DNA of 64,000 nucleotides from Alphaproteobacteria bacterium (GTDB taxonomy: Bacteria > Pseudomonadota > Alphaproteobacteria > JAAEOK01). Location of the stretch: positions 1 through 64,000 of the forward strand of contig JAAEOK010000112.1 in assembly GCA_024244705.1 (NCBI GenBank). Reading direction: 5' to 3'. The translations under genes and the position numbers were made by a program. The notes beneath the pieces are model-generated. The model saw nothing but the letters and a program-made list of their open reading frames with translations. It was not told the DNA's origin and did no database searches. Below are positions 1 through 64,000 of the stretch, in pieces; within the stretch, counting starts at the first letter, position 1, and every line of letters starts with the position of its first letter.

Positions 1-1433
1 AAGAGCAAACCGAGGCTCAACCCGGCACAGACGATGATGATCAGGATTGCAAGCAACGGCGCGGCGAAGAGCAGCCATCTGTCATACGGAACCCGCCCGA
101 TCGCCAATCCGCCCATCAGCACCACCGAGGTCGGCGTAAACAGCTCGACCATGCCGCTGGCCGACTGGAACGCGGTGACGACCAGGGAACGGTTGACTTC
201 CGACACGTCGGCTAGATCAACCAGGATCGGCATCGTCAGTACGGCAAGGCCACTCGAGGAGGGGATCAAGTTGGCAAAGATCAGCTCGAATCCAAAGACG
301 ACATTGATGAAGACAATGTGGGGCAAACCGAAGATCCCTTCCTCTGCCCAGAACAGCAACGTGTCCGTCACATGGCCGTTGTCGAGGACGACGAGGACGG
401 CGCGCGCCAGACAGACGATCAAGGCAACCGGCAGAACATCCTTTGCACCATCGACGAAAGTGCTGACGAATTCTTCCTCGCCGAGCCGAGCGACCACGCC
501 AACGACGATTGCGGCGACAAGAAACAGGCCCGTCAACTCGGCCATCCACCAGCCGCCGACCGAAACTCCCCAAATCAAGACGGCGAAGCTGAGCGCGAAG
601 ACAACCAGCACGGCGCGGCGCGTCGGCGTGAATTCAATCACCTCCGCGTCATCGGGCTTTTCGCCAACGAAAAACGCGATATTGGCTTCCCGCCGGTTCG
701 CCACCAAAGATCGCTCCGGATCCCGGCGGACCCGCTCGGCATAGCGCATGACATAGACCGAGGCCACGGCCCAGCACGCGATCAGGATCGCCAAACGAAG
801 CGCAAGCCCATCGGTCAGCGGGACTTCGGCAATGTCGGAGGCGATGAGCGTGGAGAATGGGTTCACGGTCGAGCCAAGATTGCCGATACCGGCGCCGACC
901 AGAAGCACCGCGACCCCGGTCAGAGCGTCGTATCCGGCGGCGATCATCACCGGTACGATCAGCATATAGAAGGCAAAGGACTCTTCGGCGAATCCGAATA
1001 GCGAACCGGCGGCGGCGAACAGCGCCATCAAAATCGGAATCATCCATTTTTCTCGACCCTCGAGGCGGTTAATCGCCCTTTCGATGACCGCAGTGATGGC
1101 ACCGGTTCGTGCGATGACGCCCAGGTACCCACCCATGACGAGGATGTATAGCGCTATATCGATCGCTTGGGCTTCGTAGCCCAGCGGCTTGTAGAAGCCG
1201 CCGACGGGGGCCAAGATGACATCGAGAATCCCTTGCGGCTCGGGCTCCACGCTCCTATAGGTCCCGGGAATGGGAAGGCTATGATTATGGATGTCCGGAT
1301 CGGTTCGGTCGTATAGACCGGCCGGAACGATCCATGTGAGACCGGCCGCGACGACAATGAGGACAAGCAGAATCGTGTAGGTCGTCGGACACCTGAATCG
1401 GATCCGCGCCTTCGCTGCTTGAGTGTCACTCAT
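1..1433 (-). CDS. YfcC-family (DcuC/ArcD superfamily) membrane permease, 3' end outside window
   Basis: About 477 codons are visible, reading from an ATG at 1433 to the window edge; families of this type run near 480-500 residues, so little is missing. The product begins MSDTQAAKARIRF and shows a first membrane segment followed by TWIVPAGLYDR, a loop typical of YfcC proteins. Further hydrophobic segments include GGSLFGFAEESFAFY, VAVLLVGAGIGNLGSTVNPF and LIPSSSGLAVLTMP, the repeated intramembrane motifs of the C4-dicarboxylate/basic amino acid carrier superfamily. The substrate cannot be told from sequence. It is divergent from the small gene at 1732 across about 300 bases. Confidence 0.8.
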   Translation of the reverse strand, partial: MSDTQAAKARIRFRCPTTYTILLVLIVVAAGLTWIVPAGLYDRTDPDIHNHSLPIPGTYRSVEPEPQGILDVILAPVGGFYKPLGYEAQAIDIALYILVMGGYLGVIARTGAITAVIERAINRLEGREKWMIPILMALFAAAGSLFGFAEESFAFYMLIVPVMIAAGYDALTGVAVLLVGAGIGNLGSTVNPFSTLIASDIAEVPLTDGLALRLAILIACWAVASVYVMRYAERVRRDPERSLVANRREANIAFFVGEKPDDAEVIEFTPTRRAVLVVFALSFAVLIWGVSVGGWWMAELTGLFLVAAIVVGVVARLGEEEFVSTFVDGAKDVLPVALIVCLARAVLVVLDNGHVTDTLLFWAEEGIFGLPHIVFINVVFGFELIFANLIPSSSGLAVLTMPILVDLADVSEVNRSLVVTAFQSASGMVELFTPTSVVLMGGLAIGRVPYDRWLLFAAPLLAILIIIVCAGLSLGLL

Positions 1434-1653
1434 CTTTCGTTCGGATTTATTGACAATTGATGCCTCAGTATGCCGCGCAGATTTGCGAAGACTAATCCTT
1501 TTTGACATTCTGCCACTTTGGGTTCGGAATTATCGACGGTGCTAGAAACATCTGACACTAGGCGGGCAACCGCCCCGCTTGGCGGGTCTTTCATACCTTC
1601 ATGCCGGGCGTCTGCCGGATACAATACCCGAGAGGGAAAGAAGGCAGGCACGA

Positions 1654-1723
1654 CCAATGCCGTGTTATCAGCGCCCGGCGCCAGGGCTGTCCCTTGGCGT
1701 GGCCTGATAAGCCAAAGCATTGG
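1654..1723 (+). promoter_or_regulatory. Interrupted inverted repeat over the leader of the 1732 gene
   Basis: CCAATGC (1654-1660) and TTATCAG (1665-1671) are matched in inverse order by CTGATAA (1704-1710) and GCATTGG (1717-1723), so a two-step stem can form around a GC-rich loop. The distal arm runs into GGAG (1722-1725), the likely Shine-Dalgarno for the ATG at 1732. The pairing is visible in the sequence; a role in limiting translation is inference. The rest of 1434-1731 shows no gene; a small GC-rich hairpin (CCGCC/GGCGG) lies near 1570-1590. Confidence 0.35.
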
Positions 1724-1731
1724 AGCTATCC

Positions 1732-2289
1732 ATGCAGAGAACCCATGAAACGCGGCGAGATCTTCTCGCCCTGAGCGGCGCTGTCATAGCGGCGCCAATT
1801 GCAGCGACCGCCCCCGCATCAGCCGGCAGCGACCCTATCTTGCCAATGATCGACAACACGTATCGCCTCCAGGCGCGAACGCAAATGCTCTGGCAGAAGG
1901 CGGTGAGTCTGCGGGCGGTTGTTGACACGCATCCCGAAAATCCCGGCCTTATGCCGCCCGCAGTCTACCCAGGTGAGACGGCGGATTGGATAAGGACTAC
2001 CGTGAACCCGATCTGGAACAGGTTTGGCCTTAACCGCGCCTATGACGAGGCGAACGCCGCCGACACCGTGGCACGGCAAGCTTTCACCGACATGTGGAAG
2101 GTCGAGCCTCGGACGATTGAGGGCGCGATCGCCAAGTTGAAGGTCGCGGCGCATGTCGTCCACGGAAAACTTATGGATGGCGAACTGCCGCTGGACAGCC
2201 TTCACCCGGAGCTTTGGGTAAACGAGGTGTCCCGCGATCTTGCCGACCAGGCCATAAGCGAACTGGAAGCCGTGTGGAGGGTGTCATGA
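1732..2289 (+). CDS. Small exported protein with twin-arginine signal, function unknown
   Basis: Encodes 185 residues from an ATG preceded by GGAG six bases upstream; an in-frame upstream start at 1720 would only add four residues. The N-terminus MQRTHETRRDLLALSGAV contains RRDLLAL followed by an Ala-rich hydrophobic stretch and a likely cleavage after APASA, a Tat-type signal. The mature part is charged and helical-looking (HVVHGKLMDGELPLDSLHPE) with no motif I recognise. Similar short Tat-signal proteins are often seen beside phage-derived genes in alphaproteobacteria, but no phage gene is present here. A 20-codon reading frame overlaps its stop. Confidence 0.6.
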   Translation: MQRTHETRRDLLALSGAVIAAPIAATAPASAGSDPILPMIDNTYRLQARTQMLWQKAVSLRAVVDTHPENPGLMPPAVYPGETADWIRTTVNPIWNRFGLNRAYDEANAADTVARQAFTDMWKVEPRTIEGAIAKLKVAAHVVHGKLMDGELPLDSLHPELWVNEVSRDLADQAISELEAVWRVS

Positions 2290-2348
2290 CCCTCACTACG
2301 GACATTGACGCCTTCATTGCCCCGCTCACGGACATAGAGCGGACATAG
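2286..2348 (+). other. 20-codon coupled reading frame ended in a tandem 11-bp duplication
   Basis: An ATG overlaps the TGA of the upstream gene (ATGA at 2286-2289) and reads MTLTTDIDAFIAPLTDIERT before TAG. The stop lies in the second copy of CGGACATAGAG, present in tandem at 2329-2339 and 2340-2350. An 11-bp duplication shifts the frame, so this may be the start of a gene that was destroyed. Bases 2351-2410 after it are AT-rich with no gene. Confidence 0.25.
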
Positions 2349-2410
2349 AGCAGATACGAATTTGTTCAAAAATATGCTCCATCATAAATACCTGTTTTAA
2401 TTATCAAAAT

Positions 2411-2487
2411 TGGTGCGCCCGGCAGGATTTGAACCTGCGACCTACGGATTAGAAGTCCGTCGCTCTATCCAGCTGAGCTACGGGCGC
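2411..2487 (-). tRNA. tRNA-Arg (anticodon TCT)
   Basis: On the minus strand the gene starts GCGCCCGTAGCTCAGC and folds into a standard cloverleaf. The acceptor stem GCGCCCG pairs with CGGGCGC, the D-loop is AGCTGGATA, the anticodon loop is CTTCTAA giving TCT, and the T-arm contains GGTTCAAATCC. Discriminator A and an encoded CCA follow, total 77 nt. Confidence 0.96.
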
Positions 2488-2526
2488 ATTGAACGGTCGT
2501 CGCCGTCATCGGTCGGCCGCCGCCGA

Positions 2527-2823
2527 TCAACCCGGCGGCCGGTTCCAGCGGAAATTCGCGGCATAGCTCTTAGGTTGAATGCGGCGCTCGTGGGGCTCTT
2601 CGACCTCGTAGGCGATGCCGCGCCGTTCGGCATAGGCGACGGCCTCGTCCCTGGTCTCGAATGATAGCCGCCACTGCCGGTTCATGTCGTCGGAGCTTGT
2701 CCAACCCATAAGCGGGTCCCGCGTCTTCCGCGACTGCGGCAGGCTCTCGAGCAGCCATCTGTGGGTTTTGGCCCGTCCCGATTGCATGGCCGTCTTGGTG
2801 GGCTGATAAATCCGTGCCTTCAT
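2527..2823 (-). CDS. NDUFS4-like accessory subunit of respiratory complex I (ETC complex I subunit family)
   Basis: A 98-residue protein beginning MKARIYQPTKTAMQSGRAKT, the conserved opening of the alphaproteobacterial ETC_C1_NDUFS4 family. The downstream block DPLMGWTSSDDMNRQWRLSF and the following AVAYAERRGIAYEV are the family's core, where mitochondrial NDUFS4 contacts the peripheral arm of NADH:ubiquinone oxidoreductase. Length is normal for bacterial members. It lies between two tRNA genes on the same strand and may share transcripts with them. Identification rests on strong motif recall. Confidence 0.88.
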   Translation of the reverse strand: MKARIYQPTKTAMQSGRAKTHRWLLESLPQSRKTRDPLMGWTSSDDMNRQWRLSFETRDEAVAYAERRGIAYEVEEPHERRIQPKSYAANFRWNRPPG

Positions 2824-2846
2824 GTGTCGAACCTTCGTTCTCGGTC

Positions 2847-2923
2847 TGGTCGGGGCGCCCGGATTCGAACCGGGGGCCTCCTGCTCCCAAAGCAGGCGCG
2901 CTACCAGGCTGCGCCACGCCCCG
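2847..2923 (-). tRNA. tRNA-Pro (anticodon TGG)
   Basis: Minus-strand sequence starts CGGGGCGTGGCGCAGCC. The acceptor CGGGGCG pairs with CGCCCCG, the anticodon loop TTTGGGA gives TGG, the T-loop region is GGTTCGAATCC, and discriminator A plus encoded CCA end the 77-nt gene. It lies about 20 bases upstream of the NDUFS4-like gene on the same strand. Confidence 0.96.
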
Positions 2924-3063
2924 ATGGGCGGAAAATATGCATTTCGGGGTGCCCTGGCAACACATGCCTAGTATCGCCCATTTTGCGGCCATCGGCCATG
3001 CGGTTGAATGTAACGTCAGCCTGACTTACTTGATCGCGACTTCGCTTCAACATGGGAACCGGG

Positions 3064-3726
3064 ATGGCCAGCCGAACACTCAATCTCAACGATGACCTTT
3101 ACGATTATCTCGTCGCCGTATCGGTCCGGGAACACGCGGCGCAGGCGGCGCTTCGCGATGCCACCGTCGGCATGCGCGGCGAGATCATGCAGATTTCCCC
3201 GGAGCAAGGTTAAATCATGGCGCTTCTGGCCGAAATGATCGGCGCCCGCCGGGCACTCGAAATCGGTACCTATACCGGCTACAGCGCGCTTTCGGTTGCG
3301 CTGGCGCTGCCCCACGACGGCCAATTGATCGCCTGCGATATCAGCGACGAATACACCCGCGTCGGCCGCCCCTTCTGGGATCAAGCCGACGTGGCCCACA
3401 AGATCGACCTTCGTCTCGGCCCCGCCCTCACGACCCTCGACGAGCTGGTCGCGAATGACGAGATCGCCAAATTCGATTTCGCCTTCATCGATGCCGACAA
3501 GACCAACTACGACGCCTATTACGAGCGCTGCCTGACGCTGGTTCGGCCGGGCGGCCTCATCCTGGTCGACAACGTGTTGTGGAGCGGCGACGTCATCGAC
3601 AGCGAAAAGCAGGATGAAGATACGGTTGCCATTCGTGCGTTGAATGAGAAACTGAAATCCGACGAGCGCGTTTCGCTCAGCTTGTTGCCGGTTGGCGACG
3701 GCCTGACCCTGGCCCTGAAGCGCTGA
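3064..3726 (+). pseudogene. CCoAOMT-type O-methyltransferase interrupted by one in-frame TAA
   Basis: From ATG 3064 the frame reads MASRTLNLNDDLYDYLVAVS and continues to ISPEQG, then TAA at 3211-3213, then IMALLAEMIGARRALEIGT in the same frame to 3726. Together this is a normal 220-residue SAM-dependent O-methyltransferase: family members have Gln where the stop lies (CAA to TAA is one change). The SAM motif EIGTYTGYSALSVALALP, the FDFAFIDADKTNY metal/SAM segment and GGLILVDNVLWSG are intact. Alternatively ATG 3217, preceded by GGAG at 3201-3204, may restart translation and give a 169-residue protein lacking the N-terminal helices. A base-call error is equally possible. Confidence 0.8.
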
Positions 3727-3735
3727 ACCCCTCCT

Positions 3736-4212
3736 TCAGTCCGAAAAGATTCCGTGGGCGACGCGATCGCCCGGCGCGATGCCGAGCCGTGAGACCGTAC
3801 CGCCATTGACCTCGAGAACGGCGCGAACCGGGCCGTCCGATGGAATCGTCGCCAGCGAATGGGGAACCGCCCGCTCGACGATATTCACGATTCGCCCGTC
3901 GCCTCCGATGAACAGTAGGTCCAAGGGAATGTAGGTGTTTTTCATCCACATCGCGACCGACCGCGGCGCACCATAGTCGAACAGCATACCGCCATCCTTC
4001 GGCAAGGATTGCCGGAACATGAGCCCCTGCATCTTTTGTGCCGGCGTGGTCGCGACCTCGACGGTGAAATCGACCTTGCCCGCCGCGGTCTCGATCGTCA
4101 GTGGCGTCAGCCCCGGATCGCTGCCCGACTGGGCCCATCCCATTTCGGACCACGCCTGCAGGACGAACAACAGAACGATGACTTTGGCGACTGCCAGCAC
4201 GTCCAGGCGCAT
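3736..4212 (-). CDS. Secreted DUF192 family protein
   Basis: The chosen ATG at 4212 gives MRLDVLAVAKVIVLLFVLQA, a signal peptide ending near WAQS; an upstream ATG at 4239 would add nine residues. The body shows the DUF192 pattern: ATTPAQKMQGLMFRQSL, GGMLFDYG, VAMWMKNTYIPLDLLFI, RIVNIVERAVPHS and a final small barrel (VLEVNGGTVSRLGIAPGD). Family members are small periplasmic beta-barrel proteins of unclear role. It is convergent with the methyltransferase, 9 bases apart. Confidence 0.85.
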   Translation of the reverse strand: MRLDVLAVAKVIVLLFVLQAWSEMGWAQSGSDPGLTPLTIETAAGKVDFTVEVATTPAQKMQGLMFRQSLPKDGGMLFDYGAPRSVAMWMKNTYIPLDLLFIGGDGRIVNIVERAVPHSLATIPSDGPVRAVLEVNGGTVSRLGIAPGDRVAHGIFSD

Positions 4213-4260
4213 CGAAATTGTACTCGTAGGCGGCAACATATCCTCCGTTATTCCCGGGCA

Positions 4261-5430
4261 TCATGACAATTGCAAGGCGGATGACGCACTCGCCGATGAC
4301 CGGTCGAGGTTTCGCGCACTCTTCTCGGCGAGATCGCGGATTTCATGTCTAATCGGCCCGACACGGGGCGGATCGGACAATGTCGTAAACCAGTGTTGAG
4401 GCGGATTCCGGCCCGCGCTGCGCGACCAGCTCAGTTCACGCAACACGGATTCGGCAGCCGCCGGCAGGCGATCGGGGATTTCTCGTCCGTTGAGGATTCC
4501 CCAAATACCCGACCAGCATCTTCCGACCGACCAAGGATTGTAACCCCCGCCGCCGAGCACGAGCAGTCGGGAGGTCAGCGACTGCACGGCACGTACCACG
4601 TCCCACAGCGCTTTATTGGAAAGCGCGAGGCGGCTCAGCGGGTCATCCGCCAAGCCGTCCGCACCGGCCTGCAGAATAATGGCGTCGGGCCCGAAACCGG
4701 CAAGTGCCGGCATCACGATTTCGTCGCGCAAGAGCGCGAGCTCGTCGTCGTGAAACCCTTCGGGCACCGGCAAATTGATTGCTCCACCGTCACCCATGCG
4801 GCGCGATACCTGCCCGGTGTGTGGCCACCGCCCCGCTTCATGGATCGAAATCGTCAGCACGCGCGGGTCGTCAATCAATGCGTCCTCGACGCCGTCGCAA
4901 TGGTGGGCATCGACATCGACATAGGCGACACGCCCATGGCCGTCGTCTAACAACGCTAGGATTCCCAATACCGGCTCGTTGAAATAACAGAACCCGCTCG
5001 CCCTGTCGGGCCGACCGTGGTGCGTGCCGCCGGCGGGGCTATGGACGACCCCGCCGGCCCGCAACATCGTCACCGCGGCCAGGGTCGCACCGCAGGCCGT
5101 GGCCGGGCGGCTGAAGACTTGTCCAAAGATCGGGTTTCCGTTGGCACCGATGTGATACCGGCGGCGGGCTTCAGTGCTGATCCTCTGGGTCCGTTCAGTT
5201 TCCTGGAGCGCCCGGATATAGGCCGGATCGTGAAATCGTCGCAACTGGTCGGGCGTCGCCTGAGGGCTATCGACATACTGATCGGCCTCGAGCCAACCGA
5301 GCGCGCGACACAGATCGACGACCGTGGACATCCGCGGAATCGCCAGCGGATGCTTTCCGCCGTAGCGTGAGCGCCGGTAGATCTCGCTGCCGATGAAACG
5401 GGGATATTGTCGAAACGGTACGCCGGTCAA
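4261..5430 (-). CDS. acuC: AcuC-like deacetylase (histone deacetylase superfamily)
   Basis: Zinc-dependent deacetylase, in other bacteria acting on acetyl-CoA synthetase. Visible motifs are GGTHHGRPDRASGFCYFNE, VAYVDVDAHHCDGVEDAL (zinc-binding Asp/His), ISIHEAGRWPHTG, ILQAGADGLADDPLSRLALS and VLGGGGYNPWSVGRCW. I place the start at TTG 5430, giving MTGVPFRQYPRFIGSEIYRR, which is where family similarity begins. The frame stays open upstream, but that extension would be antisense to the TPP riboswitch and is low-complexity. The length of 389 residues fits the family. The start codon is the main uncertainty. Confidence 0.85.
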   Translation of the reverse strand: MTGVPFRQYPRFIGSEIYRRSRYGGKHPLAIPRMSTVVDLCRALGWLEADQYVDSPQATPDQLRRFHDPAYIRALQETERTQRISTEARRRYHIGANGNPIFGQVFSRPATACGATLAAVTMLRAGGVVHSPAGGTHHGRPDRASGFCYFNEPVLGILALLDDGHGRVAYVDVDAHHCDGVEDALIDDPRVLTISIHEAGRWPHTGQVSRRMGDGGAINLPVPEGFHDDELALLRDEIVMPALAGFGPDAIILQAGADGLADDPLSRLALSNKALWDVVRAVQSLTSRLLVLGGGGYNPWSVGRCWSGIWGILNGREIPDRLPAAAESVLRELSWSRSAGRNPPQHWFTTLSDPPRVGPIRHEIRDLAEKSARNLDRSSASASSALQLS

Positions 5431-5477
5431 ACCGCGCAGCCTTGCCAAAGCGACCGCCAAATTCCATACTCCGGCCC

Positions 5478-5573
5478 AACCCCGGGGGGAGCCGCATGGA
5501 GCGGCTGAGAGGTTCCAATTCCGGAACGACCCCTCGAACCTGATCCGGTTAGAGCCGGCGGAGGGACGGGAAC
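5478..5573 (+). promoter_or_regulatory. TPP riboswitch (THI element) controlling thiZXY
   Basis: The leader carries the conserved aptamer parts in order: closing stem CCCG (5481-5484) with CGGG (5567-5570), stem GCCGC (5491-5495) with GCGGC (5501-5505), the CTGAGA box (5505-5510), the CCTGAT box (5539-5544) and GGCGGAGGGA (5557-5566). The last block also contains the Shine-Dalgarno (GGAGGG) for the ATG at 5575, so ligand binding would directly hide the ribosome site. No separate terminator is visible, which supports translational control. Confidence 0.93.
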
Positions 5574-5574
5574 C

Positions 5575-6339
5575 ATGCCGCAAGAATCAGTATCCAAGCC
5601 CATAACCGTTCTCGTTCATGGGGCACGAATCGATTATGGCGGATCCGCGCTGTTTGATAACCTCGATTTTACGTTGTCCGGCGGTCGCTGGACCAGCATT
5701 CTCGGGCCAAGCGGGGTCGGCAAGACGACTTTGCTGCGACTGATCGCCGGCCTGACTGATTTCGATTCCGAACAAGCGGTGACCTGCGACGATGGTCGGC
5801 CGCTCCACGGGCGGGTCGCCTACATGGCGCAGCAAGACCTCTTGCTGCCATGGCTGACTGCAATTCAAAACATCCTTCTCGGGCCATCGCTACGCGGCCA
5901 ACGGTCCGCGCCGTCCCGGGAACGCGCTCGAAACCTTCTCGAACAAGTCGGCCTGAGCCATAAGGGGGACGCATTGCCGGCCGAGCTTTCCGGCGGGCAA
6001 CGACAGCGTATCGCCCTGGCCCGCACGCTATTGGAGGATCGCCCGGTGGTGCTGATGGACGAGCCGTTTTCTTCGCTCGACGCGCTGACCCGCCTGCGCC
6101 TCCAGGATATCGCCGCGCGGCTGCTTCGGGGGCGGACCGTTCTTTTGGTCACCCACGATCCACTCGAAGCACTGCGTTTATCGGATGAAATCCAGATCAT
6201 GAGTGGCGAACCGGCGACGATTACCGATGCACCCATTCCGCCTGGAATGCCGCCCCGAGCGGTCGACGATCGCGACATCGTTGCCCGGCATGTGGCGCTG
6301 CTGCGTCAGCTCCAATCCGAGGCGAAGAAGGCGGCATGA
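5575..6339 (+). CDS. thiZ: ABC transporter ATPase for thiamine pyrimidine precursor
   Basis: A 254-residue NitT/TauT-type ATPase: Walker A LGPSGVGKTTLLRLIAGL, Q-loop MAQQDLLLPWLTA, signature LSGGQRQRIALARTLLEDRP, Walker B VVLMDEPFSSLD and the H-loop VTHDPLEALRL. It starts just after the TPP riboswitch and its stop overlaps the permease start by ATGA (6336-6339). The riboswitch plus the ThiY-like binding protein downstream indicate import of a hydroxymethyl- or formylamino-pyrimidine for thiamine salvage; the exact ligand is inference. Confidence 0.9.
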   Translation: MPQESVSKPITVLVHGARIDYGGSALFDNLDFTLSGGRWTSILGPSGVGKTTLLRLIAGLTDFDSEQAVTCDDGRPLHGRVAYMAQQDLLLPWLTAIQNILLGPSLRGQRSAPSRERARNLLEQVGLSHKGDALPAELSGGQRQRIALARTLLEDRPVVLMDEPFSSLDALTRLRLQDIAARLLRGRTVLLVTHDPLEALRLSDEIQIMSGEPATITDAPIPPGMPPRAVDDRDIVARHVALLRQLQSEAKKAA

Positions 6340-7097
6340 CCGCCATGCTCCGTGTCTTGGTCATTGGCGTCGGGCTTATCGCCTTGTGGGCGGTGGCGGT
6401 CCTCATCGCGCGCCCGCCGCCATACATCATGCCGGGTCCGATTGAGGTCGCAGTCGCATTGTTCGAGCACGCGGAAACGATCTCTTACAATGCGGCCATA
6501 ACATTGATCGAAATTCTTCTCGGGCTGTCGCTGGGCATCATCCTCGGCATCGCCAGCGCCTTGGTGATGGCATATTTCCGCCCGGCCCGCCGATGGCTGA
6601 TGCCGGTGCTGGTCATCAGTCAGGCGCTTCCGGTCTTCGCCCTGGCACCGCTGCTTGTCCTGTGGCTGGGCTATGGCTTGGGTTCGAAGGTCGCGATGGC
6701 GACATTGATAATATTCTTTCCGGTCACGGCCACCTTCTTCGATGGTCTTCGGCGCACCGACCAGGGCTGGCTCGACCTGGCCCGGATCATGAACGGGTCA
6801 CGCCTCGCCATTCTGCGGCGGGTCCGCATCCCGGCCGCCCTCCCCGCCTTCGGCGCCGGGCTCCGGGTCGCCGCCGCGGTCGCGCCGATCGGCGCTGTCG
6901 TCGGGGAGTGGGTCGGCTCCAGTGCCGGGCTCGGATACCTCATGTTGCATGCCAACGCCCGACTTCAGATCGACCTCATGTTCGCCGCCCTGGTCGTGCT
7001 CGGCGCGCTCGCCGTCACCCTCTATTACGTCATCGACATCGCGATGAACCGGCTCGTCTACTGGCAGCCGGAAACCGACGTCACGGAAATCGGATAA
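6336..7097 (+). CDS. thiX: ABC transporter permease for thiamine pyrimidine precursor
   Basis: A 253-residue inner-membrane permease of the BPD_transp_1/SsuC type. It opens MTAMLRVLVIGVGLIALWAV and carries the EAA-like coupling loop DLARIMNGSRLAILRRVRIP followed by AALPAFGAGLRVAAAVAPIGA. The segment VVGEWVGSSAGLGYLMLHA is typical of NitT/TauT permeases. Six membrane segments are apparent. It overlaps the ATPase gene by four bases and is 12 bases from the binding protein gene. Confidence 0.88.
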   Translation: MTAMLRVLVIGVGLIALWAVAVLIARPPPYIMPGPIEVAVALFEHAETISYNAAITLIEILLGLSLGIILGIASALVMAYFRPARRWLMPVLVISQALPVFALAPLLVLWLGYGLGSKVAMATLIIFFPVTATFFDGLRRTDQGWLDLARIMNGSRLAILRRVRIPAALPAFGAGLRVAAAVAPIGAVVGEWVGSSAGLGYLMLHANARLQIDLMFAALVVLGALAVTLYYVIDIAMNRLVYWQPETDVTEIG

Positions 7098-7109
7098 GGC
7101 TCTAACCTC

Positions 7110-8060
7110 ATGAAAAAATCACTACGCCTGTTCTCATCCGCCGCCGCAATCGTCGCGCTCTTGGTCGCGCCCGCTCACGCCGCGGAAAAATTTGCGGTCA
7201 TGCTCGATTGGTTCATAAACCCGGACCATGCGCCACTGTTCGTCGCTCTCGAGAAAGGCTATTTCGAGGAAGCCGGACTGGAGGTCGAGTTCGTCGAACC
7301 GGCCGACCCCAACGATCCGCCGAAACTCGTTGCCGCCGGCAAGGCCGATTTGGCGGTCTCCTACCAGCCCCAGCTCCATATTCAGATCAATGAAGGCTTG
7401 CCATTGGTGCGGGTCGGCACGCTGGTGGCCACCCCCCTCAGCACCCTGCTCGTCCGCGCCGACGGCCCAGTTGCCAACCTCGCCGACCTCAATGGCAGGA
7501 AGGTCGGATTCTCGATCGGAGGATTCGAGGACGCGATCCTGAAAGTCATGCTGGAACAAGCGGGCCTGAGCCTCGACGACGTGGAATTGGTGAACGTCAA
7601 TTTCTCGCTCTCGCCGTCACTGCTTTCCGGCCAGGTCGACGCGGTAATCGGCGCGTTCCGGAACTTCGAACTCAATCAGATGGACATCGTCGGCGTACCG
7701 GGGAAGGCATTCTATCCCGAGGAGAACGGCGTGCCGCCCTACGACGAGCTGATCCTGGTTGCCAACTCCGACCGCCGCGACGACCCGAGCGTGTCGGCCT
7801 TCGTGCGCGCCGTCGAACGGGGTGTACAGTTTCTCATCAACCATCCCGATCAAAGCTGGACGCTTTTCGTTTCCGGCGACCGGGAATCTCTAGACGACGA
7901 ACTCAACCGGCGAGCCTGGCGCGATACACTTCCCCGATTCGCATTGCGGCCGGCGGCATTCGACAACCGGCGCTATGAGATCTTTGGCGAATTCCTCAAG
8001 GCGCACGGACTCATCACCGAAACGCCCCCGGTCGCGACCTATGCGATCGAGCCCCGCTAA
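7110..8060 (+). CDS. thiY: Periplasmic binding protein, NMT1/THI5-like (ThiY)
   Basis: A 316-residue protein with a Sec signal (MKKSLRLFSSAAAIVALLVA, cleavage near AHAAE). The mature N-terminus FAVMLDWFINPDHAPLFVAL matches the THI5/NMT1 family opening (LDW.PN..H), followed by GYFEEAGLEVEFVEPADP and ADLAVSYQPQL. ThiY proteins bind N-formyl-4-amino-5-aminomethyl-2-methylpyrimidine; the riboswitch in front of the operon supports this here. It is last in the thiZXY operon, with a hairpin starting 11 bases after its stop. Confidence 0.9.
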   Translation: MKKSLRLFSSAAAIVALLVAPAHAAEKFAVMLDWFINPDHAPLFVALEKGYFEEAGLEVEFVEPADPNDPPKLVAAGKADLAVSYQPQLHIQINEGLPLVRVGTLVATPLSTLLVRADGPVANLADLNGRKVGFSIGGFEDAILKVMLEQAGLSLDDVELVNVNFSLSPSLLSGQVDAVIGAFRNFELNQMDIVGVPGKAFYPEENGVPPYDELILVANSDRRDDPSVSAFVRAVERGVQFLINHPDQSWTLFVSGDRESLDDELNRRAWRDTLPRFALRPAAFDNRRYEIFGEFLKAHGLITETPPVATYAIEPR

Positions 8061-8071
8061 GTGCTGCCGCC

Positions 8072-8106
8072 AAACGCCGGCGCCCGTCGAAGCGGCGCTT
8101 GTTATT
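8072..8106 (+). terminator. Likely terminator of thiZXY
   Basis: AAACGCCG (8072-8079) pairs with CGGCGCTT (8093-8100) with one mismatch across a 13-base loop, and GTTATT follows. The stem is GC-rich and lies 11 bases after the thiY stop; the T-tract is short, so this is a moderate call. Confidence 0.45.
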
Positions 8107-8178
8107 GGATGCTGCTCCTGTTGAAATGGCCTGTTGCCGTCACTAGCCTTGATTTCCTCGGGTACGGAGATTCCGCCA

Positions 8179-9006
8179 ATGTCGATTAAGAAGATCCTTG
8201 TCCATCTCGCCGCCGACGCCAGTCATCTTGAACGCATGAAGGTGGCGATGGAGCTTGCGCGTCGGAACGATGCGCATGTCGAGGCGATTTTCTTCGTGAA
8301 ACCGGTCGGCATGCCGGGTGAAATCACCGGCCGCGGCGCATCGGCCGCCTATATCGGCGCAACCGTCAGGGAAGCCCGCCGACGCGCGGAAGAATTGGAA
8401 AAGGAGTTCGTCGATACCTGCAAGCGGGACAAACTGAGCTACGAATGGAGCGTCGAGGAAGGCGACCCGGCGGAGGTCATCGAGGAGCACGTACACTTGG
8501 CCGATCTGGCCGTCGTAACCCAGGTCAAGCCCGACTATATCGACGAAGTCTTCTACCCGCCCATTCCGGATAAGATAACGACGCGAGCGGGCTGTCCGGT
8601 CCTTGTCTTGCCCGAAGACTGGACCTATTCGGAATTCGGCAAAAACGTGCTGGTCGCATGGAAAAGTTCACGCGAGGCGACGCGTGCGCTTCGCGAATCG
8701 CTGCCAATCCTTCACACCGCGGAAAAGGTCACGATTCTCACGATCGGCCCCAAGTCGACTCATTCACTGCCGATAAAGGAGGCGCAGGAATATTTGAGCC
8801 GCCACGGCATTGATGCGGAAACGCGAATCGATTTCCACGATAAAAGCCATTTTGGCGAGATCATGCTCAGCCACGCGCAGGAACTTGGCGCCGACTTGCT
8901 GGTCATGGGCGCCTATGGCCAGTCCCGGCTCAAGGAAATGCTGACCGGCGGCACGACCCGTCACGTGATGGGACACATGACCCTTCCCGTGCTGATGTCG
9001 CACTAG
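8179..9006 (+). CDS. Tandem-domain universal stress protein
   Basis: A 275-residue protein with two UspA domains. The first starts MSIKKILVHLAADASHLERM and ends near GCPVLVLPEDW; the second starts GKNVLVAWKSSREATRALRE and ends with the nucleotide-loop-like MGAYGQSRLKEMLTGGTTRH and a final PVLMSH. The start at ATG 8179 has GGAG eight bases upstream; a frame extension to 8134 is less likely. UspA proteins are cytoplasmic and respond to nutrient or oxidative stress. It is convergent with the antiporter gene, 12 bases apart. Confidence 0.88.
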   Translation: MSIKKILVHLAADASHLERMKVAMELARRNDAHVEAIFFVKPVGMPGEITGRGASAAYIGATVREARRRAEELEKEFVDTCKRDKLSYEWSVEEGDPAEVIEEHVHLADLAVVTQVKPDYIDEVFYPPIPDKITTRAGCPVLVLPEDWTYSEFGKNVLVAWKSSREATRALRESLPILHTAEKVTILTIGPKSTHSLPIKEAQEYLSRHGIDAETRIDFHDKSHFGEIMLSHAQELGADLLVMGAYGQSRLKEMLTGGTTRHVMGHMTLPVLMSH

Positions 9007-9018
9007 AAATCCTGGCGC

Positions 9019-10449
9019 TTAGCCAAACCAGATCAGCGTTACCAGCACGAAGATCGGGATCAGGATCAATACGCTCCAACCCATATAGCCGAAGAAACTC
9101 GGCATCTTGATTCCCGACTGTTCGGCAATCGACCGCACCATAAAGTTGGGCGCATTGCCGATATAGGTGTTGGCACCCATGAAGACGGCGCCGGCCGAGA
9201 TGGCCAGGAGCGTCGAAGCCATTGGGCCCATGAGCGCTTGTGGATCGCCCCCGGCCGTGTTGAAGAAGACAAGATAGGTCGGCGCATTATCGAGGAAGCT
9301 CGACAAGATGCCGGTCGCCCAGAAATACATTTCGTCGACCGGTTGCCCATCCTCCGAGACCAACGAAATTATCGGCTCCAGGGCGCCCGCGGTGCCGGCG
9401 CGAAGTATCGCAATGGCGGGGATGATGGTTAGAAAAATGCCGGCAAAGAGTTTTGCGACCTCGACGATGGGGAACCAACTGAAGCCGTTCGCTTCGCGGC
9501 TCTCGAGACTGGTAACTTTCCACGAAACGAACGCAATGCCGACCAGGAGCAAATCTCGCGCCAGATTCTGAAGTTCGACGTGGACGTGAAAGACCTCGAA
9601 CTCGATGTGCGGCCGCCAAACACCGCTCATCAGGACCGCGGCAATGATACCGCCGATCAGAATGATATTGAATTTACCTTCGAGGCCAAGTTTTTCGCCC
9701 GATTCGTCAGCCGCAGGGAGCCCGCCCTCCCGCCTGTAAAGAAAGCTGTCGAGCACGTAGAAGATCGCCAATAGCACGACCGCCACGAATACCATCGGCA
9801 GAAACATGTGCGTCGTCGGCCAGAAAAAATCGACCCCCTTTAGGAAACCGAGAAACAAAGGCGGATCGCCCAGCGGGGTCAATGATCCGCCGATATTGGC
9901 GACGAGAAAAATAAAGAAAACGACGACATGGACTTTGCTCTTACGTCCCTCGTTGGCTCGCAAGACCGGCCGGATCAGGAGCATCGCCGCTCCCGTTGTC
10001 CCCATCCAGCTTGCGATCACCGTACCGATGAGAAGGATCATCGTGTTTACGGCGGGCGTTCCGCGCAGCGTCCCGGTCAGGCGGACACCACCGGCAACGG
10101 TGAACAGCGACAACAGCAAAATGATAAAGGGCAGGTATTCGAGAAGCAGGACGTGGAGCACCTCGAACAGGGCGAGTTGGTATCCGAACACCAAGGTGAA
10201 TGGGACCAGAAAGGCGAGCCCCCAGAAGGCCGAGATTTTGCCAAAATGGCGATGCCAAAACGTCGGTGCGACGAGCGGAAAGACCGCGATCGAGAGCAGG
10301 ATACCGATGAACGGAACGACCCACAGCAGACCGAGCAATCCGCCCTCTAGGTGGGGGGCGCCGCCTTCGGCCGCGACGGCCGACAGCGGAATAAATGTAA
10401 CGACGGCCGCCACGAGCAGACCGGCAACGATGCATCTTCGATCGGTCAT
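9019..10449 (-). CDS. Sodium:proton antiporter-like membrane protein (ArsB/NhaD superfamily)
   Basis: From ATG 10449 (GGGGAGA eleven bases upstream) a 476-residue polytopic protein with a cleavable-looking N-terminus (MTDRRCIVAGLLVAAVVTFI ... AVAAEGG). Motifs of the ion-transporter superfamily are visible: IASWMGTTGAAMLLIRPVLR, FLVANIGGSLTPLGDPPLFL, FLDNAPTYLVFFNTAGG and GANTYIGNAPNFMVRSIAEQ. Two repeats of about five membrane spans each surround these loops. Related proteins are annotated as sodium:proton antiporters of the citrate/arsenite carrier superfamily; the actual ion is not shown by sequence. Confidence 0.82.
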   Translation of the reverse strand: MTDRRCIVAGLLVAAVVTFIPLSAVAAEGGAPHLEGGLLGLLWVVPFIGILLSIAVFPLVAPTFWHRHFGKISAFWGLAFLVPFTLVFGYQLALFEVLHVLLLEYLPFIILLLSLFTVAGGVRLTGTLRGTPAVNTMILLIGTVIASWMGTTGAAMLLIRPVLRANEGRKSKVHVVVFFIFLVANIGGSLTPLGDPPLFLGFLKGVDFFWPTTHMFLPMVFVAVVLLAIFYVLDSFLYRREGGLPAADESGEKLGLEGKFNIILIGGIIAAVLMSGVWRPHIEFEVFHVHVELQNLARDLLLVGIAFVSWKVTSLESREANGFSWFPIVEVAKLFAGIFLTIIPAIAILRAGTAGALEPIISLVSEDGQPVDEMYFWATGILSSFLDNAPTYLVFFNTAGGDPQALMGPMASTLLAISAGAVFMGANTYIGNAPNFMVRSIAEQSGIKMPSFFGYMGWSVLILIPIFVLVTLIWFG

Positions 10450-10566
10450 GGTTCGCCGGTCTCTCCCCTGGTCGATTCTACGATCCGAACCGGATCTCGG
10501 ACTTTCCCCGTAATCAAGGGTTAACATGATTGCCGCGCCCCCGCCAAGAGCCCGGTCGAACGAATT

Positions 10567-11424
10567 TCAACCGCCGAGGAAAAGCCGCGCGACATCGGCA
10601 TTATCGAGTAGATCGGAGCCCGGTCCGGCGAGCGCGACCTGGCCCGATACCATGACGTAGCCGATGTCGGCAAACCCCAAACCCTTCTTGGCGTTCTGTT
10701 CGACCATGATGATCGTTTTGCCGTCGCGTTCCCGCAACTCCGCGAGGATGTCGAAGACCATGTCGATGTAGCGGGGCTCGAGACCGATCGAAGGCTCGTC
10801 GATCAACAGGATTTGTGGGTCCATGACCAGGGCCCGTGAGATTTCCAGCAGGCGCCGCTCGCCGCCGGAAAGGACGCGCGCCGGCTGGTGCCGTCGGCGC
10901 GCCAGCCGGTCGTACTTTGCCAACACTTTCTCGGCTGCCGCCTTGACCGCCTGCCGGTCCGGCAGGAGGTAGCCGCCCATCCACAGATTCTCTTCCACCG
11001 TCATATCGGGGAAGACGGAATTGTCCTGCAGGACATAGGCGATACCGGCCTGGCGCAATTTAGCATTGGGCGAAAGTGCTGTGACCTCCTCGCCGGCCAC
11101 CGATATTCGCCCCCCAAATATCCGCGTGAAGCCGTAGATCGAGTGTAAGACCGTCGATTTGCCGGCCCCGTTCGGTCCGATCAGGCAGAGTGCCTGTCCG
11201 GCCCCGACTTGAAGGTCTACGGAGTGGAGGACTTCCATACGGCCATAGCCGGCGACGAGCCCATCGATCGTAATGAGGGCTTGACCGTCGACGAGGGCGG
11301 CCAGAGCTTCCGGCGTCGGCGCGTCCCGCGCCAGTTCGGCCGCTGCCCGTGCCACGTCGTCGACGGCAAGCACCGTATCGACGTCGCCCTCGCCATATCC
11401 ACGATTGCCCTCGAGCCCGCCCAT
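10567..11424 (-). CDS. livF: Liv-type ABC transporter ATPase with N-terminal extension
   Basis: ATPase of the LivF type with Walker A CLIGPNGAGKSTVLHSIYGF, signature LSGGERRLLEISRALVMDP and Walker B QILLIDEPSIGLEPRYIDM. LivF proteins are normally near 235 residues; this one has about 50 extra residues (charged and Ala-rich, GEGDVDTVLAVDDVARAAAE) before ITIDGLVAGYGRMEVLHSVD. No ATG, GTG or TTG is available close to the usual start, and the ATG at 11424 overlaps the livG stop, so the extension seems real. It is the last gene of the liv operon. Confidence 0.87.
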   Translation of the reverse strand: MGGLEGNRGYGEGDVDTVLAVDDVARAAAELARDAPTPEALAALVDGQALITIDGLVAGYGRMEVLHSVDLQVGAGQALCLIGPNGAGKSTVLHSIYGFTRIFGGRISVAGEEVTALSPNAKLRQAGIAYVLQDNSVFPDMTVEENLWMGGYLLPDRQAVKAAAEKVLAKYDRLARRRHQPARVLSGGERRLLEISRALVMDPQILLIDEPSIGLEPRYIDMVFDILAELRERDGKTIIMVEQNAKKGLGFADIGYVMVSGQVALAGPGSDLLDNADVARLFLGG

Positions 11425-12167
11425 CACTGAACCCCAAGATAGGCGTCGAGCACGCGCTGGTCGTTCTTGATCTCTGCCGGGCTGCCCTCGGCTAGTAGCT
11501 CGCCATGGGCGAGGCAGTAGATATGGCTCGCGAGGTTCATGATAACGCGCATGTTATGCTCGATGACAAACAAGGTGATCCCGAGTTCGCGGTTGGCCCG
11601 CTTCAGGCGATCGATCAATCCATTGATGAGCGTCGGGTTGATTCCGGCGGTGGGCTCGTCGAGCATCAGCATCCTGGGGCCGTTTATCAGCGCCATAGCG
11701 AACTCGAGAAGCTTCTGCTGGCCAAAGGACAGATCGCCCGCGCGTAAATGGCGCTTGGCGAAGAGCCCGACAAATGACAAGAGGTCCTCTGCCCGCTCGA
11801 TATCCTCATCGCCGACCCGGCCGACCATGGTGCGCAGCGAGGCCGAACTCTGCGGGATGCTGATCAGCATATTGTCGAGGCAGGTCATGCGGCGGTAGAT
11901 GCGTGTCTGCTGATAGGTGCGCAGCAATCCGCGTCGCGCGACATCGGCAACGCGCAGCCGGGTGATTTCCTCGCCGAGAAACTGGATCGACCCTGCGTCG
12001 ACCGGATGGGTGCCGACGATCGAATTGAAAAGAGTGGTCTTGCCCGACCCGTTGGGCCCTATCAGGCCGACAATCTGTCCCTCGCCGACCGACAGCGAAA
12101 TGTCCTTGTTGGCGACGACCCCGCCGAACGCCTTCGACACGTCACGGACATCGAGCAGGCCGGTCAT
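11424..12167 (-). CDS. livG: Liv-type ABC transporter ATPase
   Basis: A 247-residue ATPase starting MTGLLDVRDVSKAFGGVVAN. It has Walker A LIGPNGSGKTTLFNSIVGTH, the LivG-specific long insert after it (TRLRVADVARRGLLRTYQQT), signature LSFGQQKLLEFAMAL and Walker B MLMLDEPTAGINPTLINGLI. The start overlaps the livM stop by ATGA (12164-12167). A longer open frame upstream on this strand is the shadow of livM and is not coding. Confidence 0.9.
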   Translation of the reverse strand: MTGLLDVRDVSKAFGGVVANKDISLSVGEGQIVGLIGPNGSGKTTLFNSIVGTHPVDAGSIQFLGEEITRLRVADVARRGLLRTYQQTRIYRRMTCLDNMLISIPQSSASLRTMVGRVGDEDIERAEDLLSFVGLFAKRHLRAGDLSFGQQKLLEFAMALINGPRMLMLDEPTAGINPTLINGLIDRLKRANRELGITLFVIEHNMRVIMNLASHIYCLAHGELLAEGSPAEIKNDQRVLDAYLGVQ

Positions 12168-13138
12168 GAGCTCTCTTCCTCGACCCGGTGGCCAAAGGTC
12201 TCGGGCCAGCGCTCGCGCGCCCAGCCAAGGACCCCTTCCGGGAAAAAGATCACGATGGCGACGATGAAGCCGCCGAGCGCCACCCGCTGCCAGCCGAGCA
12301 AGTGGGTCCAAGTCAATTCCTGCACCAAGAGGAAAATAGCGGCGCCAATGACCGGACCCCAGAGCGTCCCCTTCCCGCCGAGAATAGCCATCAGCACCAT
12401 CCATACGCCAAGCGTCGGGCCGGCGAACGCCGTATCGCGGGGATCGATGAACCGCTGCTGATTGCCGAAGAGCCCGCCGGCCACGGCCAGGAAAGTGGCC
12501 GCGATACACCACGCCACAATCTTGTATTGTGTCGTCGGCAGGCCCATCGATTCGGCCTTGTCCTCGTCGTCCCGGATCGCATTGGCGGCGAGTCCGAAGC
12601 GCGCAGCCAGGAGCCAGCGCAGCAACAGGAAACAGGTGACGGCCAACGCAAAGAACGCGTAATAGAGGAACGTGTTGCCGGCATCGATCGGACCCGGGAA
12701 CCCCGGCGTCAACATCCCCGAACCGGCGCCAACATATTCCCATGCTCCGGCGATTTCTCCGGCCGCGATTCCCAGGCCCAGCGTAGCGATGGCGAAATAG
12801 TGACCGCGCAAGCGGAGGATTCCATACCCGAGCACGGCGGCAACGACGACCGCGATGACGATCGACATTGCGATGCCGGAGAATAGTCCTTCGAGATAGG
12901 CAAATCCGAAATCGCGCTGGGCGATAGCGGTGCCATACGCGCCGATACCGAAGAACAGGATATTGCCGAACGAATTGTACCCCATCTGTCCGCCGAGAAG
13001 GTCCCAGGTCAGGGCCAAGACAACCATCATCCAAAGCATGGAAAATTGAACGACATAGGCCGGCGCGACGAACGGCACGGCAAGACCGATGCCAGCGACC
13101 GTCAGCGGAAGGATGATATCGCTCGCCAGCGCCTTCAC
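12164..13138 (-). CDS. livM: Liv-type ABC transporter permease
   Basis: A 324-residue inner-membrane permease; GTG at 13138 overlaps the livH stop as GTGA, like the other junctions of this operon. A GTG at 13168 would add ten residues. Family motifs are ALTWDLLGGQMGYNSFGNIL, YGTAIAQRDFGFAYLEG, IAGAWEYVGAGSGMLTPGFP, the coupling segment ANAIRDDEDKAESMGLPTTQ and GGKGTLWGPVIGAAIFLL. About ten membrane spans are apparent. It pairs with LivH to form the pore. Confidence 0.88.
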   Translation of the reverse strand: MKALASDIILPLTVAGIGLAVPFVAPAYVVQFSMLWMMVVLALTWDLLGGQMGYNSFGNILFFGIGAYGTAIAQRDFGFAYLEGLFSGIAMSIVIAVVVAAVLGYGILRLRGHYFAIATLGLGIAAGEIAGAWEYVGAGSGMLTPGFPGPIDAGNTFLYYAFFALAVTCFLLLRWLLAARFGLAANAIRDDEDKAESMGLPTTQYKIVAWCIAATFLAVAGGLFGNQQRFIDPRDTAFAGPTLGVWMVLMAILGGKGTLWGPVIGAAIFLLVQELTWTHLLGWQRVALGGFIVAIVIFFPEGVLGWARERWPETFGHRVEEESS

Positions 13139-14034
13139 TTCAGGTACTGGCGTTTGCGAGCGGCCCACAGGCTACGCAGGACAAGAATAACGACGAGGAG
13201 CGAGAATACGAAGGCGAGCCGAAATTCCGAGCCGAACACGAAGTCGACGAAGTTCTCCGCCGTGCCTAGACCGAGCGCGGCGGCGATAACACCCGGCAAG
13301 TTGCCGAGCCCGGCGACGATCACGATCATGAATGAACGAACCGTATAGGCCAGCCCGTTGAAGGCCTGAATCACCCACGTCATCGCTACCAGACTGCCGG
13401 CGACGCCGCAAATCGCCGCATTCAAGCTGTAGCTCAGGGCGTAGACGCGGTCGGTATCGACACCCATGATCCGTGCGGCACGGGCATTCTGCGCGGTGGC
13501 TCTGACGGCTTGGCCGATCCGCGAATAGCGGAGGAACAGGAACAGGGTGACCGCGACCAATATGGTGATCGAAAAGGAAACCAACTTGATCCCGGCCACG
13601 GTAACGTCGCCGCCCAGGAGCAGCAGCGTCCCGAGCCCGGTATCAACCGATTCGGGATCGGCGCCGAACACTTGGTTCATCAATTGTTGCAAGAAGATAC
13701 TGATACCGAACGTGGCGAGCAGGGATATGAACAGATCCCGGTCAACGATACGGAATATCGCCAATCGATAGATCAGCCAGCCGACCACGAACAAGACGAC
13801 GGCCGCCGCAGGAATGCCGAAGAAGGGGTTGAACCCGGCCTTCGCCAACGCCACGGTGACGAAACCACCCAGCATCACGAATTCGCCTTGGGTGATATTG
13901 ATTATGTTCATGACCCCCCAAACCAGGGCCATGCCATAGGCCGCCAGTGCAAAAATCGCACCGAACAGAATTCCATCGATGAGCAATTGCAGCGCGAAAT
14001 GAGGCGCGACAACGAGGATGTCGATATTGCTCAT
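13135..14034 (-). CDS. livH: Liv-type ABC transporter permease
   Basis: A 299-residue permease beginning MSNIDILVVAPHFALQLLID. LivH hallmarks are GAIFALAAYGMALVWGVMNI, NITQGEFVMLGGFVT, the cytoplasmic loop AVRATAQNARAARIMGVDTD and VIVAGLGNLPGVIAAALGLG. About eight membrane spans are present. It lies 55 bases downstream of the binding-protein gene, and its end overlaps livM by four bases. Confidence 0.9.
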   Translation of the reverse strand: MSNIDILVVAPHFALQLLIDGILFGAIFALAAYGMALVWGVMNIINITQGEFVMLGGFVTVALAKAGFNPFFGIPAAAVVLFVVGWLIYRLAIFRIVDRDLFISLLATFGISIFLQQLMNQVFGADPESVDTGLGTLLLLGGDVTVAGIKLVSFSITILVAVTLFLFLRYSRIGQAVRATAQNARAARIMGVDTDRVYALSYSLNAAICGVAGSLVAMTWVIQAFNGLAYTVRSFMIVIVAGLGNLPGVIAAALGLGTAENFVDFVFGSEFRLAFVFSLLVVILVLRSLWAARKRQYLK

Positions 14035-14089
14035 GTCAAGTCCGGACCGGGCGGCCTTCCAATGACCGCCCGGTTACCCAAATCGGAGC

Positions 14090-15325
14090 CTATCGGTCTT
14101 TCCAAGCTGGGCGCGGATATCGCAACTTGGATGACGCCCACTTGGTTGGCGCGACGACCATGAATTCGCCGTCCTGAACCTGGTACAGCACCATCGGCTT
14201 GGCGACGTTCTTGCCGGTCTCGTCAAAATCGATGTTGCCATAGAAGGTTTGCATACTGGTCTCGGCAAGGGCGTCACGCACCGCTATGGGATTGAGCGAG
14301 CCTGCTCTTTCGAAGGCATCGACGAAAGTTAGGACCGCGGCCGTCGACTCTGCCGCCTGATAAGGCGGTGCATAGCCGTATTCCGCCTCGAAGGCCTGGG
14401 CGTAATCCTCGGCGGTGCCGAACCAATCGTCCTTGTAGGACAGCGCGCGGTCCCACTGCGATGCACATAGCGTGTCCTCGGCCGCGGCGCCGAACTTGCC
14501 GATGATGTCGGCCGAATCGCAATGCGTCAGCGCAAGCAATGGCACATCGACCTGCATTTCCTGGATCTGTTTGACCGCCAGCGTGGCGCCTTTGGCGTGG
14601 CCGGAAACGACAAGAACATCCGGCTTGAGGGCCTTTACCTTGGTCAAGGTTGCCGACATGTCGTTGAGTTCGGGCGGCAGTTTGTCGTCGATCACGATCT
14701 GCATGCCGAAGCGATTGGCGTCGTCCATGACGCCGGCGCGCACGTCCTGGGAGAACGGATCGTTTTCGAACGCCATCGCAACTTTCAGCGACGATGGATC
14801 GCGACCTTCCGCTTCGGCCTTTTCCGCCGCCAAGGCGATCGCACTGGCCAGATACTGCTCCGACGTGGACAACACGGCGAATAGGTATTTGTAGCCATTG
14901 TTGAACAACGACCGCGATGCCCCGTTGCCTTCGACCATCGGGATTTTGTGTTGCTCGGTTACCGGCGCGATCGCTTTCGTCAGTCCGGAACTGTAGGGAC
15001 CGAGGACAAACTTGACGCCGTCCTGGTTGATCAATCGTTCAGTCAATTGCGCACCGCGGGCCGGCGTCGATTCATCGTCGTAATATATGACCTCCAAATC
15101 ATAGGTCTTGTCGCCGACCTTGACGCCGCCGCCCTCATTGATGCGCTTGATCGCCAGATTGTATCCCTTTTGGGTATGGGCGCCGTTGGTCGAGTATTTG
15201 CCCGTCTCGGAGACGGCCGCGCCGAGCACAATCGTGCCATCGGCCGCCATCGCCGTTTGGAAGCCCGAAACCACAAGGACAGTGAGGGCTCCGGCTACTA
15301 TGCTCACTTTTCTAGGTGTAACCAT
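14090..15325 (-). CDS. livK: Periplasmic substrate-binding protein of the Liv/HAAT family
   Basis: A 411-residue precursor with a signal peptide (VSIVAGALTVLVVSGFQTAM, cleavage near AMAADG) and a strong Shine-Dalgarno (GGAGGAACAGG) at ATG 15325. The type I binding fold is shown by TIVLGAAVSETGKYSTNGAH, LEVIYYDDESTPARGAQLTE, VKFVLGPYSSGLTKAIAP and PMVEGNGASRSLF. Substrates of this family range from branched-chain amino acids to amides, urea and aromatic acids. It leads the liv operon and is divergent from the molybdenum-hydroxylase cluster, so its ligand may feed that enzyme (inference). Confidence 0.88.
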   Translation of the reverse strand: MVTPRKVSIVAGALTVLVVSGFQTAMAADGTIVLGAAVSETGKYSTNGAHTQKGYNLAIKRINEGGGVKVGDKTYDLEVIYYDDESTPARGAQLTERLINQDGVKFVLGPYSSGLTKAIAPVTEQHKIPMVEGNGASRSLFNNGYKYLFAVLSTSEQYLASAIALAAEKAEAEGRDPSSLKVAMAFENDPFSQDVRAGVMDDANRFGMQIVIDDKLPPELNDMSATLTKVKALKPDVLVVSGHAKGATLAVKQIQEMQVDVPLLALTHCDSADIIGKFGAAAEDTLCASQWDRALSYKDDWFGTAEDYAQAFEAEYGYAPPYQAAESTAAVLTFVDAFERAGSLNPIAVRDALAETSMQTFYGNIDFDETGKNVAKPMVLYQVQDGEFMVVAPTKWASSKLRYPRPAWKDR

Positions 15326-15607
15326 CCTGTTCCTCCATCGGGTTTGAATCCCGGACTGCGCGCACGGGTCGATTCCCCAGTGATCCGTGCACCATATCGT
15401 AGGAAATCATCGTCGGATCGCATTATGTTCTACCCCGAGTCTTCGCCCGGGGCCACCGTCCCGCGATAATTTCCGCCGATCCAAACGAATCACGGCCGGC
15501 GGTCGGTAGCCGGATTGGATCAAGCTTCCCGCCGCCCGTGGCTTGCCCAACCGCATCGGCCCCGGTAGGTTCAATTCGATGGCTTGAGTTTGACACAGGT
15601 TGCGGAA

Positions 15608-16192
15608 ATGGAAATCACCGGCGAGTACCGGATTGGCGTGTTGCGGCAACGGGTTTGGGAGGGTCTGAACGACCCGGAGGTGTTGAAACAATGCATCCCC
15701 GGCTGCGAGGAGATCAGCAAGACGTCGGATACCGAAATGAGCGCTCGCGTTCGCGCCAAGGTCGGCCCGGTCAGCACCAAGTTCTCGGGAACCGTAATCC
15801 TTTCGAACCTTAAACCGCCGGAAAGCTACACCATATCCGGCGAAGGCAAAGGTGGTGCCGCGGGTTTCGCAAAGGGCTCCGCCGATGTTGCCTTGGAAGA
15901 AGACGACGGCGACACGATCCTCCGCTATACCGCTACCGCCCAAGTCGGCGGCAAATTGGCCCAAATCGGCTCGCGATTGATCCAGGGCACGGCCGACAAG
16001 ATGGCCAATGAGTTTTTCGCCAAATTTTCCGAGGTGGTGACCGCGGGCGCCGCGCCTGCTGCGGCGACCGATGTCGAGGCGGAGCAAGCGCCGCCCCAAT
16101 TGGCCGACGCCCCACGCCGCGGCCTCAGCCCGGCGGTATGGATCGGCGGTGTGGTCGGCATCGTGATCCTGGTGTTGCTGATCTTCGGTTGA
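15608..16192 (+). CDS. coxG: CoxG-like SRPBCC protein with C-terminal membrane anchor
   Basis: A 194-residue protein from ATG 15608. Residues 1-145 form a CoxG-type START/SRPBCC domain: MEITGEYRIGVLRQRVWEGL, DPEVLKQCIPGCEEISK, VSTKFSGTVILSNLKPPESY and ARYT-like strands ending AQIGSRLIQGTADKMANEFF. A Pro/Ala-rich linker leads to one C-terminal membrane span (PAVWIGGVVGIVILVLLIFG). CoxG is needed to attach CO dehydrogenase to the membrane in Oligotropha. It precedes coxSLM by 170 bases. The bases between livK and this gene (15326-15607) are a divergent control region with no gene. Confidence 0.85.
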   Translation: MEITGEYRIGVLRQRVWEGLNDPEVLKQCIPGCEEISKTSDTEMSARVRAKVGPVSTKFSGTVILSNLKPPESYTISGEGKGGAAGFAKGSADVALEEDDGDTILRYTATAQVGGKLAQIGSRLIQGTADKMANEFFAKFSEVVTAGAAPAAATDVEAEQAPPQLADAPRRGLSPAVWIGGVVGIVILVLLIFG

Positions 16193-16362
16193 CGCCCGGC
16201 CGGTGATCGGGCGGCGGTGCCGGCCTTGTCTCGAATCGCACGGTGCCATAGGGCGGACGCCTCGAAACACCGCCCTTGACGCCTCTGCTAACGCCTTTAG
16301 ACTTCGGGTCATAGTGGAACGCGCGCCGCCAGAAGCTGCGCGCCGAATATGGGAGGAAATCG

Positions 16363-16833
16363 ATGTCGGTCACCGTATCGATGACGGTGAACGGCAAGGC
16401 CATCTCGGCGGAAGTCGAGGCTCGCACCTTGCTCGTTCAATTGTTGCGCGATGAACTCGAATTGACCGGAACGCACGTCGGTTGCGACACCAGCCAGTGC
16501 GGCGCATGTGTCGTTCACGTCGACGGCAAATCGATCAAGAGCTGTACCGTCCTGGCCGCCCAATGCGACGGCGCAGAGGTGACCACGATCGAAGCTCTGG
16601 CGACCGGCGACACGCTTCACCCGATGCAGGAAGCGTTCAGAACGAACCATGGCCTGCAATGCGGGTTCTGTACGCCCGGCATGGTGATGAGCGCCCTGGA
16701 TTTGGTGGCGAACAACCCCGATCCCTCGGAAAGCGAGGTGCGCGACTGGCTGGAAGGCAACATTTGCCGCTGCACCGGCTACCACAACATCGTCAAATCG
16801 ATCCTCGATGGCGCAAAGGCGATGAGGAGTTAG
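16363..16833 (+). CDS. coxS: Small [2Fe-2S] subunit of a CoxSLM-type molybdenum hydroxylase
   Basis: A 156-residue iron-sulfur subunit with GGGAGG ahead of the ATG. The N-terminal plant-type cluster motif is [20 protein letters not shown] followed by KSC, and the C-terminal four-helix cluster motif is [13 protein letters not shown] with [15 protein letters not shown]. All eight cysteine ligands are present. It passes electrons from the molybdopterin site in CoxL to FAD in CoxM. It lies four bases before coxL. Confidence 0.93.
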
Positions 16834-16837
16834 GATC

Positions 16838-19207
16838 ATGCATGAACATGCAATCGGATTGCCGGTCACGCGCAAAGAGGATTTTCGCTTCCTGACCGGA
16901 CACGGCACCTATACCGACGATATCAACCGCCCCAACCAGGTCTACGCGTACATCCTCCGCTCCCCCCATGCCCATGCGGCGATCAAGAGTATAGACACGA
17001 GCGCGGCCAGCGCGGCGCCCGGCGTCATCGCAATCTTTACCGGCGCCGATTGGGATGCCGGCGGCGTGCCTTGCGGTTGGCAGGTGAACAGCAAGGACGG
17101 CTCGCCGATGAATGAGCCGCCACACTATCCGCTATGCAAGGATCGCGTCCGTCACGTCGGCGATCAAGTCGCGTTGGTCATCGCCGAATCCCTGCCCCAG
17201 GCCAAGGACGCCGCGGAGTTGATCGTCGTCGATTACGAGGAATTGCCGGTCGTCATCGACATGGAAAAAGCGATCGCCGGGGACTCGAACCTGGTCTGGG
17301 ACGAGGCACCGAACAACCTTTGTTACGATTGGGAGATCGGCGACGAGGCCGAGATCGACGCTGCCATCGCCGGGGCCGCCCAGGTCGCCGAGGTCGAAAT
17401 CGTCAATAATCGATTGATTGCAAACGCGGTCGAGCCGCGGGCGGCGATTGGCGAATACGCCCGCGGTACGGGACAATATACGCTTCATACCACGAGCCAG
17501 AACCCGCACGTCATCCGATTGCTGATGGGTGCGTTCGTCCTGCAATTGCCCGAACACAAGCTCCGCGTCGTGGCTCCCGATGTCGGCGGAGGTTTCGGCT
17601 CCAAGATCTTCCACTATGCCGAGGAGGCGCTGGTCACCTGGGCCGCGCCCAAGGTCGGGCGCCCGATCAAGTGGACCGCCGAACGAAACGAATCCTTCAT
17701 CTCGGACGCCCACGGCCGCGATCACGTCACGCGCGGCAAGTTGGCGCTCGATGCGGACGGCAATTTCGTCGCCATGAAGATCAGCACCATCGCGAACATG
17801 GGCGCCTATTTGTCGACCTTCTCGACCTGTGTGCCGACCTATCTCTATGCCACGCTGCTGGCCGGCAACTACACTACGCCGCAGATCCATTGCAATGTCC
17901 GCGCCGTGTTTACCAACACGGTCCCCGTTGACGCCTACCGCGGCGCCGGGCGGCCGGAGGCGACATATGTCGTCGAGCGCCTGGTCAACGAGGCATCCCG
18001 GATCACCGGCATCGATCCGGTCGAGATCCGGCGACGGAATTATATCAAGGCCGATCAGTTCCCTTATCAGACGCCGGTCGCGCTTATGTACGACATTGGC
18101 AATTACGAGCCGACTATGAGCAAGGCCATCGCCGCGGCGGACTATGCCGGCTTCGAGGCCCGTCGCGCCGAAGCAGCGCAGCGCGGCATGCTGCGAGGCA
18201 TCGGTGTTGCCAGCTATATCGAGGCCTGTGGCATTGCACCGTCGCAGGTCGTCGGGTCGCTTGGCGCGCGGGCCGGGCTGTACGAATGCGCCAAGGTTCG
18301 GGTGCACCCGACGGGATCGGTCACCGTGTTCACCGGGTCCCACGCCCATGGCCAGGGCCACGAGACGACCTTTTCCCAAATCGTTGCCGATCGGCTTGGC
18401 ATCCCCTTCGAAAATGTCGACATCGTCCACGGCGATACCGACAAGATACCGTTCGGGATGGGCACCTACGGCTCCCGCTCTTTGGCGGTTGGGGGCTCTG
18501 CGATCTACAATGCGATCGACAAGATCATCGCGAAAGCGACGGTGATCGCGGCCCATCTGCTGGAAGCGTCGGAGCAGGACGTCGAATTCGTCGACGGTCA
18601 GTTCCGCGTCGCCGGCACCGACAAGACATTGGGGCTCGGTGACGTGTCGCTGGCGGCTTACGTCCCTCACAACTTCCCCGAGGAACTCGAGCCGGGACTT
18701 GAAGAACAGGCGTTCTACGATCCGGCGAACTTTACCTATCCGGCGGGGACCCACATCTGCGAATTGGAGATCGACCCCGATACCGGCGAAGTCGAGATCG
18801 TCAGCTTCGTGGCCGCCGACGACTTTGGCCGCATTATCAATCCGATGATCGTCGACGGGCAGGTCCATGGCGGTCTGGCCCAGGGCATTGGCCAGGCGCT
18901 GCTCGAAGGCTGCGTCTACGATCAGGATGGCCAGCTTCTCACCGGTTCGTACATGGACTACACCATGCCGCGAGCCGACAACTTGCCGGCCTTTCAGGTC
19001 GAGACCAGTGTCACCGAGTGCACCCACAATCCGTTGGGCGTGAAAGGCTGCGGCGAGGCCGGTGCGATTGGCGCTCCGGCCGCAACCATGAATGCGATTC
19101 TCAATGCCTTGTCGCCCCTGGGAATCACCGACCTGGCGATGCCGGCGACACCACATCGGATATGGCAGGCAATTCGCAGCGCGACGCCGGCCGCCGCCGC
19201 CGAATAG
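16838..19207 (+). CDS. coxL: Large molybdopterin subunit, form II CoxL type
   Basis: A 789-residue catalytic subunit of the xanthine oxidase family. The N-terminus [20 protein letters not shown] and [20 protein letters not shown] are typical. The active-site loop at residues 366-372 reads AYRGAGR, the form II signature; true aerobic CO dehydrogenases (form I) have AYxCSFR. The catalytic Glu is E740 in [16 protein letters not shown]. The substrate is therefore probably not CO, and could be an aldehyde, N-heterocycle or other compound. Several in-frame ATGs follow the chosen start, which could shift by a few residues. Confidence 0.92.
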
Positions 19208-19229
19208 GCGGAGCGAGGGAGAACGGACG

Positions 19230-20024
19230 ATGTATGATTTTCAATACCACAAACCGAGCGATCTGGCGGCGGCGGCAAGCCTGTTCGGGCAGGCGGAGGA
19301 TGGCCTGCTGATGGCCGGCGGACAGACCTTGATCCCGACCCTCAAGCAGCGGCTTGCACAACCGAGCGACGTTATCGATCTCGGTGCAATCGACGGCTTG
19401 GACGGAATCACTCAAGATGGCAATACCATCGTCGTCGGCGCAATGACCACACACGCCGAGGTCGCCGGCTCAGATATCGTCGCCGGTTCGATTCCCGCGC
19501 TCGCTGATCTCGCCGAAGCAATCGGCGACCCGCAGGTGCGGAACCGAGGTACCATGGGCGGGTCGATCGCGAACAACGACCCGGCCGCCGACTACCCCGC
19601 GGGGCTGGTCGGCCTGGGGGCGACGATCACCACCACCAATCGCCAGATTGCCGCCGATGATTTCTTTACCGGCATGTTCGAGACGGCGCTCGATGGCGGT
19701 GAGATTATCACTTCGGTTTCGTTTCCGATTCCGACCCGGGCGGCCTATATGAAATTGCCGAATCCTGCTTCCCGCTATGCCATTGTGGGAGTCTTCGTGG
19801 CCCAATCGGACGACGGCGTCAGGGTCGCCGTGACCGGTGCCGGTCCGTGCGTGTTCCGGGTCGCCGAAATGGAATCGGCGTTGGCGTCGAATTTCTCTGC
19901 CGACGCGGTCGCGAATATCGAGATCTCGCAAGACGGGTTGAATTCGGACATCCATGCCGGCCGCGACTACCGGGCCGCCATGGTCACCGTGATGGCAAAG
20001 CGGGCGGTGGCCAAAATAGGCTGA
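19230..20024 (+). CDS. coxM: FAD-binding medium subunit of the molybdenum hydroxylase
   Basis: A 264-residue flavoprotein from ATG 19230 (GAGGGAGAA upstream), 22 bases after coxL. It begins [20 protein letters not shown] and has the FAD-binding segment [17 protein letters not shown], then [20 protein letters not shown], the CoxM/XdhB second FAD loop, and a C-terminal CO dehydrogenase flavoprotein domain. It receives electrons from CoxS and reduces the final acceptor. A longer frame upstream overlaps coxL and is not coding. Confidence 0.92.
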
Positions 20025-20050
20025 CCGTCGGCACATTCGGACCTTGCTAG

Positions 20051-20090
20051 AGGGGCGATCCCACGCCATCTAAAAAGTGGGTTCGCCCCT
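20051..20090 (+). terminator. Strong hairpin between coxM and coxD
   Basis: AGGGGCGATCCCAC (20051-20064) pairs with GTGGGTTCGCCCCT (20077-20090) with one mismatch over a 12-base A-rich loop. TGATTCTT follows, a weak T-tract. It lies 26 bases after the coxM stop and 36 before coxD, so it probably reduces read-through from the structural genes into the maturation genes or protects the upstream mRNA end. Confidence 0.55.
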
Positions 20091-20126
20091 TGATTCTTGC
20101 ACTTCCGAAAGAACGGTCAATCGGCC

Positions 20127-21044
20127 ATGCGACTACCGGATGACATCGGCGCAACCAAGCAGCTTCTCCAGGAGGGCGACTATATAGCCGACCGGTCGTT
20201 GGCGACCGCCGTATTCCTGGCGCTAAGTCTTGAACGCCCGCTGTTCCTCGAGGGCGAGGCGGGAGTCGGCAAGACGATGGTCGCGACCGTGCTCGCGGAG
20301 ACCCTGGGCCGCCGGCTGCTGCGGCTGCAATGCTATGAAGGCCTCGACGTCGCTTCGGCCGTCTACGAATGGAATTATTCGCGCCAGATGATCGAAATCC
20401 GGCTCGCTGAAGTGGCCGGCGACGTCGATCGCGAACGACTAGGCAAGGACATATTTTCGCAGGAATTTCTTATCGAGCGCCCCCTGCTCCAGGCCCTTGA
20501 ACCGCACGACGGCGGACCACCGGTGCTGCTCATCGATGAACTTGACCGCGCCGACGAACCGTTCGAGGCGTATCTGCTCGAGGTCCTGGCGGACTTTCAA
20601 ATCTCGATCCCGGAAATTGGCACGATCAAGGCCGATCGGCCGCCGATCGTCATCATCACGTCGAACCGTACACGCGAAATTCACGACGCACTCAAACGAC
20701 GTTGCTTTTATTACTGGGTCGACTATCCGACCGCCGAGCGCGAGCTCGAAATACTCAGACTCAAGGCGCCCAACGCCGATATCGCACTGAGCCGACAGGT
20801 GGTCGGTTTCATACAAAAGCTACGCGGCATGGACTTGTTCAAGCTGCCCGGCATCGCTGAGACGATCGACTGGACGAACGCGCTGACCCAATTGGACGCC
20901 TTGGCCCTCAATCCTGAAACGATCAACGATACCCTCGGCACCCTGCTGAAGTACCAGGATGACATCGCCAAGATCCGGGGTAGCGAAGCCGCCAAGATTC
21001 TGGACCAGGTCAATATGGAACTGGCGGCGGAACGCAAAGGGTGA
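20127..21044 (+). CDS. coxD: MoxR/CoxD-type AAA+ ATPase
   Basis: A 305-residue ATPase from ATG 20127. Walker A is LEGEAGVGKTMVATVLAETL, Walker B is GGPPVLLIDELDRADEPFE, and sensor 1 is PPIVIITSNRTREIHDALKR. The CoxD-specific stretch RLQCYEGLDVASAVYEWNYS is present. CoxD proteins help assemble the sulfurated Mo/Cu active site. Its stop overlaps the coxE start (GTGA at 21041-21044). A TTG at 20097 would add ten residues. Confidence 0.9.
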   Translation: MRLPDDIGATKQLLQEGDYIADRSLATAVFLALSLERPLFLEGEAGVGKTMVATVLAETLGRRLLRLQCYEGLDVASAVYEWNYSRQMIEIRLAEVAGDVDRERLGKDIFSQEFLIERPLLQALEPHDGGPPVLLIDELDRADEPFEAYLLEVLADFQISIPEIGTIKADRPPIVIITSNRTREIHDALKRRCFYYWVDYPTAERELEILRLKAPNADIALSRQVVGFIQKLRGMDLFKLPGIAETIDWTNALTQLDALALNPETINDTLGTLLKYQDDIAKIRGSEAAKILDQVNMELAAERKG

Positions 21045-22276
21045 GCGAGCGCCTCGACAACGAAAGCGCCGAGGGCGGCAAGCTCGTCGCCAATTTGATG
21101 CATTTTGCACGCGCATTGCGCGCGGCCGGTCTACCGATCGGTCCGGGACGCGTCCTCGACGCGGTGCGCGCGGTAGAAACCGTCGGCATCACCAATCGGC
21201 AAGATTTCTATTGGACCCTCCACGCGGTGTTCGTAAATCGCCACAGCCAGCGTGAGTTGTTCGATCAAACCTTTCACCTGTTCTGGAAAAATCCGCAAAT
21301 CCTCGAAAAAATGATGTCTCTGATTCTGCCGGAAATCCGCGGAACCGAAGACGCCGACGCGCGTGATCGCGCGAGCCGCCGGGTGATCGAGGCGCTTCAC
21401 GGTGGCAGTGAACCCGAGCTCGACCCTGCGGACGAATACGAGGTCGAATTCGACGCGGCACTCACCTATTCGCCTGCGGAAATGCTGCAACGGATGGACT
21501 TCGAGGAAATGTCGGCGGCTGAAATCGAAGCGGCGAAAGCGGCAATCCGCCGCATGCGCTTGCCACTCCACCAGGTCGCGACGCGGCGATTCCGGCGCGA
21601 CCCGTCGGGGCCGCGGATCAACATGCGCGATACCCTGCGATCGGCCATGCGTTCCGGCGGCAGCAGCATCCCCTTGATCCGCAAGCGCCAGCGCCAGCGG
21701 CCGCCCGAACTGGTCGTTCTGTGCGACATCTCGGGCTCCATGAGCCGATACTCGCGCATGCTGCTTCATTTCATGCATGCCCTGACCAACGACCGGGACC
21801 GGGTCCACACACTGCTCTTCGGCACCCGGTTGACCAACGTCACGCACTATCTGCGCGAAAAGGACGTCGATGTTGCGCTGGATCGAATCGGCGAGGTTGT
21901 CGAGGATTGGTCCGGCGGAACCCGGATTGGGCACTGCCTTCATGAATTCAACCGCGACTGGTCGCGCCGCGTCCTGGCCCAGGGTGCGGTGCTCTTGTTC
22001 ATCAGCGACGGTCTCGACCGCGACCCCAGCTCCGGCCTGGAAGCGGAAATGGAGCGCCTGCATAAGTCATGCCGCACCCTGATTTGGCTCAATCCCCTGC
22101 TCCGTTACGAAGGGTTTGAGCCACGCGCGGCGGGGATACGGGCGATTTTGCCGCATGTTGACCAATTCCGTCCGGTGCATAATTTGGAATCTTTGGAGCA
22201 ATTGACCAAAGTCCTAGGCGAGCCGGTTTCGCGGCGTGCCGAAGGCGTCACGCAATGGCAGCGGAAAGCAGCATGA
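21041..22276 (+). CDS. coxE: CoxE-type von Willebrand factor A domain protein
   Basis: A 411-residue protein starting at a GTG that overlaps coxD. The N-terminal helical part (LIANLMHFARALRAAGLP-like opening, VETVGITNRQDFYWTLHAVF) is the CoxE family signature. The VWA domain contains the metal-binding MIDAS motif VLCDISGSMSRYSRMLLHFM, followed by DWSGGTRIGHCLHEFNRDW and LLFISDGLDRDPSSGLEAEM. CoxE partners the CoxD ATPase in maturation of molybdenum hydroxylases. It overlaps the next gene by ATGA. Confidence 0.9.
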   Translation: MSERLDNESAEGGKLVANLMHFARALRAAGLPIGPGRVLDAVRAVETVGITNRQDFYWTLHAVFVNRHSQRELFDQTFHLFWKNPQILEKMMSLILPEIRGTEDADARDRASRRVIEALHGGSEPELDPADEYEVEFDAALTYSPAEMLQRMDFEEMSAAEIEAAKAAIRRMRLPLHQVATRRFRRDPSGPRINMRDTLRSAMRSGGSSIPLIRKRQRQRPPELVVLCDISGSMSRYSRMLLHFMHALTNDRDRVHTLLFGTRLTNVTHYLREKDVDVALDRIGEVVEDWSGGTRIGHCLHEFNRDWSRRVLAQGAVLLFISDGLDRDPSSGLEAEMERLHKSCRTLIWLNPLLRYEGFEPRAAGIRAILPHVDQFRPVHNLESLEQLTKVLGEPVSRRAEGVTQWQRKAA

Positions 22277-22596
22277 ATCAGGAACGCCATGACACGCTCG
22301 ATCAAGCCGCGGCCTGGCATGACGCCGGTCATGGCGTGGCCTTGGCGACCGTCGTCAAGACTTGGGGGTCGTCGCCGCGGCCCGTGGGGAGCCAATTGGC
22401 CGTCAATGATCGCGGCGATTTCGAGGGCTCGGTTTCGGGCGGATGCATCGAGGGGGCGGTGGTGCTCGCGGCGCTCGACGTAATCCGGGACGGCGAGGCT
22501 CGGCGGCTCGATTTCGGCGTTACCAATGAACAGGCATGGGAGGTCGGCCTGGCCTGCGGCGGCAAAATTGAGATCTATGTCGAGCGGCTGGAATGA
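22273..22596 (+). CDS. XdhC N-terminal domain protein (XdhC/CoxI family)
   Basis: A 107-residue protein holding only the XdhC_CoxI domain: GHGVALATVVKTWGSSPRPV, GSVSGGCIEGAVVLAALD and VGLACGGKIEIYVERLE. XdhC proteins bind sulfurated molybdenum cofactor and insert it into the apoenzyme. Here the usual single protein is split into two overlapping genes (stop overlaps next start by ATGA at 22593), an arrangement also found in other alphaproteobacteria rather than a frameshift. ATG 22273 overlaps the coxE stop; ATG 22255 is an alternative. Confidence 0.88.
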   Translation: MNQERHDTLDQAAAWHDAGHGVALATVVKTWGSSPRPVGSQLAVNDRGDFEGSVSGGCIEGAVVLAALDVIRDGEARRLDFGVTNEQAWEVGLACGGKIEIYVERLE

Positions 22597-23285
22597 GACG
22601 CGCCATCCTTGACGAAATACGCCGCGCACGGGACGAAAAGCGTGCCGTAGCGCTCGTCACAAACTTAAAGTCAAATCAGCAATATACTAAATATCTTATT
22701 GATTTAAAAAAAAATAACTCGGACATAGAATCGTATTTGGAAGCGGCATTCCGGTCCGATAGTGGCGGCGTATTTGCCGGCGAAGACGGCGACAATTTCG
22801 TTCAAATCATCAATCCTCCCCTGCGCCTGGTGTTGATCGGCGCGGTTCATATTGCCCAGGCCCTGGCGTCCATTGGCGCAGTGGCCGGTTACGACGTGAC
22901 CATCATCGATCCACGGCAATCGTTTGCCAGCGATGCCCGTTTTCCCAACGTTCAGATTTGCACCGACTGGCCGGACGACGCGCTTAACGCCCTCGACTTG
23001 GACCACCGTACGGCCATCGCGGTTTTGTCTCACGACCCCAAATTGGACGACCCGGCGCTATCGGTCGCCCTCAAATCACCCTGTTTCTATATTGGCGCTC
23101 TCGGCAGCAAGCGCACTCACGCGGCCCGCGTCGAACGACTGATCGAGGCCGGGTTGAGTGATGATGATATCTCCAGGATACGCGGCCCTATCGGGCTGGA
23201 TATCGGCGCCAAAACGCCTGCCGAAATCGCTGTTGCGATCATCGCCGAAGTCACGCGAGCCTTGCGCCGGGAGGGCTCGCCTTGA
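22593..23285 (+). CDS. XdhC C-terminal Rossmann-domain protein with AT-rich insert
   Basis: A 230-residue protein with the XdhC_C Rossmann core: PPLRLVLIGAVHIAQALASI, YDVTIIDPRQSFASDARFP, DLDHRTAIAVLSHDPKLDD, FYIGALGSKRTHAARVERL and GLDIGAKTPAEIAVAIIAEV. It likely works with the preceding XdhC_CoxI protein on cofactor sulfuration. Residues 24-43 (NLKSNQQYTKYLIDLKKNNS) are coded by DNA with about 18% GC, including a run of nine A at 22706-22714, unlike anything else in the cluster. This falls in a variable stretch before the core. Confidence 0.87.
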   Translation: MRRAILDEIRRARDEKRAVALVTNLKSNQQYTKYLIDLKKNNSDIESYLEAAFRSDSGGVFAGEDGDNFVQIINPPLRLVLIGAVHIAQALASIGAVAGYDVTIIDPRQSFASDARFPNVQICTDWPDDALNALDLDHRTAIAVLSHDPKLDDPALSVALKSPCFYIGALGSKRTHAARVERLIEAGLSDDDISRIRGPIGLDIGAKTPAEIAVAIIAEVTRALRREGSP

Positions 23286-24910
23286 AGTTCGACGATATTT
23301 CCCTCGACGACGCCTTGGGCACCATCCTTGCTCATAGCCACCGCCTTGGTGACCGTGTGCTCAAGAAAGGCCACGTTCTGTGCGGCGACGACATTACACA
23401 GTTGAGCCGCGCCGGTGTTTCCCGAGTTATCGCGGCCAAACTCGAGGATGGGGATGTTGGCGAAGACGAAGCAGCCGCTCGCCTCGCCTCTGCGATCGGC
23501 GAGCCCGGCCTCAAACCGACGGCGCCCTTTACCGGGCGCTGCAATCTGGTGTCCGAAGGCGCCGGACTACTGGTCGTCGATCGCGACGGACTCGACCGGT
23601 TCAACCGGGTCGACGAATCGATTACGGTCGCGACTCTCCCGCCATATTCGAAGATTCGCGCGCGCCAGATGGTCGCAACCGTGAAGATCATTCCCTTCGC
23701 CGTTCGGAGCGACGCCCTGGAACGCTGTCTCGAGATCACCACCGAGAGCCAGCCGCTTATTCGCCGGCAGCCCTATATTTCCCATCGCATCGGCCTGATC
23801 CAGAGCCGTCTGTCCGGGTCGCAGGATAAGCTCCTCGATAAGACGCTCGACGTCCTGACGGCACGTGTGAAATCGCTCGGCGCAACGATCGAGGAGGAAA
23901 TTCGATGCCGGCACAACGGTGCCGACGTCGATGAATCGGTGCGCATGCTGTTGCACAAAGGGTGCACGATGATCCTCATCGCGGGGGCGTCTGCCATCGT
24001 CGATCGTCGGGACATCGTGCCGGCCTCCATCGAACGGGTCGGCGGCACGATCGAGCATTTCGGGATGCCCGTGGACCCCGGCAACCTGCTACTGCTTGCC
24101 CACCTCGGCGATGTTCCCGTTATCGGACTCCCGGGCTGCGCCCGGTCGCCAAAGTTTAATGGTCTCGACATCGTACTCGAACGACTGTGCGCGGGATTGC
24201 CCATTACCGGGCGCGATATCATGGATCTCGGGGCCGGTGGCCTGCTGAAAGAAATGGCCGATCGGCCGCAGCCGAGAGAGAACCTCCCCTTAGAAACGGG
24301 TTCGGAAATGCCGCGCGTGGCCGCGGTGGTCCTGGCGGCGGGCCAATCGCGCCGAATGGGCGAGATCAACAAACTGCTCGCCGAAATCGACGGCACGCCG
24401 ATGGTTGCCCGCGTGGTCGACACCGCGTCCGCCAGTGACGCCGACCCCATCGTCGTTGTTGTTGGCCACGAGGCCGAGTTGGTCCGATCTGTGCTTGGCG
24501 GGCGTAGTCTGCGCTACATTGAGAACCCCGATTTCGCCGACGGCCTCAGTTCCTCGCTTCGTGCCGGCATAGGCGCATTGCCCGATGATGTCGCCGCCGC
24601 ATTGATCTGTCTGGGCGATATGCCCCGCCTTACCGCCCCCCAATTGAACCGGCTGATCGCCGCCTACGATCCGATGGAAGGGCGCGCGATCTGTGTCCCC
24701 ACTTATCGCGGCAAGCGTGGCAACCCGGTGCTCTGGGACCGGCGATTCTTTGCCGACATGGTGGCGCTATCCGGCGATGTCGGCGCGCGCCATCTGATCG
24801 GCGCCAATGCCGAGGTCGTGGTCGAGGTCGAAATGGACGATGACGCAGTTCTGATTGATGTCGATTCGCCGGCCGCGCTGACCGCACTCGGCAAGACAGA
24901 TCGACGTTAG
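23282..24910 (+). CDS. Fusion of molybdopterin-binding domain and MobA/MocA-like nucleotidyltransferase
   Basis: A 542-residue protein from TTG 23282, overlapping the previous stop as TTGA. Residues 1-335 resemble a MoCF/MoeA-type molybdopterin-binding domain (RVLKKGHVLCGDDITQLSRA, MLLHKGCTMILIAGASAIVD, VIGLPGCARSPKFNGLDIVL). From about residue 343 it is a MobA-like transferase: VAAVVLAAGQSRRMGEINKL, DPIVVVVGHEAELVRSVLGG, ALICLGDMPRLTAPQLNRL, PTYRGKRGNPVLWDRRFF. Such fusions probably make molybdopterin cytosine dinucleotide, the cofactor of CoxL-type enzymes. It ends the cluster, 4 bases from the convergent hydrolase gene. Confidence 0.88.
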   Translation: MKFDDISLDDALGTILAHSHRLGDRVLKKGHVLCGDDITQLSRAGVSRVIAAKLEDGDVGEDEAAARLASAIGEPGLKPTAPFTGRCNLVSEGAGLLVVDRDGLDRFNRVDESITVATLPPYSKIRARQMVATVKIIPFAVRSDALERCLEITTESQPLIRRQPYISHRIGLIQSRLSGSQDKLLDKTLDVLTARVKSLGATIEEEIRCRHNGADVDESVRMLLHKGCTMILIAGASAIVDRRDIVPASIERVGGTIEHFGMPVDPGNLLLLAHLGDVPVIGLPGCARSPKFNGLDIVLERLCAGLPITGRDIMDLGAGGLLKEMADRPQPRENLPLETGSEMPRVAAVVLAAGQSRRMGEINKLLAEIDGTPMVARVVDTASASDADPIVVVVGHEAELVRSVLGGRSLRYIENPDFADGLSSSLRAGIGALPDDVAAALICLGDMPRLTAPQLNRLIAAYDPMEGRAICVPTYRGKRGNPVLWDRRFFADMVALSGDVGARHLIGANAEVVVEVEMDDDAVLIDVDSPAALTALGKTDRR

Positions 24911-24914
24911 AACG

Positions 24915-25766
24915 TCATGCGTTCTCTTCGGTTTGGGGCCGCGCCGGATGATCGAGCAAATTTGAAGACAGCGAGCGCTGCAGGAACTGTAGAATCACTT
25001 TGACCGCGCCGTGATCGTAGAGATCGTTGTGATCTGCCTGTTTGATAAAGACCCCTTCCTTTGGTTCCTGCGCCGCCTCGAATAGACGGCGTCCGAGTTC
25101 CACCGGCACAACCGAATCATGTTCGCCGTGAAAAATCAGGATTGGCACTTCGAGCCGCCCAATCTTGGACGCCGAATCGAACCGGTCGGCGACCAACCAG
25201 TCGGTCGGGTAAATCGGAAACCGTTTGCGGGCCACGCCGACAAGGGATGAAAACGGCGCCTCGAGAACGAGCGCCCGGGCCTGGCGTTCGATCGCCATCT
25301 GAACGGCGACCGCGCTGCCAAGAGATTCCCCGTAGAGTATGACCGATTCCGCTTCGAAGCCCGTTGCGGCAAGGAGATCGAGCGCAGCCCGCGCATCGGC
25401 GTAAAGGCCTTCCTCGCTCGGCGCGCCGCCGTTGCCGCCATATCCTCTGTACTCGGCCAAGAAGACGCCATATTCGGCATCGATAAAGGGACGCACCTTG
25501 GCGGCGCGATGGCCGATATGCCCGGCGTTGCCATGGAAAAATACGATCACCGGAGCATCGCGGTCGGCCGGGGGTTTGAACCAGCCGTACAAGTCGATGC
25601 CATCCTCTGTCCGGTACGCGACCTCCTCCATATCGGTGGCGCCGAATTCGGCACGCGAAGGCTCGCCCGTGCTGGGCACATAGATGAACTTGCGCTGGAG
25701 CAGATACAACGCCGTACCCACCACGACATAGACGACCAGCGCCGTCGTAATGATTGATTTCAACAA
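24915..25766 (-). CDS. Membrane-anchored alpha/beta hydrolase
   Basis: A 283-residue protein, apparently from TTG 25766 with GGAGAGG upstream. One N-terminal membrane span (ITTALVVYVVVGTALYLLQR) is followed by an alpha/beta hydrolase domain: oxyanion region VIVFFHGNAGHIGHRAAKVR, nucleophile elbow VILYGESLGSAVAVQMAIER (Ser in GESLG), acid in LIFHGEHDSVVPVELGRRLF and His in IKQADHNDLYDHG. It resembles the ABHD13/Bem46-like family. The substrate is unknown, and the active site faces the periplasm or cytoplasm depending on topology. Confidence 0.83.
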   Translation of the reverse strand: MLKSIITTALVVYVVVGTALYLLQRKFIYVPSTGEPSRAEFGATDMEEVAYRTEDGIDLYGWFKPPADRDAPVIVFFHGNAGHIGHRAAKVRPFIDAEYGVFLAEYRGYGGNGGAPSEEGLYADARAALDLLAATGFEAESVILYGESLGSAVAVQMAIERQARALVLEAPFSSLVGVARKRFPIYPTDWLVADRFDSASKIGRLEVPILIFHGEHDSVVPVELGRRLFEAAQEPKEGVFIKQADHNDLYDHGAVKVILQFLQRSLSSNLLDHPARPQTEENA

Positions 25767-25852
25767 GCCGCCTCTCCGGTCGCGCGCCGACGGCGGGAAA
25801 ATGCGGATGCCGAGCCCTTACCCTGACCTACGACTTCAACTAGCATGCGGCC

Positions 25853-27567
25853 ATGAACGACGTCTCCGTTACGGCGCCTCGGCGACCGACGATTCGCCAA
25901 ATTCGGCTGTTCACGGGTATCGTCCTGTTCGTCTATGTGACGACCCATTTCCTCAATCATGCCCTCGGTTTGATCTCGCTTGACGCGCTTGACGCCGGCC
26001 GCCGCGTGTTCATTGCCGTATGGCGGAATCCGGTGGGGACGATCCTGCTCTATGGGTCGCTCATCGTCCACTTCGCGCTCGCCTTGCAGGCGATCTACGC
26101 CCGCCGTCGGCTGAATCTGAGGGCGTACGAGTGGGTGCAGCTGCTGCTTGGACTTTCGGTACCGTTCATCCTCGCGCTCCATGTATTCGGCACAAGAATG
26201 GCGCACGAGGTTTACGGGGTCGATGACAACTATGTCTACGCGCTCCTCGTGCAATGGCATTTCTCGCCTCAGATCGGGATCCAACAAATCGTCCTCTTTG
26301 CGATCGCTTGGATCCACGGTTGCATGGGCCTTCACTTTTACTTTCGTTTGAAGCGTCACTATGCGCCGCTCCTGCCCTATTTGTTCGCCGGCACGCTTTT
26401 GGTCCCGACTTTGGGGCTTCTCGGTGTCGGCGTCGCCGCCGACCAAGTCACAACTCTAGCACAGGATCAAGAATGGCTGGATCGGACCCTCGACAACCTA
26501 AACCCTCCGGGAGCCGAGGGCGTTCAATTCGTATACGACAGCGCGGCCATAGTGTGGGGTGTTGTCATCGTTTTCCTGGCGCTGGTGATGATCCTGCGCG
26601 CTTTGCGCCGGTGGCAGGAACGCCGCAAAGGCCTCATTCGAATCACCTATCCTGGGAATCGCAAAGTCGAGATTGCGAGCGGTCCGACGCTGCTCGAGAT
26701 TAGCCGCCAGCACGATATACCCCACGCTTCGGTTTGTGGCGGGCGGGGCCGGTGCTCGACCTGCCGGGTCAGGATTGGAAACGGCCTCGATCAGTTGGAA
26801 CCTCCGGCTTCTACCGAGGTCGCCGTGCTGGAGCGGGTCGGCGCGCCACCGAATGTTCGACTGGCCTGCCAGACGCGCCCGACCACCGATATCGAAATCA
26901 CGCCATTGTTACCGCCAACCGCCGGTCCGCGTGCCGCACGGAGCAGGTCGGCGTATCTCCAGGGCGGCGAACGCGAAATCCTCATCCTGTTCGCGGTCTT
27001 CGCGCCTTCACCCGTTTCGCCGAGCACAAGCTCCCATATGACGTGGTTTTCGTCCTCAACCGCTACTTTGCCGCCATGGGAACGGCGATCGAAGATGCCG
27101 GCGGTCATGTCGATAAATTCATCGGCGACGGCGTGATGGCGCTGTTCGGAATTGAAGCCGATATCGAAACGGCGGCACGGCAGTCGTTCACCGCGATGCA
27201 CAATATGGCCGCCAATCTAGGGGAGCTGAACCAGCTTCTCTCCTCCGACCTGGTGGAGCCATTGCGGATTGGGATCGGCGTTCATGCCGGGACCGTCATT
27301 GTCGGCGAAATGGGATACAAGCACGCCGTGTCGCTGACCGCGATCGGCGACGCCGCAAATACGGCAAGCCGACTCGAAGCGCTGACCAAGGAACTCGGAG
27401 GCCAGGCGGTGATCTCCCAAAAGGTCGTCGATTATTCGGGTTTCGACCTGACGGTTTCAGCAGTTCATGAGGTTTCGATCCGTGGGCGTCGAGAACCCAT
27501 GCGCGTGCACGCCATCGAGGACGCCACCCAACTCAATGTAATGAGCGCAGCGACCGCCGCGCCGTAG
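25853..27567 (+). pseudogene. Membrane heme / [2Fe-2S] / class III adenylate cyclase gene with one-base frameshift
   Basis: From ATG 25853 the frame encodes about six membrane spans with in-membrane histidines (H32, H36, H73, H110, H155), like the diheme SdhC-like domain of Sinorhizobium CyaC. A ferredoxin domain follows with C295, C301, C304 and C339 (CX5CX2CX34C). The cyclase domain opens with EREILILFA; then at 26996 the frame breaks and the remainder (LRAFTRFAEHKLPYDVVFVL ... DKFIGDGVMALFG ... GDAANTASRLEALTKELG) continues one base earlier to 27567. Restoring one A after 26996 gives ILFADLRAFTRFAE, so the lost base is in the codon of the first metal-binding Asp. A sequencing error is possible. 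Confidence 0.85.
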
Positions 27568-27577
27568 CGTCGGCGGA

Positions 27578-28051
27578 TCAGCTCTGCTGGTTGCTGCTCC
27601 TGAACGCCTCTATTTTTTCCTCGAGCTCGTCGTATTCCTCGCAGCCGAAGAATCCGCAGGCATCATCCAGCACTTCGAGCCGTTCCTCGGCGGCGGCCAA
27701 ATCTCCCTGTTCGAGGTAAAGCTCGCCAAGATACTCGTTGGCGCCCTTGTGTTCCGGATCGACTTCCAAGGCGCGCAGGTAATAGGTCTTCGCGATCTCG
27801 TACTGGCCCAATTTGCGATGGCTGTAGCCGAGGTAATTGAGCGCGTCCGCGCTCGTCGGGTCACTTTCGACGATTTCCTCGAGCGTAGGGACGGCCTGGC
27901 CGTAATCCCCGGCATCGACCGCTTGCGCTGCCTTATCGAGAGGGCTGTCGGGGCGCGAACGGGCCGTGTCGGCCGCCCACGAGAAACTGCTCCCCGCAAC
28001 CAATAGAATAGCTAACAGTGGGACAGCAACCGGCGTCTTCAAAATGCCCAT
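27578..28051 (-). CDS. Exported tetratricopeptide-repeat protein
   Basis: A 157-residue protein from ATG 28051 with a signal peptide (KTPVAVPLLAILLVAGSSFS, cleavage near WAADT). Three TPR-like units follow: AAQAVDAGDYGQAVPTLEEI, ALNYLGYSHRKLGQYEIAKT and ANEYLGELYLEQGDLAAAEE. The C-terminus contains two Cys (ACGFFGCEEYDELEEKIEAF). It probably acts as a periplasmic scaffold; no partner is evident. It is convergent with the cyclase gene, 10 bases apart. Confidence 0.82.
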   Translation of the reverse strand: MGILKTPVAVPLLAILLVAGSSFSWAADTARSRPDSPLDKAAQAVDAGDYGQAVPTLEEIVESDPTSADALNYLGYSHRKLGQYEIAKTYYLRALEVDPEHKGANEYLGELYLEQGDLAAAEERLEVLDDACGFFGCEEYDELEEKIEAFRSSNQQS

Positions 28052-28165
28052 TGTCAACTCCCTGGTTCCAATCACCCCAATTATGACCAATTTGGCGATG
28101 CCGTGAGTGCACATTTTCGTGAATCGGGCAGTGGCGTCGTCCGCTTTGCCGCGAAGATCAACAAC

Positions 28166-29854
28166 TTAGCGCTTGAGCGGGCTTATAAATACGTTGCCGC
28201 CATGCAGGATTGCGCCTTCGCGGGCCAGTCGTCCGCCGACTACCATATCGCGAAGTCGGGCATAGGCCATGCGGCCATCGACGGTTCGCGGCAGAACGCC
28301 CGGCTTGACGAGCAGGATCTCGTCCGGTGGCAGTCGCATCGCCGATTTCACCGCGGCCGAAATGTCGTCCGAGATTTGACGCATCTGATCGCGAGCCTCG
28401 CCGGCCTTATGCGAAACCTCGGCAACCACAACCAAAGACTCCGAACCATCCTGTTCAAGCTCGTCGGCCGGCCGGCCGATCGCCGCCAAAGCCTCAACGT
28501 TTTGCACGTCTTCCGCCGCTTCCTCGACTTGGCGCGGCAGCAGGCTGCGATGCGCTAGCCGAATGATTTCATGATCGCGACCGAGCACGAACAAACGCCC
28601 GTCGCTATCAAAATAGCCGAGGTCGCCAGTATGGAACTCGCCATCAACCTGTTTATCACCGGTTAGGGCGGGTTGATCGAAATACGATTCAAAGAGCATC
28701 TCGCCGCCAACGACAATTTCACCGATCTCACCAACAGTCCGGTCGGTGCCGTCGGGACGAGCAACTCGGACCGCAATCCCGGGGATTGCCTTACCACTGT
28801 CGATTATGCCATTTCGGTCGGCCTCGATATCACCGCCGTCGCCGATTGCGACCGCCCCCACCGTTTCGACCAAACCATAGGCGGGTCGGACCACGTCTTC
28901 GAGCCCAAACCTCGTTTCGAAATCACGCATGGTCGTCGCACGTGACGGCTCGCCGTACGACACCACCATTCGCAACGAATCGATCTCGATTCTTTCCCAA
29001 AACCGAGCACCGGCGAGAATTTTCAAAAAAGAGTCATTGCAAATCATCAGTGTCGGTTCGTGTTCGGCCACGGCGCGCAGCCATCTCTCGGGAGCACGCT
29101 CCGGAAGTTGCCGGTGAATTACGCGGCACCCGACGACGAGGGGCAAGAAGACGAACCAAGCCAACGCCTTGCCATCGAATAGGGGGAATTGGGCAGCGAT
29201 CGTATCGGCGGTTGAAACTTCAAGATGGTCCGCCGTGGCGTTGCACCACGCGATGATCTGGCGCTGCTTGAAAGTCACGCCATGGGTCCCACCATCGGTG
29301 CCGGGAGAAAGCACCAAGACCGCGAAATCATCGCGCGACGGAATGACGTCGCTGACACGAAGCGATTGGGTTTCGTTAAGTATTTCGCCCGGAGTCCGGA
29401 CGCGAATTCGGCTATGCACCCGGCCATTTTCCTGATTGAGGGCCGGCAACAGGCGCTCGCTCGCGACGGCGAGCTCGGCACGAACATCGCGCAGACGGCG
29501 AATCGTGGCCGGCGCCGGCAACTCCGGATTGACTACCACCGGGGCCGCGCCGAGCATTTGAATAGCCACGATGTAGCGAATGAGCTCGGGACCGGAATCG
29601 AGGACGAGTGCGCACCTGCCGCCACGGTCGACGCCTCGAACGAACAGATTTTTTGCTATCCGCCGGGCGTCGGCCAACAGTTCTCCGTAGGTCAGCGTGC
29701 CATCTTCGAAATTGAAGGCCACCCGATCCGGCGTCTCGAGCGCGTGATGCTCGAGAGCCTCTATAAGCGTATCGTATGGATAGGTTCGATCATCCTCGAC
29801 GACGCGTCGGCGCGCTCGAACGAGGGGTTGTCGGTGGATCGTTTCCGATGTCAA
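28166..29854 (-). CDS. AMP-binding (ANL) superfamily protein with altered catalytic motifs
   Basis: A 562-residue protein with the acyl-CoA synthetase fold: TPDRVAFNFEDGTLTYGELL near the N-terminus, VRPAYGLVETVGAVAIGD in the A5 region, and VDGEFHTGDLGYFDSDGRLF as the A7/A8 hinge (TGDLG intact). The P-loop at 183-192 reads SPGTDGGTHG, with His191 where the usual SGTTGxPKG has Lys. The A10 motif reads LPRTVDGRMAYARL, with Arg528 where the catalytic Lys lies. Both changes suggest reduced or altered adenylation activity. It has no enzyme neighbours that hint at a pathway. Confidence 0.78.
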   Translation of the reverse strand: MTSETIHRQPLVRARRRVVEDDRTYPYDTLIEALEHHALETPDRVAFNFEDGTLTYGELLADARRIAKNLFVRGVDRGGRCALVLDSGPELIRYIVAIQMLGAAPVVVNPELPAPATIRRLRDVRAELAVASERLLPALNQENGRVHSRIRVRTPGEILNETQSLRVSDVIPSRDDFAVLVLSPGTDGGTHGVTFKQRQIIAWCNATADHLEVSTADTIAAQFPLFDGKALAWFVFLPLVVGCRVIHRQLPERAPERWLRAVAEHEPTLMICNDSFLKILAGARFWERIEIDSLRMVVSYGEPSRATTMRDFETRFGLEDVVRPAYGLVETVGAVAIGDGGDIEADRNGIIDSGKAIPGIAVRVARPDGTDRTVGEIGEIVVGGEMLFESYFDQPALTGDKQVDGEFHTGDLGYFDSDGRLFVLGRDHEIIRLAHRSLLPRQVEEAAEDVQNVEALAAIGRPADELEQDGSESLVVVAEVSHKAGEARDQMRQISDDISAAVKSAMRLPPDEILLVKPGVLPRTVDGRMAYARLRDMVVGGRLAREGAILHGGNVFISPLKR

Positions 29855-30313
29855 TGCGAAGCCATCTGTTAAATCTTGGGCTCGAGTTCCGATATGGCGT
29901 GTTGCTTACCCGAGTTCCGATTTCGGGACAAGGCAACAATGGCTTGGTTGCCATTTTGATGCAAAATGACAATCGTGAGTCATTTATTTCCGTTTCTTGC
30001 CCGGCCGAGTGGCCGATTAGGCTCCAAGCACGGGATCGGTTGGTTCGAAACCGTATCCTACCAGATCGATCGGCAGGACATTTTTTTGGGATCGCCGAGA
30101 ACCGGCGAAGCGGCGGCCGAGTGCCGCGCCTGGCGCGAATCGGGCCCTGGGGCAGGCATTCAGCCCACTGACCGCCGCGGATTTTGACGCTCAACCGGTC
30201 TGAACGCACAAAACTCACGTATTCGCCATTGCTACAAAGTCAGTCTGGCATTAGTTCCCTAATCCCGATCGCGATTCAGCGATTGCCGCCGGTTCAAGCA
30301 ATCAGGAGCTTCC
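29855..30313. other. Gene-free region between the divergent AMP-ligase-like and second coxL genes
   Basis: About 460 bases with lower GC than the surrounding genes. No reading frame here has recognisable protein features, and no RNA fold stands out. A local near-palindrome occurs around CAATGGCTTGGTTGCCATTT (29937-29956). CAGGAG at 30303-30308 is the Shine-Dalgarno of the gene at 30314. It presumably holds two divergent promoters, but I cannot name the -35/-10 elements. Confidence 0.5.
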
Positions 30314-32662
30314 ATGTCCGTAAAGCGATTCGGCATCGGTCAATCGGTCGTTCGCCGCGAAGACGAGCGTTTCCTGACCGGACGGGGCCGATACCTCGAT
30401 GACATCAACTTCGATGGCCAACTCTATGCTCATGTGCTGCGCTCGCCCCACGCCCATGCCGAAATCAGGGATATCGACCATTCGGCGGCCGCCGGGTTGG
30501 CGGGTGTCGCCGCCATCCTGACCGGCGCAGACCTCGAACTCGACGGCATCGGCGTCATTCCGACGGGCAGTTCGGTGACATGCCGCGACGGCAATCCCAA
30601 CTTCGTCCCGCCGCGCCCAGCCTTGGCACAGGGTCGTGTCCGCCATGTCGGTGAAGCTGTCGCCGTGGTCTTGGCCGACTCTTTTGAAACGGCCCGCGAC
30701 GCAGCCGAGCAAATCGCCGTCGACTATGCCGAGCTCCCACCAGTGGTGGCGACGGATTCGGCGATGGCGGAGGACGCGCCGCGCATCTATGACGGCGCTC
30801 CGTCCAATCTGTGCCTGGACTGGGAGAAGGGTGATCGCGAGGCAACCGACGCCGCGTTCGAAACCGCCAAGCGAACGGTTTCGCTCGAATTGGTCAACAG
30901 CCGCGTCATCGTCAACCCGATCGAGCCGCGCGGCTGCCTTGGTATCTGGGACGATGACTCCGATTCATTCACCCTCTACAACGCGGGACAGTCCGGGCAC
31001 GGTATTCGCCGCATGCTGGCGTCGGATGTCTTCAAAATCCCGCTCGAACGGCTGCGAGTGATTTCTCCGGATGTCGGCGGAGGCTTCGGGACCAAGAACT
31101 TCGTCTATCCGGAACAGGTCCTGGTGCTGTGGGCGGCGCGGCGGCTGGGACGGCCAATCAAATGGATCGCCGAGCGAACGGAAGGCTTTGTCAGCGACAC
31201 CCAGGGCCGCGATCACGTCATGCGGGCCGAATTGGCGATCGCCTCCGATGGCCGATTTGGCGCCCTGCGGATTTCGACAATCGCGAATATCGGCGCCTAC
31301 GTATCGACATTCGGCGCGGCGATCCCGACCTCACCCGTCGCCGTGGTCCTCGGCGGCGTCTATGACATCCCGGCGGTCTACTACAATGTGCGCGGCGTAT
31401 TCACCAATACCGTCCCGGTCGACGCCTATCGCGGCGCCGGCCGTCCCGAGGCCTCATACGCCATCGAACGGCTGGTCGATATGGCGGCCATGGAACTTGG
31501 GGTCGACCCGATCGAGTTGCGGCGGCGAAATTTTGTTAGCCCCGACAAGATGCCCTATACCACCGCTATGGGCAGCACGATCGATTGCGGCGATTTCGAG
31601 AAGGTTCTCGATCGGGCAATCGACGAGGCGGATCTCGTCGGCTATCCCGAACGGCGGCGGATGTCGGCACAGGCAGGCCGCATGCGGGGAATCGGTATTG
31701 CGTGCTATTTTGAAGCGACGCTCGGCATGCCCAACGAGAAAAAGGAAATTGTGTTCGAAGAAGACGGCGGGGTCGCTGTGCTGGCGGGCACCATGTCCAA
31801 CGGCCAAGGGCACGAGACGACCTATGCCCAGATCATCCACGACCGGCTGGGCATACCAATCGAGGCCATCCGCTTTGTGCAGGGTGATACCGGGCTTGTT
31901 TCGACCGGCGGCGGGCATGGCGGCTCGCGCTCAATGGAAACCGGGGGCAATGCATTGTTTGCAGCGGCGGCGGTCGAAAGCAAGGCCAGGGAGATCGCCG
32001 CGTTTCATTTCGAGACCGTCGCGTCGGATGTGGAGCTTGTCGATGGCGTATGCCGCGTGGTTGGGACCGATCTTGCGATCGGCCTGCGTGACCTCGCCGC
32101 GCTGGCACGCGACCCGAGCCGGATACCGGCGGACATGGAACCCGGCCTCGACTCTATCGGGACCTATGAACGGCAAGCCAATACCTATCCCAACGGCTGC
32201 CATATTGCCGAGATCGAAATCGATCGGGAATCGGGCGTGCCGCGTCTTCTGCGATACACCGTCGTCGACGATTTCGGCACTTTGCTCAATCCGCTGATCG
32301 TGACCGGTCAAATCCACGGCGGTGTCGTTCAGGGCATTGGACAAGCGTTGCTGGAGCGAACCGCGTACGACGGATCGACCGGGCAGCTCCTGTCGGGCTC
32401 GTTCATGGATTACTGCATGCCACGGGCGGACGACCTTCCCGCCATCGATGTGAGCTTTCGACCCGTGCCGACGGCTCTCAATGCGCTTGGTGTCAAAGGC
32501 TGCGGTGAGGCCGGCTGTATCGGCGCCCTTCCTGCCACGATCAATGCGGTCGTCGATGCGCTTCGTCCCTTGGGTGTCCGTCACATCGATATGCCGGCAA
32601 CGCCGGAACGGATATGGCTGGCGGTCAGGGAGGTCCCTGCCACCGGCCGCACAACGGCCTGA
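30314..32662 (+). CDS. Orphan large molybdopterin subunit, form II CoxL type
   Basis: A 782-residue xanthine-oxidase-family protein starting MSVKRFGIGQSVVRREDERF. The active-site loop AYRGAGR is at residues 371-377 and the catalytic Glu is E732 in [16 protein letters not shown]. It is a paralogue of the coxL at 16838 (same order of blocks, e.g. [20 protein letters not shown]) but no small or medium subunit gene lies next to it. It may borrow electron-transfer subunits from another locus, such as the one starting at 63462. Substrate unknown. Confidence 0.9.
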   Translation: MSVKRFGIGQSVVRREDERFLTGRGRYLDDINFDGQLYAHVLRSPHAHAEIRDIDHSAAAGLAGVAAILTGADLELDGIGVIPTGSSVTCRDGNPNFVPPRPALAQGRVRHVGEAVAVVLADSFETARDAAEQIAVDYAELPPVVATDSAMAEDAPRIYDGAPSNLCLDWEKGDREATDAAFETAKRTVSLELVNSRVIVNPIEPRGCLGIWDDDSDSFTLYNAGQSGHGIRRMLASDVFKIPLERLRVISPDVGGGFGTKNFVYPEQVLVLWAARRLGRPIKWIAERTEGFVSDTQGRDHVMRAELAIASDGRFGALRISTIANIGAYVSTFGAAIPTSPVAVVLGGVYDIPAVYYNVRGVFTNTVPVDAYRGAGRPEASYAIERLVDMAAMELGVDPIELRRRNFVSPDKMPYTTAMGSTIDCGDFEKVLDRAIDEADLVGYPERRRMSAQAGRMRGIGIACYFEATLGMPNEKKEIVFEEDGGVAVLAGTMSNGQGHETTYAQIIHDRLGIPIEAIRFVQGDTGLVSTGGGHGGSRSMETGGNALFAAAAVESKAREIAAFHFETVASDVELVDGVCRVVGTDLAIGLRDLAALARDPSRIPADMEPGLDSIGTYERQANTYPNGCHIAEIEIDRESGVPRLLRYTVVDDFGTLLNPLIVTGQIHGGVVQGIGQALLERTAYDGSTGQLLSGSFMDYCMPRADDLPAIDVSFRPVPTALNALGVKGCGEAGCIGALPATINAVVDALRPLGVRHIDMPATPERIWLAVREVPATGRTTA

Positions 32663-32828
32663 TCATGGCCGAAATTCGTCGGTGACTCGACTTGCCTGCG
32701 TTTTCGATTTGGCCCGGTATGCGTGACGGCTCGGCCATCGATTGGGGAGCTGGGCCCGGCCGCAGAATCGGCGGAACTCAAAGGCTTGTCTCGCCAACAT
32801 AGGCGTGCTGCCATAATCACCGTCCAAA

Positions 32829-34425
32829 ATGGCGAGGCTCTCCATTTCCAACCAATCTCTTACCGCTCGCGATTACGGGACCGTTGTGATCTTGATCTGC
32901 CTGCTGATCGGCTATCGGCTGATCACGCCAGAAATGATCGAATCCGGCGGCGATGCGCTGGCCAAATGGTGGCTCGCCAGGCGTGCCAGCGACACGTCCT
33001 TTGCCGTAATGGGCAACGACCATCACAGCGCGCGGTTCGGCATCAATCTGGTCACCTATCTTGTCCAACAAGCGTTCGGCACGCACCCCGTGGTCTACTA
33101 CGTCCCCGCCTATCTGATGTCGGCGGTCGAGGTCGTCTTTCTCTACCTGATCTGTCGCCGAGTCACCGGGATATGGCCCGCTGCGGTCGCCGTTATCGGC
33201 CTGATACTCCATCCATTGATGATTCGAAACGGTGCGCAATTGCTGCCCGGCGTTTTCAGCGGCGCCTACATTATGGGTGCGCTCTTTTTCCTCGCCATGT
33301 GCTTCGACGCAAAAGCCGAAAAAATCGCTCTCTATCGGACGGTGTCGGCGCTGTTTTTTTTCGCCGCCTATCTGTCAAAGGTGCCCAATCTTTTCTTCTT
33401 GCCGGCCCTCGTGCTGGGCGTGTGGGGCATCCGCCGCGAACGTCGCGACGTCTTGTGGTTCCTCGGGCTCTTGCTCGTTCTTGCTGCGCTGGAATGGAGC
33501 TTCTACGTATTCGTCAAGGGCCACTTCTATGGTCGCCTCGTCTCACTTCACGGTCACTACAACGGCGTCATCAAGTTCGTCGCCAATCAGCTGCCCGATG
33601 AGTATCTAACGCTCAATTGGCTGGACCTTTTGAAGTACCGCTACGCGCCGAAATTCATGGGCGGTGAAACGGTCGCCTATATCTTCTACGCGGCACTGGG
33701 CTGCGCGGTCTATTTGGTCGCGCGCGCGCCGCCTGGGTTCGGTCCAGGCATTGCTCGGCTACACCCTGCTCAGCTACGCGTTTATCAACGGGATCGCCAT
33801 CAAGGGTTTTGATCCCTTAATCCCGACCCAGGCCTTCCTGCCCCGATATCTCGCGGTCCTGGTGCCGTTGTCGGTCGCCACAATTGTTCTGACGGCAGCC
33901 GATCTTGGCACCTTGGTCGGGTCCTCGTTACCTTCCACACGCCGCCGCAACTTCCCGGCAATCGGTCGAAATTTCGCAGCCATTTCGATTGGCCTCGTAA
34001 TCGCTGTTCTCTTTCTCAAGTCCAACCAGGATGCCTATGTGTTCGATCGCCAGAGCCATCCGTTCCAAATCGTCGATCGCTATCAGGAAATTGTCGAGGA
34101 GGGCATGAGAGATTGCGCGCTCTTCGTCGCCCTCGATCACAAGAGCGAAAACGCGCTCCGCTTCGGATTCCTGTACGACTACACAAATTTGATTAAGGCG
34201 GAACGCGCGGTCACGGACCCGCACGCGGCGGGGATCGCTACGGAGTGCTTGGAGCGCTATCCCGATTGGCCAGCTTATCTTGCCAGCCAAGAAAATAGCG
34301 CAGTGGTCGACGTCATCGTGGCCTATCGAGAAGACATGCCTGAAGGCGATCGTTTTACGATCGAAGAAAGACGAATACCGATCTCCTATCTGACCACCAC
34401 GTTGGGAGCTGTTTCGTCTAAATAG
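32829..34425 (+). pseudogene. Polytopic glycosyltransferase-like membrane protein with frameshift in a GC tract
   Basis: The frame from ATG 32829 encodes a multi-span protein (GTVVILICLLIGYRLITPEM, NDHHSARFGINLVTYLVQQA, VVFLYLICRRVTGIWPAAVA) resembling GT39/ArnT-like or DUF-type membrane glycosyltransferases. It is continuous to AALGCAVYLVARA near 33727. Then the homologous-looking remainder (VQALLGYTLLSYAFINGIAI ... RYLAVLVPLSVATIVLTAAD) continues in another frame to 34425. The switch lies in the CG-repeat GTCGCGCGCGCGCCGCC (33718-33734) and equals loss of one CG unit. Combined length would be about 530 residues. It may be real slippage, phase variation or a sequencing error. Confidence 0.7.
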
Positions 34426-34562
34426 CCTGCGCGACCGCGAGCCACCGTGTCGCGCGACCCATTCTTGTCCTCGGCCCGGCGTTTGCGCTACCGTGCCAAC
34501 CGCGAGCCCTCATTGTTTATACCGTGCGACACCGATCAATCCCGGAATAGGAATCCCCAAGC

Positions 34563-36164
34563 ATGGCCGCCCCAATCCGTCCGCTGAAGCGGGCAGAGCA
34601 ACTCGCCGCCGCGAGCCGCTATGACGAGGCGGCCGAGATTTGTCGAAAAGTCCTGTCGATCGCCCCCAATCGGGTTCCCGCCCTGGTCTATCTTGGCCAG
34701 ATTTGCGAGACTACCGGTGCGATCGACGAATCCGCGGCCTTGTTCGACCGTGCCCTTGCGCTTCAACCAAGTGACCCGATCCGCTTTCGGCGGGCGACCC
34801 TGCTACCGGTGGTGGCTGACACGCCGCAAGTCTTGCACGCCGCACGCGCCGAAATGTGGGAGAGACTGGAAAGAATTAGCCAATCCCCGTTTTCGATTCC
34901 CAATCCGTTTCCCGCCGTGGGCCGGCTCGTTCCTCATTTGGCCTATCAAGGGGAGAACGACCGCGAGATCATGGTCAAGTTGTGCGACATTTTCAGACGT
35001 GCCACGCCGATGCTCAATCGTATCGCGCCTCACTGCCAGCCGCCGAATAGGCCGGCGCCCGGGTCGCGCATAAAGGTCGGTTTCGTCTCTCGTTTGCTCT
35101 ACGACCAGACCGTGGGCAATCTGCTGGAAGGAATCGTCGCCGGGCTGTCGCGAGAAAAGTTCGAGGTGTCGGTCTTCACGGCGGACAAAGGCCCGGATCC
35201 GGTGCATGCGCGCATCCGCGATACCGCCGATCATGTCCACATTCTGCCCGAAGGCCTAAACGCGGCCCAGCAATTGATCGCCAGTGCCGCCCAGGATGTC
35301 CTGATATTCGCGGGTATCGGGATGGATGCTTACCTCTATTTCCTTGGATTCGCGCGTTTGGCGCCGGTGCAGTGCGTCACCTGGGGTCATCCCGTTACGA
35401 CCGGCCTGTCGACCATGGACTATTTCATCTCATCCGTGGATATGGAGCCGGAAGGTGCCGAGGATCATTACAGCGAAAGATTGGTCCGGCTTCGCCGGCC
35501 ATCGATTTGCTACACCCTACCCCGCCCCGCCACCGACGGGCCGACGCGCGCAGAGCTCGGGCTGGACCCGGATTCTACCCTATATGTCTGTCTCCAGACC
35601 GTATCGAAGATGCATCCCGAGTTCGACGACATGATGGCCGGGGTTTTGCGCGAGGATCCCGCGGGTCGCGTTGTCCTGATGCGCGATCGTATCGACAGCC
35701 GACACCAGCGCCTCTGCCGCCGCCTTGCGTCGAACATGGGTGAAACCTTTGAACGGGTGTCGTTTGTGCCACGCCAAAAGCGGGACCGTTTCATCGCGCT
35801 GCTGGGACGCGCCGACGTCATTCTCGATCCCCTGCATTTCGGCGGCGGCCAAACCAGCCTCGAAGCGATTGCGGTTGGCGCTTCTATCGTGACCCTGCCG
35901 GGACGGTTCCGGCGCAATCGGATCACCTATGCCTATCTGAACTGGGCCGGGGTCACCGACACCGTCGCGCGGGATCGGGACGATTATGTTCGTATCGCCG
36001 CGCAACTCGGTCGCGCCCCTGAGCGCCGACGGGACATACGCGATCGCATTCTCGCCGGGCGGCGCCATGTCTTCGACAGTCGGACGCCGGTCGACGAACT
36101 GGAGGCGTTCCTCGATGCCGCGGTGCGCGGCGGCCCGGACGCTGTTTCCGCGATCGAAGCCTAG
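34563..36164 (+). CDS. TPR plus SPINDLY/OGT-like glycosyltransferase
   Basis: A 533-residue protein. Residues 1-75 hold two TPR units (AEQLAAASRYDEAAEICRKV, VYLGQICETTGAIDESAALF). After a linker, a GT41-like catalytic region shows IKVGFVSRLLYDQTVGNLLE, APVQCVTWGHPVTTGLSTMD (the O-GlcNAc transferase GHPxTTG motif), LYVCLQTVSKMHPEFDDMMA and DVILDPLHFGGGQTSLEAIA. Such enzymes glycosylate proteins such as flagellin or surface proteins in bacteria. The stop overlaps the stop of the IS5 remnant on the opposite strand by two bases. Confidence 0.86.
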   Translation: MAAPIRPLKRAEQLAAASRYDEAAEICRKVLSIAPNRVPALVYLGQICETTGAIDESAALFDRALALQPSDPIRFRRATLLPVVADTPQVLHAARAEMWERLERISQSPFSIPNPFPAVGRLVPHLAYQGENDREIMVKLCDIFRRATPMLNRIAPHCQPPNRPAPGSRIKVGFVSRLLYDQTVGNLLEGIVAGLSREKFEVSVFTADKGPDPVHARIRDTADHVHILPEGLNAAQQLIASAAQDVLIFAGIGMDAYLYFLGFARLAPVQCVTWGHPVTTGLSTMDYFISSVDMEPEGAEDHYSERLVRLRRPSICYTLPRPATDGPTRAELGLDPDSTLYVCLQTVSKMHPEFDDMMAGVLREDPAGRVVLMRDRIDSRHQRLCRRLASNMGETFERVSFVPRQKRDRFIALLGRADVILDPLHFGGGQTSLEAIAVGASIVTLPGRFRRNRITYAYLNWAGVTDTVARDRDDYVRIAAQLGRAPERRRDIRDRILAGRRHVFDSRTPVDELEAFLDAAVRGGPDAVSAIEA

Positions 36165-36520
36165 GACGTGAACTCATAGGCGCGTAGCGACAGCCTGATT
36201 GCGGCGAGTTTGATAAAGGCGAGGAAGTTCTCCGCCAGCTTGGCGTAGCGGGTCGCGATCCACCTGCAATGCTTGATGCGATTGAAGAACCGCTCCACGT
36301 GGTTGCGGTCTCGATTAAGATGCGGGCTGAAGCAGATCGGGTTTTTTCGGTTTCGTTTGGGCGGGATGTTTGCCCACGCTCCACGTCGCCGAACGAGACC
36401 TCTGATTGCATCCGTGTCGTACGCTCTGTCGGCGAGCAGCATGCCGTTACAGCGATGCGGCCGAGCCCCGCCCGCCGGAGCGCGTCGAGCGCTTGAGCTA
36501 TTTGAGGAGTCCGCGCACAG
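36161..36520 (-). pseudogene. IS5-family transposase remnant (C-terminal part)
   Basis: The minus frame ending at 36161 reads MLLADRAYDTDAIRGLVRRR, ANIPPKRNRKNPICFS, RNHVERFFNRIKHCRWIATR and ENFLAFIKLAAIRLSL, the C-terminal half of an IS5-type DDE transposase. The second Asp (LADRAYD) and the Glu (HVERFFNRIK) are present; the N-terminal half and first Asp are missing. Upstream of about 36450 the similarity becomes frameshifted and vague. The usual terminal inverted repeat after the stop is absent, because the neighbouring glycosyltransferase gene begins there. A dead fragment. Confidence 0.82.
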
Positions 36521-36637
36521 CACGCTCGCCAGACCCAAGAAAAAGAGCTACGAAGAGAAACAACTAACTTATTAACGAGGGAGCCGAGGCTTCAGACCAG
36601 CGTGTCGGCTGCTCTGTGGAATCAACTGAGGGACTGA

Positions 36638-37072
36638 ATGACAAAGCGAGGCCACTGCCTGTGCGGAAAAACACGTTGGGAGTATCAAGGCGAGGTAACA
36701 TGGGCCTGCTACTGTCATTGCGACGATTGCCGCCGCAATTGTGCTGCACCGGTGGTCGCGTGGCTCGGCGTGCCCGTCAAGAAATTCAGATGGTTGGGAG
36801 AGGCGCCGAAAACCCTCGAAAGTTCTAAAGGAGTAAGGAGGCACTTCTGCGAGACCTGCGGTTCCCCGATGGGATTTGAAGCGGATCATTACTCGGGCGG
36901 GATGCACCTTTACGCCGCTTCTTTGGAAGATCCCTACGATTTCGAACCGAGGTTCCACGTAAACTATGAAAGCAAGCTTCCCTGGCTTCAAATCAATGAT
37001 GATCTTCCAAAGTATGAAGGCACGTTGCTTCAGGCACCGGAAGACCTAAGGGACTATGAACCAAAAAAATAG
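36638..37072 (+). CDS. GFA family protein (CENP-V/Gfa zinc fold)
   Basis: A 144-residue protein from ATG 36638 with GAGGGA upstream. It has the zinc-binding cysteines of the GFA fold: HCLCGKTRW, WACYCHCDDCRRNCAAPVVA and RHFCETCGSPMGFEADHYSG, followed by MHLYAASLEDPYDFEPRFHV. The family is named for glutathione-dependent formaldehyde-activating enzyme, but most members have no proven activity. It lies between an IS5 remnant and a MITE-like element, so may have arrived or moved with mobile DNA. Confidence 0.88.
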   Translation: MTKRGHCLCGKTRWEYQGEVTWACYCHCDDCRRNCAAPVVAWLGVPVKKFRWLGEAPKTLESSKGVRRHFCETCGSPMGFEADHYSGGMHLYAASLEDPYDFEPRFHVNYESKLPWLQINDDLPKYEGTLLQAPEDLRDYEPKK

Positions 37073-37165
37073 GCGTGGATCGACATGGAGAAAGGACTTT
37101 CTCTGCGACGCCTGCGTTGAACGGCCGGTGGTTGGTCGCAAAGTGGAGTTCCGTTCCAGGCACTT

Positions 37166-37460
37166 ATACCAAATTGCACTGATATTGACTCATCTCATGG
37201 GAGCAAATCGGGTCATCCGGGCAGGCGCGGTGTGAAGCGCGATGCCGAGCATCGGGCGAGCGCCGCAACGCACACGGGGAACCGATTTGCCCCACCGCAG
37301 GCCGCGGTCTTTTGTCCGCTCACGTCGTTGCGAGCCGCTTGTGGTGGGTCGGCACCACGGCGCAGCCCGCGCCTGGTGAGCGGTCAAACCAGCCGCCTGA
37401 TTGGTGTCCAGCCCCTGGGGGTCACTCCAGAGATGGGTTAATATCAGTGCAACTTGGTAT
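37166..37460. repeat. MITE-like element with 31-bp terminal inverted repeats
   Basis: The left end (37166-37196) starts ATACCAAATTGCACTGATAT and the right end (37430-37460), read on the minus strand, starts ATACCAAGTTGCACTGATAT; over 31 bases 28 match, both ending CATCTC. The 295-bp element has a GC-rich core with no believable transposase. TTATACC occurs at 37164-37170 and again at 37460-37466, overlapping both ends; TTATA could be a target duplication. This explains most of the 520-base gap 37073-37593, which otherwise holds no gene. Confidence 0.75.
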
Positions 37461-37593
37461 TATACCCCGAGCTCCGGCCCGCACGAAATTGTCTTGGATC
37501 GGGGACTAAGCGGGCATTTTCCTGAGTGGGATCAGCGGTTCGCGTTTATGAGTACGCGGCCTAGTACACAAAGTGCTCTGGACAGGGCCTTCG

Positions 37594-38952
37594 TTACGGC
37601 GTGGGTTGGGTCCGTTCGACCGCACGCCACGTCGTCACCAACGACGCCAGCATGACCAAAGCAGTGGCAAAGAAGACGGCCCCGAAATCGCCAGTCATCG
37701 CGAACACGGTGCTGCAAACCGCCATGCCGATCGTGCCGCCCATCAACTGGGCGGTCAGGTTAATGCCGCCGGCCTGGCCCTGTTTGGCGTTCGGCACGGC
37801 GTTCATCACGGCGCGCTGAGACGGGACGAAGAGAAACGCCATTGTCCCGCCCCAGATAACAAGACCGGGGACCAATGGCGCGTAGTCGTTCCATGCCACG
37901 GCGATCCCGAGCCACATTAGGGCCACCGTCGAGACGGCCATCGCGGCGAGCAAAAGAATGCGCGATCCGAACTTGTCGGCGAGCTTTCCCGCGACCGGCG
38001 CAAGAAACGGATTCGGGATCACCGACACCACCAGGGCGAGGCCAGCAACCAACGGATCCATATCCAATACTTCCTGCAGGTACAGCGCGCCGAATATAAT
38101 CACGCCCATCTTGCTGAACTGACCCGAGAAGACACCGAAATTGCACGCCGTGAACGTGCCGTTACGAAACAGGTCGACTTCGATCAGGGGTGATTTCGCT
38201 CGCCGCTCGTGAATGACGAATACAAACAGCAAGAGCGCTCCACCGGCGAGCAGGGCGAGTATCAGCGGCTGCGACCATCCCCATTCGGGCCCTTGCATGA
38301 TGCCGAACACCAACATCGTGAGACCGCCGACCAACGTCACAAGCCCGCCACGGTCGATCGTCGTGGCTTTCTCCTCGCGGGGCGGGTTCTTCCATGCAGC
38401 CAGGACGACCAGCATGACGACGATTACGATCGGAAGATTGACCCAGAATATCCAGCGCCATGAAAGCGTATCGGTTAGCAGCCCGCCGACGAATGGGCCA
38501 AGCGACATGAACACGGTTCCGATTGCGCCATAGATACCCAGCGCCATGCCCCGTTCCTCGGGCCGAAAGACGATCGTGATCATGGCCATTGAGGCGGGAA
38601 AAATGACCGCGGCGCCAAGGCCCTGCACGGACCGGGCGGCCACCAGCCATGCGCCACTCCCGGCGAATCCCGAGACCAGCGAGGCCAAGCCGAATGTCGC
38701 CGCACCGATGAGGAAGAGGATCTTGAGGCCGATGATGTCGCCGAACTTGCCGGCCAGCGCGGCGAAGCATGCGAAGACCAGAAGATAGGAATTGACGACC
38801 CAATGGGCGACGACCAGCGACATGCCGAGATCGCCGCGCATGGTCGGCAGCGCGACGCCGACCACGGTCTCATCGAGCAGGATGAGACCGATGACGCCGC
38901 CCATCGCCGCCAGAATCCACCACTTCGCATGCCGATCGTCGATGGCGATCAA
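37594..38952 (-). CDS. MFS transporter of the DHA2 (EmrB/QacA-like) type
   Basis: A 452-residue polytopic transporter. Span 1 carries the DHA2 motif ILLDETVVGVALPTMRGDLG, followed by VVNSYLLVFACFAALAGKFG and motif A-like GDIIGLKILFLIGAATFGLA. Motif C appears as AIGTVFMSLGPFVGGLLTDT, then SWRWIFWVNLPIVIVVMLVV. The C-terminal half has GLALVVSVIPNPFLAPVAGK and LADKFGSRILLLAAMAV. Such proteins export drugs or metabolites by proton antiport; the substrate is not evident. It stands alone, between the MITE-like element and the TRAP genes. Confidence 0.88.
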   Translation of the reverse strand: MIAIDDRHAKWWILAAMGGVIGLILLDETVVGVALPTMRGDLGMSLVVAHWVVNSYLLVFACFAALAGKFGDIIGLKILFLIGAATFGLASLVSGFAGSGAWLVAARSVQGLGAAVIFPASMAMITIVFRPEERGMALGIYGAIGTVFMSLGPFVGGLLTDTLSWRWIFWVNLPIVIVVMLVVLAAWKNPPREEKATTIDRGGLVTLVGGLTMLVFGIMQGPEWGWSQPLILALLAGGALLLFVFVIHERRAKSPLIEVDLFRNGTFTACNFGVFSGQFSKMGVIIFGALYLQEVLDMDPLVAGLALVVSVIPNPFLAPVAGKLADKFGSRILLLAAMAVSTVALMWLGIAVAWNDYAPLVPGLVIWGGTMAFLFVPSQRAVMNAVPNAKQGQAGGINLTAQLMGGTIGMAVCSTVFAMTGDFGAVFFATALVMLASLVTTWRAVERTQPTP

Positions 38953-39172
38953 GGCTCACATGTCTCCATCGCAACTCGAGAGATCGGCCCTGCCCAGCTT
39001 CAGCGCCTTATGCGCCCTAGCGGCGACAATCCGAAGGCATACCAAGAACCAGCGGATGGCCGCCCGCCCTTTCCCGATCACACCGACATATCACTTGTCG
39101 TCGATCGGAAAAGGCGAGCGGCCCGCGACTCACGGAATCGTTAGGTCGCCTACTATCCGCCTAGCCCGACCG

Positions 39173-40225
39173 CTAAATGCAGCGGTATGGCGGGCCGGCT
39201 TTGTTCATGACCGCCGCATATTCCTTGAAAATCTTGATGACTTTCGCGGTCCTCGGGGTTTCCTTCGCAACCTCGTCCCAGAACTTCTGGGCCTCGTCCT
39301 CGACGACCTGCCATTCGTCATCGGGGATGCTGGTCAGCTGCAATTTCGTACCCTGGGTGCGGAGATGCGCCTCGCCACCCCAATACCAATGCTGCCGGTA
39401 GTAGTGCGAGCTGTCCATGCAAAGGCGGAACAGCACCTGTAGATGTTCAGGCAGCGCATCCCATTTTTCGGAATTCGCGAAATAGGACCCGGCCCAGGCA
39501 CCGGAGATATTGTTGGTGAGGAAGTAATTGGTCACATCCGCCCAGCCGACCGTGTAGTCCTCGGTAATGCCGGACCACGCGATGCCGTCCAGCTCACCGG
39601 TCTGAACCGCGACCTCGATATCCTCCCATGGCAGGGTGACCGGGACGACGCCGAAGCGCTGAAGAAACTTTCCGGCGGTCGGGAACGTGAATACGCGTTT
39701 GCCCTCCAGATCCTTCAAGCTGCGGATTGGATCGACCGTATTGAAGTGGCACGGGTCCCAGGCACCGGCGCTCAGCCAGGTGACGTTTTCCACCTCGCCA
39801 TAGGCCTCTTCCCAAATCTCCTTCAATCCGTATTGATGGAACAGTACCGGCACATCGAGCGAATACCGTGTCGCGAACGGGAAATACCCGCCGAACACCG
39901 ATACGTCGACCGGTGCCGCGATCGAATCGTCATCGCTCTGGACGGCATCGATGGTTCCGCGCTGCATCGCCCGGAACAATTCTCCCGTCGGCACGAGTTG
40001 ATCGGCGAAGAACAGCTCGATGACCATATCGCCGTTGGCCGCCTTGTTGAACGCGTCGATCGAAGGCTTGATGACATGCTCGGCGAGCGCGGGACCGGCA
40101 TAGGTCTGCAAGCGCCATTTGATCTGGCTTTGGGCCTTCACATAAGGCGCGCTCAACGTCGACGCGGCCACCGCGCCGGCCGTCGCTACACCGGCTCCCT
40201 TAAGAAAATCGCGTCTCTTCGTCAT
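39173..40225 (-). CDS. dctP: TRAP transporter solute-binding protein (DctP family)
   Basis: A 350-residue periplasmic receptor with a twin-arginine-type leader (MTKRRDFLKGAGVATAGAVA, cleavage near VKAQS) and GGGAGA before the ATG. The DctP fold is shown by IKWRLQTYAGPALAEHVIKP, LVPTGELFRAMQRGTIDAVQ and DLEGKRVFTFPTAGKFLQRF. The stretch VQTGELDGIAWSGITEDYTV matches receptors related to TakP, which bind 2-oxoacids with a metal ion. Ligand assignment is inference. It is the last gene of the TRAP operon, 152 bases after dctM. Confidence 0.9.
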   Translation of the reverse strand: MTKRRDFLKGAGVATAGAVAASTLSAPYVKAQSQIKWRLQTYAGPALAEHVIKPSIDAFNKAANGDMVIELFFADQLVPTGELFRAMQRGTIDAVQSDDDSIAAPVDVSVFGGYFPFATRYSLDVPVLFHQYGLKEIWEEAYGEVENVTWLSAGAWDPCHFNTVDPIRSLKDLEGKRVFTFPTAGKFLQRFGVVPVTLPWEDIEVAVQTGELDGIAWSGITEDYTVGWADVTNYFLTNNISGAWAGSYFANSEKWDALPEHLQVLFRLCMDSSHYYRQHWYWGGEAHLRTQGTKLQLTSIPDDEWQVVEDEAQKFWDEVAKETPRTAKVIKIFKEYAAVMNKAGPPYRCI

Positions 40226-40377
40226 TCAACGTCTCCCTCTCATGGTGTGTGGGTTATCTTCCAACCGAATGGCGTAATTTTGGCCTCACCGATCCAACGC
40301 TGTACTCTCTGTTCTTGCTTTCGGACTTTGCCACGAATTTGCATCGGGACTCAAAGCCGGATTGCAACTTTCCGGTC

Positions 40378-41703
40378 TCATTTCCCATAGTACAGATTTG
40401 GCAGCCACAGGGCTATCTCGGGAAAGATCATGACAATCGCCAAACCGATCGCCATGACGAATACGAAAGGAATGATCGACCGATAGATATCACCCAACGT
40501 GACCTCTGGCGGAGCCATCGCCCGCATCAAGAATAGATTGTAGCCGAAGGGCGGGGTCATGTAGGCGATCTGGCAGGTAATCGTGTAGAGCACGCCATAC
40601 CAGATCAGGTCGAAGCCGAGCAGCCCGACCAACGGTACATAGAGCGGAGCGACGATCACGAGCATGGCCGTATCGTCGAGAAACATGCCCATCAGGATGA
40701 AGGATAGCTGCATCAGGATGAGGATTTCCCAGGGTCCGAGATCCAGCCGGTCGACAAACAGCGATTCGATCGCTTTTGCCGCCCCGAGACCATCGAATAC
40801 CGCGCCGAAGCAAAGCGCCGCCAGAATAATCCACATGAACATGCAGGAGATGCTCAAGGTCTTGCGGACGGTTTCTTCCAAGACATGTCGGGTCAGTCGC
40901 CTTTTGGCGATCGCGGCAACCGTGGCGGCGATGGCACCGACGGCCGAACTCTCGACGAGGCTGGTCACGCCCATCAAAAACAGACCGGTCATCGAGAAGA
41001 AAATGAACAGCGGGGTGAGTCCAGCCTTGAGCAGTCGAAACTTCTCCCCCCAGGTTATTTCCTTCCGCTCTTCCTCGGACAGCGGCGGTCCAAGCTCGGG
41101 CTGGAGCTTGCACCGAACCGCGATATAGAGAATGAAGAGGCCGGCCATCATCAGGCCCGGCAATGCACCGGCGAGCCACAGCTGGCCAACGGGCTGCCGC
41201 GCGATCATGCCATAGAGGACCAGCACGACGCTCGGCGGAACCAGGATGCCCAGCGAACTGCCCGCCTGAATAACGCCCGTCACCATGATCTTGTCGTAGC
41301 CGCGACGCAGAAGTTCGGGCAGCGCGATCGTCGCGCCGATCGCCATGCCGGCGACGCTCAACCCGTTCATCGCCGAGATGGCGACCATGAGACCGATCGT
41401 CCCGATGGCGAGGCCGCCGTTGAGCGGGCCCATCCAGACATGGAACATCCGGTAGAGGTCCTCGGCGATCCCCGACTCGGACAGCATGTAGCCCATATAG
41501 ATGAACAGCGGCAGGGTCAGCAACGGATACCATTTCATCAGCTTCATGGCCGCGCTGAACGCCATTTCCGATCCGCCGTCGCCCCACAGCAGGAGCGCGG
41601 CGGCAACGGCCACGAAGCCAATGGCGCCGAACACGCGCTGCCCGGTCAGCAGCATGACCATCATCGTCGAGAACATGGTCAGCGCGATGAATTCGTAACT
41701 CAT
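40378..41703 (-). CDS. dctM: TRAP transporter large permease (DctM)
   Basis: A 441-residue membrane protein beginning MSYEFIALTMFSTMMVMLLT. DctM features include GLSVAGMAIGATIALPELLR, GYDKIMVTGVIQAGSSLGIL, PPSVVLVLYGMIARQPVGQL and the C-terminal FILMGMFLDDTAMLVIVAPL with TPPFGYNLFLMRAMAPPEVT. About twelve spans are apparent. Its ATG overlaps the dctQ stop as ATGA (41700-41703). It forms the ion-driven transport channel with DctQ. Confidence 0.92.
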   Translation of the reverse strand: MSYEFIALTMFSTMMVMLLTGQRVFGAIGFVAVAAALLLWGDGGSEMAFSAAMKLMKWYPLLTLPLFIYMGYMLSESGIAEDLYRMFHVWMGPLNGGLAIGTIGLMVAISAMNGLSVAGMAIGATIALPELLRRGYDKIMVTGVIQAGSSLGILVPPSVVLVLYGMIARQPVGQLWLAGALPGLMMAGLFILYIAVRCKLQPELGPPLSEEERKEITWGEKFRLLKAGLTPLFIFFSMTGLFLMGVTSLVESSAVGAIAATVAAIAKRRLTRHVLEETVRKTLSISCMFMWIILAALCFGAVFDGLGAAKAIESLFVDRLDLGPWEILILMQLSFILMGMFLDDTAMLVIVAPLYVPLVGLLGFDLIWYGVLYTITCQIAYMTPPFGYNLFLMRAMAPPEVTLGDIYRSIIPFVFVMAIGLAIVMIFPEIALWLPNLYYGK

Positions 41704-42197
41704 GGCAGCGGCTTCCCGATCGCGGACCGCACATTTCGGATAAGGGTCGCAATGACCTGCAGCAACATGAGCGCGACCGCGACGGTCATGATGATCTTGA
41801 TCGGCGCCATCCGCGGCGACCACGACGAATAGCTGGTTTCTCCGTATTTGACGGCATATTCGGCGCTCGAATAACCGCCATAGAGCAGGAACACGAGATA
41901 GAAGATCAGGAACAGGACGGTTACCGCATCGACCGCGGCCTTGGTCCGGTCGGACCAACGCCCATAGAGCAGGTCCATGCGGACATGGGAATCGAGCTGC
42001 ATCGAATAGCCGCCGCCCAAGAGGTAATAGGCGACCATCGTGAACTGGGCCATTTCGAGCGTCCACAGGGCGGGAACGAAGAAATTCTTGGTGATGGTCG
42101 AGTACAGCAGGATGCCCATCATGGCGAAGATGAGATACATGGCGGCGCGGCCAACGACCCGGTTGATGGCATCCACGCCACGCACGTAAGTTTGCAT
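41700..42197 (-). CDS. dctQ: TRAP transporter small permease (DctQ)
   Basis: From ATG 42197 a 165-residue four-span protein starting MQTYVRGVDAINRVVGRAAM. The DctQ pattern LEMAQFTMVAYYLLGGGYSM followed by DSHVRMDLLYGRWSDRTKAA is clear. The frame is open upstream to 42308, which would add 37 polar residues not expected in the family. It is first in the dctQMP operon. Confidence 0.88.
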   Translation of the reverse strand: MQTYVRGVDAINRVVGRAAMYLIFAMMGILLYSTITKNFFVPALWTLEMAQFTMVAYYLLGGGYSMQLDSHVRMDLLYGRWSDRTKAAVDAVTVLFLIFYLVFLLYGGYSSAEYAVKYGETSYSSWSPRMAPIKIIMTVAVALMLLQVIATLIRNVRSAIGKPLP

Positions 42198-42437
42198 CGC
42201 TTTCAGCAAATTCTTGCCCCCTGTCGCGCCCCGGGCATTCCTCGACGGCTCGGAAAACGACCCTCCGCGCACGGCGAAAGCCGACGCTTGCTCTCCATCG
42301 CGGAGCATGAAACACGCATCGCTGGCGATTGTAAATGACGCCGTCGGGACGCCCTTGAACCGGATTGCCGATTGGCGCCGAAAGGCATCGCTCGGTGCGG
42401 ATAGGTCGACCGGAACATCGATCGATGGCGGCGGAGT

Positions 42438-42513
42438 TGGCGACCCCAGCGGGACTCGAACCCGCGTTGCCGGCGTGAAAGGCCGGTGTCCTAGGCCTCT
42501 AGACGATGGGGTC
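42438..42513 (-). tRNA. tRNA-Glu (anticodon TTC)
   Basis: The minus strand reads GACCCCATCGTCTAGAGGCC with acceptor GACCCCA pairing TGGGGTC, anticodon loop CTTTCAC giving TTC, T-arm GGGTTCGAGTCCC, discriminator G and encoded CCA; 76 nt. It lies about 80 bases downstream of recJ on the same strand. Confidence 0.96.
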
Positions 42514-42594
42514 GTAAGGGCGCGAAAAGTGTCTAATCGGTTCCGCCCGGAAAATCAACGCGCCTGATACGATCGCCGACCCCTATCGAGGGAC

Positions 42595-44373
42595 TCAGGC
42601 GGTTTCGGCCGCGTCCTCGATGATCAGCTGGACCCCGTCGCGGCCCTGCCAGGTGTCGGCGCGCAGGTGGCCGGCGACGTGGAGCGTGCCGCCGCGGGCG
42701 TCGAGCAACGCTTGGCCGAGCGCCGTCCCCACCGAGCGGAAGGCGATTCCCTTGAGTTGGCCGCCGCTGTCATCGCTCAGCGTGCAGCGAACGTGGTCCT
42801 GGCCGACGACGTCGGCGAAGGCGAGGCGCGCCACCGGCACGACAAAGCGCGGCTCCGGATTGCCGGCGCCAAACGGACCCGCCTGAGCCAATATCGCCAG
42901 CAAGCCGGGCGAAGCGCCCCGCGTCGTCACCGCGCTATCGATGCCGAGCGAGGGGACGATTCCTTTGGCTTCGATTTCCCCGCCGACCCGCTCGTTGAGA
43001 AAGGCGCGAAGCTTTTCGACTCCGCTCGCGGTCACCGTGAACCCGGCCGCCATCGCGTGCCCGCCCCCATTGACCAGAAGGCCGGATTGACCGGCGGCGA
43101 TGATCGCCGCGCCGAGGTCGACACCGCGCACCGAGCGGCCCGACCCGCGTCCGATACCGTCATCGATTCCGACCACGCAAGCCGGGCGATTGAAGCGCTC
43201 GCGCAAGCGGCCGGCGACAATACCGACCACGCCGGGATGCCACCCGGTCGCGGCAACGAGGATGCAAGGATCCGCCGCATAGGTGCTCTCGGCCGAGGCA
43301 CCCGCCTCCTCCAACACCTGCTGCTCGATCGCGCGGCGCTCCGAATTGAAGACGTCGAGCCGCTCGGCGATCGCCCGCGCCTCGGCCGGGTCGTCGGAGA
43401 TCAACAGTCGGGCGCCAAGATCGGCCTGCCCGACCCGTCCCCCGGCATTGATCCGCGGCCCCAGAATATAGCCGACATGAAACGTCCCCGGCACCTCGTC
43501 GATTCGGCCCACGTCGGCCAGCGCGGAGAGCCCGATATTGCCCCGCTTCGCCAGCACCTTGAGCCCCTGCGCCACGAAGGCGCGGTTCAGGCCCTGCAGC
43601 GGTACCACATCGCACACCGTGCCCAAGGCCACCAAGTCGAGCCACCGCCGCAAATCGGGCTCTGGGCGCGCATCGTACCAGCCGGCCTCGCGCAGGCGGC
43701 GATTGAGTGCGACAATGAACAGGAACGTTACGCCGACCGCCGCCAGGTAGCCGTGGCCGCCATCCTCGTCGAGCCGGTTTGGATTGACCACGGCGGCGGC
43801 CGCCGGCAGTTTCGGCTCCGCGACATGGTGATCGAGCACGATGACATCGATCCCCGCCTCGGCGGCACCGGCCAGAGCGTCGAAGGCGGTGATACCGCAA
43901 TCGACCGTGATCACGACAGCGATACCCTCCTCCCGAAGGGCGAGCAAAGCCGGCAAATTCGGACCGTAGCCCTCGGTCAGCCGGTCGGGAATGTAGATCC
44001 GGAGGTCGAGGCCGATGGCGGCGGCGAACCGCTTCAGCAAGGCCGAAGATGTCGCGCCATCGACGTCGTAATCGCCGAAAACAGCCACCTGCTCGCCACG
44101 CTGCAGGGCCTGCAACACGCGTTCCACCGCGGTTTCCATGTCGCGGAACCGCAACGGATCGGGAAGCAGGTCGCGGAGCGTCGGGTTTAGGTAGTCGCGC
44201 GCCGATTCCACGTCGACGCCCCGCGCCGCCAGGACGCGGCCGACGATCTCAGGCACCGACAGCCGCTGCGTCAGCGCCAGGGCCAGCCGCTCATCGTCGA
44301 GCCGGGAACGCCACTCTTTGCCGCCAAAGGACCGCGAAACGCCGAGTACGCATTCCGATTTTCCAGCCGCCAT
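42595..44373 (-). CDS. recJ: Single-stranded-DNA-specific exonuclease RecJ
   Basis: A 592-residue 5'-3' exonuclease. The DHH phosphoesterase motifs are present: VAVFGDYDVDGATSSALLKR, VVITVDCGITAFDALAGAAE, VIVLDHHVAEPKLPAAAAVV and VALGTVCDVVPLQGLNRAFV. The DHHA1 region shows HPGVVGIVAGRLRERFNRPA and GGGHAMAAGFTVTASGVEKL. RecJ acts in recombination and mismatch repair, trimming single strands. It is the last gene of alaC-hom-glpX-recJ, 5 bases after glpX. Confidence 0.94.
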   Translation of the reverse strand: MAAGKSECVLGVSRSFGGKEWRSRLDDERLALALTQRLSVPEIVGRVLAARGVDVESARDYLNPTLRDLLPDPLRFRDMETAVERVLQALQRGEQVAVFGDYDVDGATSSALLKRFAAAIGLDLRIYIPDRLTEGYGPNLPALLALREEGIAVVITVDCGITAFDALAGAAEAGIDVIVLDHHVAEPKLPAAAAVVNPNRLDEDGGHGYLAAVGVTFLFIVALNRRLREAGWYDARPEPDLRRWLDLVALGTVCDVVPLQGLNRAFVAQGLKVLAKRGNIGLSALADVGRIDEVPGTFHVGYILGPRINAGGRVGQADLGARLLISDDPAEARAIAERLDVFNSERRAIEQQVLEEAGASAESTYAADPCILVAATGWHPGVVGIVAGRLRERFNRPACVVGIDDGIGRGSGRSVRGVDLGAAIIAAGQSGLLVNGGGHAMAAGFTVTASGVEKLRAFLNERVGGEIEAKGIVPSLGIDSAVTTRGASPGLLAILAQAGPFGAGNPEPRFVVPVARLAFADVVGQDHVRCTLSDDSGGQLKGIAFRSVGTALGQALLDARGGTLHVAGHLRADTWQGRDGVQLIIEDAAETA

Positions 44374-44378
44374 CGCGG

Positions 44379-45371
44379 TCAGCCGATGACGTCGGCATAG
44401 ACGGTCTTGCGGGTAAAGTCGTGCCGCGAGGAAAGTTGCCGTACTGTGCCCGTCGACGATCGCATGACGATGGAATTGGTCATGCCGCCATTGCTCGACC
44501 TCCGGACACCGCGCAGCATGGTACCGTCAGTAACGCCGGTGGCGGCAAACATCACGTCGCCCGAGGCCAGATCCAGCAGATTGTATTTGCGGTCCAAATC
44601 CTCGAGGCCCCAATGCGCGGCGCGCGCCTTCTCATCGTTGTTGCGAAAGATCAGACGGGCCTGCATTTGCCCACCGATGCAGCGCAAGGCCGCGGCCGCC
44701 AACACGCCCTCCGGGGCGCCACCACTACCGAGATATATGTCGACGCCGCTTTCGGCCATTGAAGTCGCGATAACCCCGCTGACGTCGCCGTCGGAGATCA
44801 GCTGGATGCGGGCACCCGACGCGCGCACCTTGGCGATGAGTTCGGCATGCCGCGGCCGATCGAGGATGCAAGCCACCACATCGGACACCTCGATACCCTT
44901 CGCACGGGCGAGGTTATCGAGGTTCTCCGCCGGTTCGGCGTCAATATCAACGAGGTCATCGGGCAGTCCGCCGCCGACAGCAATTTTTTCCATATAGACA
45001 TCCGGCGCATGGAGAAAACCGCCGTCGCCGGCCATCGCGATCACGGCGAGCGCGTTGGGCCCGCCCTTGGCGGTGATCGTCGTCCCCTCCAGCGGATCCA
45101 GCGCAATGTCGATCTTGGGACCGTTGCCGGTGCCTACTTTCTCGCCGATATAAAGCATCGGCGCCTCATCGCGCTCGCCTTCGCCGATCACCACGGTGCC
45201 GTCGATCTGCAGCACGCTGAGTGCCCTTCGCATCGCATCAACGGCGGCCTGGTCGGCGGCCATTTCGTCGCCACGTCCCATCAGACGCGACGCCGCGAGG
45301 GCAGCCGCCTCGGTCACCCGCACGGCCTCGAGGGCCAAATTCCGATCGATCGGCGTGGTGTCGTGGCTCAT
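44379..45371 (-). CDS. glpX: Class II fructose-1,6-bisphosphatase
   Basis: A 330-residue enzyme of gluconeogenesis. Family motifs are VVIGEGERDEAPMLYIGEKV, the metal/phosphate loop IDIALDPLEGTTITAKGGPN, the substrate region MQARLIFRNNDEKARAAHWG and IYLGSGGAPEGVLAAAALRC. The start overlaps the hom stop by ATGA (45368-45371). Being in one operon with homoserine dehydrogenase and recJ is common in alphaproteobacteria and gives no functional link by itself. Confidence 0.93.
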   Translation of the reverse strand: MSHDTTPIDRNLALEAVRVTEAAALAASRLMGRGDEMAADQAAVDAMRRALSVLQIDGTVVIGEGERDEAPMLYIGEKVGTGNGPKIDIALDPLEGTTITAKGGPNALAVIAMAGDGGFLHAPDVYMEKIAVGGGLPDDLVDIDAEPAENLDNLARAKGIEVSDVVACILDRPRHAELIAKVRASGARIQLISDGDVSGVIATSMAESGVDIYLGSGGAPEGVLAAAALRCIGGQMQARLIFRNNDEKARAAHWGLEDLDRKYNLLDLASGDVMFAATGVTDGTMLRGVRRSSNGGMTNSIVMRSSTGTVRQLSSRHDFTRKTVYADVIG

Positions 45372-46681
45372 GCTGGGTCCGCTCCCTCTAGCGTAGGCTC
45401 TATTCGAATCATGCGCGGCGGTTCGACGACGCTGTCAAGTCTGGCGATGCGATCCAGGGCACGGGACATGGATGCCTCCTGCGTATCGTGGGTCGTCAAC
45501 ACCACGCTGACCACATCGCCGGGATTGCGACCGCGCTGGAGCATACCTTCCATGGATACGTTCTCGTCGCGAAATGTGGCCGCGATATCGGCGATCACGC
45601 CGGGCTGATCGATGACCGTAAAGCGGACGTAATAGGGGCCGACATGGTCTTCCATGCGCGCCGTCGGGATTGGCTTGAGTCGGTTTGCCGGCACGGCGAA
45701 TGCCGGCACCCTGCGGCCGCGGGCAATATCGATAAGATCGGCCACAACTGCCGACGAGGTCGGGCCGCCACCGGCACCACGGCCCTCGTAGACCGTGCTG
45801 CCGACGAGATCGCCTTCCGCTACGATGGCATTGAAGACGCCGTCGACATATGCGACCGGCGAATCGAGCCCGACCATGCACGGGTGAACGCGCTGCTCGA
45901 CCCCATTAGGAGTCAGCCGCGCCGTCGCCAGCAATTTTATTCGGTAACCGAGTTCGGCCGCGAACTCGATGTCATCGATCGAGACATGACGTATGCCTTC
46001 GACATGGACCGCCGAAAAATTGACTTCGGCACCAAAGGCTAGGCTGGTCAGAAGTGCCAGTTTGTGCGCCGCGTCGACGCCGTCGACATCGAAACTTGGA
46101 TCCGTCTCGGCGTAGCCCAGCTGCTGCGCTTCCTCAAGCACCTCGGCAAAGGCACGTCCGGTCTCGCGCATATTCGAGAGGATATAGTTCGAGGTTCCGT
46201 TCAGGATTCCGAACACCCGCGACAAATTGTTGGCCGCCAAACCTTCCCTCATCGCCTTGACGATCGGTATGCCCCCGGCAACGGCGGCCTCGAACGCGAG
46301 TGCGACGCCGGCCGCATCGGCACGGTGGGCCAGATCGTTGCCGTGATGGGCGAGCAGCGCCTTGTTGGCGGTCACGACATGGCGGCCACTAGTGATGGCC
46401 GCCTCGATCATCGCCTTGGCAACGCCATCGGCACCGCCGATCAGCTCGACCACGAGATCGGCGTCGGCCTCTTTCGCCATCGCCACCGGATCGTCGAACC
46501 ATGGATAGGGTGAAATGTCGATTGGGCGGTTTCGATTGCGATCGCGGGCGGCAACGGCGGTGATTTCGAGGGCATGACCGCTTCGCGCCTCGAACAAAGC
46601 GCCATGCCGCTGAACCGCGGCGACGACCGCGGCACCGACCGTTCCCAGGCCCGCGACGGCGATCTTGAAGGGTGTGCTCAT
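45368..46681 (-). CDS. hom: Homoserine dehydrogenase
   Basis: A 437-residue NAD(P)-dependent enzyme of threonine and methionine synthesis. The Rossmann motif is KIAVAGLGTVGAAVVAAVQR; HVVTANKALLAHHGNDLAHR and GGIPIVKAMREGLAANNLSR with ILNGTSNYILSNMRETGRAF are catalytic-domain hallmarks. A C-terminal ACT domain (RFTVIDQPGVIADIAATFRD) suggests feedback control by threonine. It overlaps alaC and glpX by four bases each. Its product can feed MetY at 59307 after O-acylation. Confidence 0.94.
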   Translation of the reverse strand: MSTPFKIAVAGLGTVGAAVVAAVQRHGALFEARSGHALEITAVAARDRNRNRPIDISPYPWFDDPVAMAKEADADLVVELIGGADGVAKAMIEAAITSGRHVVTANKALLAHHGNDLAHRADAAGVALAFEAAVAGGIPIVKAMREGLAANNLSRVFGILNGTSNYILSNMRETGRAFAEVLEEAQQLGYAETDPSFDVDGVDAAHKLALLTSLAFGAEVNFSAVHVEGIRHVSIDDIEFAAELGYRIKLLATARLTPNGVEQRVHPCMVGLDSPVAYVDGVFNAIVAEGDLVGSTVYEGRGAGGGPTSSAVVADLIDIARGRRVPAFAVPANRLKPIPTARMEDHVGPYYVRFTVIDQPGVIADIAATFRDENVSMEGMLQRGRNPGDVVSVVLTTHDTQEASMSRALDRIARLDSVVEPPRMIRIEPTLEGADPA

Positions 46682-47895
46682 GACGCCAGGACCTCGGGAC
46701 CGGCTCTGCCGGGTCCGTGTCCATCTTTGAAGAAGCTCTTGATATTGCGAACGGCCTGACGAATACGGTGCTCGTTCTCGACGAGCGCGATACGCAGATA
46801 CCCTTCACCGTATTCGCCGAAACCAATTCCCGGCGACACCGCAACATTGGCTTCACTCAGCAGGCGTTTGGCGAAGTTCATTGAACCATGATCGGCGTAT
46901 CGCGGCGGCACCGGCACCCAAGCGAACATCGTCGCACGCGGACATGGCACCTCCCAGCCAGCCGACCTGAGTCCCTCGATCAATGCGTCGCGCCGTCGAC
47001 GATACATCCCACGGGTGTCCTCGACACAGTCTTGCGGACCGTTGAGGGCCGCCGTCGCGGCAACTTGGATCGGCGCAAAAATACCGTAGTCGACATAAGA
47101 CTTTACCCGGGCCAAGGCGGCGATGACATCTCGATTGCCGACCGTGCAGCCGACGCGCCAACCCGGCATCGAATAGGTCTTGCTCAACGAGCTGAATTCG
47201 ACGGCGATATCCTTCGCGCCGGGCACCTGCAGAATCGATGGTGGCGGTTCGACGTCATAGTAGAGTTCGGCGTAGGCCACGTCGGAGATGATGTAGATGC
47301 TGTGTTTCCGGCAAAAATCGACGATCTCGCCGTAAAAATCCAGGCTCGCCAGATGTCCGGTCGGGTTGGCCGGGAAATTGACCAGAAGCGCCAACGGCGA
47401 TGGCACGGAATGGCGCACGGCGCGTTCCAGTTCGCGCATATAGTCATGCGTGTCGGTCAGCGGAATATGGCGAATCGCCGCGCCCGCAAGCATGAACCCG
47501 AAGGTGTGGATGGGATAGGTCGGATTTGGCGCGATGACGACATCACCCGGGCTGGTGATCGCCTGCGCCAGATTTACCACACCTTCCTTGGAACCGATGT
47601 TGACGATAACTTCGCGCTCGGGATCGAGATCGACCCCGAACCTGCGGGCATAGTAGCCGGCCAACGCGCGGCGGAGGCCGACAATTCCGCGTGAGGTCGA
47701 ATAGCGGTGGGTCCGCGGATCGGCCACAGTCTCGACCAATTTCTCCACCACATGCGCGGGCGCCGGTCGATCGGGATTGCCCATGCCGAAATCAATGATA
47801 TCGCGACCGGCTGCTCTTGCGTCCGCCTTCATGGCGTTGACCTCCGCCAGAACGTACGGGGGCAGACGCTTGATCCGGTAAAATTCCTTTTGCAT
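46678..47895 (-). CDS. alaC: PLP-dependent aminotransferase, AlaC-like
   Basis: A 405-residue fold-type I aminotransferase. It opens MQKEFYRIKRLPPYVLAEVN and shows IIDFGMGNPDRPAPAHVVEK, HRYSTSRGIVGLRRALAGYY, LALLVNFPANPTGHLASLDF, ISDVAYAELYYDVEPPPSIL and the PLP-lysine region FSSLSKTYSMPGWRVGCTVG. Homologues upstream of hom are annotated as glutamate-pyruvate aminotransferase AlaC. The role in alanine synthesis is inferred from the family. Confidence 0.9.
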   Translation of the reverse strand: MQKEFYRIKRLPPYVLAEVNAMKADARAAGRDIIDFGMGNPDRPAPAHVVEKLVETVADPRTHRYSTSRGIVGLRRALAGYYARRFGVDLDPEREVIVNIGSKEGVVNLAQAITSPGDVVIAPNPTYPIHTFGFMLAGAAIRHIPLTDTHDYMRELERAVRHSVPSPLALLVNFPANPTGHLASLDFYGEIVDFCRKHSIYIISDVAYAELYYDVEPPPSILQVPGAKDIAVEFSSLSKTYSMPGWRVGCTVGNRDVIAALARVKSYVDYGIFAPIQVAATAALNGPQDCVEDTRGMYRRRRDALIEGLRSAGWEVPCPRATMFAWVPVPPRYADHGSMNFAKRLLSEANVAVSPGIGFGEYGEGYLRIALVENEHRIRQAVRNIKSFFKDGHGPGRAGPEVLAS

Positions 47896-47976
47896 GGGCC
47901 TGGAAATGCAATGAGGTGCGCAACGCGACGGCCGCGGTCATGCCGTCACGTCGGATATCTAACGCGCCAGAGGCGA

Positions 47977-49122
47977 CTATTCGAGATAAATTTCGACCCG
48001 CCGGTTGCCGGCCTCACCGGCCGGCATATTTTCCATATAGACGGGCTGCGTGTCGGCTACCGCCGTTACAACCATCACCTCAATGGGGACACCTTGGCGC
48101 CGCAGCGCATCCGCGACCGCATTGGCGCGCAACCACGAGATCTCCAAATTGGCACGATCGTGTTCGACAGACCGCATATCGCCGGTGCGCATGCTGGCGT
48201 GGCCGATGAGGCGCACCCGCGCCTGACGCGCCGCGCGCGCTTGTGCGATCTGGCGAATCTTCTCCATCTCGGACGGCGTGACCGATGACGAGTTGTTGCC
48301 GAAATAGATCACCGTCGCCGGCAACGGAACGCCGGACGGCGGTGCCCCTTGGCTATCGATTGGATAGACAACGACCGACGCAGTGCCCGAACTGGGCGGC
48401 GGCGGGGTCAGGGTCAATACCGGCGCCGCCGATGGCGTCTGCGTCGGCATCGGCGGCGATGCGGGAATAGCCGCGGTCTGCGTCGTCGTCGCCGGCGCGG
48501 TCGGTGTTCCGACAGCCGGCGCGGTTGGTGTCGCAATCGCCACTGGAGCCGGTGGCGGCGCCGTGATCGAGGTCTCCGTGGTCTGCACCGGAGCCGGCGG
48601 CGGCGGCGCGGTAACAATCGGCGAAACCGAACCGGCGATCATCGGGCCGGGTTCGACCGCAGCCGTATTCGCCGGCACCTGAACCGTTGCCCCAGTGCCC
48701 TGAACGGGTGCCGTTGCTTGGACCTCGGCCGCCGTTACTGCGACTTCGGTCTCTACGAAATTGGGCGTTTCGACGATCGTTTCCGTCGCCGACACGTTGG
48801 CGATCTGAACCGGGGTTGGCGGCGGCGGCTTAGCGCCGGCCGCCGTCGACGATTTCAGTGGCGCCTCATTATAACGCGCATTGGCGCGATCCGACCGCAG
48901 GCCCTCTTCGAGCGCGGCCGAGTCAGTCATTGTCGACAAATCGGGACGCTCCGGCACCTCCGCCAGGTTCGGATAATCGGTATCACCCTCGGCGGCGGGT
49001 GGCGGGTCGCCTTCGAACCAAGCACAACTGGCCACCATCGCTGCGATCGCAATCGCCGCGATCCGGCATGGGCCGCGGCGCTTGACAATAATATTGCAGT
49101 GCAGCATTTTGTGTCGCGACAT
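47977..49122 (-). CDS. OmpA-domain lipoprotein with long Pro/Ala/Thr linker
   Basis: A 381-residue protein. The signal ends in a lipobox-like AIAAMVASCAWF, with Cys33 as likely lipid site. Residues 100-255 are a low-complexity linker rich in Pro, Ala, Thr and Val (e.g. SPIVTAPPPPAPVQTTETSI). The C-terminus is an OmpA-like peptidoglycan-binding domain: ATVIYFGNNSSSVTPSEMEK, QARVRLIGHASMRTGD, LRANAVADALRRQGV and the final GEAGNRRVEIYLE. It probably bridges the outer membrane and the cell wall. It starts at ATG 49122 or ATG 49107. Confidence 0.85.
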   Translation of the reverse strand: MSRHKMLHCNIIVKRRGPCRIAAIAIAAMVASCAWFEGDPPPAAEGDTDYPNLAEVPERPDLSTMTDSAALEEGLRSDRANARYNEAPLKSSTAAGAKPPPPTPVQIANVSATETIVETPNFVETEVAVTAAEVQATAPVQGTGATVQVPANTAAVEPGPMIAGSVSPIVTAPPPPAPVQTTETSITAPPPAPVAIATPTAPAVGTPTAPATTTQTAAIPASPPMPTQTPSAAPVLTLTPPPPSSGTASVVVYPIDSQGAPPSGVPLPATVIYFGNNSSSVTPSEMEKIRQIAQARAARQARVRLIGHASMRTGDMRSVEHDRANLEISWLRANAVADALRRQGVPIEVMVVTAVADTQPVYMENMPAGEAGNRRVEIYLE

Positions 49123-49303
49123 GTTGGCTCCGCCGTTATTTTTGAGATCGACCGGTTCGCCCGGCTATTGCTTTGCGGTCCTTCACACTTGGCCCGGCGT
49201 CAACGAAAACGCAAATCATGCGAGTCCGCGCCTTGTTTGCCGATAAGGCTCTAAATCCTAAGTATATCGAGAACATAGGGACGGGACCATAAAGGATTAC
49301 GCG

Positions 49304-51124
49304 ATGGTCGATCAACAAGCGAATAATGACGAATTGGGGAACTTGGCGGATCGCGCGACGATCATCGCCGACATTGCCGAACGAAGCCAGCGCCTGGTCA
49401 ACGATTTCCTGACCCGGCAGGCGAAGGATGGTTTCGCTCCGGGCATGGGGGATCCGCTCAGCATCGGCAACGCCTTCATGGAAATGACGGCACGGATGGT
49501 CACTAATCCGGCCAAGCTGGTCGAAGCGCAAATGTCGCTGTGGAACGATTATCTGACGCTATGGCAAGCAACCACGGCCCGGTTTCTCGGCCAGCAGTCG
49601 GCGCCGACCGCCGAGCCGTCGATGGAGGATCGCCGGTTCAAGGATGACGCCTGGACCGAGAACCAATTGTTCGACTTCATCAAGCAGTCCTATCTGTTGA
49701 GTGCCCGGTGGATGCAGTCGACGGTGGCCGATGTCGACGGACTCGACGATCAAACTCGAAAGAAGGTCGATTTCTACACGCGGCAATTCGTCGACGCCCT
49801 CGCGCCCAGCAATTTCGTCATGACCAATCCGGCGGTGCTGAGGGAAACCATCGATTCGCGCGGTGAAAATCTGCTCAAGGGCCTGTCCAATCTGCTCGAA
49901 GATCTGGAGCGCGGCAAGGGCCAGCTCCACATTCGCATGACTGATTTCGACGCCTTCGAAGTCGGCGAGAATATCGCGACGACGCCCGGCAAGGTCGTCT
50001 ATCAGAACGACCTCATGCAGTTGATCCAATACACGCCAACCACGGAAAAAGTATCGAAGACACCGCTGTTGATCATTCCGCCGTGGATCAACAAATTCTA
50101 TATCCTGGATTTGCGACCGAAGAACTCCTTCATCAAGTGGGCGGTCGAGCAGGGTCTGACGGTTTTCTGCATCTCCTGGGTCAACCCCGACGAGCAACTG
50201 GCCCAGAAGACGTTCGAAGACTACATGATCGAGGGACCGCTGGCTGCGCTCGACGCGATCGAGAAGGCAACCGGCGAAAAACAGGCCAACGTCATTGGCT
50301 ATTGCCTCGGCGGAACGCTTCTGGCCGCAACTCTTGCCTACATGACAAGCAAACGCGACGACCGGATCAAGAGCGCCACCTATTTCGTCACTCTGACCGA
50401 CTTCGCGGATTCGGGCGAACTCACGGTCTTCATCGACGAGGAACAGATTGCGGCGCTCGAGCAGCGGATGGACGAGAAGGGCTACCTCGACGGCAGCGCG
50501 ATGGCGACGACGTTCAACATGCTGCGCGCCAACGATCTGATCTGGTCCTTCGTCGTCAATAACTACCTTATGGGCAAGGACCCGTTCCCGTTCGACCTCC
50601 TCTATTGGAACGCCGATTCCACCCGCATGCCGGCGGCCATGCACAGTTTCTACCTGCGCAACATGTACCAAAAAAACCTGTTACGGGAACCGGGCGGAAT
50701 CGAGCTCGCCGGGACACCGATCGATCTGCACGAGATCAAGACGCCAAGCTTCCTGCTTTCAACCCAGGAAGATCATATTGCGCCGTGGGAAGCGACCTAC
50801 GCCGCGACCCAGATCTACGCCGGACCTGTCAAGTTCGTGTTGTCGGGGTCGGGCCATATCGCGGGCGTCGTCAATCCCCCGGCGGCGCAGAAATATGGCT
50901 ATTGGACCAACGCCAAACTTCCGGGCTCGCCGGATGCGTGGCTCAAGGGCGCAAAGCATCACGACGGGTCGTGGTGGCCCGAGTGGATCCGATGGCTCAA
51001 GAAAAACCGCGGTGCGCAGGTCCCGGCGCGGGTACCGGGAGACGGCAAGCTGAAGCCGATCGAGGACGCCCCCGGCTCATTCGTAAAAGTCCGGGTGATG
51101 GCCGACGAACCGCAAGCCGAATAA
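49304..51124 (+). CDS. phaC: Class I poly(R)-hydroxyalkanoate synthase
   Basis: A 606-residue polymerase that links hydroxyacyl-CoA into storage granules. The N-terminal domain (MTARMVTNPAKLVEAQMSLW) precedes an alpha/beta hydrolase domain with the lipase-like box NVIGYCLGGTLLAATLAYMT, giving nucleophile Cys334. The acid is in LLSTQEDHIAPWEATYAATQ and the His in FVLSGSGHIAGVVNPPAAQK. Also typical are PLLIIPPWINKFYILDLRPK and KGAKHHDGSWWPEWIRWL. AAGGA precedes the ATG. No phaA, phaB or phaP lies beside it. Confidence 0.94.
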   Translation: MVDQQANNDELGNLADRATIIADIAERSQRLVNDFLTRQAKDGFAPGMGDPLSIGNAFMEMTARMVTNPAKLVEAQMSLWNDYLTLWQATTARFLGQQSAPTAEPSMEDRRFKDDAWTENQLFDFIKQSYLLSARWMQSTVADVDGLDDQTRKKVDFYTRQFVDALAPSNFVMTNPAVLRETIDSRGENLLKGLSNLLEDLERGKGQLHIRMTDFDAFEVGENIATTPGKVVYQNDLMQLIQYTPTTEKVSKTPLLIIPPWINKFYILDLRPKNSFIKWAVEQGLTVFCISWVNPDEQLAQKTFEDYMIEGPLAALDAIEKATGEKQANVIGYCLGGTLLAATLAYMTSKRDDRIKSATYFVTLTDFADSGELTVFIDEEQIAALEQRMDEKGYLDGSAMATTFNMLRANDLIWSFVVNNYLMGKDPFPFDLLYWNADSTRMPAAMHSFYLRNMYQKNLLREPGGIELAGTPIDLHEIKTPSFLLSTQEDHIAPWEATYAATQIYAGPVKFVLSGSGHIAGVVNPPAAQKYGYWTNAKLPGSPDAWLKGAKHHDGSWWPEWIRWLKKNRGAQVPARVPGDGKLKPIEDAPGSFVKVRVMADEPQAE

Positions 51125-51147
51125 GGGGCAGCGGCTATATCGCCGCG

Positions 51148-51708
51148 CTAATCCGAACCAACCGGTCGCGCAACGCGCTGCGCCAGATAGGCCTCCGCCA
51201 AAGCGGCGTAATGGCTGGCATTGTAGGAAAAATCGGCGATTTCGTCGGCGCGCAGGTCGCGGACGTGGCGGGCCGGCGTGCCGGCCCACAATTGCCCCGA
51301 TCGCACAACCTTGCCCGGCGTCACCACCGCTCCCGCCGCGACCATGGCATCGGTCTCGACTACGGCCTTGTCCATGACCACCGCCCGCATGCCGATGAAG
51401 GCGCCGTCGCCGATCGTGCAGGCGTGAATTAGCGCCAAGTGCCCGATCGTGACGTTGTCTCCGATCGTGGTCGGATCGCCGCCGTCGCCATAGCGGTCGT
51501 GATTGACATGCACGATCGTGCCGTCCTGCAGGTTCGTGTTGCAGCCGATGCGAATGCTGTTGAGATCGCCGCGAACGACGACGCCGAACCAGAGGCCGCT
51601 GCGTTCTCCGACCACGACGTCGCCGATAATCGTCGCCGTATCGGCGACGAAGGCGGTCTCCGAGATGGCGGGTTCGACGCCGCTGAACGGTAGTATCAAT
51701 CCGGCCAT
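51148..51708 (-). CDS. Gamma-carbonic-anhydrase-like hexapeptide-repeat protein
   Basis: A 186-residue left-handed beta-helix protein. Repeats run through FVADTATIIGDVVVGERSGL, GVVVRGDLNSIRIGCNTNLQ, then DGTIVHVNHDRYGDGGDPTT and NVTIGHLALIHACTIGDGAF. Three His (HVNHD, IGHLALIH) match the zinc sites of the YrdA/PaaY/CamH group, while GDGAFIGMRAVVMDKAVVET continues the coil. Activity as a carbonic anhydrase is not assured in this group. It is 3 bases after argC, in one operon. Confidence 0.86.
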   Translation of the reverse strand: MAGLILPFSGVEPAISETAFVADTATIIGDVVVGERSGLWFGVVVRGDLNSIRIGCNTNLQDGTIVHVNHDRYGDGGDPTTIGDNVTIGHLALIHACTIGDGAFIGMRAVVMDKAVVETDAMVAAGAVVTPGKVVRSGQLWAGTPARHVRDLRADEIADFSYNASHYAALAEAYLAQRVARPVGSD

Positions 51709-51711
51709 GAC

Positions 51712-52758
51712 TTAAGGGAAAAGCGGTTCCTGGTCCAAAGCCGTGGTTTCGTCCAACCCGCACATGAGGTTCATGTTCTGCACCGCCTGACCCGAAGCCC
51801 CTTTGACCAAATTGTCGATCGCGGAAATCAGGATCGCCCGGCCCGGCACGCGATCGGCGAACACACCGATCAGACAATGGTTGGACCCACGCACATGGCG
51901 GGTCGCGGGCGCCACCCCGATCGGCAATACGCGGACGAAGGGCTCGTCGACATAGCGCCCGACGAGAGTGGCGTGGAGATCGTCGGCGGTTACGGTGGCG
52001 CCGAGCCGGACATAGATGGTCGACAGAATACCGCGGTTCATCGGCATTAAATGAGGTGTGAAGTTCACCGTAACGGAAGTTCTCGCCGCCGCCGACAGCT
52101 CCTGCTCGATCTCGGGCATATGGCGGTGGTTGGCGACGCCGTAGGCGTGGATACCCTCACTGACCTCGGCAAACAGCGTGCCTTCCTTGGCTGCACGGCC
52201 GGCGCCCGTCACCCCCGATTTGGCGTCGATAATGATGTCGTCCGTATCGATCAGTCCTGCGGCGAGAAGCGGCACCAACGGCAGTTGTGCGGATGTCGGA
52301 TAGCATCCGGGATTGGCCACAAGCCGCGAATTGCGGATTTCATCTCGACGCAATTCGGTCAGCCCATAGACCGCATCGGCCTGAAGTTCTGGCGCGCGGT
52401 GCGCGTGCCCATACCATTGCGCATAGGTTTCTACGTCGGTGAGCCTGAAATCCGCCGACAGATCGACGATTTTCAAGGCCTTGGGGAGGCCGGCGATGAT
52501 CTCTTGCGTGGTGCCATGGGGAAGACAACAGAATGCGACATCGACCGCCGACCAATCCGGCGCGTCGACCGAGACCAGCGACGGCAGCCCCAGCCCGCCA
52601 AGATGCGGAAACACCTCGCCGATATCCTTTCCGGCGTGACGGTCGGCCGTCATGGCGACGATTTCGAATGACGGATGACGAGCGAGAAGACGCACCAATT
52701 CGGCGCCGGTGTAGCCGCTGGCGCCGAGAATACCCGTCTTCATCCTGTTGGAGGTCAT
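51712..52758 (-). CDS. argC: N-acetyl-gamma-glutamyl-phosphate reductase
   Basis: A 348-residue arginine-synthesis enzyme. The NADP motif is TGILGASGYTGAELVRLLAR; the catalytic Cys152 lies in NSRLVANPGCYPTSAQLPLV, and HMPEIEQELSAAARTSVTVN carries the conserved His. IVDLSADFRLTDVETYAQWY is also typical. ATG 52758 has AGGGGCG upstream; ATG 52743 would shorten it by five residues. It follows the rpsI terminator and is cotranscribed with the hexapeptide-repeat gene. Confidence 0.94.
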   Translation of the reverse strand: MTSNRMKTGILGASGYTGAELVRLLARHPSFEIVAMTADRHAGKDIGEVFPHLGGLGLPSLVSVDAPDWSAVDVAFCCLPHGTTQEIIAGLPKALKIVDLSADFRLTDVETYAQWYGHAHRAPELQADAVYGLTELRRDEIRNSRLVANPGCYPTSAQLPLVPLLAAGLIDTDDIIIDAKSGVTGAGRAAKEGTLFAEVSEGIHAYGVANHRHMPEIEQELSAAARTSVTVNFTPHLMPMNRGILSTIYVRLGATVTADDLHATLVGRYVDEPFVRVLPIGVAPATRHVRGSNHCLIGVFADRVPGRAILISAIDNLVKGASGQAVQNMNLMCGLDETTALDQEPLFP

Positions 52759-52839
52759 GGCGCGCCCCTTTTCCGCTGTTCCATATCAGATTGTCCGGAC
52801 CGTCGAAAGGCTGTCCATAGGGACGGCCCAAAATGCAAA

Positions 52840-52861
52840 GGGCCCGCCAAACGGCGGGCCC
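52840..52861 (-). terminator. Intrinsic terminator after rplM-rpsI
   Basis: On the minus strand GGGCCCGCC, a four-base GTTT loop and GGCGGGCCC form a perfect nine-base-pair stem, followed by TTTGCATTTTG. It lies 31 bases after the rpsI stop and before argC, so it ends the ribosomal-protein transcript. Confidence 0.85.
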
Positions 52862-52891
52862 TCGTTACGAGGCAAATGCGCCTCAGCCGTT

Positions 52892-53380
52892 CTAACGCTT
52901 GGAAAACTGGAAGCTACGTCGCGCTTTGCGCTTGCCGTACTTCTTGCGCTCCACAACGCGGGCGTCCCGGGTCAGGAACCCGCCTTTTTTGAGGACCGGC
53001 CGCAGAGACGGCTCGCAATAGGTGAGCGCCCGACTGATGCCGTGACGTACCGCCCCGGCCTGGCCGGACAGGCCGCCGCCGCGAACCGTGCATGTCACGT
53101 CGTACTGGTCGGTCCGCCCGGCGACCTGAAAAGGCTGATTGATGATCATTCTCAGAACCGGGCGGGCAAAATATTGCTCGATATCCCGTCCGTTGATCGA
53201 GATGCGACCGCTGCCCGGCTTTATCCAAACCCTGGCGACCGCGTCCTTTCGCTTACCCGTGGAATAGGCGCGCCCTTGGGCATCGACCTTTGGTTCCGGC
53301 ACCGCGGCCGGCTCCGGCGGCGGTGCCACCTGCTCCGGCATGACGTCGGCGAGAGTTGCGTTTTCGTCGGCCATGGTCAA
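52892..53380 (-). CDS. rpsI: 30S ribosomal protein S9
   Basis: A 162-residue protein: an N-terminal Pro/Glu-rich extension of about 30 residues ([20 protein letters not shown]) precedes the S9 core. The core shows [60 protein letters not shown] and the basic tail [17 protein letters not shown], which reaches the P-site tRNA. The start overlaps the rplM stop by ATGA. The long acidic N-terminus is common in alphaproteobacteria. Confidence 0.96.
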
Positions 53381-53841
53381 CGGCTCCTTGAATTCTTTGG
53401 ATTCATCGCGGCGAGATCGAGCGATTCCGGTTGCTGCGCTTCGTGCGGATGGTCCGGGCCGACATAGACCCTCAAATTCTTGAATTGCTGGCTGCCCAGC
53501 GGTCCACGCGGCAACATGCGCTGGACGGCCTTGAGGACAAGCCGCTCGGGATGTTTTCCGTCACGAATGCTGGCGAGCGTTCTTTCCTTGATGCCGCCCG
53601 GATAGCCCGTGTGCCAATAGATCTTTTCGTCTCTCTCCTTGTTGCCGGTCAGGGCGACCTTCTCGGCATTGACGACGATCACGTTGTCGCCGCAGTCGAT
53701 ATGCGGGGTGTAGTACGGTTTGTGTTTGCCGCGCAGACGGAATGCGACGACCGAGGCCAAACGCCCGAGTATCATGTTCTCGGCGTCGACCAGGAGCCAC
53801 TTTTTTTCCACGTCCGCCGGCTTTGCGGAATAGGTCTTCAT
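53377..53841 (-). CDS. rplM: 50S ribosomal protein L13
   Basis: A 154-residue protein starting at ATG 53841 ([20 protein letters not shown]). L13 hallmarks are [60 protein letters not shown] and [20 protein letters not shown]. The frame is open to 53955, but that part contains the promoter and is not coding. It is first in the rplM-rpsI operon. Confidence 0.96.
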
Positions 53842-53899
53842 CTCGGTCCCATCATATGCCTGATTGTCCGCGACCGCGCTGGATCGGTCGACGGGCGCG

Positions 53900-53928
53900 G
53901 AGTATGCCACGGCAATCTCACCTGTCAA
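53900..53928 (-). promoter_or_regulatory. Sigma-70-type promoter for rplM-rpsI
   Basis: The minus strand reads TTGACA (53923-53928), a 17-base spacer and ATACTC (53900-53905). The -35 is a perfect consensus with optimal spacing, about 60 bases upstream of the rplM start. Transcription start is inferred near 53893. Confidence 0.7.
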
Positions 53929-53964
53929 TGCCGAAAAAGCCCTATTTATGAACAAATTACGGTA

Positions 53965-53982
53965 GAGGTATTATAATACCTC
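53965..53982. promoter_or_regulatory. Perfect 18-bp palindrome upstream of the rplM promoter
   Basis: GAGGTATTATAATACCTC is a perfect inverted repeat in the gap between the thioesterase stop (54016) and the rplM promoter. It could be a dimeric regulator site about 40 bases upstream of the -35 or a hairpin after the thioesterase gene. Without a loop or T-tract it is a poor terminator, so an operator is more likely. Function not shown. Confidence 0.4.
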
Positions 53983-54015
53983 GCATACATGGCCGCGACG
54001 ATCGTGGCGCCCGGA

Positions 54016-54450
54016 TCAGGTCGACGGCCGGGCGTAGGTCCCGGTTGCGTGGGCGACCGGATCGCGGCTCCCCTCCTCATAGAGATAAACCTGAAGAAAG
54101 ACGAGACGCCGGCCCATGCGAACCACGGTGGCCTCGGCGGTCACCTCCCTGCCCTGCGTCGCGCGGAGGAAGGCGATATTGAAATTGCTGGTGACCGCAG
54201 ACAGCGCCGCGCTGTCTTGGCCGAGGATGGCGGCGTACATCGCGATATCGGCGAGCGCCATGAGCGAGGGACCGCTTACCGTCGCGCCGGGTCGCGTGAT
54301 GAGGTCGCGCTGAGGCAGCCGGAGTGATGCCGTGCCGGGACCGATCGAGACCACCTCGATCGCCATCGCGACCGCGAGCGGGATGCTGCCGTCGATCAAT
54401 GTGCGAAAATCGGCGGCCGAGAAGCCCACGCGGTCGCTACGCTCGCTCAT
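54016..54450 (-). CDS. PaaI-like hotdog-fold thioesterase
   Basis: A 144-residue protein starting MSERSDRVGFSAADFRTLID. The hotdog fold is shown by PLAVAMAIEVVSIGPGTASL, RPGATVSGPSLMALADIAMY (central helix of the PaaI family) and AVTSNFNIAFLRATQGREVT, VVRMGRRLVFLQVYLYEEGS. It should hydrolyse acyl-CoA thioesters. It is divergent from three enoyl-CoA hydratase genes, consistent with acyl-CoA metabolism. Confidence 0.82.
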   Translation of the reverse strand: MSERSDRVGFSAADFRTLIDGSIPLAVAMAIEVVSIGPGTASLRLPQRDLITRPGATVSGPSLMALADIAMYAAILGQDSAALSAVTSNFNIAFLRATQGREVTAEATVVRMGRRLVFLQVYLYEEGSRDPVAHATGTYARPST

Positions 54451-54549
54451 CGGTGTTCCTTCGGGAATCTAGCAGGAGGCCGAAGGCGACGAATCAACAT
54501 CCGGAAGGCGACTGGTCTCATCAACTACGGCCTCGGTATCGCGCAGGAA

Positions 54550-54577
54550 TTGACGTTTACGTAAAGGTAAATTACGG
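54550..54577. promoter_or_regulatory. Possible operator upstream of the enoyl-CoA hydratase genes
   Basis: TTGACG is followed directly by the palindrome TTTACGTAAA (54556-54565) and then GGTAAATTACGG. The site lies in the 168-base divergent gap between the thioesterase and the first hydratase gene. It resembles sites of MerR-type regulators of acyl-CoA catabolism such as LiuR (from memory of the consensus). No regulator gene is in the window. Confidence 0.4.
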
Positions 54578-54618
54578 TCCCATGCTACCATCACCTCAAT
54601 TTCACCGAAAGACCTGTC

Positions 54619-55428
54619 ATGTCCGTGCTCCTATTCGAAAAACGAGACCGCATTGCGTTTCTCACACTCAATCGCCCGGCTGCCCTCAACGCCATCAATC
54701 CCGAACTTCATGAACGTCTATGCGCGGCTTGGGATGATATTGCCGGCGACGACGGCATCGATGTCGCCATCATTACCGGGGCCGGCGACGATGCCTTTTG
54801 CGCCGGCGCCGATCTCAAGGAATTCGTGCCGCCGCTCATGGGCTGTGACCCGACCGCAATTCGCGACCTGGTCCCGCTCGGGCTGGGCGGGCTTACCCGC
54901 GGCCTACACTGGATGGCGAAGCCGGTCATCGCCGCGGTCAATGGCTGGGCGCTGTCGGGCGGATTCGAAACCGCGCTCGCCGCCGACATTCGGATCGCAT
55001 CGGAAAACGCAAAATTCGGCTCCTTCGAGGCGCGACGCGGCTTCCATCACGGCGACGGCGGCATTCCGCGGCTGGTCAATTCCTGCGGCCTGAGTTTCGC
55101 GATGGAAATGCTTCTAACCGCCGAGCCGATCGATGCCGAACGAGCCCGGCAGGTGAACCTGGTTTCGCGTGTGGTTCCACACCGCAAGCTGATGGAGGAA
55201 GCCGAGCTCGTTGCGCGCCAGATCCTAAGGAACGATCAAGTCGCCGTGCGCTCTGCCAAAGCGACCATTCTCGACATGATCGGCCGTTCGCTCGACGACC
55301 AACTGAGGCTGGAGGCGATCAACGGTTATACGTGCATGTCCGATGCCGAGCGCGTGAGGCCGCTGCTCGAAGCATTCTACAGCAAGACGGACAAAGGCCG
55401 GGCCGGCCGCAACGCTACCCCACTCTAG
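54619..55428 (+). CDS. Enoyl-CoA hydratase/isomerase family protein, first copy
   Basis: A 269-residue crotonase-fold enzyme. It shows DRIAFLTLNRPAALNAINPE, oxyanion-hole segments AFCAGADLKEFVPPLM and NGWALSGGFETALAADIRIA, and FGSFEARRGFHHGDGGIPRL. Glu occurs at both positions used by true hydratases (FEARRG and SFAMEMLLTAE), so dehydrating or hydrating activity is plausible. It is followed 13 bases later by a second copy with its own AGGAGG. Confidence 0.87.
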   Translation: MSVLLFEKRDRIAFLTLNRPAALNAINPELHERLCAAWDDIAGDDGIDVAIITGAGDDAFCAGADLKEFVPPLMGCDPTAIRDLVPLGLGGLTRGLHWMAKPVIAAVNGWALSGGFETALAADIRIASENAKFGSFEARRGFHHGDGGIPRLVNSCGLSFAMEMLLTAEPIDAERARQVNLVSRVVPHRKLMEEAELVARQILRNDQVAVRSAKATILDMIGRSLDDQLRLEAINGYTCMSDAERVRPLLEAFYSKTDKGRAGRNATPL

Positions 55429-55441
55429 CAGGAGGCAATCA

Positions 55442-56242
55442 ATGACCGTTCATGTCGAGAAAAACGGATTTGTCACGACCATCATCAATGACCGGCCCGA
55501 AGCGCGGAATGCCGTCGATCCCGAGTCCGCGGACGCATTGGTCGATGCATTTCTCGCTTTCGAAGCCGATGCGGAATCGCGCGTCGCCGTTTTCCATGGA
55601 GCGCATGGCGCATTCTGCGCCGGTTGGGATCTCAAATATGCCGCATCCCTGGACAATATCGACGAACCCATTAGCGAATTGCGCTTTCCCGACGACGGAT
55701 CCACGCCTCCGCGTGGGCCGCTGGGACCGTCGCGCCTCGACCTGAGCAAACCGGTGATCGCCGCCGTGGCAGGCCCGGCGGTCGCCGGCGGCATGGAGCT
55801 GGCTCTTTGGTGCGACATCCGGGTCATGGAACAAGACGCCTATTTCGGCGTCTATTGTCGGCGCTGGGGGGTGCCGCTGATCGACGGCGGCACCGTGCGG
55901 CTGCCACGGATCATCGGCCAAGGACGGGCGCTTGAGATTATCATGACCGGGCGTAAGGTCCCGGCCGAGGAATGCTACCGGATCGGGCTCTGCGAGAAAG
56001 TCGTCCCGAACGGCGAATCGCGCAGCACGGCGGAGGCAATGGCCCATGAAATTGCCCGCTTCCCTCCCGAGTGTGTGCGTGCCGACCGGGCGTCGGCCTA
56101 TCGCAGTTTCGCGCTACCGGTCGATCAGGCCCTGCGCGCGGAATTCAAGAACGGACTGGCCTGCCTCAAGAGCGAAGGTGTGAGCGGCGCCGATCGGTTC
56201 GCGTCCGGCCACGGTCGGCATGGCAGTTTCGATGACATATGA
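55442..56242 (+). CDS. Enoyl-CoA hydratase/isomerase family protein, second copy
   Basis: A 266-residue crotonase-fold protein. The oxyanion segments are AFCAGWDLKYAASLDNIDEP and AGPAVAGGMELALWCDIRVM. The first catalytic Glu is replaced (FGVYCRRWGVPLIDGGTVRL), while the second remains (GRALEIIMTGRKVPAEE). It may therefore catalyse a different crotonase-family reaction. It belongs with the first copy in one operon, judged by the 13-base gap. Confidence 0.85.
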   Translation: MTVHVEKNGFVTTIINDRPEARNAVDPESADALVDAFLAFEADAESRVAVFHGAHGAFCAGWDLKYAASLDNIDEPISELRFPDDGSTPPRGPLGPSRLDLSKPVIAAVAGPAVAGGMELALWCDIRVMEQDAYFGVYCRRWGVPLIDGGTVRLPRIIGQGRALEIIMTGRKVPAEECYRIGLCEKVVPNGESRSTAEAMAHEIARFPPECVRADRASAYRSFALPVDQALRAEFKNGLACLKSEGVSGADRFASGHGRHGSFDDI

Positions 56243-56347
56243 AATCATCGACTGGCGCGACAGGTCGGTTTTCATGACCTCCAAACTTTGACAGTATGGG
56301 ACGGCCGTTGACCGCGGACACGGCTGTGTTCATGCGAGGAACCGACG

Positions 56348-57151
56348 ATGGCAGAACTTGCACAAATGAATACTGATCCGCCGGTGCTTCTCCGCCTTGA
56401 CCGAGACGGCATCTGCACGTTGACACTCAATCGGCCGGAAGCGCGAAATGCCCTTTCCGAGGAGTTGATCGATGCGCTGCAGGGCGAATTTGATGCCATC
56501 GCCAGCGACGAGTCGGTGAGAGCCGTCGTCCTCGCCGCGAATGGCCCGGCATTTTGTGCCGGGCATGACATGCGGCAAATGCGGGCCCATCCGACGATGG
56601 ACTATTATGAAGCGTTGTTTGCCAAGTCCAGCCGCTTGATGATGTCGATACTTCGCCTTCCCCAACCGGTGATCGCCCGGGTCCATGGAACGGCGACCGC
56701 GGCGGGAAGTCAGCTGGTCGGAACCTGCGACCTTGCCGTCGCCACAGAGTCCGTGCGGATAGCGACACCCGGCGTGAACATCGGCTTGTTTTGCTCGACA
56801 CCAATGGTCGCGGTCAGCCGGAACGTCGGACGCAAGAGAGCGATGGAAATGCTGATTACCGGCGCCCCAATTACCGCTCGGGAAGCCGAGCGTTTCGGTC
56901 TCGTCAATCGTGTTGTCGACGACAGCGAGTTGGATGCCTCGATCGCGGAATTGTGCAGGGCGATCACCTCCAAATCGGCGATGGTGATGCGGATCGGCAA
57001 GGAAGCATTCTACCGTCAGCTCGAGATGGGGGTCGAAGATGCCTATTCCTACACCGCGGCGGTGATGGCGAAGAACATGATGGCCGACGACGCCGTCGAA
57101 GGGATTGACGCGTTTATTGCCAAGCGTCAGCCGGTCTGGAAGGACCGGTAA
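56348..57151 (+). CDS. Enoyl-CoA hydratase/isomerase family protein, third copy (ECHDC3-like)
   Basis: A 267-residue crotonase-fold protein with GAGGAA before the ATG. It reads CTLTLNRPEARNALSEELID, AFCAGHDMRQMRAHPTMDYY and HGTATAAGSQLVGTCDLAVA. The region IATPGVNIGLFCSTPMVAVS lacks the first catalytic Glu and matches the ECHDC3 subgroup; RKRAMEMLITGAPITAREAE keeps the second. Physiological substrate unknown. The 105-base gap before it suggests its own promoter; TTTGACAGTATGGGACGG lies at 56285-56302. Confidence 0.86.
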   Translation: MAELAQMNTDPPVLLRLDRDGICTLTLNRPEARNALSEELIDALQGEFDAIASDESVRAVVLAANGPAFCAGHDMRQMRAHPTMDYYEALFAKSSRLMMSILRLPQPVIARVHGTATAAGSQLVGTCDLAVATESVRIATPGVNIGLFCSTPMVAVSRNVGRKRAMEMLITGAPITAREAERFGLVNRVVDDSELDASIAELCRAITSKSAMVMRIGKEAFYRQLEMGVEDAYSYTAAVMAKNMMADDAVEGIDAFIAKRQPVWKDR

Positions 57152-57175
57152 ACCGAGTACGGCACGGCACCCTCC

Positions 57176-58822
57176 TTGCGAAAACCACCCGCCGTCATCT
57201 CCGGCAAAGTTCCGGTAATATCCAAGCGTCGAACCGCAGCAACGACTCCGACGCGGGCAGACAAAGGCGCCGCGTTGCGCGCCGAAGCCATCGCCGCATA
57301 TCGAGACGGTAGCGACCGCGTGGCCGAGGCCGGTCTTCAGCATATCCTGAGCTCCGCCGCAAACGATTTGGCGGTCCTGGAGGCGGCGTTGAAAATTGCC
57401 ATCGAACGCCACAGAATCGCGGACGCCGTATCGCTGGCCCGTCGCGCTGTCACCGTCGCGCCAGAGCGCGGCGATATTCACAATACGCTCGGCGCCGCGC
57501 TGCTCGCCGCAAAAGAGGCCGACGAGGCGGTTACGGCCTTGACCCGCGCGGTCGAGTTGACGCCGAATTCCGGCGACGCCTGGTTCAATTTGGGTTGCGC
57601 ACAGCAGGCGCTTGGCGACAAGGCGGCGGCGTTGAAATCCTACCGAAAGGCTCAAGAGCTTGAACCTGAAAAAATTACTATAATAAATAATTTAGGGGTT
57701 ATTCTTCGTGAATTAGGTGAAATAGAGGAGTCGGCTCTCTGTTTTGAAAACGCGCGCAAGATCGCGCCGCAGGATGTTCGAATCCTGCGCAATCTGGCGC
57801 ACTCCTACCGCCTGTGCGGCCGCATGGATGACGCGCTCCGCCACCTCGATCAAGCCGTGGCCATCGATCCCGACAATGCGGGAGCGCGCTTCAGCCGTGC
57901 CACCACCCTGCTGATGAGCGGAGACTACGGTCGCGGCTGGGATGAGTATGAATGGTGTTGGCAGGCCGAGGGCGGGAAGCCTCGCTCCCTGCCGCAACCG
58001 CGGTGGGATGGATTGCCGGATCGGGCGCAGACCCTATTGCTTTACCATGACCAAGGCTACGGCGACACGATCCAGTTTTCACGTTTCATTGCCCAGGCAC
58101 GCGAACGTATGGGCCGCGTCATCGTGGAATGTCCCGAACGCTTGGCAAAGCTCATGCGCACGGTTGATGGGGTCGACGAGGTCGTGACCTCGACAAAGAA
58201 TCTCTCTTTCGACACCCATTCCCCCATCATCAGCCTGGGCCGCCTGATCGACGCCCGCCTCGAAACGGTTGGCACTGGGGTTCCCTATATGCGCGCCGAC
58301 ACGGCACAGATCCAGGAATGGGCGAGCCGCCTCCGTGAACCTGGCATGAGGGTCGGGCTGGTATGGGCTGGCAACCCTCGCCAACCGCGCGATCGTGTCC
58401 GTTCGACCGAATTGGCCGCGCTGGCGCCGCTCGGAACGGTGAAGTCGGTGTCGTTATACATTCTGCAGAAGGAGCCGGGCCCGGGCCGGAAGGATCTGCA
58501 AAACCCGCCGCCCGGCCTCAACCTCATCGATCTCGGCAAGGATGTCGGCGATTTCGCCACGACCGCCGCGTTGATCCATCGTCTCGACCTCCTCATAACG
58601 GTCGATACGGTCACCGCGCACCTGGCCGGCGCCATCGGTTGTCCGGTGTGGACGTTGCTGAGCCGCGAGGCGGATTGGCGGTGGCTGGTGGATCGTGCCG
58701 ATAGTCCATGGTATCCCACCATGCGCCTATTCCGGCAAGAACAGTTTGGCGATTGGTCCGCAGTCATGGAGGAAGTTCGATCGGCACTGGAAGAGTTGGC
58801 ACGAGGGTATCGTTCCCTATGA
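57176..58822 (+). CDS. TPR protein with C-terminal glycosyltransferase-9-like domain
   Basis: A 548-residue protein, probably from TTG 57176 (no nearby ATG). Residues 85-250 hold at least five TPR units (DIHNTLGAALLAAKEADEAV, AWFNLGCAQQALGDKAAALK, LRNLAHSYRLCGRMDDALRH). From about 290 the sequence YHDQGYGDTIQFSRFIAQAR and MRVGLVWAGNPRQPRDRVRS, then HRLDLLITVDTVTAHLAGAI resemble the GT9/heptosyltransferase-like domain found after TPRs. Codons for KITIINNLGVILRELGEI are unusually AT-rich. It overlaps the next gene by ATGA. Confidence 0.8.
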   Translation: MRKPPAVISGKVPVISKRRTAATTPTRADKGAALRAEAIAAYRDGSDRVAEAGLQHILSSAANDLAVLEAALKIAIERHRIADAVSLARRAVTVAPERGDIHNTLGAALLAAKEADEAVTALTRAVELTPNSGDAWFNLGCAQQALGDKAAALKSYRKAQELEPEKITIINNLGVILRELGEIEESALCFENARKIAPQDVRILRNLAHSYRLCGRMDDALRHLDQAVAIDPDNAGARFSRATTLLMSGDYGRGWDEYEWCWQAEGGKPRSLPQPRWDGLPDRAQTLLLYHDQGYGDTIQFSRFIAQARERMGRVIVECPERLAKLMRTVDGVDEVVTSTKNLSFDTHSPIISLGRLIDARLETVGTGVPYMRADTAQIQEWASRLREPGMRVGLVWAGNPRQPRDRVRSTELAALAPLGTVKSVSLYILQKEPGPGRKDLQNPPPGLNLIDLGKDVGDFATTAALIHRLDLLITVDTVTAHLAGAIGCPVWTLLSREADWRWLVDRADSPWYPTMRLFRQEQFGDWSAVMEEVRSALEELARGYRSL

Positions 58823-59310
58823 GCGGTCATGACAGCTATGAGGACGCGGCCCTGCGCGAGGTCTTGGCCAAAGTGCAAACGATCGCCATGGTCGGCGCCA
58901 GCCCGGACTGGAACCGGCCGAGTTATTTCGCCATGAAATATCTACAAACCAAGGGCTTTCGCGTCATACCGGTCAATCCCAAAGCGGCCGGCCAGGAAAT
59001 TCTCGACGAACCGGTATATGCCGCGTTGAAGGATATTCCCGGTCCGGTCGACATGGTCGACATCTTTCGCAATTCCGCCGCCGCCGGGCCGATAACCGAC
59101 GACGCGATCGAGATCGGCGCCAAGGTGGTCTGGATGCAGCTCGGTGTGCGCAATGACGAGGCGGCGGAGCGCGCCGAAAAGGCCGGCGTCACCGTGATCA
59201 TGAACCGCTGCCCGAAGATCGAATACGGGCGTCTCCACGGCGAGCTGAGTTGGAGCGGGATCAATTCGGGCATCATCACCAGCAAACGTCGCAAGGTGCG
59301 ATTGGCATGA
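58819..59310 (+). CDS. CoA-binding domain protein (YccU-like)
   Basis: A 163-residue Rossmann-fold protein starting MSGHDSYEDAALREVLAKVQ, its ATG overlapping the TPR gene stop. The CoA-binding fold shows TIAMVGASPDWNRPSYFAMK, GFRVIPVNPKAAGQEILDEP, GPVDMVDIFRNSAAAGPITD and VWMQLGVRNDEAAERAEKAG, with VTVIMNRCPKIEYGRL near the end. Function in the cell is unknown. It overlaps metY by four bases, a pairing frequent in alphaproteobacteria. Confidence 0.87.
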   Translation: MSGHDSYEDAALREVLAKVQTIAMVGASPDWNRPSYFAMKYLQTKGFRVIPVNPKAAGQEILDEPVYAALKDIPGPVDMVDIFRNSAAAGPITDDAIEIGAKVVWMQLGVRNDEAAERAEKAGVTVIMNRCPKIEYGRLHGELSWSGINSGIITSKRRKVRLA

Positions 59311-60605
59311 CCGACAACACTTCCAAGTTCGGTTTCGAGACCCGGTCCGTGCACGCAGGCACGCCGCCGGAACCGGTGACCGGCGCCCGCAACATGCCGA
59401 TTTTCCAGACCACGGCCTATGTCTTCGATGACGTCGATCACGCCGCCTCTTTGTTCAATCTCCAAACGTTCGGCTACATCTACAGCCGTCTCACCAACCC
59501 GACCGTTTCCGCCCTCGAGGAACGAGTGGCCAGCCTCGAAGATGGACGGGGATGCGTCGCCGTCGCTTCCGGACATGCCGCCCAGCTGCTGCTTTTCCAT
59601 ACGCTGCTGGAGACCGGCGATCACTTTGTCGCATCGGGGAATCTCTATGGCGGGTCAATTACCCAGTTCACCCACGCCTTCCGCAAATTCGGCTGGCACA
59701 GCACGCTCGTCGATCCCCGCGACCCCGACAATTTTCGGCGCGCCCTCAAGCCGGAAAGCAAGGCGATATTCATCGAGAACCTGGCCAATCCCGGCGGAAT
59801 CGTGGTCGATATCGAGGCCGTCGCCGCGGTCGCCAGGGCGGCCGGTCTGCCCTTGATCGTGGACAACACGATGGCCACGCCATTTCTCTGTCGGCCATTC
59901 GAATGGGGCGCCGATCTCATCGTACACTCGATGACCAAATTCCTCGGTGGGCACGGGACATCGATGGGCGGCGCGGTGGTGGAATCCGGTCGCTTCGATT
60001 GGGCCGCCAACGACAAGTTCAAGGCGATGGTCGAGCCCGATCCCGCCTATCACGGCCTCCGCTTTCACGAAACATTTGGCGATTTCGGCTTCACCATGAA
60101 GGCGCGCGCGGTGGGTCTGCGTGATCTCGGTCCGACGTTGTCGCCGACCAACGCGTTCCTGATATTGACCGGGATCGAGACGCTTCCATTGCGCATGCAG
60201 CGTCATGTCGAGAATGCTCAACGGGTCGCCGAATTTCTCGAGGCGCACGATGCCGTCGACTGGGTCTCCTATGCCGGGCTCAAGAGCAGTCCTTACTACG
60301 AGCTTGCCAAGAAATATCTCCCAGCCGGCGCCGGCTCGGTTTTTACATTTGGTGTCAAGGGCGGCTACGACGCGGGGATCAAGGTCGTCGAGGCTTGCAA
60401 CCTCCTTTCGCACCTGGCGAATGTCGGCGACACGCGAAGCCTGATACTTCATCCCGCGTCGACGACGCATCGCCAACTCGCGGAGTCGCAACGCATCGCC
60501 GCTGGGGCCGGTCCCGACGTGGTGCGGCTGTCGATCGGTATCGAGACCGCGGCCGACATCATCGACGATCTCGATCAGGCCATGGTGGCCTCACAGGGAG
60601 CCTAA
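59307..60605 (+). CDS. metY: O-acetylhomoserine aminocarboxypropyltransferase (sulfhydrylase)
   Basis: A 432-residue PLP enzyme making homocysteine from O-acetylhomoserine and sulfide. It starts MTDNTSKFGFETRSVHAGTP. Motifs are FGYIYSRLTNPTVSALEERV, VAVASGHAAQLLLFHTLLET, GLPLIVDNTMATPFLCRPFE and the PLP-lysine HSMTKFLGGHGTSMGGAVVE. The length of about 430 matches MetY rather than MetB/MetZ. The CutA stop on the other strand overlaps its stop region. Confidence 0.92.
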   Translation: MTDNTSKFGFETRSVHAGTPPEPVTGARNMPIFQTTAYVFDDVDHAASLFNLQTFGYIYSRLTNPTVSALEERVASLEDGRGCVAVASGHAAQLLLFHTLLETGDHFVASGNLYGGSITQFTHAFRKFGWHSTLVDPRDPDNFRRALKPESKAIFIENLANPGGIVVDIEAVAAVARAAGLPLIVDNTMATPFLCRPFEWGADLIVHSMTKFLGGHGTSMGGAVVESGRFDWAANDKFKAMVEPDPAYHGLRFHETFGDFGFTMKARAVGLRDLGPTLSPTNAFLILTGIETLPLRMQRHVENAQRVAEFLEAHDAVDWVSYAGLKSSPYYELAKKYLPAGAGSVFTFGVKGGYDAGIKVVEACNLLSHLANVGDTRSLILHPASTTHRQLAESQRIAAGAGPDVVRLSIGIETAADIIDDLDQAMVASQGA

Positions 60606-60934
60606 TCCGATTCACCGGGCGGCCGCGTTTCCGCCTCGACCCAGGCAAGGTAATCGGTGTGCCCGTTTTCGATCGGCAGCGCGATGATGCATGGGCATTG
60701 ATAGCTGTGGCGTACCGTGGCGCGGTCGACCAGCGCATCGACCAGATCGCGCCGCGTGCGGGCCAGCAAGACGACCTCGTCGCGATTTCTGATCTCACCT
60801 TGCCAACGATAAATGGAATGACATCCGTCGATCAGGTTGACCCCCGACGCCAGCCGTGCGCCGACAAGGTCGGCCGCGATCGACTTCGCCTCGGCCAGCG
60901 ATCCGACTGTCATGTAAACGGTGCACAGATTCAT
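60602..60934 (-). CDS. cutA: Divalent-cation tolerance protein CutA
   Basis: A 110-residue ferredoxin-like-fold protein starting MNLCTVYMTVGSLAEAKSIA with AAAGGAAAAGG upstream of ATG 60934. It shows LVGARLASGVNLIDGCHSIY, YRWQGEIRNRDEVVLLARTR and QCPCIIALPIENGHTDYLAW, the conserved trimer-interface and metal-site blocks. It may take part in copper tolerance. Its end overlaps the metY stop in convergent orientation. Confidence 0.92.
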   Translation of the reverse strand: MNLCTVYMTVGSLAEAKSIAADLVGARLASGVNLIDGCHSIYRWQGEIRNRDEVVLLARTRRDLVDALVDRATVRHSYQCPCIIALPIENGHTDYLAWVEAETRPPGESD

Positions 60935-60967
60935 TAACCTTTTCCTTTGAAAATTGCCTCCACGCAT

Positions 60968-60996
60968 TTGGCAAAATTGACTTTTTAGTCTATCAT
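60968..60996 (+). promoter_or_regulatory. Sigma-70-type promoter for the 61029 gene
   Basis: TTGGCA (60968-60973), a 17-base spacer and TATCAT (60991-60996) lie 32 bases before the ATG at 61029. This is among the best promoter matches in the window. It sits just behind the divergent cutA start. Confidence 0.65.
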
Positions 60997-61028
60997 CTCC
61001 TTGGGTGTCCCAGTGATGGGAGAAGGTC

Positions 61029-61298
61029 ATGGTTGAGGTAGCGTTGCGTGCCGAATCGGCGCGCGAGCAAGTACGTGTCCGGTTGACGACGCCACAGCGC
61101 CGTTGGCTTGAGAGGGGACTTGAAGAACCAGGTGGTAAGTTGCCGTTATTCGATGATAAAGGGCAGCGCTATGATGCACGAATGATTCGTAGCGCGATCG
61201 AACGCGGCTACGCGGAACCTTGGTTCTCGAACCCGATCAAGCCCGACTGGTTGGTTTGCCGCTTGACGGAGAGGGGGCGTGCGGCGCTGGACCGGTAG
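61029..61298 (+). CDS. Small conserved-looking protein of unknown function
   Basis: An 89-residue soluble protein (MVEVALRAESAREQVRVRLT) with a central basic helix TPQRRWLERGLEEPGGKLPL and a C-terminus KPDWLVCRLTERGRAALDR that looks like the last helix of a winged-helix domain. I do not recognise a named family. GGGAGAAGG precedes the ATG and a good promoter lies upstream, so expression is likely. It stands alone, divergent from cutA. Confidence 0.7.
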   Translation: MVEVALRAESAREQVRVRLTTPQRRWLERGLEEPGGKLPLFDDKGQRYDARMIRSAIERGYAEPWFSNPIKPDWLVCRLTERGRAALDR

Positions 61299-61339
61299 GG
61301 CCGGCCCGGACCGTATCAAACGGCCCCGCCAGGCAGCGC

Positions 61340-61726
61340 CTACTGCTCGCTTTGTAGCCGTTCGACAAAGGCGAGCAGATCTTCGATGTCAGTCACGGAA
61401 ATCGTGAAGGCCGCGGCGCCCAGCGTAGAACCTTGCTCGTTGTCAATTTCCTCGATGCGAACGAACACCGGGTGCGGTCGGCGCGCATAGAAGGTCCCAA
61501 ATCGCTCATCGTAGTCGGCCATTCCGACCAACAACCGGAAAGAGGGCGTGCTGTCGATTCCGCCGTACGGGTTGATGTCGCCGACGACGTGGCATCGCGT
61601 GCAGTGTTGAGCCGCCAGCTTGCGGCCGGCCTCGGCGTCGCCTTCCGCCGCCGCATCGAACGGCGGGAAAAACAATATCGTCAACAAAATCACGACGGGA
61701 ATACGTCGAAGACCGTTCATGGCCAC
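61340..61726 (-). CDS. Small exported c-type cytochrome
   Basis: A 128-residue protein with a signal peptide (RIPVVILLTILFFPPFDAAA) and one heme-attachment motif in KLAAQHCTRCHVVGDINPYG (Cys42, Cys45, His46). The remainder (STPSFRLLVGMADYDERFGT, TVTDIEDLLAFVERLQSEQ-like end) fits a monoheme class I cytochrome with a C-terminal helix; the distal Met ligand is not certain. It should act in periplasmic electron transfer. ATG 61726 or ATG 61720 may be used. Confidence 0.84.
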   Translation of the reverse strand: MAMNGLRRIPVVILLTILFFPPFDAAAEGDAEAGRKLAAQHCTRCHVVGDINPYGGIDSTPSFRLLVGMADYDERFGTFYARRPHPVFVRIEEIDNEQGSTLGAAAFTISVTDIEDLLAFVERLQSEQ

Positions 61727-61807
61727 AGACTATCCCAAACCGTTGTGGCCGCAAACATGGTGGCTGCCCAGCTCCACCGAGGCGAGCCAAGGGCCTTTGT
61801 GCGACGC

Positions 61808-62974
61808 TTACTCGGCGACCATTGCCGGCTGGAGTGCCGCAGACAGGGCGTTGGCGACGACCTGGCCGACAATTTCGTGGCCGGCCTTGGACCAATGTCC
61901 GTCGCAGGGAAGAAAATACCGATCCGTGTCCGGTTCGACGGCCGTCATCGCCGTCAGGCCATCAATGAAATATACGTTCGGATTGTCGGCCGCCAGCGAG
62001 CGCAACATTCGGCTCGATGAAGCCTCATCGGTTTCGATCGCCGCCCGGCGAAAATCCCGTGTCGTCGGAATCGAAAATATGATCACCGGCATACCGTTGC
62101 GGGCGGCTGCCCGCTTGGCGATTCGCCCAAGAAAATGGTGTGCTGCTTGGAGCTGGTGCGGTTCGGCGTCGTAATAGCCGGAAAAACCCGACTCGTCGAA
62201 TTCGCGCTCTTCCAGCAGTGTCATGGCGTACATCACGGCGCCGTAGGTGTAGGTGAAATCGCGTCCGAAATTCGCGATAAACTGGAAGATCCCGAGGTCT
62301 TTGTATTGCCAGTCCCGGAACGTGATTTCGCCCGGTGGCTCGTCGACCGGATGGAAAACCTCATATTTCCCATCGCCGGAGGCACGAAAATAAGGCCGAT
62401 AGCGGTATGCGTAAGAGTTTCTTTTGGCCTCCCAAACCTCCGGGTCGTTGTCGCTGTAATCATTGTCGGGCAAGAAGAAAATGACGACCGCATCATGGTC
62501 GTACGTGTCGGCGAAGTGCTCGTATATGAGATAGTATTGGACCGGTCCGACATGGCCCGCGGCGCCAAAATTCAAGAAATCGAAGCCTTGGCTTTCGACG
62601 ATGGTGTCGAACCGGTCTTCCTGCACCACGCCGTAGCCTTCCAGAAAAGAATCGCCGAGGCCGAATACGGTTGGAATTCCATGCCTCGGTAGGTTCCAGG
62701 AATCGTCGCGGGCGCCAACTTCATTCGACGCATAGACGACCGAATAACAGGATCGTCGATCGCTACCTTGGGCATCGGCTTTGTGCCATGCGCCCCAAGG
62801 ATGATTTTCTGTGCGCCACGAATCGGCGGGCGGCACATCGGCGCGCGTCGCCCAAATTACCGGGCGATACTTGACCGGTACCAAACCGAATTCAAAAACG
62901 ATGGCAGCAGCGATCTCGGCAATCAGTAGGAAAATGACAATGATCAGCGCCGCCGTTCCAGCAAGCCTGAACAT
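61808..62974 (-). CDS. SGNH/GDSL-fold hydrolase-like protein with N-terminal membrane anchor
   Basis: A 388-residue protein with one N-terminal span (AGTAALIIVIFLLIAEIAAA). SGNH blocks are visible: PTVFGLGDSFLEGYGVVQED (nucleophile Ser in GDS), FLNFGAAGHVGPVQYYLIYE (block II/III) and FLPCDGHWSKAGHEIVGQVV (Asp and His of block V, DGHW). The fold is that of esterases and polysaccharide O-acetyl-handling proteins. The catalytic part probably faces the periplasm. Substrate unknown. Confidence 0.8.
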   Translation of the reverse strand: MFRLAGTAALIIVIFLLIAEIAAAIVFEFGLVPVKYRPVIWATRADVPPADSWRTENHPWGAWHKADAQGSDRRSCYSVVYASNEVGARDDSWNLPRHGIPTVFGLGDSFLEGYGVVQEDRFDTIVESQGFDFLNFGAAGHVGPVQYYLIYEHFADTYDHDAVVIFFLPDNDYSDNDPEVWEAKRNSYAYRYRPYFRASGDGKYEVFHPVDEPPGEITFRDWQYKDLGIFQFIANFGRDFTYTYGAVMYAMTLLEEREFDESGFSGYYDAEPHQLQAAHHFLGRIAKRAAARNGMPVIIFSIPTTRDFRRAAIETDEASSSRMLRSLAADNPNVYFIDGLTAMTAVEPDTDRYFLPCDGHWSKAGHEIVGQVVANALSAALQPAMVAE

Positions 62975-63461
62975 CGTCCCGTCATGTCGCCGCTAAAAAG
63001 TTCTCCCCAAACAGCATTATGCCCCCAATCTACACCCAACTTGGCCGCCTTGGATCATGTTCGACGGTCGTTCTTGGGCGAGAACTCGCGGACGCATTCG
63101 ACCCACGCTCGCGTCCGATTTCGCCACAGAGTTTATGCCAATTTACGGTAGAATAAAAGGCCCGGCATACTCCACCGCAGCACCCATCAAAGATTGTGGT
63201 GGCATTGGGGCCGCGACCGGTCACCAACGAAAACGACATCATGCCGCCGAACAGCTCCGGCTCCGCCGCCGTGATGATCGAGGGTTGACTCGCCTTTACG
63301 ATGCCAATCAGGCGCGATAAATCGTCAATTAGCTGCATCCGCCCACAAAACCGTTGATCGGCGCCCTTGCGGTGACCATCATGGCCGAAATTGTGGAAAG
63401 GAACCGGACCTGACCTGGATCAAGGTAACGACACCGGTTACGGTCCAAGAGTCACCGAACA
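62975..63461. other. Gene-free region before the third molybdenum-hydroxylase locus
   Basis: About 490 bases between divergent genes. Reading frames of about 100 codons exist on both strands around 63030-63338 but have no recognisable domain and overlap each other. The element ATTTACGGTAGAAT at 63141-63154 resembles one near 53955. The promoter of the 63462 gene should lie in the right part, but no clear -35/-10 pair is visible. Confidence 0.45.
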
Positions 63462-63944
63462 ATGGTCAGAATCCTAAATATTACGCTCAACGGCCGACCG
63501 CGCGCCGACGCCGTCGGCGATAATGTCCTGCTGCTCGACTATTTGCGCGAGCAGGTCGCCCTGACGGGAACGAAGACCGGCTGCGACGGCGGCGAATGCG
63601 GTGCCTGCACGGTCTTGATCGACGATCGCCCGGTGTTCTCGTGCCTCCGTCTCGCCGCGACCTGCGAGGGAACCAAGATCGACACCATCGAGGCACTCGC
63701 CGATGGCGGGCGTCTGTCGGCGATCCAGCGCGGGTTTCATGAAAAACTGGGAGCCCAATGCGGCTATTGCACGCCCGGTCTCATCATGGCCTCGGAGGGA
63801 TTGCTGCGCCACAATGCGGCGCCGAGCGAGGCGGAAATCCGTGAGGCGTTGGGTAGCAACATTTGCCGCTGCACCGGTTACGTGAAAATTATCGAGGCGG
63901 TGCAATACGCCGCCGGTCTTATCGCGGATGGAGATCGGCCATGA
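63462..63944 (+). CDS. Small [2Fe-2S] subunit of a second molybdenum hydroxylase
   Basis: A 160-residue iron-sulfur protein. The N-terminal cluster motif is TGCDGGECGACTVLIDDRPV followed by SCLRL, and the C-terminal one is CGYCTPGLIMASEGLL with [16 protein letters not shown]; all eight Cys are present. It differs clearly from the coxS at 16363, for example in GTKTGCDGGECGAC, which is closer to 4-hydroxybenzoyl-CoA reductase or xanthine dehydrogenase small subunits. Its stop overlaps the next start by ATGA. Confidence 0.92.
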   Translation: MVRILNITLNGRPRADAVGDNVLLLDYLREQVALTGTKTGCDGGECGACTVLIDDRPVFSCLRLAATCEGTKIDTIEALADGGRLSAIQRGFHEKLGAQCGYCTPGLIMASEGLLRHNAAPSEAEIREALGSNICRCTGYVKIIEAVQYAAGLIADGDRP

Positions 63945-64000
63945 CCGAAGTCGCTCCCGTCAAGTCGATCGGCGGCTATGTTCCCATGGTCGACGGGCCC
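63941..64000 (+). CDS. Start of a molybdopterin-binding large subunit, cut by the window edge
   Basis: Twenty codons are visible, reading MTEVAPVKSIGGYVPMVDGP, from an ATG overlapping the stop of the small-subunit gene. GGYVPMVDG is like the opening of xanthine dehydrogenase/4-hydroxybenzoyl-CoA reductase large subunits (a 'DG..KVTG' block normally follows). Position after a [2Fe-2S] subunit gene supports this. The rest lies outside the window. Confidence 0.75.
   Translation, partial: MTEVAPVKSIGGYVPMVDGP

Follow-up and report, generated by a model that had tools for sequence, protein, structure and literature searches.

A putative IS630-type miniature element carrying a conserved two-arm body in Alphaproteobacteria

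Miniature inverted-repeat transposable elements (MITEs) are usually thought of as a pair of transposon ends with filler between them. Four described kinds of repeat come closest to the element reported here. The RUP elements of Streptococcus pneumoniae are MITEs mobilised by IS630; in the accessible part of the source they are described as short (107 bp), non-coding and strongly folding, with IS630-type terminal repeats and insertion at targets containing TA (PMC2229807). For the CIR repeats, known from Caulobacter and Brucella, the same source has a second-hand description: two arms connected through a linker, about 110 bp in all, no terminal repeats, and GANTC at the hairpin loop (PMC2229807). 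CGTC-tagged REPs are palindromic, often arranged in head-to-head pairs, found mostly in Alphaproteobacteria and thought to act as RNA; as far as the source is accessible, they are single stems of 8–9 bp with loops of 4–5 bases and no associated transposase (PMC3733652). Finally, MITEPye1 of Paracoccus yeei is an alphaproteobacterial MITE with IS-like ends, of IS1182 type, and a strong predicted RNA fold, for which the available portions of the paper report no conserved two-arm body (PMC11578231).

The present element lies in a window of 64,000 nucleotides, the whole stretch of DNA that was analysed, on contig JAAEOK010000112.1 of a 4.5-Mb alphaproteobacterial draft genome in 127 contigs (GCA_024244705.1). 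It resembles RUP in its shortness, non-coding nature, IS630-type terminal repeats and strong fold. It differs from RUP in its native length of about 263–266 bp, in a three-base TNA duplication at targets that include TCA and TGA, and in a two-arm body common to elements with other ends. With CIR it shares the class, the two hairpin arms and, in some copies, a GANTC site; the size, the terminal repeats and the position of GANTC set it apart by description alone. The likeness to CGTC REPs ends at the arms, which here are built of three helices (24 pairs) inside a transposon-like frame, and identity with these REPs was rejected since the stem size does not fit. Among the matches listed from the full-text literature, whose coverage leaves out most subscription papers, including the CIR paper, there was no description of the two-arm body; nor is it described in the accessible parts of PMC10969869, PMC1273637, PMC2229807, PMC7589603, PMC3733652, PMC2873474 and PMC11578231. 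We class the element as a MITE, a known kind, whose body may deserve more. Here the filler is the conserved part, with covarying helices, a non-standard loop motif, a nearly fixed spacing of the arms, and an arm that recurs within different ends. We give a probability of about 0.7 to the reading that this is a non-autonomous IS630-type MITE carrying a conserved two-arm body whose arms act as RNA.

The strongest inverted repeat of the window (31-base arms, span of at most 400) is formed by positions 37166-37196 and 37430-37460, which pair at 28 of 31 positions, whereas the best inverted repeats in five first-order Markov controls reach only 21–24 pairs. Recount and controls bear out the 28 matches over 31-bp termini given in a preliminary description of this DNA. 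The TTATACC that it placed at both borders is also seen, as cacTTATACC on the left and GGTATTATACC on the right; its informative part is the direct repeat TTA at 37164-37166 and 37460-37462, read as the two copies of a target duplication, and the TACC after the right-hand TTA is not part of the element. The left terminal inverted repeat, TACCAAATTGCACTGATATTGACTCATCTC, is an IS630-type end holding GACTC and occupies 37167-37196 on the forward strand; the right one occupies 37430-37459 on the reverse strand. Between them lies the core reported as GC-rich and non-coding, which is indeed GC-rich and holds short overlapping ORFs only. Two hairpin arms lie in it. Arm A runs inward from the left end on the forward strand (37207-37286, or about 37198-37294 with the outer helix, according to the fold), and arm B inward from the right end on the opposite strand (37310-37390). 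Folded as single-stranded RNA, the 295 bases reach -168 kcal/mol, where shuffled versions average -120 (z -8.5). A reading as an intrinsic terminator was rejected, the signal over positions 36600-38000 being not above chance (one terminator-like site, 1.6 expected).

The 295-bp extent given in the preliminary description holds as a span, but 46 of these bases (37384-37429) are foreign, and native full copies measure 266 bp. The foreign bases are part of a stretch that matches an insertion sequence end at 96–100% in eight other places of the genome. Seven of these places are within 200 bases of a contig end; the contigs concerned are C4, C6, C8, C17, C45, C73 and C77, and since they end at copies of the insertion sequence, it is this sequence that breaks the assembly. 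The tail of a reading frame beside the end matches rve_3, an IS3-type integrase core (E 0.0005, below the curated cut-off). In the window copy the remnant is joined to the element on both sides: the insertion sequence terminus directly abuts the native right repeat, and the other side joins at a short common stretch, CGG.CAAA. The remnant is absent from the other full copies. It was presumably left by an insertion followed by a deletion. Both this scrap and the conserved two-hairpin core common to elements with other ends had been missed earlier.

Searching the genome by BLASTN for multiple copies had been suggested as a check. Together with end patterns, it gave three further full copies of 266 bp each (C64, C49, C82), one chimeric copy of 220 bp and two fragments (C67, C42), with unrelated flanks. 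The element is short and without coding capacity, has terminal inverted repeats and a target duplication, and occurs in several copies at unrelated sites; these copies, the target duplications and the full-length IS630-family relatives with ends of the same kind, both described below, support the MITE-like nature first proposed. Over 265 aligned bases, the window copy and that of C64 have 228 in common. Identity of the body is 91% (query 15-223), while left end against left end gives 20/29 and right against right 22/29; within the window copy, left and right ends agree at 26/29. The ends of the two copies have diverged together, and more than the body. In the chimera (C82:39007-39226), which has ends of the window kind, the interior runs into the end of an AGAGC-type family; the join apparently lies within the common arm, which suggests recombination between families.

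Elements with paired ends of the window kind (ATACCAA) are here called F1, and 27 were compared. Their lengths range from 44 to 352 bp, with 13 of them at 260–266 bp. The 29-base end pattern retrieved 18 stretches from a collection with named species; the titles of these records refer to Alphaproteobacteria, to groups inside that class, or to no more than Proteobacteria/Pseudomonadota. With at most two mismatches, the 31-base pattern occurs in 6 of 385 alphaproteobacterial genomes, that of the window included. Against viral contigs, the first end pattern gave no stretch, and two other patterns gave two stretches and one stretch. The window element had no match to plasmids in a distant blastn search, in which other copies did find plasmid relatives; further matches had E of 1 or worse, and the records inspected held no element.

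The same triplet, always TNA, stands on both sides of 19 of the 27 F1 elements, and the flanking triplets differ in the remaining 8. When triplets were paired across elements, 176 of 702 pairs were identical, and none of 20000 shuffles reached 19. The count left out a 41-bp palindrome in L077 and the copy of Ensifer sp. LC163 in L084, the latter looking identical to a copy in L072. A filled site is provided by a plasmid of Agrobacterium sp. MA01, where a 263-bp two-arm element (ATACC...GGTAT) has TCA on both sides; related plasmids of Agrobacterium sp. RAC06 and Rhizobium rosettiformans are the empty counterparts, with a single TCA. At the level of these aligned plasmids, precise insertion with TNA duplication is demonstrated for the MA01 relative. 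The empty-site evidence comes from that relative, the genome of the window being the sole one examined for its genus, family and order. Palindromes of 59 bp and 41–44 bp, with little beyond two F1 ends, were seen in L071, L074, L079, L082, L083, L072 and L077, several of them between identical TNA flanks; they are solo-end derivatives of the family. Two F1-ended elements seemingly have a single arm (L174, a plasmid of Rhizobium sp. SSA_523, 2501-2669; L088, 1501-1664), although the arm model described below scored no arm in L174. Such elements could be either ancestors or derivatives of the two-arm form.

A source for the transposase is suggested by one of the five plasmid hits to the F1 end, an IS630 element of Rhizobium sullae, with about 1.16 kb between its ends and the domains PF13358 and NF033545 (E 5.7e-45 for the latter). 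Among eight IS630 relatives fetched, five (L176, L178, L179, L180, L182) have ATACC-type ends on both sides, as located by script or in printed strings, and each of these is flanked by TTA or TAA on both sides; the other three lack such ends. In each of the five, GACTC stands in one end and GAACCC or GAACTC in the opposite one, and the window element has a similar asymmetry (GACTC and AACCC). In general, GACTC or GAATC, that is GANTC, the CcrM-type methylation site, is often found in one end only (37187-37191 in the window; L176, L179, L180, L182), and by eye no printed element of the F1 set has it in both. Duplication of a TA dinucleotide is typical of IS630. Here, by contrast, the duplicated unit is TNA, and the targets TCA and TGA contain no TA. 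Judging from the ends that it has in common with full-length IS630, the window element would be an IS630-derived MITE, probably mobilised by that transposase. The preliminary description had suggested a mobilising transposase elsewhere in the genome. The assembly does not bear this out, offering only four matches to IS630 transposases, all below the family cut-off. One of them is a C-terminal fragment (C50:124942-125070 and downstream) that keeps an end like the right end of the window element, with agreement at 21/29 positions, and at 18/29 with the right end of C64. An intact IS630 copy could be missing because the assembly is in 127 contigs.

Taken in the direction from its own end towards the centre, each of the two arms of the body aligns with the other. 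A model of the arm, R1, was built from 23 arms of F1 elements, arm A of the window being among them and arm B outside the alignment. Its predicted structure has 24 pairs in three helices, and 20 of the 24 show double changes in the training arms. Searching the window with R1 (cmsearch) gave 75.2 bits for arm A, 69.3 bits for arm B and one further match of 14 bits (E 0.26). The genome of the window holds at least 32 arms at E ≤0.01, a lower bound because 150 of 6692 candidates were scored. In the class, the arm occurs at E ≤1e-5 in at least 43 of 385 alphaproteobacterial genomes and at least 33 of 277 genera, likewise lower bounds because at most 12 candidates per genome were scored, under stricter filters. 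A further 69 arms came from searching 45 loci that had not contributed to the training set. They lie within other or undetermined ends, none of them within F1 ends where these could be determined, and one of the 69 rows repeats, on the reverse strand, a place that another row already covers. In these arms, 92.2% of the cells pair, double changes occur in 22 of the 24 pairs, and covariation scores 0.592, compared with 0.157 (sd 0.009) when shuffled and 0.066–0.099 when slid, figures that flatter the structure somewhat because the alignment was fitted to R1, which favours standard pairs, and because the arms are related.

Near the foot of the middle helix lies a 2x2 loop that R1 treats as unpaired columns. 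It reads 5' GC/3' AA in 31 of the 69 further arms, 5' GA/3' GA in 31 and otherwise in 7; in the training arms the corresponding counts are 15, 7 and 1. GA/GA is the arrangement of tandem sheared G-A pairs. Membership in a known RNA family was rejected, the 4227 Rfam models giving no match in positions 36000-39000 of the window at E up to 1, and none at the elements of eight further loci at E up to 0.5. The sole match was away from the element: a suhB (mmgR) small RNA in L158 (2671-2745, 63.8 bits), about 0.9 kb from an element.

The arms also show a strand preference. At the paired positions of the 23 training arms, G-T combinations number 51 and A-C combinations 7 (28:5 in left arms, 23:2 in right arms). 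When the structure was derived from Watson-Crick pairs only, the figures were 46 and 14. Folding of the reverse-complement alignment is far less favourable (-12.6 against -39.3), and the structure derived from it gives 28 G-T and 24 A-C on that strand. The 69 further arms have 89 G-T and 24 A-C (40:11 and 49:13 by locus strand), the asymmetry being weaker in the other families of the window's genome (28:17) than in other genomes (61:7). The terminal stems, on the other hand, have 8 G-T and 9 A-C in ten orientable elements, or 20:16 when six others are added as they stand. Since G-T exceeds A-C in the arms and not in the ends, it seems that one strand of each arm is the functional one, namely the strand that runs inward.

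In the reading that we prefer, an IS630 (Tc1/mariner) transposase acting in trans would recognise the TACCAA...TTGGTA ends and insert the element at TNA, duplicating the three bases; this role is suggested by the common ends and the common triplet pattern. Carried along between the ends would be a conserved body made up of two related arms, which converge in nearly all cases and start about 104 nt from each other. The strand on which each arm is predicted to fold is the one running from its own end towards the centre. A transcript or replication fork entering from either side would thus first meet an arm in working orientation. The arm would then fold as RNA in transcripts entering from a flanking gene, and the folded arm might alter the processing or stability of the 3' part of the message, making the insertion tolerable or useful. 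In the window copy, the IS3-type scrap would have been left later, at the base of arm B.

The strand asymmetry itself does not separate RNA from single-stranded DNA, so that a serious alternative, which we nevertheless hold to be unlikely, is that the arms work as single-stranded DNA hairpins. Arising, for instance, in the template of the lagging strand or through extrusion of a cruciform, these would be bound by a host or transposition protein, and the inverted pair would offer one correctly oriented arm for either direction of replication. The elements are near-palindromic and mobile, a strand preference and a G-A loop motif are equally possible in DNA, and the near-invariance of the loop bases is what a protein site would show. 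However, the outer ends, the presumed DNA recognition sites, have no strand preference (8:9), unlike the arms. We know of no protein partner of the arms. The R1 model gives a handle for finding what binds the arm and whether neighbouring messages depend on it. Either way, the body is best read as a portable structured module, an RNA or a single-stranded DNA hairpin, with a presumed function.

The portability of the body appears from the ends found around it. Besides the genome of the window, ends were examined at 29 loci (L139-L167, the best arm of each genome), with an outer repeat score of at least 14. Outer inverted repeats are present at 21 loci and span 261–313 bp end to end, 19 of them 261–274 bp; at the other eight no outer repeat was found, and seven of these eight reach a contig end within about 110 bases. 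Three of the 21 have F1 ends (ATACCAA), eight have AGAGC near the tip, four AGCCC, two GGAGCC and four are singletons (AGTGGACAGGG, TAGGTTGTATCGACAG, TAGTGTGGTGCGCG, GGTGCCAAGGTC). For the 30-base tips of the four kinds with at least two members, the within-kind mean best identity is 0.56–0.77, above all 200 shuffles. Between kinds (28 comparisons), identity is mostly at the shuffled level. AGAGC against GGAGCC and against TAGTGTGG exceeds all 200 shuffles (0.48 and 0.52), and the values for AGCCC-TAGGTTG, ATACC-AGAGC and AGAGC-TAGGTTG are reached by 3, 4 and 7 of 200 shuffles. As judged by these tips, some kinds appear weakly similar to each other. The three well-populated kinds (ATACCAA, AGAGC, AGCCC) clearly differ; to arrive at five or more kinds, the singletons have to be included.

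In the genome of the window, the body is also carried by two further end families. TAGCCCGCATTTCTCACCA may be an IS1380-type end and GGAGCCTGTCTGAGC an IS5-type end. A search for an autonomous partner of the TAGCCCGCATTTCTCACCA ends gave 67 places in three of five genomes; near three single ends, seven reading frames contained no transposase in NCBIfam, and four of about the same frames none in Pfam. As to the geometry of the arms, two were detected at 21 of the 29 loci, convergent in all 21 and 102–107 nt apart from start to start in 19; at the other eight loci one arm place was detected at E ≤0.05. A two-arm element in L073 (2707-2888), both of whose arms match R1 on the same strand, counts against convergence as a requirement.

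If the ends change and the body stays, something selects for the body; and because the hairpins recur across Alphaproteobacteria within quite different ends, it is suggested that they are kept for a reason. A more far-reaching proposal, which we put forward tentatively and at somewhat less than even odds, is that the two-arm body is a portable strand-specific module taken up by MITEs of several transposase systems in Alphaproteobacteria, the ends having been exchanged around it. What is conserved would then be the module and not the transposon ends, and the module would work at the level of RNA or of single-stranded DNA, serving either its own propagation or the host.

These comparisons across end types also bear on the view that the element is an ordinary MITE with a neutral, quasi-palindromic interior, in which matched helix changes would arise from template-switch correction during replication and not from selection. 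In its favour, the two terminal repeats of the window copy have changed in concert, as such correction or end exchange would give. Correction should, however, erase mismatches, yet the non-Watson-Crick 2x2 loop is kept and covaries between its two main forms. G-T and A-C would be expected in equal numbers, in place of the 51:7 of the training arms and the 89:24 of the further arms, and both the size (261–274 bp in 19 of 21) and the spacing of the arms are maintained in different genera and within different ends. This view is already disfavoured and we regard it as improbable. Most improbable of all is membership of the element in the CIR repeats of Caulobacter and other Alphaproteobacteria, for which the class, the two arms and the GACTC in one end of the window copy could be cited, since CIR is described, in the part of the source available, as less than half as long, without the long terminal inverted repeats found here and with its GANTC at the loop, whereas the GACTC of the present element lies in a terminal stem and is absent from several copies (PMC2229807).

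For the preferred reading, that of arms acting as RNA, the neighbourhood of the window copy is also relevant. The genes on its two sides are both directed towards the element: upstream, one for a GFA-family protein (PF04828; 36638-37072, forward strand) and, downstream, one for an MFS transporter (PF07690; 37594-38952, reverse strand). These convergent neighbours fit folding of the arms in transcripts that enter from a flanking gene, as a single case. By a crude rule based on ORFs, which gave a wrong reading for the window itself, the genes around 47 elements were co-directional in 22 cases, convergent in 16 and divergent in 9. The window also holds, a short way upstream of the GFA gene, a fragment of a DDE transposase (PF13586, PF01609) of 125 codons, at 36161-36538 on the reverse strand.
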